Shown in pieces: positions 1 to 38,946 of a DNA stretch of 38,946 nucleotides; the stretch's first letter is position 1; each line of letters opens with the position of its first letter. Below the pieces are notes generated by a model that saw nothing but the letters and a program-made list of their open reading frames with translations, was not told the origin of the DNA and made no database searches. Location: positions 1 through 38,946 of the forward strand of contig JAIETZ010000010.1 in NCBI GenBank assembly GCA_019744775.1, in the 5' to 3' direction. A program made the translations under genes and the position numbers. The stretch is from Candidatus Obscuribacterales bacterium (lineage in GTDB: Bacteria; Cyanobacteriota; Vampirovibrionia; Obscuribacterales; Obscuribacteraceae).

Positions 1-6
1 AATTGC

Positions 7-52
7 ACCCTGACGGGTTATATTTTTCATGAGGCAACAGTGATGTCAGGGT
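7..52 (+). terminator. Weak terminator-like stem with a long loop
   Basis: ACCCTGAC (7-14) can pair perfectly with GTCAGGGT (45-52), and the downstream arm is followed after TAGC by a run of T (57-61). The loop of 30 nt is longer than in typical intrinsic terminators. It could end a plus-strand gene lying left of the window. No gene is visible in positions 1-183. Confidence 0.25.
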
Positions 53-96
53 TAGCTTTTTAAATGAGGCAAAACGCAGCAGCGTCGATAAGTTGT

Positions 97-153
97 GGCA
101 GATTTCTCCACTCCTTCGCTTTGCTCAGTCGGTCGAAATGACAAAAACAAAAA
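97..153. repeat. Half copy of the GTCATT/GAAATGACAAA repeat family
   Basis: GGCAGATTTCTCCACT at the left and CGGTCGAAATGACAAAA at the right match the arrangement at 20567-20612 and, more loosely, the right arm of the element at 30487-30545. The middle (CCTTCGCTTTGCTCAGT) differs between copies. It lies just upstream of the mnmC-like gene. Seen directly; its role is unknown. Confidence 0.6.
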
Positions 154-183
154 AGAGATTGACAAAGAGGAGAGGGTGACGAC

Positions 184-1029
184 TTGCATAGACGCGTGGT
201 GACGGGTGATGAGTCGATTACTTGTTTCAATGATGAGACAGGTGAGCTTTATCACAATCAGGCAGGTGCGTTTACTGAAGCTCTGAAGAATTATGTGGAA
301 CCGGCCGGATTAGCGGCGATAGCGAAGACCGGGTCAGTCACGGTGATGGATGTTTGTTTCGGGCTTGGCTACAACACGTTTGTTCTTTTAGACGAATTGC
401 GCAAGTTGGGTATTACTTGCGATGTGAATATCCTTGGGCTGGATATTGATGAGGCGATACTGTCTGTCTTGGACGATGTGTTAGCGGATAAGAGATTTGC
501 AGAGCTTCGCAAGTTTATGAACAGTGAAGTCTTCAAATCAGAGTTTGGAGTGTATGAATTTCAGCTTGATGAAGCGGGGAAGATTCGCGTTCATCTTAAA
601 GTTAAGCAGCAGGATATTCGTGAAGCGGCGATGACTCTAGAACAAGATTTTGATCTTGTCTTCCATGATGGATTTTCTCCTTACAAAGTACCGGAGCTTT
701 GGACTGTTGATTTGTTTAGGCGTTACCACAAATTGCTCGGTGCGCGGAGGGGTGCTCTGTTGACTTACAGCGCGGCTCCTGCGGTGCGAGCGGGGTTGCG
801 GTTAGCCGGATTCAATGTGTTTGCCACGACGGCTGTGGGGAGCAAGCATGGTGGGACGCTGGCGACGATCAGTGCAGAGGATGAGCGCAGACAAAAAGCA
901 GCACCTCTTACTGATGAACAGGAAGAGCGATTGAAGACGCGGTCGGGAATACCGTATCGAGACAATGAGACGTTGACGGCGACGCGGGAACAGGTTATGT
1001 CTTTGCGCGAACGAGAGCAGCAGCACTGA
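184..1029 (+). CDS. MnmC-type SAM-dependent methyltransferase (tRNA wobble-uridine modification)
   Basis: 281 aa. The protein matches the methyltransferase half of MnmC (DUF752 family), which in known enzymes methylates the aminomethyl group on U34 of certain tRNAs to finish mnm5(s2)U. Residues 54-65 (VMDVCFGLGYNT) are the SAM-binding glycine motif, and HDGFSPYKVPELW near residues 161-173 matches the family's DGFSPxxxPxxW block. The N-terminal DExITxFNxxxGELYHNQAGAxTEA segment is also typical. The FAD-dependent oxidase half of the 668-aa E. coli protein is absent; stand-alone methyltransferases of this type are known, for example in Aquifex. The start is TTG at 184, behind AGGAGAG (168-174); GTG codons at 196 and 199 are alternatives. 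The C-terminus after about 240 is charged and unassigned. Cytoplasmic. Confidence 0.8.
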   Translation: MHRRVVTGDESITCFNDETGELYHNQAGAFTEALKNYVEPAGLAAIAKTGSVTVMDVCFGLGYNTFVLLDELRKLGITCDVNILGLDIDEAILSVLDDVLADKRFAELRKFMNSEVFKSEFGVYEFQLDEAGKIRVHLKVKQQDIREAAMTLEQDFDLVFHDGFSPYKVPELWTVDLFRRYHKLLGARRGALLTYSAAPAVRAGLRLAGFNVFATTAVGSKHGGTLATISAEDERRQKAAPLTDEQEERLKTRSGIPYRDNETLTATREQVMSLREREQQH

Positions 1030-1042
1030 CATAAGAGAACAA

Positions 1043-1066
1043 GGGCGCATGCAATGCGCCCCTACA
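1043..1066 (+). repeat. 24-nt hairpin repeat, copy 1
   Basis: Stem GGGCGCAT (1043-1050), loop GCA, stem ATGCGCCC (1054-1061), tail CTACA. It lies between the ends of two converging genes (1029 and 1121). It is identical to the copies at 5523, 17905 and 36347. There is no T-tract, so it is not a classical intrinsic terminator, though it could block transcription or RNA decay. Confidence 0.9.
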
Positions 1067-1120
1067 GCAAGAGAAGTAGGGTCGACAAATTAAAGAAGGT
1101 CGCTCGAGATGAGAACGGAC

Positions 1121-2236
1121 CTAGAACAAGTAGACTCGTGCTGGCGTGTATGGTGCGTAGCGCGCTAAGTTATCAACTTGACGGACAGCGATTTGCTTGA
1201 CTGTTCCAGCAAGTGAGCGAGCGGATGTTCCGGACACGGGTACGTGTGTGTAGCGTGTGGCGAAACCGGCGGCTCTCGAAACTGCGGCGTTGCGCATGTG
1301 TGATACGAAGCCTGCTGGTTGAAGTGCAGCGCGAGCAGCGGTGCTTGCTCCACCTTGGGCAAGATTGTGCCACGAGCCAAAGCCAACCGGTCTGGTGGCA
1401 ATTGGTGTGCGCTTGCTGCCGGCAATTAAGCCCTTCAATGCTTGTTGCGGCAAGAGGTTAAGTGGGAATGGTGCTGGACCAGCGCTTGTTGTTACAGGCT
1501 GAGCTTGCTCTTGCAATTCGGATACTGAATCGGCAGAGTAGGTTTCAACATTGTCGCTTGTGATATCAACATCCCCGGATTTCATTTCTTCGGTGAGCTT
1601 GTCGATCAGTTGACGCTCTTTGGAAGAAATAGAATCTGTTTTGTTGCCGACGATATCTACATCATTGAGAACACTATTAGGCAATGAGCTGACCAAAGCA
1701 TTTGCGTTCTGACGAGCAGCAGCTTTCGGAGGCTCCGGCACAATGCCCTGTCCAGCCAATTTCTTAGCTGTTTTAACGGCCGTACGTTGATTGTTGAAAT
1801 GCGTGAATGTTGTTGTAATTGCTTTGAGCGCAAAATTTTCCGGATTGGAAATTGCTTGTGAATTCAAAGAGACTTGTCCGGCAATTGGTGTCTTGTCTTC
1901 AACGACAACCATTTTCGAGCTGGACAATCCAACTGGAATTTGCGTTGAAAGACTTTCGTCTTCCACGCCAAGTCTGGCAACAGAAGACAGATCAGATTTT
2001 CTCGGCAACGGACGGTTTGCCATAAATGCACGCAAATTTCTCTTGCGCTTAGCCGGCGCCGGAATATCGGCAATGGTCAATGTAGCTGCTGGAGCTTCCT
2101 GCGTATCGCCTACGGAAGCCAGACTCTTCTTCAACCAATCTGCTTTGTCTGACACGGCTTCATCAGCTTGCGAAGCCAAAGGGAATAGGACGTTTATACA
2201 TCCGAGTATTCCTGCAAATAGTGCCTTTACTTTCAT
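1121..2236 (-). CDS. Unknown secreted protein
   Basis: 371 aa, function not recognised. The N-terminus (MKVKALFAGILGCINVLFPLASQADE) is a convincing Sec signal peptide with likely cleavage after SQA near residue 24. The rest is rich in Ala, Ser, Thr, Val and Pro with few aromatic residues. It has a basic segment around residues 62-80 and an acidic, Asp/Glu/Ser-rich stretch around 190-245. The last 100 residues are Ala/Gly/Arg-rich and could be largely disordered. There are no transmembrane helices after the signal peptide and no Cys pattern. The start ATG has no clear Shine-Dalgarno sequence, but the signal peptide fixes the reading frame and approximate start. It lies downstream of the response regulator on the same strand, about 220 bp away. 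Real gene: likely, from the long open frame plus signal peptide. Confidence 0.65.
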   Translation of the reverse strand: MKVKALFAGILGCINVLFPLASQADEAVSDKADWLKKSLASVGDTQEAPAATLTIADIPAPAKRKRNLRAFMANRPLPRKSDLSSVARLGVEDESLSTQIPVGLSSSKMVVVEDKTPIAGQVSLNSQAISNPENFALKAITTTFTHFNNQRTAVKTAKKLAGQGIVPEPPKAAARQNANALVSSLPNSVLNDVDIVGNKTDSISSKERQLIDKLTEEMKSGDVDITSDNVETYSADSVSELQEQAQPVTTSAGPAPFPLNLLPQQALKGLIAGSKRTPIATRPVGFGSWHNLAQGGASTAARAALQPAGFVSHMRNAAVSRAAGFATRYTHVPVSGTSARSLAGTVKQIAVRQVDNLARYAPYTPARVYLF

Positions 2237-2257
2237 CTATGTCAATTACTTTCTATT

Positions 2258-2281
2258 TGTAGGGGCGCATTGTATGCGCCC
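2258..2281 (-). repeat. 24-nt hairpin repeat, copy 2 (inverted, loop variant)
   Basis: Read on the minus strand: stem GGGCGCAT, loop ACA, stem ATGCGCCC, tail CTACA. The only difference from the other copies is one loop base (GCA to ACA), so the stem is kept intact. It is the only copy in the opposite orientation, 21 bp upstream of the secreted protein's start. On the plus strand it is followed by TTTTTG. Confidence 0.88.
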
Positions 2282-2396
2282 TTTTTGTATTACCAACGGA
2301 CCAGCCAGAAGCTGTTTTCAAATTTGTCCAATTCAGAGAGTTTAAGTGTAGATATTAGGTGGACAACAGTCACTGGGAAAACTACGCACTTGGGTA

Positions 2397-2418
2397 ACAG
2401 GTTGCTAATGCAGCCTGT
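2397..2418. terminator. Possible terminator hairpin after the response regulator
   Basis: ACAGGTTGC (2397-2405), loop TAAT, GCAGCCTGT (2410-2418) forms a 9-bp stem with one G-T pair. It lies about 40 nt beyond the stop of the minus-strand response regulator at 2460. No clear U-tract follows on the minus strand, so the role is uncertain. I see no gene in the 2282-2459 spacer. Confidence 0.3.
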
Positions 2419-2459
2419 CTTTAGTGGGGTAAATCCCATGCTTCATTAGTCGCAGCTTT

Positions 2460-3158
2460 CTATTGGTCCCAAACCAGCCTGTAACCCACGCCCCGCACGG
2501 TCAAAATGTGCTTCGGGTGACTAGGGTTGGACTCCAGTTTTTCTCTTAAATAACGTATATGGACATCGACCGTCCGGCTTTCGCCCAGGAAGTCCGAACC
2601 CCAAGCTTGAGCAAAAAGCTGGTCACGGGTAAAGACTCTGTTGGGTTGGCGGGCAAGGGCGACAAGCAATTCGAATTCCTTATATGTGAGTTCGACCTCG
2701 CGTGTGCCGACCCGAACAGTACGGCTGTCTAAATCTATAAATAGATCGCCCATGTTTATAGATCGATTTGCACCTCTTACAACCTCTTTGCCAAAATCCG
2801 AATCGCGCAGGTTGGCTTTGACGCGAGCAACAAGCTCACGCAAGCGCACGGGCTTGGCAATGTAGTCGTTGGCTCCTAATTCAAGCCCGACAACGGCATC
2901 GATTTCAGAAGTTCTAGCCGTCAGCATCAAGATAGGTGTCTTTTGATCAAAAGCGCGCACACGACGGCAAACTTCATAGCCATCCATGGACGGCATCATC
3001 AGGTCTAAGATAATTAGGTCAGGTTTGGAGCTGCCAATAAGATCTAAAGCCTGGCGCCCATCATGTGCCAGCATTGTATTGAAGCCCTCTTGGCTCAATA
3101 CATATTGAATGGAACTGGCAATTGCCTGCTCGTCATCAACAATAAGTATCGTTTTCAT
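2460..3158 (-). CDS. OmpR/PhoB-family response regulator
   Basis: 232 aa, normal family length. The receiver domain spans residues 1-120: acidic pair D8/D9, phosphoacceptor D52 (LIILDLMMP), switch T80, and K102 (IAKP). The winged-helix DNA-binding domain spans about 133-231, with ELTYKEFELL, VFTRDQL, SRTVDVHIRYLREKLE and the ending VRGVGYRL, all typical of PhoB/OmpR and cyanobacterial RpaB-like regulators. It is expected to bind promoter direct repeats when phosphorylated by a histidine kinase. No kinase gene lies beside it, so the input signal is unknown. The start ATG is preceded by GAGAGCGT. It diverges from the SpoIID-domain gene with 60 bp between starts, so it may share or control that promoter region (inference). 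Confidence 0.93.
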   Translation of the reverse strand: MKTILIVDDEQAIASSIQYVLSQEGFNTMLAHDGRQALDLIGSSKPDLIILDLMMPSMDGYEVCRRVRAFDQKTPILMLTARTSEIDAVVGLELGANDYIAKPVRLRELVARVKANLRDSDFGKEVVRGANRSINMGDLFIDLDSRTVRVGTREVELTYKEFELLVALARQPNRVFTRDQLFAQAWGSDFLGESRTVDVHIRYLREKLESNPSHPKHILTVRGVGYRLVWDQ

Positions 3159-3218
3159 ACGCTCTCAAGTACCGCCACGGAACCGACTTCATAGTATTAT
3201 CGACTTAAGAAAGGCGTT

Positions 3219-4664
3219 ATGGGAAGCCAGGTAACTTTAATTACTATGCGCAAGACGTTTTTATATCTTCTGATCGTCGTGCTAGCTGCCATGCCGGCAT
3301 CAGCGGCTAAAACCGTTTCAAAAGTTGCTCCCAAAACGCAGGATTCCTCAAGATTATTTGTACCATTTGGACCTTATCCGCGCCCAATGCCGCATCCAAT
3401 CGCTGTGGGAATTTTGGTGCGGGTGCCAAGTGCTTACTTTGCCATCTGGAATCCCGGTGCAGTATTCGTTGATGGCAGACCGGCATTTGCCCTTAAGCCA
3501 AGACAGGCTTACTTAATAAGTGGTGGACAAATTGTTGATATGTCCGGCGGACCGTCGTTTTCCTTGCCGGTTGATAAGCGGTCAGTAATTGCATCAGCTG
3601 ATACAGCAGGCGAATACTACTTCTGGACAGCCAACCGCTGGTATCGGGGCAGCCTGGAAATTATCAACTATGGAAATGTCTTCACCGGCGTCAATGTTCT
3701 TGATCTGGAAAGCTATTTGTTTGGCGTAGTTCCATCAGAGATGCCTGCCAACTGGCACTTGGAAGCTTTGAAGGCGCAAGCAGTTGCGGCACGTAGTTAT
3801 GCAGTTGCCCATATGGGCTCGGGAAGCAAATGGCGTCGTTCGGAAGGATTTGATGTCGTGCCTGACGTGCGCGACCAAGCTTATAAAGGTCTGGCAAAAG
3901 AAGCGCTCTCGGCTAGACAGGCTGTGTTAGGAACAATTGGACAAGTCCTGAAAGACAGCAATCGAGTAAAGCCCGGCTTTTATCGCGCAACAGTAGGTGA
4001 TACCAGAGAAGAAAATCTCAACGTGCGTTCAACTTCTGTTCCATCAGCAACGCTGGAAAAAATGGTTGGCGTGCCGAATATTGTCGGTGTCACCGTTAAG
4101 AAGTGGGATATTTATGGAAACGCAACACACTTGCAAATATTAGGTCAGAAGAAAAACACTGAAGTCAGCGGCATTGCACTCGCGCAACGTCTTGGATTTA
4201 CGACAGCGGGAATTCTTGATGTAAATCAACAAGGTGATAATTGGGTTTTTGAATATCGTGGACCGGGAAACGGCTCACGTGGGTTGAGCCAACACGGTGC
4301 GCAGAAGTTGGCATCGGCTGGTTGGAGCTATTTCCTCATCCTACAACAGTACTATCAAGATCCCGACGGCATTTTGAGACTTGAATCAATCAACCGACCG
4401 GGACGTTTTATGCTTACTTATCCGACCGCACCGCCAAGACAAGCAGCACCGTTGCCGGTTCAGCAACCCACAGCGAAAAAGCCTGCACCAAAAACAGTTG
4501 TGCCGGCTGCACAAGCTGCAGAAATTCCGGAAGGTCCGTTATTTGCCAGACCTGGTGGCGCAGGCAAGGGCAAGCCAACTAGTAGTAAAACGAAAAAACC
4601 AGTTGTCTCGGATGAGACACCGAGTCCAAATGACGACGGACTTACAATTGAGATGGCCGAATAG
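3219..4664 (+). CDS. SpoIID/LytB-domain protein (peptidoglycan lytic enzyme family)
   Basis: 481 aa. A signal peptide sits at the N-terminus (TFLYLLIVVLAAMPASAA), so the protein is exported. The SpoIID domain runs from roughly residue 150 to 385. It includes DLESYLFGVVPSEMP followed by LEALKAQAVAARSYA, the family's most conserved block with its catalytic-type Glu in PSEMP. It ends with GPGNGSRGLSQHGAQKLA and QQYYQD, matching the usual GxGxGxGxSQxGA...HYY pattern. In sporulating Firmicutes SpoIID is a lytic transglycosylase; homologues occur in cyanobacteria and other non-sporulators. About 90 C-terminal residues are Pro/Ala/Lys-rich and look disordered. The start at 3219 has AAAGG five bases upstream; ATG at 3246 is an alternative that gives a tidier signal peptide. 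The next gene follows after 11 bp, probably in one operon. Confidence 0.85.
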   Translation: MGSQVTLITMRKTFLYLLIVVLAAMPASAAKTVSKVAPKTQDSSRLFVPFGPYPRPMPHPIAVGILVRVPSAYFAIWNPGAVFVDGRPAFALKPRQAYLISGGQIVDMSGGPSFSLPVDKRSVIASADTAGEYYFWTANRWYRGSLEIINYGNVFTGVNVLDLESYLFGVVPSEMPANWHLEALKAQAVAARSYAVAHMGSGSKWRRSEGFDVVPDVRDQAYKGLAKEALSARQAVLGTIGQVLKDSNRVKPGFYRATVGDTREENLNVRSTSVPSATLEKMVGVPNIVGVTVKKWDIYGNATHLQILGQKKNTEVSGIALAQRLGFTTAGILDVNQQGDNWVFEYRGPGNGSRGLSQHGAQKLASAGWSYFLILQQYYQDPDGILRLESINRPGRFMLTYPTAPPRQAAPLPVQQPTAKKPAPKTVVPAAQAAEIPEGPLFARPGGAGKGKPTSSKTKKPVVSDETPSPNDDGLTIEMAE

Positions 4665-4675
4665 AAGGGGAGAAC

Positions 4676-5515
4676 ATGCAAGACTCTGAATTTGAAGACA
4701 AGGACAAAGCACCAGAAGAAGTGCACATTCATACCGATTTTTATACGAAGACAGCCCAGTCTAGTTCGGGATCACAATGGCCGATCAAAATTGTGACAGG
4801 CTTGGTTGGTTGTTTGGCTATCTATTGTCTTTACTTAGGAGTTATGTGGTTTATCAATCTGGATAAATCCTCGGCAATGCAAAATGTTTCCGTGAGCATC
4901 ATGAAACCGAAAGATAAAGACGGCAATGCTTTTGCTGACATTGAGATCAATAATCTCAATCCGTTTCCGATTAACAACGTGGTTATCTCATACGACATTT
5001 CCGCCGCCGACGGCAGTGACTTAGGCAAAGGCAATGTCACTCTAGAGCAGTTAATACCGGCTGGTGATTCGCGTGTGTTTCCGGAAGTACGATTGGGAGC
5101 GGTGAATGGGAAGCCGCGCCGGATGCATTCGGAGTTGGCAGATTTGCAATTTACGCAGACCGCCAAGATAACGCCGGAACTTGCTGCGCAGTTTGCGCAG
5201 GCGGCCGCGTCCAAGGATCGGGAGTCGATGGAAGCTTTTGAATCTATCGTTGCGCAGGCACCAGATTTTGAGCCGGGCTGGGTGGGATTAGGACAAGCGC
5301 AGGCTGCTAACGCACAGTACGAGAAGGCTGTCGACACCTTTAAGAAGGCGTTGACGATGGATCCTAACGATGCAAACGCGCACTATGGCATGGCGCTGGC
5401 AATGTTCTACGACCAGGATAAAGATGGGGCGCGTAAAGCTATTGGCGAGGCGCTGAAACTTGCACCGGGTGATCCGCAAATACAAGCTGCGAGTAAGCAG
5501 ATTAACGCGGAGTAG
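4676..5515 (+). CDS. Membrane-anchored TPR protein
   Basis: 279 aa. A short charged cytoplasmic N-terminus precedes one transmembrane helix (about residues 37-60). A beta-rich region follows (about 68-160) with alternating NxNPFPINNVVISYDI and QLIPAGDSRVF segments, resembling the FxLYD/late-embryogenesis-type sandwich that often sits outside the membrane. Residues about 165-275 hold at least two tetratricopeptide repeats (PGWVGLGQAQAANAQYEKAV..ALTMDPN and ANAHYGMALAMFYDQDKDGA). It probably scaffolds protein contacts at the cell surface. AGGGGAGA stands just before the ATG. The 11-bp gap from the SpoIID gene suggests co-transcription and a cell-envelope role (inference). Confidence 0.75.
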   Translation: MQDSEFEDKDKAPEEVHIHTDFYTKTAQSSSGSQWPIKIVTGLVGCLAIYCLYLGVMWFINLDKSSAMQNVSVSIMKPKDKDGNAFADIEINNLNPFPINNVVISYDISAADGSDLGKGNVTLEQLIPAGDSRVFPEVRLGAVNGKPRRMHSELADLQFTQTAKITPELAAQFAQAAASKDRESMEAFESIVAQAPDFEPGWVGLGQAQAANAQYEKAVDTFKKALTMDPNDANAHYGMALAMFYDQDKDGARKAIGEALKLAPGDPQIQAASKQINAE

Positions 5516-5522
5516 GTAAAAC

Positions 5523-5546
5523 GGGCGCATGCAATGCGCCCCTACA
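5523..5546 (+). repeat. 24-nt hairpin repeat, copy 3
   Basis: Stem GGGCGCAT, loop GCA, stem ATGCGCCC, tail CTACA; identical to copy 1. It fills the 45-bp space between converging genes ending at 5515 and 5561, only 7 bp after the TPR gene's stop. Confidence 0.9.
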
Positions 5547-5560
5547 TTTTCGCGGCGCGA

Positions 5561-7711
5561 TTATCTTTTCGCCGACATCACAACGTCATATGACTCGGCC
5601 CAGACGGGAGGCTTAACCGAGGCGGTGTTGAGGCGGGCGTGCCATGTTGCCAACGACATGGGTGCGCCGGGTTCTTCGTAGTAGGTGTAGACGCCGCCGC
5701 GGAGGAGGCGGATTTTGCTCGTTTGCTGGAAGATCATATAGACGAGTGCAGGGCGGCCAAGGCACAGGTTTATGCCGACTTGTTGTCCGCTTTTTGTCTC
5801 GGCGTGGGCAACTGGTAGAACGGCGGCCGGAGGTTGGGCAACTTGGTCAAGCACCATGTCGATGTTGGCGAGTAATTGCATGTCCGCAAATGGTAGTGGT
5901 GTTCCGCGAACTTCATATTCGGATATTTTGCGCATGCGATCGGCAAGGCGCGCAAAGTCAGCTAAACGTAGCCGTTGCTTCTCCGGGAAATATCCAAATT
6001 GATTTAGCGAGGCAAGCAATTGTTGCGCGTCTTCTACAATGCGTCTGTACGATTCAGTAGAAGGCTCGAGATAGTTATCGAAGGCTCTGGTGGCTCCTTG
6101 CGTAGCGGCATCGGTACCGGGAGCCGGTGGTGGAGGCACAGCGGGGGTTGGTTTCTTGACGAAAACCTTGGGCGCAATTGCTGTATTGGCACTTAGCCAG
6201 GCAGTAAGTGCGCCTTCCAATTTACGATTCAGCCATTGTTCGGTTCGAAGCGCTGATTGCGTACCTTCAGGCAGAGGTTGGAAATAATCAGACAGCAATC
6301 GCCAGAGTTTGTTGTCTGTTGGCGCACTCGCAAGTTCACGTCTGCCTGTCATCTGGTCTAAGTCAGGCAATAACTTATTTATTACCGGATCAAGCTTCCA
6401 CGAATAATTCGCCAAAATATTGTCCGCTTGAGCAGCGCCACGAGCGTGCAAGACAAACAAACCCAAAGGCCAAATTGAATGAGCTTGACTTGGTTCGGAC
6501 GGGTAGTATCTAAGAATACTCCTCATCCAGCGTATTTCCGGTTGATTCATTGGCGGCAAGAGCTGAAACACGGCGCCGTTGACACCAGATGAGCGATTGT
6601 CTTGCAAATCGAAAATTGACGTCGTAGACAAATTCATCGGCTTGCGATTTCGAATGGTGAGCATCAACTTAGTTCGGAAGAAAGGCTCAGCCAACCCCTT
6701 AAGCGTTACACTCAAGTCCGCCGGTAACGACGCAAAAACAGTTTTGTATTCAACGGGCGATAGTATTTGCTCTGTCTGCACAAGCGCTACAACACCGACG
6801 GAAGCCAACGCAGCATTTATTTTCGACCAGAGCGTAAATGCCGGTTGTCCATTGCATTTTGCTAGATCCAAACTACGAAAAAGTAATACAGACTGTCTAA
6901 ATTGATTAGTTGCCGAACCATTGTCATCAATAGTGACATCAGCTAACGGCATATTCATTACTGTCAGCCAGGTAAAAGCTTGGTAGAAGCCGGTCAATTT
7001 CGGCGAACTCGCATACCAACCCAAAGGATTGAAAGAAGCAAAGTTTTGATTGCGCTCAAGAATTGCCGAACGCGCTCTTTTGCCGGAAGCAATGTTTTTC
7101 AAATCGGCATCAACGAGAGCAGATATGCCGGGAGTCAAAATGGTTTGATATTGCGGATCTATCAAACGCAATGCCACAACGATATAGGCAATGTTGTGCT
7201 CAATGTCTGTGCGCACATCAATGTCCTCGCAATCGCGCAAATCAGCCAGAGACACCTCAAGCATAGAACGCAAAAGAAGGCTGAGATCGGCATTTATATG
7301 ACTTTCAATAGCGTCAGCTATGATGCGATTGCGAAAGGCTATGTACGGATGCAGAATTGAATCAACTGTTACCAGATTGCCTTTTCCACGCAGCTTATTT
7401 TCCCGATAGAGCTGGGTCATATCAGGGTAATCTGTGGTCGTCACAACAAAATAGTTGAAGCCCAAGTCATTAAGCGCATTTGGCGGTAGTCCAGCTAATT
7501 TCAAGCCATTGAGCGGTATAGATGGTGGGCTCGAGACAACGATGTTGGAAGTTGGAAACAGGTCAGCAGCAACTGCTTCTTTCTTCCTGTAATCAATCGA
7601 AGGCAGGGTCAACCCTTGTTGGGACTGTTCAAACGGATTGGCTACGGACGGAACTGCACACTGAAGCAGAAGTGACAACGAAAGAATTGCTGCTGTTGCC
7701 TGGGCTCTCAT
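5561..7711 (-). CDS. DUF3160 family secreted protein
   Basis: 716 aa. Signal peptide at residues 1-25 (AILSLSLLLQCAVPSVA). The match to DUF3160 rests on the block YRENKLRGKGNLVTVDSILHPY (split across residues 102-123), like the family's YKxNxVPxFVTTDSxLHxYH. It also rests on the C-terminal segment LGRPALVYMIF then LLRGGVYTYYE, like the family's closing Gly/Ala...RGxVYSYYEF part. DUF3160 proteins are large secreted or lipoproteins of unknown function in Chloroflexi, Thermotogae, Planctomycetes and others. A Pro-rich linker lies near residues 523-533. The start ATG lies 4 bp after the serA stop, so it is probably translated from the long operon upstream. No catalytic residues can be named. Confidence 0.75.
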   Translation of the reverse strand: MRAQATAAILSLSLLLQCAVPSVANPFEQSQQGLTLPSIDYRKKEAVAADLFPTSNIVVSSPPSIPLNGLKLAGLPPNALNDLGFNYFVVTTTDYPDMTQLYRENKLRGKGNLVTVDSILHPYIAFRNRIIADAIESHINADLSLLLRSMLEVSLADLRDCEDIDVRTDIEHNIAYIVVALRLIDPQYQTILTPGISALVDADLKNIASGKRARSAILERNQNFASFNPLGWYASSPKLTGFYQAFTWLTVMNMPLADVTIDDNGSATNQFRQSVLLFRSLDLAKCNGQPAFTLWSKINAALASVGVVALVQTEQILSPVEYKTVFASLPADLSVTLKGLAEPFFRTKLMLTIRNRKPMNLSTTSIFDLQDNRSSGVNGAVFQLLPPMNQPEIRWMRSILRYYPSEPSQAHSIWPLGLFVLHARGAAQADNILANYSWKLDPVINKLLPDLDQMTGRRELASAPTDNKLWRLLSDYFQPLPEGTQSALRTEQWLNRKLEGALTAWLSANTAIAPKVFVKKPTPAVPPPPAPGTDAATQGATRAFDNYLEPSTESYRRIVEDAQQLLASLNQFGYFPEKQRLRLADFARLADRMRKISEYEVRGTPLPFADMQLLANIDMVLDQVAQPPAAVLPVAHAETKSGQQVGINLCLGRPALVYMIFQQTSKIRLLRGGVYTYYEEPGAPMSLATWHARLNTASVKPPVWAESYDVVMSAKR

Positions 7712-7715
7712 CGTC

Positions 7716-9305
7716 TTACTTCAAGTGATGCAGGGAAACAAAACAAGCTTTGTTGATGCCTGTCACCGCGGTAAATTTGTTGATCAATGGGCTATCCAGA
7801 GGATCGTCCAATGTCATTACCATTACCGCCTCATCTCTGACACCGCGTCTGGCAACAGCCATTGTGCTTATGTTGATTGAGTTTTCGCCCAGGATACCGG
7901 CGACTTTGGCAACCATACCTGGCTGATCTCGGTGGCTCGTAAATAACATATAGCGAGCCGGCGTCAAACTAATTGGATAATCGTTGATTGCTGTGATTAC
8001 TGGTTCACCATGAGCCATCACTGTGCCGGTGACAGTGGACTTATTGCCATTCGAAGAGACAATGACAGTCAACTCATCAGGAAATTGACGTGCTTCGTGC
8101 ATCGATACTGCAACTTGAATGCCGTGATTCTTGGCTATCAATTGAGCGTTGACATAAGTAACACCTTCAACTTGATGAGTAAACACCCCTTTGAGCGCTG
8201 CTACTGTTAATGGCTGCGTATCGCGAGTAGCCAGGCTACCGGCAACAGCAATTTCAATTTTAGAAATTGTGCCGCGATTAAGCTGAGCTGCAATTGCTCC
8301 CATGGCTTCTGCCAACCAGAGAAAACGTCCAAGGCCTTTGAGAAGTTCAGGACGCATAAACGGTAAGTTAACAGGACTTCTAGCCATACCTGTCAAAAGA
8401 TAGTCACGCAATTGCTCTGCTAAATCAATTGCCACATTGTGCTGTGCTTCAACAGTTGATGCGCCGAGATGCGGGGTTAATACAACCTGATTGCCTAATT
8501 TCGTCAATTGGAAATCAGCACCCGGTGGTTCTTGATCATAAACATCCAACGCAGCACCGGAAACATGCCCTGACTTTATTGCTTCAGCTAAAGCAGCTTC
8601 ATCGATAATGCCGCCACGGGATGTGTTGACGATCTTCACGCCTGGTTTCAACTTAGAGATGACTTCTTTGTTGATCAAATTAGTCGTTTCTCTTGTTTTA
8701 GGCGTATGAATCGTGATGAAGTCAGCTTTACTCCAGATTTCATCCAGAGTTGCTTTATGCAAATGAAGTTCTTCAGCTTTTTCAGGACTTATAAGAGGGT
8801 CATGCACAAGCACTTTCATACCGAGTGAAAGCGCGTACTGCGCAACCCTGCCACCAACTTTACCAAGACCAATTAGCCCCAGAGTCTTATTGAACAACTC
8901 CGAGCCCATGAAACTGCTGCGTTCCCACTTGCCTGACTTAACAGATGAATCAGCCGAAGGAATTTGTCTTGCCAGTGAAAGCATAATCGCCAGCGTGTGC
9001 TCTGCAGCACTTGCCGTATTGCCTTCCGGAGAGTTAATTACAAGCACGCCGGCTTCAGTCGCTGATTCGAGATCAATGTTATCGACACCGACGCCTGCGC
9101 GGCCAACTACTTTTAAATTCTTGCCTTTCTGAAAAACATCCTTAGTTACTTTAGTGCGGCTGCGCACAAGCAAGGCATCGTAATCGTGAATCGACTTGAT
9201 CAATTCCTCAGCACTGATGTCCGGCTGGTAATTGACCTCAAGATCTGTTTTGAGGATTTCGATTCCTTCTTTGCTAATTTCGTCCGCAATTAAAACCTTG
9301 GGCAT
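7716..9305 (-). CDS. serA: D-3-phosphoglycerate dehydrogenase (long form with ACT domain)
   Basis: 529 aa, the size of the long SerA form. It oxidises 3-phosphoglycerate to 3-phosphohydroxypyruvate with NAD, the first step of serine synthesis. The N-terminal catalytic part contains RAGVGVDNID (69-78). The NAD-binding fold has GLIGLGKVGGRVA (143-155) and the acidic residue in HDP (D169). The catalytic set is R230 (NTSRGG), E259 (YDQEP) and H279 (TPHLGAST). An intervening domain follows (about 320-450), then an ACT domain from about 455 (HRDQPGMVAKVAGILGE), the usual site of serine feedback control. AAGGTG precedes the ATG. It lies in the minus-strand run, 11 bp after the acylase gene, so it is probably co-transcribed with the pentose phosphate genes. 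Confidence 0.97.
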   Translation of the reverse strand: MPKVLIADEISKEGIEILKTDLEVNYQPDISAEELIKSIHDYDALLVRSRTKVTKDVFQKGKNLKVVGRAGVGVDNIDLESATEAGVLVINSPEGNTASAAEHTLAIMLSLARQIPSADSSVKSGKWERSSFMGSELFNKTLGLIGLGKVGGRVAQYALSLGMKVLVHDPLISPEKAEELHLHKATLDEIWSKADFITIHTPKTRETTNLINKEVISKLKPGVKIVNTSRGGIIDEAALAEAIKSGHVSGAALDVYDQEPPGADFQLTKLGNQVVLTPHLGASTVEAQHNVAIDLAEQLRDYLLTGMARSPVNLPFMRPELLKGLGRFLWLAEAMGAIAAQLNRGTISKIEIAVAGSLATRDTQPLTVAALKGVFTHQVEGVTYVNAQLIAKNHGIQVAVSMHEARQFPDELTVIVSSNGNKSTVTGTVMAHGEPVITAINDYPISLTPARYMLFTSHRDQPGMVAKVAGILGENSINISTMAVARRGVRDEAVMVMTLDDPLDSPLINKFTAVTGINKACFVSLHHLK

Positions 9306-9316
9306 GATGTCACCTT

Positions 9317-11743
9317 TCAGTGTTGCACCGGCTCTAAGTGATTTACCAGAATAATCTTGTGCTGCCCCTGCTTCTCAGCCTGCGCAGAAGAGAAAGCAAC
9401 CGGAAGTGGGTCCACTCGCAACCAAGGGTTTAGCTGATCGCGCATGTTGGCAGAACACATTTGTCCTGATTGCCCCAAACTAATGGACTGATAGAACTTA
9501 TCATTGTCGGACATATCAATGAGCATGCGCATCGTCGGGCCGGTAGAGGAATTAAAGCGAGTATCAAAATTGTTTTTCGTTGAGGCAAGTTCAACATCAA
9601 AAGAATTGAGTGAATTACTGTCGCCTGCTACTCCCGGAATTCCAGCGCTGAATGCGAAGTCTAGTGCAGGAGCCATGAATTGCATTCCTTTTCCTAGTAC
9701 CGGCTCAAACTTGAGTTTATGCACATCCTGCCAGTGAAACTTAGTCGGGTCATCAGTGCGCAGCGCCAATCTCAAATCAGTTAACGACTGCGAGAAAGTT
9801 GTAACCAAGAAAGTATTGAAAGTGCGCTCATCCGGAGGCAAGTACAAAGAGTCTTTGTCTTTCAAGAACCGCTCAACAAATCCTATCCAGAGCGGCCAAC
9901 GATTCAAATATTCAACCGTAAGCTTTGCTCCCAGCTTAGGCTCAATGAGACGCTTAGCTGTCGTATAAAGGAATGACTCGTAAATAGCAGCGGCTGAACT
10001 TGATTGGTTCAACTGCCCATCCCAGCTGCTCATAACATCGAGAGCCTTAACAGCGTACTGATCAATTACTTTTGTTTCGTCATAGGCTTCAGCCACACGC
10101 TGTCTTACCAGTTGAGCAAGCGGCGCATCAGCGTCAGCTTGCATTTGATTCATATCAGGCAGACCAATTTTGCGCGCGAGCTTTTGATAGTAATTTAGAA
10201 GTGCGTCAACGCGATTAGCACGATAGGGCGGCAACGACTGGTTGCCTAAAAGCACTGCGCGACTGGCAAGCATCTTTTGATTGGCAGCAACGACATAACC
10301 TGTCGATGGATTGTAGACCCACGGCATATCATTGAATTGGACTTTGCCTATCCACTGACCAGTTGATTGCCAACCTGGTGTAATTGCCGCACCTTGTCCG
10401 CCGCCAGTACGCACCGGTATGTCTCCTGCTGCGTGGTAAGCGAGATCATTTTTACGATCGCAATAGACAAATACTTGCGGCGGTCCGGGAAACTTATCCA
10501 ACGCCTGAAGGAATGTCGCCCAACTGGATGCGCGATTCAATTTCCAAATATTGTCGACTGAGGAAGCATCAGAATTGAATCCAGTCCAGGAAAGAACAAT
10601 AGCCATGTTGTCTGTTTTAGAAAGTACTGGTCCATGTTGTGTCATCAATACTTTATGCGTGTAAGGGCTGCTGAATTTCACCGGAATCTTTTCCACAATT
10701 TCCTCAGCTGTTTGCCAGCCGGATGAAACTCTATATTGATTGGCAAACTGTTTGCTGAATTCTTCTATAAACAAATCCTGCACATCAGCTTTCAAACTAG
10801 CCGATGACCAGGCAATGTTTTCATTGCGTCCGCAAATAATGCCAGGCACCCCCGGCATTGCGGCACCGGCAACTTTCACTCCAGGAGCACTCATCGTGCA
10901 AAGCCACCACTCGCATGGCACTGTCAACGCAGTATGTTTGTCCGCAGCTAAAAGACATGTCCCGTGATCAGCACGGCTGCCGGCAATGGCAAATGCAGTC
11001 GACCCGTATGTTGGTCTTGGCATTTGCAGAACTTTTCTTACTTCTTTCAATGCGCAACTAATTTTGCTTGTGTCAGCCGCTTGTGCCTGAGCGCTTTGTC
11101 CGAAGTTGATTGCCTTACCGTCGTATCCGGCAAAGAGCTGTCCGGCAACTTTGTCGTTAGCCTTGTCAACAACTCGCTGTCTCAATTCATCAAGTTGCCA
11201 TGAGTCATCTGATTGGTAACTTGCATATTTGAGGATGGCAATTGTGTCTTCCGGCTGCCATTCTCTTGGCTTGTAGCCTAGCAAGGCAAATTCCATCGGC
11301 AGCTTTCCGCTGTTTTCAGATATATATGCGTTGATGCCACGACTAAATGCTTTCAAACCGACAAGCGCACCGGGACTAACTTTTCTCAACTCAGCTCGAG
11401 CTAAACGACCAAAGCCTACGGTGCGAACTAACTTGTCGGAAGCTAGACAAGCCGGACCGAAAACTTCCGACAACTCACCAAGAGCTGTGCGTCTCGACAT
11501 ATCCATCTGGAATAAACGATCGCGCGCTTGCAGATATCCCTGCGCTAAGTATGCGTCTTCTTCAGAAGGACTTTCTATAAAAGGAACGCCGCGTCCGTCG
11601 TATTGCACAATCACCGAGCTCTTCAGTTGATTGAGCACAACCACGCCATCTAATGCGGGCAACGGTCTGGCTAGCAACCACCAGAGACCTACGGGTAATA
11701 GTAAAAGAAGCGCAAGGACAAGAAGGGAAGCTGCTCTCCGCAC
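9317..11743 (-). CDS. Penicillin acylase family protein (Ntn hydrolase), atypical active-site neighbourhood
   Basis: 808 aa. An N-terminal hydrophobic segment (residues 5-25) is a signal peptide or anchor. The alpha part has the family pattern (YDGRGVPFIESPSEEDAYLAQGYLQARDRLFQMD, split across about 48-81). A spacer of about 25 residues leads to the predicted self-cleavage site G247-S248, where Ser248 would be the N-terminal nucleophile of the beta chain. Downstream, GRNENIAWSSASLKADVQDLF (305-325) matches the family's GRNexxAWGxTNxxxDVQDLy. Relatives hydrolyse penicillins, cephalosporins or acyl-homoserine lactones in the periplasm. The residues after the nucleophile are STAF instead of the common SNNW, so processing and substrate are uncertain. 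The start is GTG with GGAGAG upstream. Located between the Hpt gene and serA. Confidence 0.82.
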   Translation of the reverse strand: MRRAASLLVLALLLLLPVGLWWLLARPLPALDGVVVLNQLKSSVIVQYDGRGVPFIESPSEEDAYLAQGYLQARDRLFQMDMSRRTALGELSEVFGPACLASDKLVRTVGFGRLARAELRKVSPGALVGLKAFSRGINAYISENSGKLPMEFALLGYKPREWQPEDTIAILKYASYQSDDSWQLDELRQRVVDKANDKVAGQLFAGYDGKAINFGQSAQAQAADTSKISCALKEVRKVLQMPRPTYGSTAFAIAGSRADHGTCLLAADKHTALTVPCEWWLCTMSAPGVKVAGAAMPGVPGIICGRNENIAWSSASLKADVQDLFIEEFSKQFANQYRVSSGWQTAEEIVEKIPVKFSSPYTHKVLMTQHGPVLSKTDNMAIVLSWTGFNSDASSVDNIWKLNRASSWATFLQALDKFPGPPQVFVYCDRKNDLAYHAAGDIPVRTGGGQGAAITPGWQSTGQWIGKVQFNDMPWVYNPSTGYVVAANQKMLASRAVLLGNQSLPPYRANRVDALLNYYQKLARKIGLPDMNQMQADADAPLAQLVRQRVAEAYDETKVIDQYAVKALDVMSSWDGQLNQSSSAAAIYESFLYTTAKRLIEPKLGAKLTVEYLNRWPLWIGFVERFLKDKDSLYLPPDERTFNTFLVTTFSQSLTDLRLALRTDDPTKFHWQDVHKLKFEPVLGKGMQFMAPALDFAFSAGIPGVAGDSNSLNSFDVELASTKNNFDTRFNSSTGPTMRMLIDMSDNDKFYQSISLGQSGQMCSANMRDQLNPWLRVDPLPVAFSSAQAEKQGQHKIILVNHLEPVQH

Positions 11744-11778
11744 TGTGACTCTCCTGAGGTCTGAAGATAACTCCAGGA

Positions 11779-12114
11779 TTAAAGTTTATCAGGAAAGGCA
11801 GTTTTCTTTAGATCATTCTTCACTTGAATTACTGTTTGGGCCAGCTTTTCGTTAAGGCTAATAGTCGGCGACCAAGTGGACTCTTTAACATGTATTTCTA
11901 GGTCGGCCGCCAACACGCGCATATCTTCCGCATTGAGAGTGGAGGCAAGCCCCTTCAATTGATGCGCAAGCCTTTTGGCAGAATCTTGATCTTGAGATGA
12001 AACAGCTTTGCTTAACTCGATAAGCAACATATCTGATTCTTCTGCAAATGTTTTGTAGAGTTCCTGTAATTCCTTTGGACCGCAAAACGCCTTCAAATGC
12101 TCAAAGTCTGTCAC
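11779..12114 (-). CDS. Hpt (histidine phosphotransfer) domain protein
   Basis: 111 aa, a single Hpt domain. AHQLKGLASTLNAEDM (50-65) is the Hpt signature, with H51 as the expected phosphorylated histidine and K54-G55 as the conserved neighbours. The rest is predicted four-helix bundle. Such proteins shuttle phosphate between hybrid kinases and response regulators. No hybrid kinase is present in the window; partners could be the regulators at 2460 or 27057 (speculation). GTG start with AGGAGAG upstream. It sits in the sugar-metabolism run, 71 bp after pgl and 35 bp before the acylase gene, an unusual place for a phosphorelay component. Confidence 0.85.
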   Translation of the reverse strand: MTDFEHLKAFCGPKELQELYKTFAEESDMLLIELSKAVSSQDQDSAKRLAHQLKGLASTLNAEDMRVLAADLEIHVKESTWSPTISLNEKLAQTVIQVKNDLKKTAFPDKL

Positions 12115-12185
12115 TTTTCTCTCCTATTCTGAGCTTTTCCTCGGTCTCCCGGTCTCCTCATGAAAACAATGCTGTTGACATCACC

Positions 12186-12938
12186 TCAAGCTTGGACTTG
12201 TTGCGCTGCTGTTTCGTCTAGGTACCACATCAATGTGCCCGATGTAGGAGATACGAGCCTTGCGGGTATTTCATGTCCATTTTGAGTTTTAGAAAATATC
12301 TGTCCGACTATTTCTTGCTTTTCGCTGCCGGCTACTAAAAACAAAATATGTTTGGCAGCATTGATGACAGGCAAAGTCATGGTAATTCGCCAGCCGTGCG
12401 CGTCATCGACGCGATAAGCCATGACGTGCTTATGCTTTTCTGCAATTGCCGGGCTATTGGGAAATATCGATGCTGTGTGACCTTCCGGTCCAAGTCCAAG
12501 CAAGACGAGATCAAAAACCGGCATAGTATGTCCAAAGAATGCCGTCAATTGTTGTTGATATTCTTGAGCGGCGGCTTCCGGATTGCTTTCCTGTCCCATT
12601 GGAGCGTGGATATTGCTTTTAGGGATAGGAACTTTCGAAAGCAATGCGTCATTGATCATTTTGAAATTAGACTGTGCATCTGTCTGGCTTACGCATCTTT
12701 CGTCACCGAAGAATATATGCGTTTTGCCCCAGGGCATTTGCTTTACCCACGGTTCACTTGCCAAAAGGGTGTACAACTCTCTGGGAGTTGAACCACCGCA
12801 TAAAGATATTGTGAAACGGCCGGTTGCCTTGACCGCTTCCTGCGCCAGCGTCGCTATTTCATCAGCTGCGCCGATGCTCAAGTCATCGCGGTCGGGGAAA
12901 ATGAACAAGTCGCTGTTAGCTATCGTAATTTCTTTCAA
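12186..12938 (-). CDS. pgl: 6-phosphogluconolactonase
   Basis: 250 aa, typical for the DevB/Pgl type related to glucosamine-6-phosphate isomerases. It hydrolyses 6-phosphogluconolactone to 6-phosphogluconate, the second step of the oxidative pentose phosphate pathway. Visible motifs are SLCGGSTPRELY (sugar-phosphate loop), HIFFGDERCVSQTDAQSNF, and the family's GLGPEGHTASIFPNS. The start is TTG, 12 bp after the opcA stop, with GGTGG upstream. It reads in the same frame as opcA, separated from it by that gene's TGA plus four codons. Part of the gnd-zwf-opcA-pgl run. Cytoplasmic. Confidence 0.94.
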   Translation of the reverse strand: MKEITIANSDLFIFPDRDDLSIGAADEIATLAQEAVKATGRFTISLCGGSTPRELYTLLASEPWVKQMPWGKTHIFFGDERCVSQTDAQSNFKMINDALLSKVPIPKSNIHAPMGQESNPEAAAQEYQQQLTAFFGHTMPVFDLVLLGLGPEGHTASIFPNSPAIAEKHKHVMAYRVDDAHGWRITMTLPVINAAKHILFLVAGSEKQEIVGQIFSKTQNGHEIPARLVSPTSGTLMWYLDETAAQQVQA

Positions 12939-12950
12939 TTCGCCACCATT

Positions 12951-14093
12951 TCATTTAAATGTGCATGACGCAAGAGACGCAAACTCGAGCGCTTGGAAGA
13001 ATATATCATCTTCTGCCAGGGTTTCCAGCTCTCTTCCCATTAAGTCGGATTCGCGAAAGCCGGCTGATGGGGTTAATAGCTCAAAAGATTTTGTCTTTGA
13101 ATCGAAATCTATAACAACCGAAACCAACTCTTCCTTTGGCTTGGCTATTATCGTGATTGTCCGATCGCCGGATAATGTCAACTTGACTTTGTTAAGTGCG
13201 CCGGGCGGCATTTCCGCGTGATCGACAGCAGTTACGGATATTTCGCAACCATTTGCTTTGAATTTCCAGTTGGAGTTGTCCGCCTTTTCGCCGACGACAT
13301 TCCAACCAAGTCTACCGGCAAGCCAGCCAATATATAAAAGAATCTGTGCAGAAAGGCAGCCGTCTTTACGTGGCTGAAATTCTACTTCCACACGCTTTAT
13401 CTTTTCGACATCACTTGGTTCAAAACCAAACGAGCCGACCGTGAAAATTTCAGCAACGGCGCGGCGCCATGGCAAGAGTCTGCGCCAATTGAGATCGCTA
13501 ACCGTGATGACGTCACGAGCGCCTCGGACTATTTCAAGAAGCTCTTGTAAGTAATTACTGACTGATGTTGTTCTACGCGAATCAACAACGAGGCGATCAA
13601 TGGACTTTAGAAATGGGGTAAGGGCAGTGCTGTTAATTTCAGGCGTGCGCCACCAAAGAAAAACAGGCAGGTCGGCGACAAGCAATGGGGAAACGGAGCT
13701 CGGCAATACGTTTGGATCGCGTCCTTCGTAGCGGACGGTTATTTGCTCGCAGCAAATTTGTTTCATGCCGGACTTGCTTGCCGCATGGCAACGCGCCGAT
13801 ACCCAGGCTTCCAAATTTTGCACATCGCGATCACGTTGAATGGCGAGGAGTGCGCGGCAAGGATGGCTCACTATGACTTCGTCGAGCAAGTTGCCGGCGG
13901 CGAATTCCGCGTCTTCGTCGGTGCTGAAAAGCACGAGATTCATGGCGCAAGCACGTAGAATATTAGACTGCGTGTCACCATTACCTTCGGTCCGCTCGGC
14001 TTGCGACCAAAGAGAACGCAATTCGCTTTCAAGATGGGCCACGTCAACTGCCTTCACCTTGCCGGATAGAAATTCTTCTACACGAGGTTTCAT
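12951..14093 (-). CDS. opcA: OpcA, glucose-6-phosphate dehydrogenase assembly/activation protein
   Basis: 380 aa from the chosen ATG. OpcA proteins activate or assemble G6PDH; in cyanobacteria OpcA links G6PDH to redox control. The match rests on FSTDEDAEFAAGNLLDE, then SHPCRALLAI, and DLPVFLWWRTPE near residues 140-152, blocks conserved across actinobacterial and cyanobacterial OpcA. The ATG at 14093 forms an ATGA overlap with the zwf stop and has GGAG six bases upstream. An in-frame TTG at 14105 is possible but its own codon forms part of that ribosome-binding site, so it is unlikely. Position directly behind zwf supports the role. The presence of OpcA is one of the better taxonomic hints in the window. 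Confidence 0.93.
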   Translation of the reverse strand: MKPRVEEFLSGKVKAVDVAHLESELRSLWSQAERTEGNGDTQSNILRACAMNLVLFSTDEDAEFAAGNLLDEVIVSHPCRALLAIQRDRDVQNLEAWVSARCHAASKSGMKQICCEQITVRYEGRDPNVLPSSVSPLLVADLPVFLWWRTPEINSTALTPFLKSIDRLVVDSRRTTSVSNYLQELLEIVRGARDVITVSDLNWRRLLPWRRAVAEIFTVGSFGFEPSDVEKIKRVEVEFQPRKDGCLSAQILLYIGWLAGRLGWNVVGEKADNSNWKFKANGCEISVTAVDHAEMPPGALNKVKLTLSGDRTITIIAKPKEELVSVVIDFDSKTKSFELLTPSAGFRESDLMGRELETLAEDDIFFQALEFASLASCTFK

Positions 14094-15667
14094 ATACGTC
14101 TCCAAGTGCGATGGTCGGAGGCGAGCAACTTGTCACTTTCTTCAGGTCCCCAGGAGCCAGCTGGATAAATGAAGCACGGTGGAGCGCCGGGCTTTTGCCA
14201 GGCTTCAAGAACCGGTGTAAGTAATTCCCATGTTGCCTCCACAGCATCCGTACGGGCGAAAAGTGATCCATCGCCGGCAACGCAGTCGAGAATAAGTCTT
14301 TCGTATGCACTGGGGCTTCTGACGCCGAACGATGTACCGTATGAAAAGTCCATTGATAGGAATCTCAGTTGAGTTGTTGCTCCAGGTTGTTTGGTGGCAA
14401 ACTTCAACGAAATTCCTTCATCCGGTTGGATGCGCAAGACGAGCACGTTGGCACCGATTTGATTCATGATGCCTTTGCTCACATCTCCAGCCATCATGGT
14501 GAAGAGTCTATGCGGCACTTGCTTGAAGTGAATTGCAATTTCTGTTGCTGACTTCATCAAGCGTTTGCCGGAACGAATGTAGAAAGGAACACCAGCCCAA
14601 CGCCAGTTATCGATGAATAATTTTAAGGCGATGAATGTTTCAGTATTCGATTGCGGAGAGACACTTGGCTCTTCTCTGTAGCCGACAACTTTTTCTCCCA
14701 TTACGTAACCGGGACCGTATTGTCCACGGACAACGTAATCAGCAAGATGCGCGATGTCTATTGGACGCAAGCACTTGAGCACTTTGGATTTTTCCGTGCG
14801 CACTTCATCAGCATCAAGCGAAATTGGTGGCTCCATTGCGACGAGGCTCAATAGCGCCAGCATGTGGTTTTGCACCATGTCACGCATCGCACCCGCTTCT
14901 TCGTAGTAACCTCCACGACCTTCAACACCCAGTGTCTCGGCATTGGTTATTTGGATTTGTTCAATGTTGTTGCGATTCCAAATTGGCTCGAATATTGCAT
15001 TGGCAAAACGCAAGACCATAATGTTTTGCACTGTCTCTTTGCCGAGATAGTGGTCAATACGGTAAATTTGCTTTTCATCAAAATGCTTGTGCAGTTGTGA
15101 GTCGAGTGCCACTGCAGACTTTAAATCATGCCCAAATGGTTTTTCCACAACAACACGCGGCCAGTATTGCTTCTTCCATTTCTTGCTCTTATTCAAGCCG
15201 ACTTCTGCAATACGCAACACGATGTCTTGGTACAAGCTTGGAGGAGTGGACATATAGAATATGTTGCGTCCCTCAGTACCATGACGTTGCGCCAAATCAT
15301 CGAGAAACTTCGCTAAGTCAGCGAAGCCATTTTCCACAGAGAAATTGCCGGGCATGTAGTAGATCTTAGAAGCGAATCTATCCCAGTTTTCTTTCGTGAA
15401 GGTTAGCTCCGGCGCAAACTTGATGAGTGAGTCTCTCATCGACTCACGAAATTCATCATCCGAGATTTTCGTTCTCGACATTCCAACGATGCAGAAGTCC
15501 TGTGGGAGTAGTCCATCACAGAACAACGCATATATCGCTGGTATCAACTTACGCTTCGTCAAATCACCGTGCGCACCGAGAACAACCATCGCAAACGGTT
15601 CAGCAAGTCTTTCCTTCGGAAGCCCATCCATCAGAGGGTTGGCTAAGGTCGTTTCTTGTGCAGGCAT
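14090..15667 (-). CDS. zwf: Glucose-6-phosphate dehydrogenase
   Basis: 525 aa. Oxidises glucose-6-phosphate to 6-phosphogluconolactone, making NADPH. Motifs (about one residue either way): nucleotide loop GAHGDLTKRK near 31-40 (usually GASGDLxxRKL), EKPFGHD near 175, substrate signature RIDHYLGKE near 203-211, and RGGYYEEAGAMRDMVQNHM (about 251-269), whose final His corresponds to the catalytic base. The A in place of S in the first motif is the only oddity. ATG at 15667 has GAGGA seven bases upstream; a GTG directly before it is less well placed. The gene follows gnd by 9 bp and overlaps opcA by 4 bp, so the proteins are probably made together. Confidence 0.97.
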   Translation of the reverse strand: MPAQETTLANPLMDGLPKERLAEPFAMVVLGAHGDLTKRKLIPAIYALFCDGLLPQDFCIVGMSRTKISDDEFRESMRDSLIKFAPELTFTKENWDRFASKIYYMPGNFSVENGFADLAKFLDDLAQRHGTEGRNIFYMSTPPSLYQDIVLRIAEVGLNKSKKWKKQYWPRVVVEKPFGHDLKSAVALDSQLHKHFDEKQIYRIDHYLGKETVQNIMVLRFANAIFEPIWNRNNIEQIQITNAETLGVEGRGGYYEEAGAMRDMVQNHMLALLSLVAMEPPISLDADEVRTEKSKVLKCLRPIDIAHLADYVVRGQYGPGYVMGEKVVGYREEPSVSPQSNTETFIALKLFIDNWRWAGVPFYIRSGKRLMKSATEIAIHFKQVPHRLFTMMAGDVSKGIMNQIGANVLVLRIQPDEGISLKFATKQPGATTQLRFLSMDFSYGTSFGVRSPSAYERLILDCVAGDGSLFARTDAVEATWELLTPVLEAWQKPGAPPCFIYPAGSWGPEESDKLLASDHRTWRRI

Positions 15668-15676
15668 CACTATCCT

Positions 15677-17134
15677 CTATTTGCTCTCGGTTTTGACTTT
15701 AGCTAACTTTTCCCACTCGGTATGAATTGCACCAGCTTGTGGTTTGTCCATACGCTCGTAAGTGTGGGCTCCGAAGAAATCGCGCTGCGCTTGCGTGAGA
15801 TTTTGTGGCAGACGCTCGCTGCGGTAGCTGTCGTAATATGCCAAGCTTGCAGACAATGCGGGTACAGGAATACCTTGGCTTTGCGCAAATGTCACAACTT
15901 GACGCCATGCGTCTTGTGAATCCGACAAGACTTTTGCCATTGACTCGTACATCATCAGATTGGACAAATTAGGATCTGCCGAGAAAGCTTGCATAATTGA
16001 TTCCAAAGTTTTGGAACGGATGATGCAACCGCCACGCCAGATTTTTGCCACTTCAGCCATGTTGGTTCCCCAGTTATATTCTTTGGAACCGGCAGCAATA
16101 ATTGCCATGCCTTGTGCATACGAGCAGATGCGTCCGCAATAGAAAGCAGACTCTAGTGCTTTGAGGAATTGCTCTTGATTGACGTCTGACTTACCGGGCT
16201 TCGGTCCCATCAAAACGCGCGATGCTTTTACACGCTCTTCTTTCAAACCGGACATGAGTCTTGCCGCCCAAGCTGCGTCAATTGTTGGAATTGGCACGCC
16301 TAATTCGGACGCTGCTTCGGTTGTCCACTTGCCGGTGCCTTTTTGTCCGGCTTTATCCAATATCAAATCTACCAATGGCTTTTTGGTTTCATCATCGATA
16401 ACTGTGAGAACTTTTGCGGTTATCTCGACAAGAAACGAATTCAATACTCCTTGATTCCATTTGTCGAAAATGTCAGCAGTCTTGCTCATGTCGAGACCAA
16501 GTCCGCGACGCATGATGTCGTAGCACTCGGCTAACATTTGCATGTCGCCGTATTCAATGCCGTTGTGCACCATCTTCACAAAGTGACCGGCACCGTCTGG
16601 TCCAAGATAAGTGACGCATGGTTCGCCGTTAACTTTGGCTGCAACCTTTTCCCAAATTGGTGCAATTGCGTCATACGCTTTTTTGTCGCCGCCAGGCATT
16701 AGTGACGGTCCCCAAAGCGCGCCTTCTTCACCACCGGATACACCGGAGCCGATGAAGTTGATGCCTTCTTTTTTCAAAGCGGCTTCGCGTTTTCTTGTGT
16801 CATTGAAGTGCGAGTTGCCGCCGTCGATAATGATGTCGCCTTCTTGAAGATATGGCTTCAACTTTGCGACGGTGTCATCAACTGGTTGACCGGCTTTAAC
16901 TAGCAGAATTATTTTGCGGGGGCGCTGCAAAGCTTCGCAGAATGACTTTTCGTCATGGCAGCCAATAACGTTTTTGCCTTTGGCGGCGCCATTGGTAAAG
17001 GCGTCTACTTTATCGGTATGGCGATTGAATACGGCTATCGTATATCCATTGCGCTCTATGTTGAGCGCTAAGTTTTCCCCCATGACACCCAAACCGATAA
17101 GTCCAACTTGAGCCGAGCCCGGAGTAGAAGCCAT
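15677..17134 (-). CDS. gnd: 6-phosphogluconate dehydrogenase, decarboxylating
   Basis: 485 aa, the long form found in E. coli and many bacteria. Converts 6-phosphogluconate to ribulose-5-phosphate and CO2 with NADPH production. The NADP fold starts with GLIGLGVMGENLALN (11-25). DGGNSHFNDT and FIGSGVSGGEEGALWGPSLMPGG are the family's substrate blocks, and GHFVKMVHNGIEY contains the catalytic Lys and the HN pair. First gene of the minus-strand run; GGGGG lies eight bases before the ATG. It diverges from the uridine-kinase-like gene across 191 bp, which should hold the operon's promoter, though I see no convincing -35/-10 pair. Confidence 0.97.
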   Translation of the reverse strand: MASTPGSAQVGLIGLGVMGENLALNIERNGYTIAVFNRHTDKVDAFTNGAAKGKNVIGCHDEKSFCEALQRPRKIILLVKAGQPVDDTVAKLKPYLQEGDIIIDGGNSHFNDTRKREAALKKEGINFIGSGVSGGEEGALWGPSLMPGGDKKAYDAIAPIWEKVAAKVNGEPCVTYLGPDGAGHFVKMVHNGIEYGDMQMLAECYDIMRRGLGLDMSKTADIFDKWNQGVLNSFLVEITAKVLTVIDDETKKPLVDLILDKAGQKGTGKWTTEAASELGVPIPTIDAAWAARLMSGLKEERVKASRVLMGPKPGKSDVNQEQFLKALESAFYCGRICSYAQGMAIIAAGSKEYNWGTNMAEVAKIWRGGCIIRSKTLESIMQAFSADPNLSNLMMYESMAKVLSDSQDAWRQVVTFAQSQGIPVPALSASLAYYDSYRSERLPQNLTQAQRDFFGAHTYERMDKPQAGAIHTEWEKLAKVKTESK

Positions 17135-17325
17135 ATCAATAACCCCCGATAATATCTATTAAAGTCATTATGTACGGCAAAATCGGGCTCACTACGCCCT
17201 TGCGCCATAGGTGTTGCAAACCTTAACCATACCTTATCCCTCAAAGCCAGCTTGGAAACTAAAAAATGGCTGTTGGACGAGGTATCCTTTTTAGATTCAG
17301 ATTTGACTGAACTTTCAGGTATCTC

Positions 17326-17892
17326 ATGCAACACCGTTTTCCTCAGATTATTGCCGTTTGCGGCGGGTCTGGCTCGGGTAAAACAACCCTGGCCAAGAAA
17401 TTCGTCGGCGCCGCCATCTTGTCTACCGATCACTTTTACAAGGATTTGGACGATTTGGAGCCGAAGGAAGACGGGTCTTATGACTTCGACCACCCATCGG
17501 CCGTCGATTTGACCGAAGCTGCCGAAGCTTGCTTGAAGCTCGCTGAATCAGAAGATGTCACTATTCCTGTATACGACATGCGCACATGTAAGCGCGTCGG
17601 CACACAAGTAATGCCGGCACCGAAATCGAAGATTGTCGTGATTGAAGGAATTTTTGCTTTCCACAATCCACTGCATGATATCGCCACGTTGAAAATCTTT
17701 ATTGATACGCCTATCGATCAAAGACTTGCGCGTCGCTTACGTCGTGATATCGATCGTGGACGTTCGGAGATTGAAACAATTAAGCGCAGTTTGCATGTTG
17801 AAGAATCTTACGCGCGCTATGTTGAGCCAATGCGCGACTTGGCAGATCTCATTCTCATGGGTGATGAGATTAGAGGCGGCTTTATTTTGTAG
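17326..17892 (+). CDS. Uridine kinase-like P-loop kinase
   Basis: 188 aa. The Walker A motif GGSGSGKT (13-20) is followed by STDHFYKDL, the uridine kinase/phosphoribulokinase pattern (SxDxFY), and by DFDHPSAVD. IEGIFAF corresponds to the second strand with its acidic residue, and RLARRLRRDIDRGR is the lid-type Arg block. Family members phosphorylate uridine and cytidine; the Udk group is usually 200-215 aa, so this is slightly short at the C-terminus. Phosphoribulokinase is a distant alternative but unlikely at this size. AGGT precedes the ATG. A hairpin repeat begins 12 bp after the stop. Confidence 0.82.
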   Translation: MQHRFPQIIAVCGGSGSGKTTLAKKFVGAAILSTDHFYKDLDDLEPKEDGSYDFDHPSAVDLTEAAEACLKLAESEDVTIPVYDMRTCKRVGTQVMPAPKSKIVVIEGIFAFHNPLHDIATLKIFIDTPIDQRLARRLRRDIDRGRSEIETIKRSLHVEESYARYVEPMRDLADLILMGDEIRGGFIL

Positions 17893-17904
17893 GTAACGCA
17901 AAAC

Positions 17905-17928
17905 GGGCGCATGCAATGCGCCCCTACA
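17905..17928 (+). repeat. 24-nt hairpin repeat, copy 4
   Basis: Identical to copy 1. It lies between the uridine-kinase-like gene and the membrane-protein gene, both plus strand. ATG inside the repeat (17916) is in frame with the downstream gene and could be mistaken for its start. Confidence 0.9.
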
Positions 17929-17957
17929 CAATAAGCTCCTACAAAGGAAAAGTAATT

Positions 17958-19229
17958 TTGCAAGCTTCGCTGATCGTAATTATTCTCCTTTACCTGTTGG
18001 TCAGGTTGCCGTGGATATTTACGGTGCCGATGATCGAAGCGCCGGATGAGTTCGCACACTACTGGGTGATTAATTACATACGGCAGTATCTGACTTTGCC
18101 GGGTCCGGAAGCTGTGGCAGCGGCGGGTCCGTCGGGCGTCTACGGCTCGATGCCACCATTTGGGTATTTGGCGCACGTGTTAATTTCGGTTTGTTTTCCG
18201 GCTACGCAGACAACGCTTGTTGAAAGATTCGGCAGTTTGCTTATGGGGATGGTCTCCATCTGGGCTGCTTTTAAGACGGGGAAGCTACTGTTTCCCACGT
18301 CGCGGTTTTATGCGCTGGCTTTGCCATTACTGCTGGTGTTTCACCCGCAGTTTGTTTTTGTAAATACGTATGCAAATAATGATTCGACTGTTTCGGCTGC
18401 AGCGAGTGTGGCGATTTATTTAGTCGTGCTTTCACTCAAGGAAGGGCTGAGCCTTGCGCGGACTGCTTGGCTGGGAGTTGTGTTGGCATTGATTGTATTG
18501 AGCAAGTACTCCGGACTTTGCGTAGTGCCGGTTGCTATTGTCTTTATGGCGGTCGCTTGTTGGATTCATCGATTGTCTACCAAGGAGATGATTAGGCAGC
18601 TTGCGGCACTTGTATTAGTACCATTGGCTTTGGCGGGTGCATTCTTTGTTCGCAACTTTGCTGTATTCAACGGCGATGCGCTCGGTACGCAGACGATGTA
18701 TAAAACCTGGGCTGAGACTTTTCATATCGAACAGCACGGGCAAGTATCACTGTGGCGGACTATCAAAGACAAACTTTGGTGGCAGCAAGTGTTTCAAAGT
18801 TTTTGGGCCGTGTTTGGCTATCAAAATAGATATTTGCCAACTAAGATTTACGACACATTTTTCTTTATCGCATTGGCGGGTTTCGCTGGAGCTTTCTTAC
18901 AAGGCGTGCAAGCCGTTCGTGGTCTCATAGCTGCCGGTGATCGAACACGATTCGTCGTACCAGCAATATGGGCAATGATGGCCATGTCACTCGCAGCTAA
19001 TGTCTTCGCGATGATCTACGCGGCATTGGTCAACCTGGGGGGACCACAGGGAAGATACTTGTTTGCAACGGAGTTGGCGTCTATGGCGATTCTGCTTGTC
19101 GGAATGCGCGCCTACGGCAAGGCGGGCAACGTGATGGTCGTGTCTTTCATCGTCTTCTGCGCGACAGTCTGCGTCTTCTCATGGCACATGTTGTGGACAC
19201 TTTTCGGCTGGCAGGCTAAGCCGTATTAG
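17958..19229 (+). CDS. Polytopic membrane protein, glycosyltransferase-like (DUF2142/ArnT-type)
   Basis: 423 aa from the chosen start. About ten hydrophobic segments are visible. The first extracytoplasmic loop has VPMIEAPDEFAHYW (P-x-D-E-x-A-H), which resembles the acidic loop motif of GT-C-fold membrane glycosyltransferases and DUF2142 proteins, whose Asp/Glu residues are thought to be catalytic. Substrate unknown; cell-surface polysaccharide or lipid glycosylation is a guess. I prefer the TTG at 17958, behind AAAGGAAAAG, because the upstream ATG (17916) lies inside the dispersed repeat and would add 14 polar residues. The gene ends 1 bp before the converging TPR gene, with no room for a terminator. 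Confidence 0.65.
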   Translation: MQASLIVIILLYLLVRLPWIFTVPMIEAPDEFAHYWVINYIRQYLTLPGPEAVAAAGPSGVYGSMPPFGYLAHVLISVCFPATQTTLVERFGSLLMGMVSIWAAFKTGKLLFPTSRFYALALPLLLVFHPQFVFVNTYANNDSTVSAAASVAIYLVVLSLKEGLSLARTAWLGVVLALIVLSKYSGLCVVPVAIVFMAVACWIHRLSTKEMIRQLAALVLVPLALAGAFFVRNFAVFNGDALGTQTMYKTWAETFHIEQHGQVSLWRTIKDKLWWQQVFQSFWAVFGYQNRYLPTKIYDTFFFIALAGFAGAFLQGVQAVRGLIAAGDRTRFVVPAIWAMMAMSLAANVFAMIYAALVNLGGPQGRYLFATELASMAILLVGMRAYGKAGNVMVVSFIVFCATVCVFSWHMLWTLFGWQAKPY

Positions 19230-19230
19230 C

Positions 19231-20328
19231 CTATTCAGCTACGCGAACTGAAGTCGCAGCAATTGATTTTGGTTCGGGAAATTGTCTTCTACGACAAACA
19301 TGAGGCGCTCCGGTAGGGGAGTGCCTCATGCTGGTGGTTTGTGATTGTAATTGGGCCTGTTGTTTTGGTTGTGCAACAGGCTGTTGCATTTGCTCTGCGG
19401 GAACAACTGGTGATTCGACTGCTGGCTCTATGTTTAAAGCGCCTTTTGGTTCGAGGTCTTTGGATTCGGGGGCAGCAACTGTCTCTTCGACTTGTTCTTG
19501 CTTGAGCGGTTTGCTTTCAGCAACTTGTTTTTCTTTTTGTTCGGCAGTGCTGGCACTGTCGATGGCTACTGCTTCTTTGAGAAGAGTCTGTGCTTCTTTG
19601 CTCTTGCCTTGGAGAGAATAGAGTTCGGAAAGCTTTTTCAGAGTCTCTGCAACAAATAAGTTTTTCTCGCCATACGCTTTGCGTCGGATTACCAGCGCAC
19701 GCTTAAGTAGAGGCTCTGCTTCTTTGTAGCGGCCGCGCATCTTGTAGAGTTCAGCAAGACGTTCGAGGCTATAAGAAGCATCCGCATTTTCAGATGCGTC
19801 GGATTCTTCTGCTATGGCCAGCGACTTTTTGTATGCTTGCTCAGCTTCTTCGTAGCGCTCTTCTTCTTGGTAGCGTTCTGCCATATTGCTCAGCGCTGCC
19901 GACATTGCTTTGGTGGCAATGGTGCGATCTTGTGTATCGCCTGTTGCAGCGATTGTGCGCAGAGCTGATACGGTGCCTTCGCTGGCAAACAACGAAGCCA
20001 TCTTAGCGGCTACTTTTGTGTTTGTCAGAGAGGACATTGCCATAATCGCCGCTTGTTTGCTCTTCTCCCCACCAAGTAAGTGAGGAATGAAGCGCTCGAT
20101 AGTTTGAATCTCTTGCAACTTGAGTTGTTGCTGGTTAAATGAGTAGCTGCAGTAGACGCCGGTGCCGGCGATTAGCAAACCAGAAATTAAAGGTGCGATT
20201 GCGCCGAGACGATCCCAGAAATCTTTCTTGGGTTTTTCTCTGTCTTGAGTTTTCTTCTTGAGTAAGAGTGCAAGGCGTTTTTGACCATCACGTAATTCGT
20301 CAAGGAGTTGCTTTGTTTCGTGGTCCAT
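19231..20328 (-). CDS. Membrane-anchored TPR protein
   Basis: 365 aa from the chosen ATG, which has AAGGAGA five bases upstream; an in-frame start 14 codons earlier lacks such a site. A charged N-terminus (1-38, Lys-rich, likely helical) precedes one transmembrane segment (about 41-63). Then comes a helical region (70-145) and three kinesin-light-chain-like TPRs at about 145-178, 185-218 and 228-260 (ERYEEAEQAYKKSLAI, GRYKEAEPLLKRALVI, GKSKEAQTLLKEAVAI). The C-terminal 105 residues are Gln/Glu/Pro-rich and probably disordered. It is presumably a protein-interaction scaffold, partner unknown. Not preceded by another gene within 350 bp, so it is likely transcribed alone. Confidence 0.75.
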   Translation of the reverse strand: MDHETKQLLDELRDGQKRLALLLKKKTQDREKPKKDFWDRLGAIAPLISGLLIAGTGVYCSYSFNQQQLKLQEIQTIERFIPHLLGGEKSKQAAIMAMSSLTNTKVAAKMASLFASEGTVSALRTIAATGDTQDRTIATKAMSAALSNMAERYQEEERYEEAEQAYKKSLAIAEESDASENADASYSLERLAELYKMRGRYKEAEPLLKRALVIRRKAYGEKNLFVAETLKKLSELYSLQGKSKEAQTLLKEAVAIDSASTAEQKEKQVAESKPLKQEQVEETVAAPESKDLEPKGALNIEPAVESPVVPAEQMQQPVAQPKQQAQLQSQTTSMRHSPTGAPHVCRRRQFPEPKSIAATSVRVAE

Positions 20329-20486
20329 GTCGGTCTCCTTGTGGTCACCTGCGGACATCGAAAATAACACGGAAAGCAGGCAATAGCCAGCGTTCTAAAC
20401 ATCTGTTTAGGTTCGGGGTTATTTTACTTAACATGGGACTACGTAGTTGTCGGATATAGACGAGGATTCAGGTACAGAAGCCAGAG

Positions 20487-20506
20487 CGGCGCGCGGAGGC
20501 GCGCCG
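20487..20506. repeat. GC-rich hairpin in the sbcC-TPR spacer
   Basis: CGGCGCGC (20487-20494), loop GGAG, GCGCGCCG (20499-20506): a perfect 8-bp stem. GGTAC occurs on both flanks (20471-20475 and 20506-20510). Together with the element at 20567-20612 this makes up most of the recognisable content of the 357-bp spacer 20329-20685; I see no gene there. Confidence 0.6.
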
Positions 20507-20566
20507 GTACGATGCTCGGCAACTTTGATTTTGGTCTTATGATTCGAACTTCCAATAGCTATTGGA

Positions 20567-20612
20567 AGATTTCTCCACTGCGCGCTGAAAGCGCTCCGGT
20601 CGAAATGACAAA
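20567..20612. repeat. Second half copy of the GAAATGACAAA repeat family
   Basis: AGATTTCTCCACT then CGGTCGAAATGACAAAA matches 97-153 at both ends. The core contains a small stem GCGCT/AGCGC (20582-20586 with 20590-20594). It lies between sbcC and the TPR gene. Confidence 0.6.
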
Positions 20613-20685
20613 ACGTCGATGAGGTGAGTGCAATAGCAGAATGGAGGTCGGGACGACCGACCAACATTTTCGGGCGAACGACCAA

Positions 20686-23600
20686 CTAAGACACTACCTT
20701 CAACTCTGAAGATCCGTTTTGTTTGGAGACTTGGATTTCTACGGGGAACATGTCTTTTACTTCGGAGATGTGGGTGATTACTAGGATGCGGGCGAAGTCG
20801 TTTTTTACGGAGCTGATGGCTTGGACTAAGCGTTCGCGGCTGGCGTTGTCTTGGGAGCCGAAGCCTTCGTCGATTACGAGTGTTTGTAATTTTGCGCCGG
20901 CGCGGCGGGAAAGCAGACGGGAGAGGGCGACGCGGACGGAGAAGTCTACTTTGAAGGCTTCGCCTCCGCTGTAGAGTTCGTAGTTGCGGGTGCCGACTTC
21001 GTCGGCGACGACGAGATCCAATGTTTCAACGAGTTTGCCGGAGCGGGTTTCCTGTTGGGTGATTAGACCCAGATGCATTTTGTGATCGGATAAACGCGCG
21101 AGAATTTTGTTGGCTTCGTTTTCGATTTCGGGGACAGCATTTTCGATGATGACGGCTTGTAGTCCTTTCTTGCCGAATGCTTCGGCGAGGAATTGGAAGT
21201 CGGAGAGTTCTTCTTTGCGCGTTGCGAGATTTTCTTCTTTGATTTTTAGATCTTGTTTGGTCGTCTCTAGTTGTTCCTGCCGTGATTCGAGGACGGCAAT
21301 TTGCTTGTCGAGTTCGGATTTATCATTCTGAACGACGTTGGCTTGTTGCTTGAGCTGTTCGTGTCGCAAAATAGTCTCGGGCATTGTTTGTAATTGATCT
21401 TTCCACGACTCTAAATTGGAGGAGATCTCTTGCATTTGCTTTGTCTTGGAGGTTCTTTCTTTGCCAAGTTCTTTTTCTTGGCGTTCCAAGTTAGGAAGTT
21501 CGACACGGGCATTTTCCAGAGCGTGGTATTCCTCTTGGATATGAGCAAGATTCTTCAGGCGGTCGCGCCAGATTTTATGTTCTGCCATGTCATAGTTGAG
21601 TTCGCTTATCTGCACTTCAACTTCGTTTTGTTGTTGGCGGATTTCTTCTCCAAAACACTCATCACTTAACTGATCTTTGGCAGTATTTACCTTTCCGGAT
21701 AACACCGGGAGTTCCTGACTTAGCTTTTCTAGCTCGGTCAAATCTCTTTGCATTTGGTGGTAACGGAATTCAATTTGACGTTTGCCCCTAATCTGTGACT
21801 GAAGATTGGCAAATATTGCTGGATCAAAATCCAGTTCCGTCATGCGCAATTTGACAGAGACCAGGCTTTCTCTTTCAACAATGGAGAAGTCATGGTTTTC
21901 TATCTTGGCTTGCAAGTCGGCTACTTGTGCACGCAAGGAATTGATAGTATCGCCTGCACGCTCAATTGCTTTCATCTTTTCGTTGTGTTGCCCGATGGCG
22001 ATATCCAAGTCTTTGCGCCTATCTAATTCGCGACGAATTTCCACATACTTCACGCGCAAGAATTGACGCTCTGCTTCCCCGCTAGCAATTGATTGATCTA
22101 ATTCGGTTATTTCGCTGCGATGCGCGCGATTTTCTTCATCGTATCGTTCAATGACGGCGACTCTATCGATAATTGGAGAGGCGCACAGCGGGCAATGACT
22201 AGCATCTGAATGATCATTGAGTTCAATGATCTTGGCTTCGTTGGCAACAATGAGGCGCTTCAGCTCGGCTATTTTCTGCTCGGCTTTTTCTACGGTCTCT
22301 TTCAGCTTGAGTCCCTTGTCTTCGATAAGTGAAAACTCCGCTTCAAGCTTGTCCAATCGAGAGGCTTCCATCTCCAACTGCAGTCTTTCAGAAGCTAGAT
22401 TCTGGCTGCTTTCAATAAGTGACGATAGCTCGACAATTGCGTTTTGCTTTTGTTCTAACTCGGCAGACAAACGAATGCGTGCTTCGGTTAGCTTCGATTT
22501 CAACTCTTCGGCACGCAGAGTCAACTGAGTATGTTCTTCTTGTCGTTTAAGAAGATCGGTCTCCTGCTGCATCAATTGCTTAAAGTCAGAATATTGCTCT
22601 GACAAGGCATGGGCGTTGTTGGTGTCTTTCTCCAGCTTTTCCTTACGCTGCAGAATTTCATTGAATTGACGCTGACTATTTTCCAGATCAAGTTCCAACT
22701 TCATTCGTTGACGCATGAGCTCTGCCAGAAATCCCTGGCGTTTGTGTGTCAGCTCTTGATACGCCAGTCCTTGCTCATCTAATTCGGCAAGTTTCGATTT
22801 AACGACCTCGAAATTCTGCCATTCGGTTTCAATGGCATCGGCTTTAGCAACAATCTCGAGCAATTGAGCGCGTTTAATTCCAGCTTCTTCAACACGCTTG
22901 TCAATTGACTCGACAGAAGAGACCAGTTCATCCAGGCGCTTCTTCTCGCTTTCGGATTTAGTCTCAAGCATTTTGAAGTCGGTAATTTTCGCATCGAGTT
23001 CAGTTATTTCTTGCTGGCAGATTTGCAATTCATCAGCCTTAGCTGAAGCTTCGGCGCTTACTTTTGTAATTTCTGACTTGGTAAAGGCAAGGTCTTCGTC
23101 TAATTCGGGAAGTTTGGCAAGGCAGAGTTCCAAAAATTCCATTTGCGACTTCAAGGACTTAGCTTTGTCACGTGCCTTTTCTTGCAAGTCGTCGAAATAA
23201 CGCAATCCAAGAATTTCCGACAAGACATCTTTTCTGTCAGCAGGTGCTTTTACCGTAAATTCATCGGCTTTACCCTGGCGCAAGTAGACACTGTTGACGA
23301 AAGTCTCGTAGTCCATGCGCAACAACTTGTTAATGGCACCTTGTGTCTCCCGCATGCCGTAGCCGGTCAGTGGCAACCACGTGCCATTACCATCAGTGTT
23401 GACCTTAAATTCAAGATTGCCTTTCGATGGCAATTTGCCTGGGCCTTTTGCCGCGCCTTTGTATCGCGAGCGGCGCACACTATAAGTGACGCCTTCCCAT
23501 TGAAAGGCGAGTTCGACCCACATTTCCTTTTCACCGGCACGCACGAGTTCGTCGGAACCAGAACGACCACATTCCCAGAGTGCCCATGTGATGGCGTCGA

Positions 23601-23721
23601 GCACGGCCGATTTACCGGCGCCGTTGCTGCCTGTGAGACACGCCACATCAACCGACGTAAGGTCAAGCTTGGCATCGGCGTAGCTCATGAAGTTATGAAG
23701 TGTTATTGTCTGAATTATCAT
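20686..23721 (-). CDS. sbcC: SbcC/Rad50-type DNA repair ATPase
   Basis: 1011 aa, normal for SbcC. SbcC with the nuclease SbcD processes DNA ends and hairpins. Walker A is GSNGAGKSAV (31-40), and FVNSVYLRQGKADEF is the Q-loop region. Two long coiled-coil arms (about 185-480 and 530-850, rich in Glu/Lys/Gln/Leu heptads) flank the zinc hook CPLC near residue 507. The C-terminal half-ATPase has the ABC signature YSGGEAFK (about 917), Walker B/D-loop VIDEGFGSQD (about 945) and the switch His in VITHISEVK. No SbcD gene is adjacent on either side. The ATG is only 21 bp from the divergently read membrane protein's ATG, and no clear ribosome-binding site is visible. Substrates in relatives include palindromic DNA, which this region has in abundance. 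Confidence 0.93.
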   Translation of the reverse strand: MIIQTITLHNFMSYADAKLDLTSVDVACLTGSNGAGKSAVLDAITWALWECGRSGSDELVRAGEKEMWVELAFQWEGVTYSVRRSRYKGAAKGPGKLPSKGNLEFKVNTDGNGTWLPLTGYGMRETQGAINKLLRMDYETFVNSVYLRQGKADEFTVKAPADRKDVLSEILGLRYFDDLQEKARDKAKSLKSQMEFLELCLAKLPELDEDLAFTKSEITKVSAEASAKADELQICQQEITELDAKITDFKMLETKSESEKKRLDELVSSVESIDKRVEEAGIKRAQLLEIVAKADAIETEWQNFEVVKSKLAELDEQGLAYQELTHKRQGFLAELMRQRMKLELDLENSQRQFNEILQRKEKLEKDTNNAHALSEQYSDFKQLMQQETDLLKRQEEHTQLTLRAEELKSKLTEARIRLSAELEQKQNAIVELSSLIESSQNLASERLQLEMEASRLDKLEAEFSLIEDKGLKLKETVEKAEQKIAELKRLIVANEAKIIELNDHSDASHCPLCASPIIDRVAVIERYDEENRAHRSEITELDQSIASGEAERQFLRVKYVEIRRELDRRKDLDIAIGQHNEKMKAIERAGDTINSLRAQVADLQAKIENHDFSIVERESLVSVKLRMTELDFDPAIFANLQSQIRGKRQIEFRYHQMQRDLTELEKLSQELPVLSGKVNTAKDQLSDECFGEEIRQQQNEVEVQISELNYDMAEHKIWRDRLKNLAHIQEEYHALENARVELPNLERQEKELGKERTSKTKQMQEISSNLESWKDQLQTMPETILRHEQLKQQANVVQNDKSELDKQIAVLESRQEQLETTKQDLKIKEENLATRKEELSDFQFLAEAFGKKGLQAVIIENAVPEIENEANKILARLSDHKMHLGLITQQETRSGKLVETLDLVVADEVGTRNYELYSGGEAFKVDFSVRVALSRLLSRRAGAKLQTLVIDEGFGSQDNASRERLVQAISSVKNDFARILVITHISEVKDMFPVEIQVSKQNGSSELKVVS

Positions 23722-23742
23722 AGTGAGGAAGATCTATTAGGA

Positions 23743-26331
23743 ATGACAGTGTCATCACAAAGGAATTCAGCTTTCAGCTCGTCGGGAAGAGCATTTTTGC
23801 TTTTGTCGCTGTTTGTCCTTTTTCTTTCCGGCACTAGTTGCCTCATCTACGAAATTGCCTGGTCACGCCTTTTAGCGCAGGCCTTTGGTTCCACCTTACC
23901 CGCTATATGTACGGTTCTAACGGTTTTTCTAGGCGGGCTCGCGCTTGGCGCGTATATATTGAGTGGCAAGTGGACCGATAGAGGCAATCCCTTGCTGATT
24001 TGTTCCTGCTTGGAACTACTAATTGGTGCCTACGCTTTTTTTGTGCCGACTATTTGTCGATCAATTGAATTCAGACAATTTGTAAGTGGTATATCCGCTG
24101 GATATCTCGCTCAGATTTTGCCGATAGCGATCTTGTTGGCGCCCACCATATTTATGGGAGCAACTTTACCAGTAATATGTCGTGTTTATAAAGGCATGCC
24201 GGACAAGACGCTTACTTTGTCATCGCTTGCTTACGCTTTAAATACTGCAGGAGCTGTTGCGGGAGCAGCACTTGCTGGATTTGTGCTTTTGCCGACGCTT
24301 GGTATTCAAATGACGACTTTTGCTGGTTGCGCAATCAACATCGTTGCGGCACTTATTTGTCTGTTGTTGTCCAGAACTAAATTGCCCGAAGCCCAAGGCG
24401 ACAATACAAAAAAAGCCAAATCGAACAAACAATTCTCATATTTATTGTGCGTGCTGTTGGGCTTGTCCGGCGTATTGGGAATTGTCTTGGAGGTTGTTTG
24501 GACTCGCTACTTCACTTTGATAATGGGCTCGACCACTTATGCTTTTTCGTCTGTATTAATTGCTGTTTTATTAGGTCTAGCAATAGGAGCATTGCTTGTT
24601 TCGATTGCACTTAAGAAGATTGAAGATCCACTAACAACGATTTCAGTCGCATTCTTAGCAACATCACTACTTGCCTATTTGGGAATGGTATCTTTTGGAT
24701 CTTTGCCCTCTTGGTATGCGGGAACCGTAGAAGGCTTGTCCAAAGGACAAGATCTCGCATTTTCAACATTGCTGGCAATTCAGTTTCTTACTATCCTCGT
24801 TGTCGTTCTTCCACCGACAATTACAAATGGACTTGTCTTTCCTCTTTGCCTGAAGGCACTAAATACTTCCGCCGAGTCTACGCCTGCGGAAGTCGGCAAG
24901 CTCTATGGGGTAAATTCGCTGGGATCAATTGCAGGTGCGTGGCTTGCAGGATTTGTTCTTATTCCCTGGTTGAGCAATATTTTTCCAAGTGGCATTCAAG
25001 CAACGATATTCTTTGTTTGTATTCTGTTTTTTGCGCTTGCACTCTCGGCGTTTTATTATTGTCTAACATTCAAAGAACAATGTGGTTATTCAAACGACAG
25101 AGGACCAGACAAAAGACTTCTTGGATCATTTGTCACAGTCATTGTTATCTTTGGTTATTTGAGATTGCCTCACTGGAACGAGCCAATAATAACTAGTGGA
25201 CTGTCTATCAATCCGGTTGCGAATGCGGATGTATTGAAAGCGATGCAGCAGCCACAAACGCTTGGGCAGACTTTGTATTACAAAGAAGGGCTTAATTCAG
25301 TGGTCACGGTGACGCAGTTGCCGCAATTGAATGTCAACGTTTTGAAAAACAATGGCAAAGCGGAAGCGGCGCTGCCGATAGACATAAACAGTCCGGCGCC
25401 GACGAGTGATTTATCGACACAGACATTGCTGGGACTTTTGCCGGTGTTATTTCATCCGAACAAAGCAGAGAATGTTTTGGTGATCGGGTTTGGTAGTGGT
25501 GAGACATGCGGATCGATGTTGCAATCGAGTGACATCGAGTATCTGACGGCAGTCGATCTTGAGTCGGCAGTATTTGAAGCGAGTAAATATTTTGAGTCGG
25601 TCAATCACAAGCCGTTGGAAGATAAGCGAGTGAGAGCGGTAACAGCAGATGGAGCGAATTTTTTGTTGAGGGGTGCGGGCGCATGCAATGCGCCCCTACG
25701 CAGCGACAGGGAACATGCGACGGGTGCAGATCGCAGCGGCAGAGAAGATACGAATGGCACAGAACACAGCGACAGAGAACATGCGATGGCATCGACGGGC
25801 TATGACCTGATTGTTTCGCAGCCGGCGGATCCGTGGGTGAGTGGGGTTTCTGATTTATACACTCGAGAACTTTGGGAGCAGGCAGCAAATAGGCTAAACC
25901 CAAATGGGATATTCTGTCAGTGGGTTCAGTTGTATGACATAACGCCGCAATATTTGGGCGTTATTCTGCGGACATTTCAATCAGTTTTTCCTGACACCTA
26001 TATTTTTCACCAGAAAGAGTCAGCAGAGATTATTCTGATTGGCAGCAAGGACCCGTATCAAATCAATGAGCAGTTATTGATTAAGCGCTTCAACGAAGAA
26101 TCAATTCGCAAGGAACTTGCGCGCATAGAAATTCATAAGCCACAGCAAATTGCCGACATGCTTGCGTTGACGCCGGATGAAGTCAATCAATTGACGACAA
26201 AGATTGGACAACAGACAAACGACTATCGTCTGAATACGAGCGACAATTTGCTGACCGAATATCAACTGCCACGACTATTGTCGGGCAAGCAGCGAGTATG
26301 CGAAGAGTGCCTTCACATGCTCATTAAGTAG
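23743..26331 (+). CDS. Fused membrane / spermidine-synthase-like protein with an in-frame repeat insertion
   Basis: 862 aa. The first 500 residues hold about 12-14 transmembrane helices, beginning with LLLSLFVLFLSGTSCLIYEIAWSRLL (split here; residues 19-44), the classic start of fused MFS/spermidine-synthase proteins. The C-terminal domain (about 570-800) has the aminopropyltransferase/methyltransferase fold: NVLVIGFGSGET (577 on), VDLE, DGANFLL, and YDLIVSQPADPWVSG (687 on). The acidic residue of the usual D-x-x-D proton-acceptor pair is replaced in VSQP, so true spermidine synthesis is doubtful. Between DGANFLLRG and YDLIV sit about 43 extra residues encoded by a hairpin repeat and three 11-residue units (S-x-R-E). 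The start ATG at 23743 is the first in-frame start after the sbcC start; GTG at 23749 has the better-spaced AGGA. The last 19 bp overlap the converging LRV gene. Confidence 0.8.
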   Translation: MTVSSQRNSAFSSSGRAFLLLSLFVLFLSGTSCLIYEIAWSRLLAQAFGSTLPAICTVLTVFLGGLALGAYILSGKWTDRGNPLLICSCLELLIGAYAFFVPTICRSIEFRQFVSGISAGYLAQILPIAILLAPTIFMGATLPVICRVYKGMPDKTLTLSSLAYALNTAGAVAGAALAGFVLLPTLGIQMTTFAGCAINIVAALICLLLSRTKLPEAQGDNTKKAKSNKQFSYLLCVLLGLSGVLGIVLEVVWTRYFTLIMGSTTYAFSSVLIAVLLGLAIGALLVSIALKKIEDPLTTISVAFLATSLLAYLGMVSFGSLPSWYAGTVEGLSKGQDLAFSTLLAIQFLTILVVVLPPTITNGLVFPLCLKALNTSAESTPAEVGKLYGVNSLGSIAGAWLAGFVLIPWLSNIFPSGIQATIFFVCILFFALALSAFYYCLTFKEQCGYSNDRGPDKRLLGSFVTVIVIFGYLRLPHWNEPIITSGLSINPVANADVLKAMQQPQTLGQTLYYKEGLNSVVTVTQLPQLNVNVLKNNGKAEAALPIDINSPAPTSDLSTQTLLGLLPVLFHPNKAENVLVIGFGSGETCGSMLQSSDIEYLTAVDLESAVFEASKYFESVNHKPLEDKRVRAVTADGANFLLRGAGACNAPLRSDREHATGADRSGREDTNGTEHSDREHAMASTGYDLIVSQPADPWVSGVSDLYTRELWEQAANRLNPNGIFCQWVQLYDITPQYLGVILRTFQSVFPDTYIFHQKESAEIILIGSKDPYQINEQLLIKRFNEESIRKELARIEIHKPQQIADMLALTPDEVNQLTTKIGQQTNDYRLNTSDNLLTEYQLPRLLSGKQRVCEECLHMLIK
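25677..25700 (+). repeat. 24-nt hairpin repeat, copy 5, inside a coding region
   Basis: Same hairpin as the other copies, with the last base changed (CTACG instead of CTACA). It is read in frame as Gly-Ala-Cys-Asn-Ala-Pro-Leu within the spermidine-synthase-like domain. At 24 nt it keeps the reading frame and contributes no stop codon. Confidence 0.9.
25701..25789 (+). repeat. Three tandem 33-nt units inside the gene
   Basis: Units begin at 25701, 25734 and 25767, exactly 33 nt apart (the third is incomplete). All start CAGCGRCAGRGAA. They encode SDREHATGADR, SGREDTNGTEH and SDREHAMAS. They directly follow the hairpin repeat and are absent from related proteins as far as family patterns show. 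Confidence 0.8.
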
Positions 26332-26771
26332 GACGAATTTGTGGTCCTTGGGTTTAGTTCGGTTACTGAAGCTGGATTAAGTATCTTCAGCGTCTGTCTT
26401 GCTCGGTGGCAAACGTATGGATTGTTATCCTCAGTCAGTTTCAGCAAAATCTCCGAACAAACATTTGCATTCTCTGCCAGTGCATAACGAACATCATCAG
26501 ATTCATCCTCAGCCAAATGGTTTAAGACTACATCTGGAACGTCTGGATGCTCACCAACAGCAATCCGAACATCTTCGTGACGATCCGATGACAAAGCGAT
26601 GAGAACTTCGACAGGACACAGACGGTTTTCCGCTACGCGTCTGCGTACCTGGTGATCTTCGTCGACCGCTAAAATCCAACATTCTTCGTTTGTAAGACTT
26701 TCGCTGCCTGCTTTCAAATAATTGCCCGCGTAACCATTAAGAGAGAACTTATTACTTTCCATGTGTGACAT
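26313..26771 (-). CDS. LRV-type (leucine-rich repeat variant) protein
   Basis: 152 aa from the chosen ATG. The middle contains three consecutive 26-residue repeats and part of a fourth: DEDHQVRRRVAEN..., DRHEDVRIAVGEH..., DESDDVRYALAEN..., each with the pattern D-x-x-x-x-V-R-x-x-[VL]-A-E/G-x-x...L-x-x-L. This is the LRV/HEAT-like solenoid found in many bacteria, probably a binding surface. No signal peptide, no enzyme motif. ATG at 26771 or 26762 could be the start; neither has a strong ribosome-binding site. The frame stays open upstream to 26912, but that part looks non-coding. Its last 19 bp overlap the 3' end of the opposite gene. Function unknown. Confidence 0.65.
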   Translation of the reverse strand: MSHMESNKFSLNGYAGNYLKAGSESLTNEECWILAVDEDHQVRRRVAENRLCPVEVLIALSSDRHEDVRIAVGEHPDVPDVVLNHLAEDESDDVRYALAENANVCSEILLKLTEDNNPYVCHRARQTLKILNPASVTELNPRTTNSSYLMSM

Positions 26772-27056
26772 ACCCGTATCGATTCGAAACCCTCGCCCCG
26801 GGGGTTCCGGACTCGCATCTCCTGACCTGAGCCAGCGCTTCCTTCTTACTTTTGTTATACCCCTTGAGAACCATCCATGGACAGGATTTTGAGCCACTTT
26901 CCGATAAAACATAACTAAGCAAAATCAAGCCTGGGTGGGTCTTACAGGTTTTCCAGTAATAATTACAAGTTTCCCCCACAATACCGAGCCATTAGTAGCA
27001 AAGATGTTTAATAATTGACTTAGAGGCTACAGGTTTTACCCGGCAACACCCCCCCT

Positions 27057-27992
27057 ATGAGCTACCGATTATTAGTCGTTGAGGACAGTCCGACCCAGCT
27101 GCTCACCATAAAGAGCTTGTTGGAGAAAGAAGGCTATAGCGTGCTTTCCGCCGCTAATGGGGCAGCCGGTCTTGCATTGGCATATAAGGAATCTCCCGAC
27201 CTCATAATTTCCGATGTGGTCATGTCGGGAATTAACGGCTATCAGCTGTGCCGGTTGGTCAAAAATGACCCGGAGCTGTCCAACACACCGGTTATTTTGC
27301 TGACCAAATTAGAGGGCTCCCTCGATAGATTTTGGGGACTAAAGTCCGGAGCAGACAGGCATATTCCCAAAGAACCAGGATTTACCAGCTTAATAACAGC
27401 CGTGCGAGAAACATTAGGTGAGGCACAGAGTCGCCCGCGCCTGAGAGTTTTTCCAAGCGACAATCATTCAATAAGCACTGAAGAGATTAGCAATCGCCTA
27501 AATCAATTGTTGGAGCGCCTTCTATTTGAAAGCACGATTGTTGATGAGGCGCGCAAAATCGGTGAGGACATTCTCGACCTTGGTTTAATCGCCGACAAAC
27601 TATTTGCTCTTTTGTCATCAATCATCGACTATCAAGCAGCTGCGCTGGTTGTTAATCATGGTCAGAACTCCACCTTAATGATTGACGCATCAAGAGAAAG
27701 TATTGTCAATGATGTTTCCTCATACGTTGCCGGTCTCGCACTGCAGTTGGGGCTGCCGCCGCTTCAGGAAGAAGTGCCGAAGACTAATGAGCTGTACGAC
27801 AACGCACTTACGCAACCAATTGACTCAGCCGGCTTGAGAATCGGCTTGCTCGTTGTTGTGCCGCACAATCATCAGGTTTATAAACCCGGCGACCAAAAGG
27901 TACTGCGCCTCGTCTGCGAACAACTTTCAACAGTATTACGCCTTTATCTTTCGCACGCTGCGCGTGAAGGCGAAGTTGCTTTTAGACAGTAG
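27057..27992 (+). CDS. Response regulator with a C-terminal GAF-like region
   Basis: 311 aa. The receiver domain is residues 1-120: E9-D10, phosphoacceptor D53 (LIISDVVMSG), T83 region (VILLTKLEG) and the conserved Lys in HIPKEP. It resembles PilG/PilH/CheY-like receivers. A linker predicted helical (about 135-165) leads to an alpha/beta region (165-305) with alternating strands (AAALVVNH, LRIGLLVVVPH) and a final long helix. This could be a degenerate GAF domain, but no signature proves it. There is no DNA-binding domain. No Shine-Dalgarno sequence precedes the ATG; the upstream bases are a run of C, so translation may be leaderless or the start may be elsewhere. It converges with the J-like gene, ending 4 bp before it. 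Confidence 0.8.
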   Translation: MSYRLLVVEDSPTQLLTIKSLLEKEGYSVLSAANGAAGLALAYKESPDLIISDVVMSGINGYQLCRLVKNDPELSNTPVILLTKLEGSLDRFWGLKSGADRHIPKEPGFTSLITAVRETLGEAQSRPRLRVFPSDNHSISTEEISNRLNQLLERLLFESTIVDEARKIGEDILDLGLIADKLFALLSSIIDYQAAALVVNHGQNSTLMIDASRESIVNDVSSYVAGLALQLGLPPLQEEVPKTNELYDNALTQPIDSAGLRIGLLVVVPHNHQVYKPGDQKVLRLVCEQLSTVLRLYLSHAAREGEVAFRQ

Positions 27993-27996
27993 GCTC

Positions 27997-28785
27997 TTAA
28001 ACAGGGCGATCGTCAACCCAGCCTTCTTGTTCTAGATAGGCTAATAGCGGAATGCCCGTCTCTTTGAAGGCTTTCATGCCGGCCTGGAATTGGGCGACCG
28101 TAATGCGTCCTTCGCCAATTAGCTTTTGCGCTTCTAAAACTGTATCTAGTTGTCTTTGATTGATAAAGCCGGACTTGACCATGAATTGACCAAAGAGCAT
28201 TTCCGGCATTGCTTTGTGCATGTCGACGGCTGCTGCCAGTTCTGTCATATCGATGATTTCTGAACTCTGAAGTAATTCGCCGATTTTTAAATGCACCTTG
28301 CCTGAGCGGGGGACAACTGTAGTCTCCAATGCGTTTAGCTCGTCAGCTAAAGCATTGCCGCCGCCACGCACTTTGAGCAGGCGGAAGTCGTAATCGACTC
28401 TTGTCTCCGGCTCGCGCAATACGTCATGCGCCAGGCAGATTTCTTCGAGTCTTGTAATGAAGTCTCTTTCGTCGCCCTTTGTGCGGTGTACGAGAAGTTT
28501 TCTTATAGAACGCAAATAACCGACGTGTACTTGCCGGCTGGAAGAAAGTGGCTGGATGCCTAAAATTTCATAGAAGCGACCGACCGGTACGAAATTGTCT
28601 GGGACTTCGGCTTGGGAAGTCGCGCTTTGACCGCTTATGCGATTACGAATCAGCTGGGTTAGCTGCTTATAAGCCGAGACCACAGCCTCATCGTCACCCT
28701 GCTCGTAGCTCTGCTTCAGAGCGTGGATCAGGGAGCGTGCTTTGTCATCAATTGGTTCGGAGCTAAACTCGGTTGTTTCCGGCAT
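27997..28785 (-). CDS. J-like domain protein lacking HPD, with MshEN/GspE-N-like C-terminus
   Basis: About 262 aa. Original-frame residues 72-137 read like a J-domain (RFYEILGIQP, GYLRSIRKLL, EICLAHDVLREPETRVDYD), including the LxxPxxRxxYD ending. However, the HPD tripeptide that stimulates DnaK is replaced by HRT, so it is unlikely to be a working co-chaperone. The C-terminal part (about 168-250) has KIGELLQSSEIID and FGQFMVKSGFINQRQLDTVLEAQ, two-helix units like the N-terminal domain of type II/IV secretion ATPases (MshEN/GspE-N), which in some proteins binds c-di-GMP. I cannot show the binding motif here. Start: ATG at 28785; a GTG two codons earlier is possible. Confidence 0.65.
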   Translation of the reverse strand: MPETTEFSSEPIDDKARSLIHALKQSYEQGDDEAVVSAYKQLTQLIRNRISGQSATSQAEVPDNFVPVGRFYEILGIQPLSSSRQVHVGYLRSIRKLLVHRTKGDERDFITRLEEICLAHDVLREPETRVDYDFRLLKVRGGGNALADELNALETTVVPRSGKVHLKIGELLQSSEIIDMTELAAAVDMHKAMPEMLFGQFMVKSGFINQRQLDTVLEAQKLIGEGRITVAQFQAGMKAFKETGIPLLAYLEQEGWVDDRPV

Positions 28786-28976
28786 TACCACGACCAGATG
28801 TGCATTTTCCTAAGTAATTATGCCCGTATATTGTAATTTTGAAATCAGTTTTATTGGACAGGTGACCTATCCGGCGCGTCCTTTAGCTATGATGAAATGT
28901 ATGGACCTGAGGCCGGGTCTTAGTGACTCATAATAATTGGCTCTTTCAGCAATGTGGGCGGGTAGGCAGGTAATTA

Positions 28977-29531
28977 GTGGACTTTAGTTGGGTCAAGAAT
29001 CTAGCGGACGAATCGAATCAGAAAGAAGTCGACAGGCGGAATGCCGAGCGCCAGCAAAAAGCTGAGCATCGACAGGAAGCTGTGGCGACAACACCTCTGG
29101 TAGAGAAACTTTTCTTGCTAATTTCTGCTTGCACAGAAGAATTCAACAAGCACGTCAACTATCAACACTTGCGCGTCACAATCAACCGAGTGCAAAAGCG
29201 CACGCATGGTACGGCCAATGCCGAAGATCCCGAACTTGCTTATGCTGACGAAGCTTCGTATTTTACTTTCGCACGCAACGGCTGGACTTACGCTATCCGC
29301 GGACATAACGGCGTCGTGGAATTTTTGGAATTGCCAACCGGCACAGGTGGCTCGTCGCTCAACTATAATATCTACGAAGCAGCCATTGCACCCAATAGAA
29401 AAATGGTGGCAACATTCGATGGCGGCAGCAAGCAAGTCGTCTGGAAAGAGAATGGACAAATTATTGACGGACAAAGAATCATCAGCATTTGCCAGGAATA
29501 CTTTGTTGACTTCATTCAGAAGACGAATTGA
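28977..29531 (+). CDS. Unknown protein upstream of rsmG
   Basis: 184 aa, not recognised. A highly charged, probably helical N-terminus (residues 10-38, rich in Glu/Arg/Gln/Lys) precedes a mixed alpha/beta region. HLRVTINRVQKR, ASYFTFARNGWTYAIRGH and KMVATFDGGSKQVVWKENGQ look like beta hairpins. No signal peptide or membrane helix. GTG start with GGCAGGT upstream. The stop overlaps the rsmG start (TGATG), so the two are probably translated together, yet nothing in the sequence ties it to ribosomes. It diverges from the J-like gene over about 190 bp. Confidence 0.65.
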   Translation: MDFSWVKNLADESNQKEVDRRNAERQQKAEHRQEAVATTPLVEKLFLLISACTEEFNKHVNYQHLRVTINRVQKRTHGTANAEDPELAYADEASYFTFARNGWTYAIRGHNGVVEFLELPTGTGGSSLNYNIYEAAIAPNRKMVATFDGGSKQVVWKENGQIIDGQRIISICQEYFVDFIQKTN

Positions 29532-30262
29532 TGGATGTGATGACGTCAATCGCTGAGAAAGCTAAATTAGTAAATGTCGACTTGACCGCGGAGCAGGTCG
29601 AGGCATTCGAGATATATCTCCGGGAACTTGCGGCTTTCAACGAGCACACGAATTTAGTATCGAAAGCCGATGCTGAGATTGTCATCGACAATCACATTAT
29701 GGATTCGTTGACTTTGGTGCCGGTGATTCAACGCTTATGCGAAGGGCGTGAGTCAGGGCTTATCGACATCGGCTCGGGAGCAGGTTTTCCTGGGTTGATA
29801 CTTGCTGTGGCGTGTCCTTACTTGAAGGTCACTCTCGTGGAGTCGATCGGCAAGAAGTGCAACTTCCTTCAGGCATGCGCGGAGTCCATGTCCGTGGATT
29901 CACGCGTACAAGTCTTTAGCGAGCGCGCGGAAGAACTTGCGCACGGACGTGATTTCCGGGAGTCGTTCGAATTTGCGACGGCTCGCGCTGTGGGTAACGT
30001 CGAGATGATTTCCGAATTCTGCGTACCGTTTTTGCGCTCTGGAGGCTATCTTCTCGCCCAAAAATCCCGCGCTCAACTTGCAGAAGTTGATCCAGCACGC
30101 GCCGCGCTGCAAATCCTCGGCGGCAACGTCGAAGAAATAATCGACATCGTCAACCCGGCGACGGAAAAGGATTTCACGCTTGTGTTGATTAAGAAGGTCA
30201 AAGCCACGCCGGCGAAGTACCCGCGATCATTCGGGCAAATTAAGAAGAGTGGGATCAAGTAG
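29531..30262 (+). CDS. rsmG: 16S rRNA (guanine527-N7)-methyltransferase
   Basis: 243 aa. RsmG (GidB) methylates N7 of G527 in 16S rRNA using SAM; loss gives low-level streptomycin resistance in several bacteria. The N-terminal NEHTNLVSKADAE with the following HIMDSL is the family signature. The SAM site LIDIGSGAGFPGLIL lies near residues 77-91, and VESIGKKCNFL and FATARAVG follow in the expected order. ATG at 29531 overlaps the previous stop as TGATG; a TTG one codon earlier and an ATG three codons later (29540) are alternatives. A repeat element starts 27 bp after the stop. Confidence 0.95.
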   Translation: MDVMTSIAEKAKLVNVDLTAEQVEAFEIYLRELAAFNEHTNLVSKADAEIVIDNHIMDSLTLVPVIQRLCEGRESGLIDIGSGAGFPGLILAVACPYLKVTLVESIGKKCNFLQACAESMSVDSRVQVFSERAEELAHGRDFRESFEFATARAVGNVEMISEFCVPFLRSGGYLLAQKSRAQLAEVDPARAALQILGGNVEEIIDIVNPATEKDFTLVLIKKVKATPAKYPRSFGQIKKSGIK

Positions 30263-30334
30263 CAACAGCCAAGCCATTGCTTTGGAGACTTTGTCATTCT
30301 GAGCGATAGCGAAGAATCTGCCAATAAATAACGG

Positions 30335-30360
30335 AAGTTCGTCAGTGTAATGACGAACTT
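30335..30360. repeat. Perfect hairpin inside the MITE-like element
   Basis: AAGTTCGTCA (30335-30344), loop GTGTAA, TGACGAACTT (30351-30360): 10 bp of perfect pairing just inside the left end. Confidence 0.7.
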
Positions 30361-30503
30361 GTTTACTATCCCCAACTAATCCAACACGTTCGGCACTGTG
30401 CCCCAAAATCTTCGACCACACCGTATTGGATAAGGCGTTGCTTGTTGATTTGAACACTGTTACCGACTTAAACTTCCACGACTCACGGCAGATTCCTCGC
30501 CCC

Positions 30504-30524
30504 GACGACACATTTAGTGTCGTC
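30504..30524. repeat. Hairpin interrupting the right arm of the element
   Basis: GACGACAC (30504-30511), loop ATTTA, GTGTCGTC (30517-30524). It sits exactly where the right inverted arm departs from the left arm, suggesting a later insertion into the arm. Confidence 0.65.
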
Positions 30525-30664
30525 TCCTTGCTCGGAATGACAAAGTCTTGAAAGCCTAGCTAAGCTCTCGCTCACCACCAACAAATCTACACTACGCACA
30601 AATCACGCGTAATCCGTCGCCGCCGAAAACACGACGCACGCCTCTACACGCCCCAAGTGAAGAT

Positions 30665-30679
30665 GGGCTCGCAGAGCCC
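30665..30679. repeat. Short hairpin after the unknown gene's stop
   Basis: GGGCTC (30665-30670), loop GCA, GAGCCC (30674-30679), just 4 bp beyond the minus-strand stop at 30684. Same plan as the 24-nt family (GC stem, 3-nt loop GCA) with a different stem sequence. No U-tract. The 30546-30664 stretch before it holds nothing I recognise. Confidence 0.5.
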
Positions 30680-30683
30680 CAAC

Positions 30684-31583
30684 CTAGTCGCTAAGCCCAA
30701 CCTGCTCCGTCGGTACCATCCAGCCTTCGGCCATGGCTTGTACCTTTGCGCCTTCCGCGTCTTTTTCTACGGATAGTTCGAGCAGTCTGCGTCTGCTTCC
30801 AAAAACATATTTCGTGCGGCTGACCAAAGACGTGATGTCCAAATGGTCGTCAGCGAAAATTACGTTATCTAGGTGGCGATACCAGTCGTCACCTTGTGGC
30901 AACACAATGTCTGCCACCATTTCGCCTACGTCGATTACAACGCGCTCTTTGTCCACACTAGGTGGCCAATGCAAAGTGTATTGCTTGGTGTCAAATCCCA
31001 AACACTCAACACGTCCCAGGAACGGGACATTTTGTTCGTCGATATGAAATCCTGCTGCAGCATATGCCTTCACTTCGTCATTCCACAGCTCGCTCAACAC
31101 ATCGGATGCGGTGTCCATGTGTGACTCAAAGCGCCACATTTCCCCTGTCGGCATGTAAGACGTGCTCGGACGAAATTCCCAAGCGTCGTCGGCGAAAACA
31201 ATTTCGAATTGGTGCGTGTGCGCCCACGATGTCATTAAGACGCCTTGCCAGATATCGTCTTCTTTGTAGACTTTGGCGTAATTCGTCTTGAACCAGTCCT
31301 GCCAATCGGAAAACGAATCATACTGACCGGAGCGTTTTATCAGACCTTCACGCCATTCAGATTCATCCGGTGATGGATCCTCTGCGTAGAAGAATTCAGA
31401 CCAGTACTGCGCAATGGTGGCAGGCTCCAGCGCTACGCGTTCGTCTTTGCCGTACTGCTGCTCAAACAATTTCTTGACAGCGTTGATGGATTCAACGCAG
31501 CGCGAGTACGGATTCGAGTCTTTGAACTCGTCGGCATGACGAACCCAATCTATCCCCGCTCTGATCAAATACGCTGGATACAT
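30684..31583 (-). CDS. Unknown cytoplasmic protein downstream of GH57
   Basis: 299 aa from the chosen ATG, which has AAGGGAAG about five bases upstream (an in-frame start eight codons earlier is less well placed). Not recognised. It is acidic and very rich in Trp and Asp (for example SDWQDWFKTNY, GEMWRFESHMD, HWPPSVD), soluble, with no signal peptide or membrane helix. The composition suggests a folded globular protein rather than a disordered one. It is the last gene of a minus-strand set, purB-GH57-this gene, separated from GH57 by 90 bp. A sugar-related role from context would be guesswork. Confidence 0.7.
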   Translation of the reverse strand: MYPAYLIRAGIDWVRHADEFKDSNPYSRCVESINAVKKLFEQQYGKDERVALEPATIAQYWSEFFYAEDPSPDESEWREGLIKRSGQYDSFSDWQDWFKTNYAKVYKEDDIWQGVLMTSWAHTHQFEIVFADDAWEFRPSTSYMPTGEMWRFESHMDTASDVLSELWNDEVKAYAAAGFHIDEQNVPFLGRVECLGFDTKQYTLHWPPSVDKERVVIDVGEMVADIVLPQGDDWYRHLDNVIFADDHLDITSLVSRTKYVFGSRRRLLELSVEKDAEGAKVQAMAEGWMVPTEQVGLSD

Positions 31584-31673
31584 TGGACTTCCCTTCTCGC
31601 TCCACAAGTTCTCTTTGAAATACTCATTTCAATGGTAAACCACGAATTATTTATAGTCGAGAGCAGATTTAGT

Positions 31674-33848
31674 TTATAAGCCACCAACAGTCAGATAAAT
31701 CTCGACTTCGAACTTTTCGCGTCCTTTCAAATCAACATGCCAGTTAGGAACAATTGCTGATCCCTGGTAGATTCGCTCAAAGCCGGATTCCGAGTTAGAT
31801 ACGCTGAATACTGGATAGCGCCACATTCCGGCTTTTTGCGACCACTTGAGTAATACCTTTATACCCAGCCATTCGTCGGCAATGCCTATTCCGTCGCAGT
31901 TAGCTTTATCATCTTTGCTGGCGAGCAGTGCCGGCTCGCATTTTTCGCCTGTTAGCTCAAAGAAATATCTGTCGCTTGCGTCCGGGGCCAGGAAGTTGAA
32001 GTTCATTTCCGGTGCAAACCAAAGACTTATCGGCTCATCGCTGGTGTTGGTTAACAGATAGGAGACTTTCATTTGCGCAGTGTCGTAATCAAACGAATAA
32101 GTCTTGCCAACATTGAGTGTTCTGTGTTTGTGATCAAACCAGACATGACCGTCACGCTCAAGTTTTACTTGAGCCTTGTTGCCGGATGCTTCAGTAGATA
32201 CAACCTTGTACGGCTTGTGCACAAAGTCACCCTGCTCAGGGTAGTGGCATACAGCCAGATCTTTTAGCTTCGCATGCGAACCAAGGAAGTGATCCAAGAA
32301 TGACAAACGACGATACCAGTCGTAAGCAAGATGGTCACTGAGATTTGCTTCTTTGGTGACTACTTGCCCATGAATTGTCTTTGCTGCTTCGTGATCAGTT
32401 TCAGTCTTTTGCTGCGCCTGTTTCAACTTCTCGTGATATGGCTCTTTGCGGCGAGAAAGAGTGTCTGTCAAGTTGAATGGACGTGGCTTGTAATCAAGCT
32501 CAAGAAGAGCACCGCCATAATGAGGGGCTAGACATGTGTTTATCTTGTCGCCACGAATAACAACCTCGTCGAAACCGTCTAAATCAATATCAATTGTCTC
32601 GACAGATATTCCCTTGGGAGAAAGTCCAGCTTTTTGTTCAAGCGCGTCGAGCGCCACATCTGCTGCAACAGCAGCTTGGAAATTGGCTGTACGTAAATTG
32701 GTCAGGTAAAGACCACCGAAGACTCCGTGCCAGAATGGATCATTTGATTGCGCTTGCCAAATCTTGTCTTGCGCATCGAGAAGCTGTGACTCATCAACCT
32801 TGCCGCTTGCACGAAGTTTTTGCAAACGCTTGCTGGCATGCAGCATCTTCTTGTGGAGTTGATTACCTTCAGGATATTTGACGAGGAAGTTGCGCCAGAA
32901 TCCACCTTTTAAAAATGGCTTGTAGAGCTCATCGACTTTATGAAGTCCGTCTTCCAACACTGCTGCGCGATCAGCCGGCAACGCCCATTCCATCATTTCA
33001 GCGTAGCTAGCTGTCGGCAAGTAGACTCTGCCTGATGGACCAATCGTGCGATTGTATTCACCGAATGTCTGAATGTGTATCCAGTCGGAATTCTTCTCCA
33101 GGATAGTGAAGAATTTCTCCAGCCAGCCGTCTTTGTAGACTGATTCATAGGTGTGAGGCCAAACACCGAACTTCTCGCCATCGTCGAAATAAAAGGCACC
33201 GGCATCACCATCGCTTGTGGCGATTGACTTCAAATACTCGATAATCTTATCCGGCATTTCAAACGGAATCATGTAACGAAGGTTTTGATTGATCGGGAAG
33301 ATATCCAACTTATTGCCATCTTCTTCAGTGACATAGCAACGATAAAGTTCTGAATCGTGCAGACCGACAGATCTAAAATGCGAGTCATCCACGCAGACGT
33401 ATTTGATGCCGGCTTCAACTAATGGCTTAGGTAAATGCGGTTCCCAAACACGCTCTGCCAACCACATGCCATCGATGATTTCCTTGTTGGCTTGTTTTGC
33501 GCAGAAAAGCTTTTCCAAGTAGGAAGTCAACTTGCGAATTTGCCCGACTTTATCGCAGTCAGGAATAATCGCCATAATCGGCTCGTAGAATCCACCAGTG
33601 ACAAGTTCAATCTGTCCACAAGCATGCAGCTTATCCATCACGTGAATTACTTCAGGATAGTTTTTCGCAATCCAATGCAGTAAATATCCCGTGAAGTGGA
33701 CAGAGAATTTGACCTTTGGAAAACGCTCCAACACTTGAAAGAACGGCAAGTAGCATTTCTCGCAAGCCTCAGCCAGCACATGATCAAAATTGCCGACTGG
33801 CTGGTGGTTGTGGACGCCGAGGCAAAGATTTATCGTCTTCTTCGTCAT
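31674..33848 (-). CDS. GH57 alpha-glucan enzyme (4-alpha-glucanotransferase / alpha-amylase type)
   Basis: 724 aa. Family GH57 retaining enzyme acting on alpha-1,4-glucans. Motif 1 is HNHQP (13-17). The nucleophile lies in WLAERVWEP, E132, equivalent to Glu123 of the Thermococcus litoralis 4-alpha-glucanotransferase. The acid/base lies in FYFDDGEKFGVWP (Asp222/223). FDDGEKFG and the C-terminal beta-sandwich region (about 330-720, DUF1925/DUF1926-like, with YEKLKQAQQK-type linker and a final FEVEIYLTVGG) match the glucanotransferase/AmyA subgroup rather than branching enzymes. No signal peptide, so it works on intracellular glycogen or maltodextrin. It starts 4 bp after purB, with AGGA in the purB tail, so translation may be coupled. 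Confidence 0.92.
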   Translation of the reverse strand: MTKKTINLCLGVHNHQPVGNFDHVLAEACEKCYLPFFQVLERFPKVKFSVHFTGYLLHWIAKNYPEVIHVMDKLHACGQIELVTGGFYEPIMAIIPDCDKVGQIRKLTSYLEKLFCAKQANKEIIDGMWLAERVWEPHLPKPLVEAGIKYVCVDDSHFRSVGLHDSELYRCYVTEEDGNKLDIFPINQNLRYMIPFEMPDKIIEYLKSIATSDGDAGAFYFDDGEKFGVWPHTYESVYKDGWLEKFFTILEKNSDWIHIQTFGEYNRTIGPSGRVYLPTASYAEMMEWALPADRAAVLEDGLHKVDELYKPFLKGGFWRNFLVKYPEGNQLHKKMLHASKRLQKLRASGKVDESQLLDAQDKIWQAQSNDPFWHGVFGGLYLTNLRTANFQAAVAADVALDALEQKAGLSPKGISVETIDIDLDGFDEVVIRGDKINTCLAPHYGGALLELDYKPRPFNLTDTLSRRKEPYHEKLKQAQQKTETDHEAAKTIHGQVVTKEANLSDHLAYDWYRRLSFLDHFLGSHAKLKDLAVCHYPEQGDFVHKPYKVVSTEASGNKAQVKLERDGHVWFDHKHRTLNVGKTYSFDYDTAQMKVSYLLTNTSDEPISLWFAPEMNFNFLAPDASDRYFFELTGEKCEPALLASKDDKANCDGIGIADEWLGIKVLLKWSQKAGMWRYPVFSVSNSESGFERIYQGSAIVPNWHVDLKGREKFEVEIYLTVGGL

Positions 33849-33852
33849 TCTC

Positions 33853-35148
33853 TTAAATTCCTAGACGTTCAAATACCTGGTCAATATTACGCAAGTAATG
33901 CTTGGGATCAAATGTTTCCTCAATTTCCTTCGCGCTCAAAAGACCGGTGACATTCTTGTCATTCATCAAATTGTCTTTGAAGCTGCCATCTTTTGTATTC
34001 CAAGCTTGCATGGCATTACCCTGAACAATCTTGTACGCATCTTCACGACTCATGCCGCGCTCAACAAGCTTGATGAGAAACGCTTGCGAGAATACGATGC
34101 CGCCGAATACATCCATGTTGGCAATCATGTTTTCCGGATAGACAACGAGATCATCAACTATCTTTGTAAAACGAGCGAGCATGTAATCGAGCAATATGGT
34201 CGAATCCGGCAATATTACGCGCTCAACAGAGCTGTGGCTGATGTCACGCTCGTGCCAGAGAGGAATGTTTTCCAACGCTGCTAATGAATTGCCGCGCAGT
34301 AAACGAGCCAAGCCGGAGATGTTTTCACAACCAACCGGATTGCGCTTGTGCGGCATTGCTGAAGATCCTTTCTGACCTTTGGCAAATGGTTCTTCCACTT
34401 CCAGCACATCCGTACGCTGCAAGTGACGAATCTCTGTCGCAAACTTGTCGAGACTGGAGCCGATGCAAGCAAGCGTCCATACAAACTGGGCATGTCTATC
34501 ACGCTGAACTATTTGCGTAGAGACAGGATCAGGCGTCAGTCCCAAATATTTGCAAGTGAGTCTTTCCACATCCGGCGAGATGTTCGAATATGTTCCAACG
34601 GCGCCGCTTACTTGACCAACAGAGATCATCTCTGTTGCATCAACTAGTCTTTGCTTGTTGCGGCGGATTTCTTCAAGCCAGACAGCCATTTTAAATCCAA
34701 ATGTTGTCGGTTCAGCGTGAATGCCGTGTGATCTGCCGATGGTTACTGTGTGTTTGTGCTTGCGCGCTTGTTTCAAAATTGCTGCTTCCAGCGCGTCCAT
34801 GTCTTTCATCAACAATGCGCTGGCTTTGCGCAATTGCAGCGCCAAGGCTGTGTCAATTACATCGGAACTGGTCATACCGAGGTGAACAAAACGCGAATTC
34901 TCGCCGACTGATTCGGCGACAGATGTAAGGAAAGCAATCACATCGTGGCGGACTTCCGCTTCAATTTCGTCAATGCGCTTCAAGTCAAAGCGGGCTTTCT
35001 TTTTGATATCGGCAACAGCGTCTTTTGGTATCACTCCCAATTCCGCTTGCGCTTCGCAAACAGCAATTTCCACTTCGAGCCAACACTGAAACTTAGCTTC
35101 ATCAGACCACAGCGCAGCCATTTCCGGACGCGAATAACGATCAATCAC
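33853..35148 (-). CDS. purB: Adenylosuccinate lyase
   Basis: 431 aa from the chosen GTG, equal to the B. subtilis enzyme. It catalyses two fumarate-releasing steps of purine synthesis (SAICAR to AICAR, and adenylosuccinate to AMP). SSAMPHKRNPVGCE is the fumarase/aspartase superfamily signature with the catalytic Ser loop, and SHGIHAEPTTFGFK holds a catalytic His. The start is set by homology: family members begin IDRYSRPEMAALW, directly after the GTG at 35148, with GGGGT upstream. The frame is open 22 codons further back, but that extension is not family-like. First of the purB-GH57 pair; the upstream gene is a same-strand secreted protein about 107 bp away. Confidence 0.96.
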   Translation of the reverse strand: MIDRYSRPEMAALWSDEAKFQCWLEVEIAVCEAQAELGVIPKDAVADIKKKARFDLKRIDEIEAEVRHDVIAFLTSVAESVGENSRFVHLGMTSSDVIDTALALQLRKASALLMKDMDALEAAILKQARKHKHTVTIGRSHGIHAEPTTFGFKMAVWLEEIRRNKQRLVDATEMISVGQVSGAVGTYSNISPDVERLTCKYLGLTPDPVSTQIVQRDRHAQFVWTLACIGSSLDKFATEIRHLQRTDVLEVEEPFAKGQKGSSAMPHKRNPVGCENISGLARLLRGNSLAALENIPLWHERDISHSSVERVILPDSTILLDYMLARFTKIVDDLVVYPENMIANMDVFGGIVFSQAFLIKLVERGMSREDAYKIVQGNAMQAWNTKDGSFKDNLMNDKNVTGLLSAKEIEETFDPKHYLRNIDQVFERLGI

Positions 35149-35255
35149 GAACTGATACCCCGAGACACGACAAAATACAAACGCTTGCCGGACTTGCCAG
35201 CAAAGCAGGCTCATATTTTAGCCGAAATCACCGCATGGCAACTCGCTTTGTGTAG

Positions 35256-36239
35256 CTATTGTCCCTGCAATTGCTCTAAAAGTTGGTTCAGGTTGTTGGT
35301 GCTATCGGAGCCCGATGAATCGTGTTGTGATCCGGCAGAGCCTCCGCCGAGTTCGCCCATTAGTTTGTTCAATTGACTCATATCGATGTTGCCCATTTGA
35401 CCAGTCAATGATCCCAAGTCCAAATTGCCAAGTGAGCCCGTGTCCCCGCCGCCACCGAGGGCGCCAAGTCCACCCATTCCGCCAAGCAATTGCTGCAGCT
35501 GATCGGTGCAATCATCACAAGGACCACCTGCGGAGGGACCAATGGGCAGATTGCCGAGCATACTATCAACCTGTCCATGCATACGCTGAGTAGTTGCGCG
35601 GTCTTCACCACCAAATGGATCTAAATTCGGATCAAGCTTGTAAGCAGTAATCACACGTCTGACGCCATTGTGATATTGGCTGAGAGAAGCGCTCAATCGT
35701 CCCAACATTGGATATATCCGACCAAAACCTTCCATTCCCGATCCACGTAAGTCTCCTGGGTTTTCAGCCAATTGCTCAAAGTAATAGAACGAAGCTGCTA
35801 GGTCATTATGCTCTCTTTTCATTTCTGCCGGCGGCACGATTGCGCGTATCTCGCGAATCATCTGAATCATGTTTGTTTTTACTTCTGTGGTGCTTCCTTG
35901 TGCATTGCTAGAAAAAGCTACCATTGCTAGTCGAGGGTAGGTTTGAATGATATGACGCATGCGGGCAAGATAGCGGGCAACAGCATCAGGAGTACGCGGC
36001 ACGTCCATCGATATACCGCCCGTCAGTGGTTGACCCAATTTGTAAACCTGACCTCTTCGCGCGCCGGGAATGGGGGTGGTGTCGAGGATAGGCGTCGCTC
36101 GTTGCAGCTGGAGCGGCTTTTTCGCAACGGGCTTTTTGTTGCCGGCAGCCTCCGCCGCAATTGTAAAAATCGCCAGCAAGGCAAGCCCAGCGGCAATTTT
36201 GGGCAGTGTCTTATTAATATGAGCAATGCTAGTTAACAT
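35256..36239 (-). CDS. Unknown secreted protein with Gly/Leu/Gln-rich tail
   Basis: About 327 aa. The N-terminus (IAAGLALLAIFTIAAEAAG) is a signal peptide. The centre (about 75-210) looks helical and folded (ARYLARMRHIIQTYPRLAMVAF, IQMIREIRAIVPPAEMKREHNDLAASFYYFEQLAE; each split by other residues). CDDC near residues 243-246 could form a disulfide. The last 80 residues are a low-complexity series of Gly-Gly, Leu-Gln and Gly-Asn repeats, ending LNQLLEQLQGQ. No family recognised. ATG at 36239 is preferred because AAGGGG lies eight bases upstream; ATG at 36245 is only three bases from it. Confidence 0.65.
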   Translation of the reverse strand: MLTSIAHINKTLPKIAAGLALLAIFTIAAEAAGNKKPVAKKPLQLQRATPILDTTPIPGARRGQVYKLGQPLTGGISMDVPRTPDAVARYLARMRHIIQTYPRLAMVAFSSNAQGSTTEVKTNMIQMIREIRAIVPPAEMKREHNDLAASFYYFEQLAENPGDLRGSGMEGFGRIYPMLGRLSASLSQYHNGVRRVITAYKLDPNLDPFGGEDRATTQRMHGQVDSMLGNLPIGPSAGGPCDDCTDQLQQLLGGMGGLGALGGGGDTGSLGNLDLGSLTGQMGNIDMSQLNKLMGELGGGSAGSQHDSSGSDSTNNLNQLLEQLQGQ

Positions 36240-36257
36240 AGCCATATCCCCTTAATT

Positions 36258-36267
36258 GGAATATTCC
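36258..36267. promoter_or_regulatory. Palindrome upstream of the secreted protein
   Basis: GGAATATTCC is a perfect 10-bp palindrome 19 bp before the start at 36239, in the spacer between divergent genes. Could be an operator; no regulator is implied by the sequence. Confidence 0.25.
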
Positions 36268-36346
36268 CAAATCGGGTATGAAACTAGCTAAGAGCAGATA
36301 AGTTAAGCACTATGTAATCTGCCGTGTACAATTAAGGGCGCATAGC

Positions 36347-36370
36347 GGGCGCATGCAATGCGCCCCTACA
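36347..36370 (+). repeat. 24-nt hairpin repeat, copy 6
   Basis: Identical to copy 1. A partial duplicate of its left arm (GGGCGCAT) lies just upstream at 36336-36343. It lies in the divergent spacer between the secreted protein and the UspA gene. Its ATG at 36353 is in frame with the UspA gene and lengthens the open frame by 24 codons. Confidence 0.9.
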
Positions 36371-36424
36371 AAATACAGGATGCGTCCGAGGTTAGGACAG
36401 GTTCCAAAGAAAGAGTGGTTGCCA

Positions 36425-37321
36425 ATGAAGCTTCTTTTGCCCGTCGATATAGTTCATTCCGCTAAGCCGACAATTGACGAGCTTAAACGCCTGGTTGATT
36501 TGAAAAACTGCCAGGTAACAATGCTTTACGTCAAAGAAGAATTGCCGTCCTATGAAAGCATGATTGAAGGACTGGCTGATATCAAAGAGAAATATCAAAC
36601 CGAAGTAAAAAACAAGGCACAAGCATATTTCGCACAAGCCGAGACAGAGCTAAAGCCCCATTGTGAGTCACTAAAGACGGAGATAGTCAGCGGTCCGGCA
36701 GCTATGATGATTGAAACTGTTGCACGCGATGAAAAATGCGAATTGACAGCATTGACTCCTGGCGTTCATCCCAAGATTGAAGAGTTTTTCCTGGGAAGCG
36801 TGTCGAGCAAAGTTGTGAAGCATGGACCGGGAACAGTTTTAATTTGCCGCAACGGCGGAAAGCCACCGGAGAAAATCAGCAAAGTCGTCATTGGTGTTGA
36901 TGGATCACATCAATCGCAAACGGCATTGAAAGAAGCAGTAAAGTTATTCAAGCTGAAAGAGCATGGAGCAGAAATTACACTTATCCATGTGGTATCAGTT
37001 GCAGATGTTTTAAAAATGGTGTCACCGGTTGAATATATCGGCATCGTTGAGAATAACATGCTCATGGAAGGTGAGACTTTCCTTGCCAACGCCAAACAGA
37101 TGTTGGCGGAACAAGGCATCGATAAAGTCTATTGCGTCTTGAAAGAAGGCGATCCGGCAACGGAAATCTTGAACTTGACCAAGTCACTTCCGGCGGATTT
37201 AGTAGTCATCGGCGCGCAAGGTCGCAATGCCGTGCAGCATTTCTTGCTGGGAAGCGTTTCACACAGAATTGCCATGCACTCACCTGTCACAACTGCGGTG
37301 GTTAAGTCTCCACGTAAATGA
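36425..37321 (+). CDS. Tandem universal stress protein (two UspA domains)
   Basis: 298 aa. Domain 1 (1-143) begins MKLLLPVDIV and ends FFLGSVSSKVVKHGPGTVLICR. Domain 2 (152-296) begins KVVIGVDGSHQSQTALKEA and ends VVIGAQGRNAVQHFLLGSVSHRI. Domain 2 keeps the ATP-binding pattern G263-x2-G266-x9-G276-S. Domain 1 has G113-V-H-P116, which loses the second glycine and shortens the spacing, so only domain 2 is expected to bind ATP in the usual way. UspA proteins respond to starvation and oxidative stress by mechanisms still poorly known. The ATG at 36425 is preferred over the one in the repeat because the extra N-terminus is not family-like. Overlaps the next gene by 4 bp (ATGA). Confidence 0.88.
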   Translation: MKLLLPVDIVHSAKPTIDELKRLVDLKNCQVTMLYVKEELPSYESMIEGLADIKEKYQTEVKNKAQAYFAQAETELKPHCESLKTEIVSGPAAMMIETVARDEKCELTALTPGVHPKIEEFFLGSVSSKVVKHGPGTVLICRNGGKPPEKISKVVIGVDGSHQSQTALKEAVKLFKLKEHGAEITLIHVVSVADVLKMVSPVEYIGIVENNMLMEGETFLANAKQMLAEQGIDKVYCVLKEGDPATEILNLTKSLPADLVVIGAQGRNAVQHFLLGSVSHRIAMHSPVTTAVVKSPRK

Positions 37322-38409
37322 GAATTGCTGTTTCACTGCTTTTGATGGTGTCTCTTTCCAGCTTGGCTTTGTCTGCGCGCGCCAAGCAGGTTCCGCTAAA
37401 GCAATTGCGACAGGAAATAAAAACAGAGCAAGAGGAAGAAAAAGACAGCCTCAAGAAAATGCGTGATGAGTTGAATGACTTGAAGTCGACCATCATGGAA
37501 GGCAGCCAGGCAATGGGACAGTTGCAATCAGCTGTAGCACAACAAGCCAAGACTCGCGTGTATAGGCTAGCAGTCAAAGACGGTCGTGTTGAAATCATGC
37601 CGGGCGTGTTTGCCTCCGCATTAACATACAACGGATTGACGCCGGGTCCGGTTCTCGAGGCAACCGAAGGTGACACGATACAACTCACCGTGTCCAACGA
37701 GTCCAGGCAGCCAACGAGTTTTTACATCGACGGTCTTATCTTGCCGCACGCCGTAGCGGGATTGCCGCGTGAAGGGCATGGGGTAATAAAGCCGGGCGCG
37801 GCGGAGACGTATCAATTCAAAGTCGAGCAGTCGGGGCTTTTTACTTACCATCCGCAAGTTAATCACCTGGCGCAAAAGACGCAGGGCCTTTTCGGCATGC
37901 TCGTCGTCGACGCCGATGCGCCGAAGACCTTCAGCAAAGAGCAAGTCATGGTCATTGGGCAGTGGACTGTCGCAGGGGCTCCGGCTGGTTCGCCCGGGAA
38001 GGTAGCGCCGTCACCGGGTAAGGCAGGTGCTGCTGCCGTGGCTTCGGCATCAGGTCCGACGACCTACTTCACCGTCAACGGGAAAAGCGCTCCAGCTATT
38101 CCACCAATCGCCGTAGTTCGTGGTGACCGCGTGCGCTTGTACGTCGCCAACACGACATCGCAATCGGTTCCGTTGCAATTGACGGGGCATCGCTTTGAAG
38201 TAATAAGCGTCAGCGGCAGCGATGCGATGGAGCCGCATGTCTTTAGAGACACCTATTGCGTACAGCCGGGAGACAGAGTTGTGCTGGAGTTTCTCGCCGA
38301 CAATCCAGGTGTCTGGTCACTTGCTTCGCAGTTGCCGCATCAGGTGACAAATCGCGGCAAGTTTCCTGGCGGAATTGCCATTCCGGTAATTTATCCGAAT
38401 GCGGAATAA
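37318..38409 (+). CDS. Exported multicopper-oxidase-fold protein without copper ligands
   Basis: 363 aa. Signal peptide (about 1-22), then a coiled-coil segment (27-75, Glu/Lys/Gln-rich). Two cupredoxin-like domains follow (about 80-200 and 248-360), joined by a Gly/Pro/Ala linker (218-247). Blocks match MCOs and nitrite reductases: YNGLTPGPVLEATEGD (104-119), GLFTYHPQ (173-180), GKSAPAIPPIAVVRGDRVRL, LTGHRFEVISV, and VVLEFLADNPGVW. The usual ligands are lost: HWHG is SFYIDG, YHCA/YHSH is YHPQ, PFHLHGH is PLQLTGH, and HCH...H is SLASQLPHQ. It is therefore unlikely to hold a type 1 or trinuclear copper site and is probably structural or binds something else. The start overlaps the UspA stop (ATGA), so translational coupling is likely. 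Confidence 0.85.
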   Translation: MRIAVSLLLMVSLSSLALSARAKQVPLKQLRQEIKTEQEEEKDSLKKMRDELNDLKSTIMEGSQAMGQLQSAVAQQAKTRVYRLAVKDGRVEIMPGVFASALTYNGLTPGPVLEATEGDTIQLTVSNESRQPTSFYIDGLILPHAVAGLPREGHGVIKPGAAETYQFKVEQSGLFTYHPQVNHLAQKTQGLFGMLVVDADAPKTFSKEQVMVIGQWTVAGAPAGSPGKVAPSPGKAGAAAVASASGPTTYFTVNGKSAPAIPPIAVVRGDRVRLYVANTTSQSVPLQLTGHRFEVISVSGSDAMEPHVFRDTYCVQPGDRVVLEFLADNPGVWSLASQLPHQVTNRGKFPGGIAIPVIYPNAE

Positions 38410-38417
38410 CGGGTTCC

Positions 38418-38491
38418 GTCATTCTGAGCAGAGCGAAGAATCCCACCTGTTAAAGACGTGAGATTCTTCGGGCTGATGCCCTCAGAATGAC
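38418..38491. repeat. Compact palindrome of the GTCATTCTGAG family, in a convergent spacer
   Basis: GTCATTCTGAG (38418-38428) pairs with CTCAGAATGAC (38481-38491), and GCGAAGAATC (38433-38442) with GATTCTTCG (38462-38470). It makes a long imperfect stem between genes ending at 38409 and 38497. It carries both family end motifs and could act as a two-way transcription stop. Confidence 0.75.
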
Positions 38492-38496
38492 AATCC

Positions 38497-38802
38497 TTAG
38501 GCGTGATCACCCAATGCTTGCAGATGTTGCTCTAGTTTCTCCTGAGACAACCCAGTGTGATCGCAAAAGGCTTTCCAACCTACAGCCACAACTTCTTCCC
38601 AATTCTCGTAATAAGTCGGCATGTGCATGTCTCCACGACCAATCTCAGAAGAGTAGTCGGAAAGAATAGCTTTCGCCATGTCGTGCTGGACCATGTGCCG
38701 CACGTCGAACCATTGTTGCTCGACGGCAAGCTCTAAAAGCGTAGCTAGGAATTGCTGCTGGTGGTAGCGGGATTCGGCGATTTCCTGTAATCGGCTGTCC
38801 AT
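38497..38802 (-). CDS. Small unknown protein
   Basis: 101 aa, not recognised. Almost all helical by composition (LQEIAESRYHQQQFLATLLELAVEQ then WFDVRHMVQHDMAKAI). Soluble and slightly acidic, with several His, Gln and Trp. No signal peptide. Good ribosome-binding site (GAGGT five bases before the ATG) supports it as a real gene. A 12-bp palindrome lies just upstream. No neighbours in the same direction. Confidence 0.6.
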   Translation of the reverse strand: MDSRLQEIAESRYHQQQFLATLLELAVEQQWFDVRHMVQHDMAKAILSDYSSEIGRGDMHMPTYYENWEEVVAVGWKAFCDHTGLSQEKLEQHLQALGDHA

Positions 38803-38810
38803 CAGTACCT

Positions 38811-38822
38811 CAGGTTAACCTG
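38811..38822. promoter_or_regulatory. Perfect palindrome before the small gene
   Basis: CAGGTTAACCTG is a perfect 12-bp palindrome 8 bp before the start codon of the small minus-strand gene. The position would suit a repressor, but no promoter is clear nearby. Confidence 0.3.
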
Positions 38823-38894
38823 CTTACACTTAAACTAGCATAAGTTTTCTTAACTGAACACCCCCATACTTTGTCATCTTGTACGGTAATAAAT

Positions 38895-38923
38895 AACGTC
38901 AAGTCAAATAGGGGCTTGACGTT
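38895..38923. repeat. Hairpin at the window end
   Basis: AACGTCAAG (38895-38903), loop of 11 nt, CTTGACGTT (38915-38923): 9-bp perfect stem. It sits immediately before an ATG (38926). Confidence 0.45.
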
Positions 38924-38925
38924 GA

Positions 38926-38946
38926 ATGAAAATCGGGCTATTCCTC
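38926..38946 (+). CDS. Possible start of a gene cut by the window edge
   Basis: ATG at 38926 opens MKIGLFL and runs off the window. GGGG stands about 11 bases before it. Seven codons are too few to prove a gene. Confidence 0.2.

Follow-up and report, generated by a model that had tools for sequence, protein, structure and literature searches.

Oxidase folds that have given up their copper are already known. FtsP/SufI of E. coli has 2 of its 12 ligands left and does not bind metal, and its proposed role is that of a scaffold stabilising the septal ring (PMC2661564); the protein described here resembles it in its multicopper-oxidase fold, its predicted periplasmic location and its lack of expected redox activity. 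The same two-domain fold is found in the two-domain multicopper oxidases or small laccases (types B and C; 3g5w, 2zwn) and in the copper nitrite reductases NirK/AniA, and two-domain oxidases are trimers (PMC13151041). Tandem universal stress proteins of the UspE-like kind, for their part, combine two Usp domains with an ATP motif in domain 2. The locus considered here joins relatives of these two groups. It lies at the end of a 38,946-nucleotide stretch of a Candidatus Obscuribacterales contig (JAIETZ010000010.1; the window, hereafter), whose last two forward genes encode a tandem Usp protein and an exported cupredoxin protein and overlap in ATGA. The features discussed below are as follows.

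36425..37321, +, tandem universal stress protein (UspA family), 298 aa (Pfam Usp, aligned orthologues, motif count)
37318..38409, +, exported two-domain multicopper-oxidase-fold protein, predicted to be copper-less, 363 aa (Pfam, AlphaFold2/PDB matches, ligand table)
37318..37383, +, Sec-type signal peptide region, residues ~1-22 (sequence inspection; cleavage site inferred)
37396..37539, +, N-terminal coiled coil, residues 27-74 (AlphaFold2 helix, heptad pattern, profile search)
37552..37971, +, cupredoxin domain 1, residues 79-218 (AlphaFold2 model, ligand alignment)
38059..38406, +, cupredoxin domain 2, residues 248-363 (AlphaFold2 model, ligand alignment)
38497..38802, -, conserved 101-aa protein of unknown family, convergent to the pair (synteny)

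The gene pair and its surroundings

The upstream gene belongs to the universal stress proteins: Pfam Usp matches it at 1.8e-44 over two stretches, which correspond to two Usp domains. The ATP-type motif G-x2-G-x9-G(S/T) is present in the second domain only (GAQGRNAVQHFLLGS) and recurs in 21 of 29 Usp orthologues. A longer reading frame beginning at 36353 is unsupported, the homologues beginning at 36425.

The pairing extends far beyond the window. Judged by coordinates, 48 of the 51 genomes that carry the cupredoxin gene have a Usp orthologue immediately before it on the same strand; in two of the other three the contig ends within a truncated Usp, so that Usp adjoins the cupredoxin gene in 50/51. 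The sole genome with the cupredoxin gene but no adjacent Usp is G007 (loci L015 and L050), where purB stands directly divergent in its place. The gap between the two genes, with start codons chosen mechanically, has a median of 4 nt (n=36); the genes overlap in 11/36 cases and lie within 30 nt of each other in 34/36. Chance adjacency is ruled out by the 50/51 count, even though Usp domains are matched 10 times in the genome. The initial annotation had proposed a tandem UspA gene overlapping a gene for an exported two-domain cupredoxin protein by ATGA, and both open reading frames and their Pfam domains bear this out; the pair is likewise conserved in relatives, the lack of which had been named as grounds for abandoning the idea. 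The link to a stress protein that it drew holds as a conserved association, one that is genomic in kind and from which G007 departs.

The pair sits within a longer block, comprising malQ, purB, usp, mco (the cupredoxin gene), the 101-aa protein and a matrixin-like protease, that is kept across much of the order, and part of the linkage between Usp and cupredoxin genes therefore reflects general conservation of gene order. The 101-aa gene is syntenic in 41/47 loci across the order, and its product has no Pfam match. Downstream of the pair, 38/47 loci (for example, L049:8487-10067) encode the exported matrixin-like metalloprotease (Peptidase_M10); at the window locus it is past the contig end or absent.

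Several further features of this neighbourhood were observed. Where other genomes have malQ (GH77) beside purB, the window carries a GH57-type alpha-glucanotransferase/amylase gene (31674-33848, -), an apparent non-orthologous replacement of malQ at the same locus in this genus. Encoded divergently from Usp is a 329-aa glycine-rich protein (35256-36245, -) that belongs to no recognised family, probably carries a signal peptide and occurs in part of the order only. The cupredoxin gene is followed by a hairpin at 38418-38492 (-39 kcal/mol, z -5.6; arms CATTCTGAG...GAAGAATC), present in one copy in the window and perhaps serving as a terminator or belonging to a dispersed repeat.

The exported protein: fold, coiled coil and copper ligands

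Two Cu-oxidase-type cupredoxin domains, the number expected at the least of a multicopper oxidase, are recovered in the exported protein both by Pfam (Cu-oxidase_3, 5.2e-25; Cu-oxidase_2, 1.9e-14) and by structural comparison. None of the NCBIfam oxidase models comes near its cut-off on the window protein; the same models match the whole family. The AlphaFold2 model (mean pLDDT 83.5) consists of a helix at residues 27-74 and two cupredoxin domains, with the two-domain blue copper oxidases 3g5w and 2zwn as best PDB matches (Z ~31, rmsd 2.1-2.3 over ~260 residues) and the nitrite reductases NirK/AniA next (Z ~25-27). The signal region has neither a twin arginine nor a lipobox, and most orthologues have similar N-termini.

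The N-terminal helix, modelled with moderate pLDDT (~45-80 in blocks of ten), has the hallmarks of a coiled coil, with hydrophobic residues at heptad positions a and d. Residues 32-73 align without gaps in 38 sequences, in all of which positions 34, 45, 48, 52, 55 and 69 are strictly hydrophobic; Gln38, Glu41 and Met48 are invariant, the polar Gln38 and Glu41 sitting in core positions. The added coiled coil noted from the sequence at the outset is thus upheld by both the model and the conserved heptads. That such a helix might be common to other proteins was considered and rejected: its profile matched essentially this family, with two weak extras in 26 genomes.

The ligand positions were set by alignment with ligand-bearing outgroup oxidases and examined in a family sample of 38 sequences. 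There are 11 of them in window-protein numbering, namely 136, 138, 178 and 180 in domain 1 and 284, 287, 289, 336, 337, 338 and 342 in domain 2. In the window protein 10 of the 11 are replaced: YID stands for HxH and YHPQ for YHxH in domain 1, and VPLQLT for HPxHLH and ASQLPHQ for HCHxxxH in domain 2. The initial annotation had quoted the motifs SFYIDG, YHPQ, PLQLTGH and SLASQLPHQ, all of which are present, and had taken every recognisable ligand to be lost; this needs one correction, as His178, within YHPQ, is kept as the sole ligand. At the type-1 site, which calls for His, Cys and His, the protein has Val284, Ser337 and Gln342, and of the eight histidines of the trinuclear site it keeps one (at most four in the family). 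Across the family 0-4 of the 11 ligands survive (mean 2.5), the type-1 site is gone in 38/38 members and most type-3 ligands have gone too. By comparison, the 27 outgroup oxidases counted keep 9-11 ligands, except for one with 7, and 11/11 are intact in the genome's own oxidase, which is encoded on contig 11.

The replacements are themselves regular. The type-1 Cys has become Ser337 in 37/38 and the type-1 His Gln342 in 38/38; position 180 is Gln in 36/38, position 284 is Val, Ile or Cys, and position 289 is Ser or Thr with a single Gly. Had homologues held copper ligands at shifted positions, the case for loss would have failed; the relatives yielded no new conserved His/Cys/Met cluster. At the level of sequence, the evidence that the copper sites are gone is good. 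In 12/38 members His136 and His287, both type-2 positions, are kept together with His138 and His178, and these four-His members could hold one metal ion because both type-2 positions are retained. His136 never occurs without His287 in the family (Fisher 7e-7, uncorrected for kinship), and the tree contains only two independent supported contrasts for this co-retention; we do not claim the correlated loss as evidence for a metal site.

Distribution and constraint

The cupredoxin protein is present in 51 of 53 Obscuribacterales genomes and in all 22 of good quality, the two genomes without it being 64-66% complete. At a threshold of 1e-60 no copy was detected in 291 further genomes of the phylum, and none was seen in the other sampled families of the class; relatives in named genome records are Candidatus Obscuribacterales or Melainabacteria, and a plasmid collection contained only distant oxidases of <60% identity. 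The protein is, in other words, a core gene product of the Obscuribacterales, which are non-photosynthetic relatives of cyanobacteria.

The family forms a single clade with support of 100/100. Within one clade, those domain-2 losses that every member has are most simply placed on the stem, whereas losses at 136, 138 and 287 differ between members; the window's genus, where residue 138 is Asp or Tyr, ranks with the most ligand-poor. A recent duplication of the genome's own oxidase was rejected as the source, that oxidase grouping in a quick tree with the ligand-bearing oxidases outside the clade. Within the genus, dN/dS by the Nei-Gojobori method is 0.052 for a pair 96% identical and 0.142 for a pair 77% identical, and the remaining pairs for which a finite value was obtained lie at 0.04-0.16, with synonymous sites close to saturated in several comparisons. 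Purifying selection on the protein is strong, and it is therefore functional. Ligand loss by itself would fit a decaying oxidase pseudogene, an explanation that the low dN/dS (0.05-0.14), the open frames in relatives and the order-wide conservation refute practically outright.

Interpretation and comparison with known systems

We lean towards reading the second gene of the pair as encoding an exported pseudo-oxidase, a non-enzymatic envelope protein that forms a trimer with a coiled-coil stalk, serves in scaffolding or binding and is coupled to Usp. A two-domain multicopper-oxidase fold would have lost its redox copper sites by the time of the Obscuribacterales ancestor, and the copper-free protein would then have been retained in the envelope without enzymatic function. 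A homotrimer is suggested by the two-domain relatives, which are trimers, and the coiled coil would add a stalk or docking site to it. Because its copper-binding residues are lost, the protein is probably a structural or binding protein rather than an enzyme, and it may act as a periplasmic scaffold or binding protein much as FtsP/SufI is thought to; the assembly or binding role in the envelope raised in the initial annotation fits the results. From the paired Usp, translational coupling would tie production of the pseudo-oxidase to expression under growth arrest or stress, with Usp itself working on the cytoplasmic side, where it would probably bind ATP, and making no direct contact with its partner.

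Other readings of the same data merit weighing. The two genes might be neighbours through the conserved chromosomal block alone, sharing a transcript and no function. The order of malQ, purB, usp, mco and the 101-aa gene, conserved across Obscuribacterales, speaks for this, as does the fact that G007 lacks an adjacent Usp yet keeps the rest of the block; the co-directional pair, with its median gap of 4 nt and 11/36 overlaps, differs from its immediate outer neighbours, which are in opposite orientation at variable spacing, and we regard this explanation as somewhat unlikely. It is less probable still that the emptied copper pocket has been converted to bind a small molecule or a different metal, making the protein a periplasmic binding or chaperone protein and not a scaffold. 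The replacing residues are conserved and polar (Gln180, Ser337, Gln342, Ser/Thr289) and His291 is invariant, as would suit a maintained pocket, but residues that merely fill and stabilise the core would be expected to look no different; the family lacks a conserved His/Cys/Met cluster, and no gene for a transporter was seen next to the cupredoxin gene.

A residual mononuclear type-2-like copper site at the subunit interface, leaving a weak redox or metal-binding protein, would account for the 12/38 members that keep His136, His287, His138 and His178 and for the constant company of His136 with His287. The window protein has Tyr136, Asp138 and Gln287 at these positions, however, the co-retention may be a matter of ancestry given its two independent supported contrasts, and the type-1 entry for electrons is gone in all members, which makes such a site improbable. 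The non-enzymatic envelope protein coupled to Usp is the reading that we carry into the comparison with described systems.

Among the papers listed by searches of open-access text there was nothing relevant on Usp and multicopper oxidases in Melainabacteria, no report of a tandem Usp paired with an exported oxidase-fold protein, and no two-domain, coiled-coil, Sec-type, Usp-coupled pseudo-oxidase encoded by a core gene. Domain matches taken at face value would wrongly credit these uncultured bacteria with a copper redox chemistry that the sequence cannot support, and the role of the protein is likely basic to Obscuribacterales cells, as it is the product of a core gene in a poorly known order. 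Two-domain multicopper oxidases carry copper at type-1 and trinuclear sites, whereas in the window protein the ligands are replaced and a coiled coil is added; unlike NirK/AniA, it is without the type-1 or type-2 ligand set. FtsP/SufI is like it in having lost its copper ligands, with 2/12 kept against 1/11 here. FtsP, however, is a protein of three cupredoxin domains with a Tat signal, whereas the window protein is modelled by AlphaFold2 with two domains, bears a Sec-type signal and a coiled coil, is paired with a Usp gene, and scores 25.3 bits against a cut-off of 581 on the NCBIfam FtsP model. Membership in the FtsP/SufI family is accordingly rejected on domain count and model score, and the protein works like FtsP at most. 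It looks like a putative further case besides FtsP, probably an independent one, of an oxidase fold turned into a non-enzymatic envelope protein; that the order-wide two-domain coiled-coil pseudo-oxidases constitute a new class of envelope scaffold, under coupled stress-protein control and with an origin independent of FtsP, is a broader proposal that we advance tentatively, its chances falling slightly short of even.
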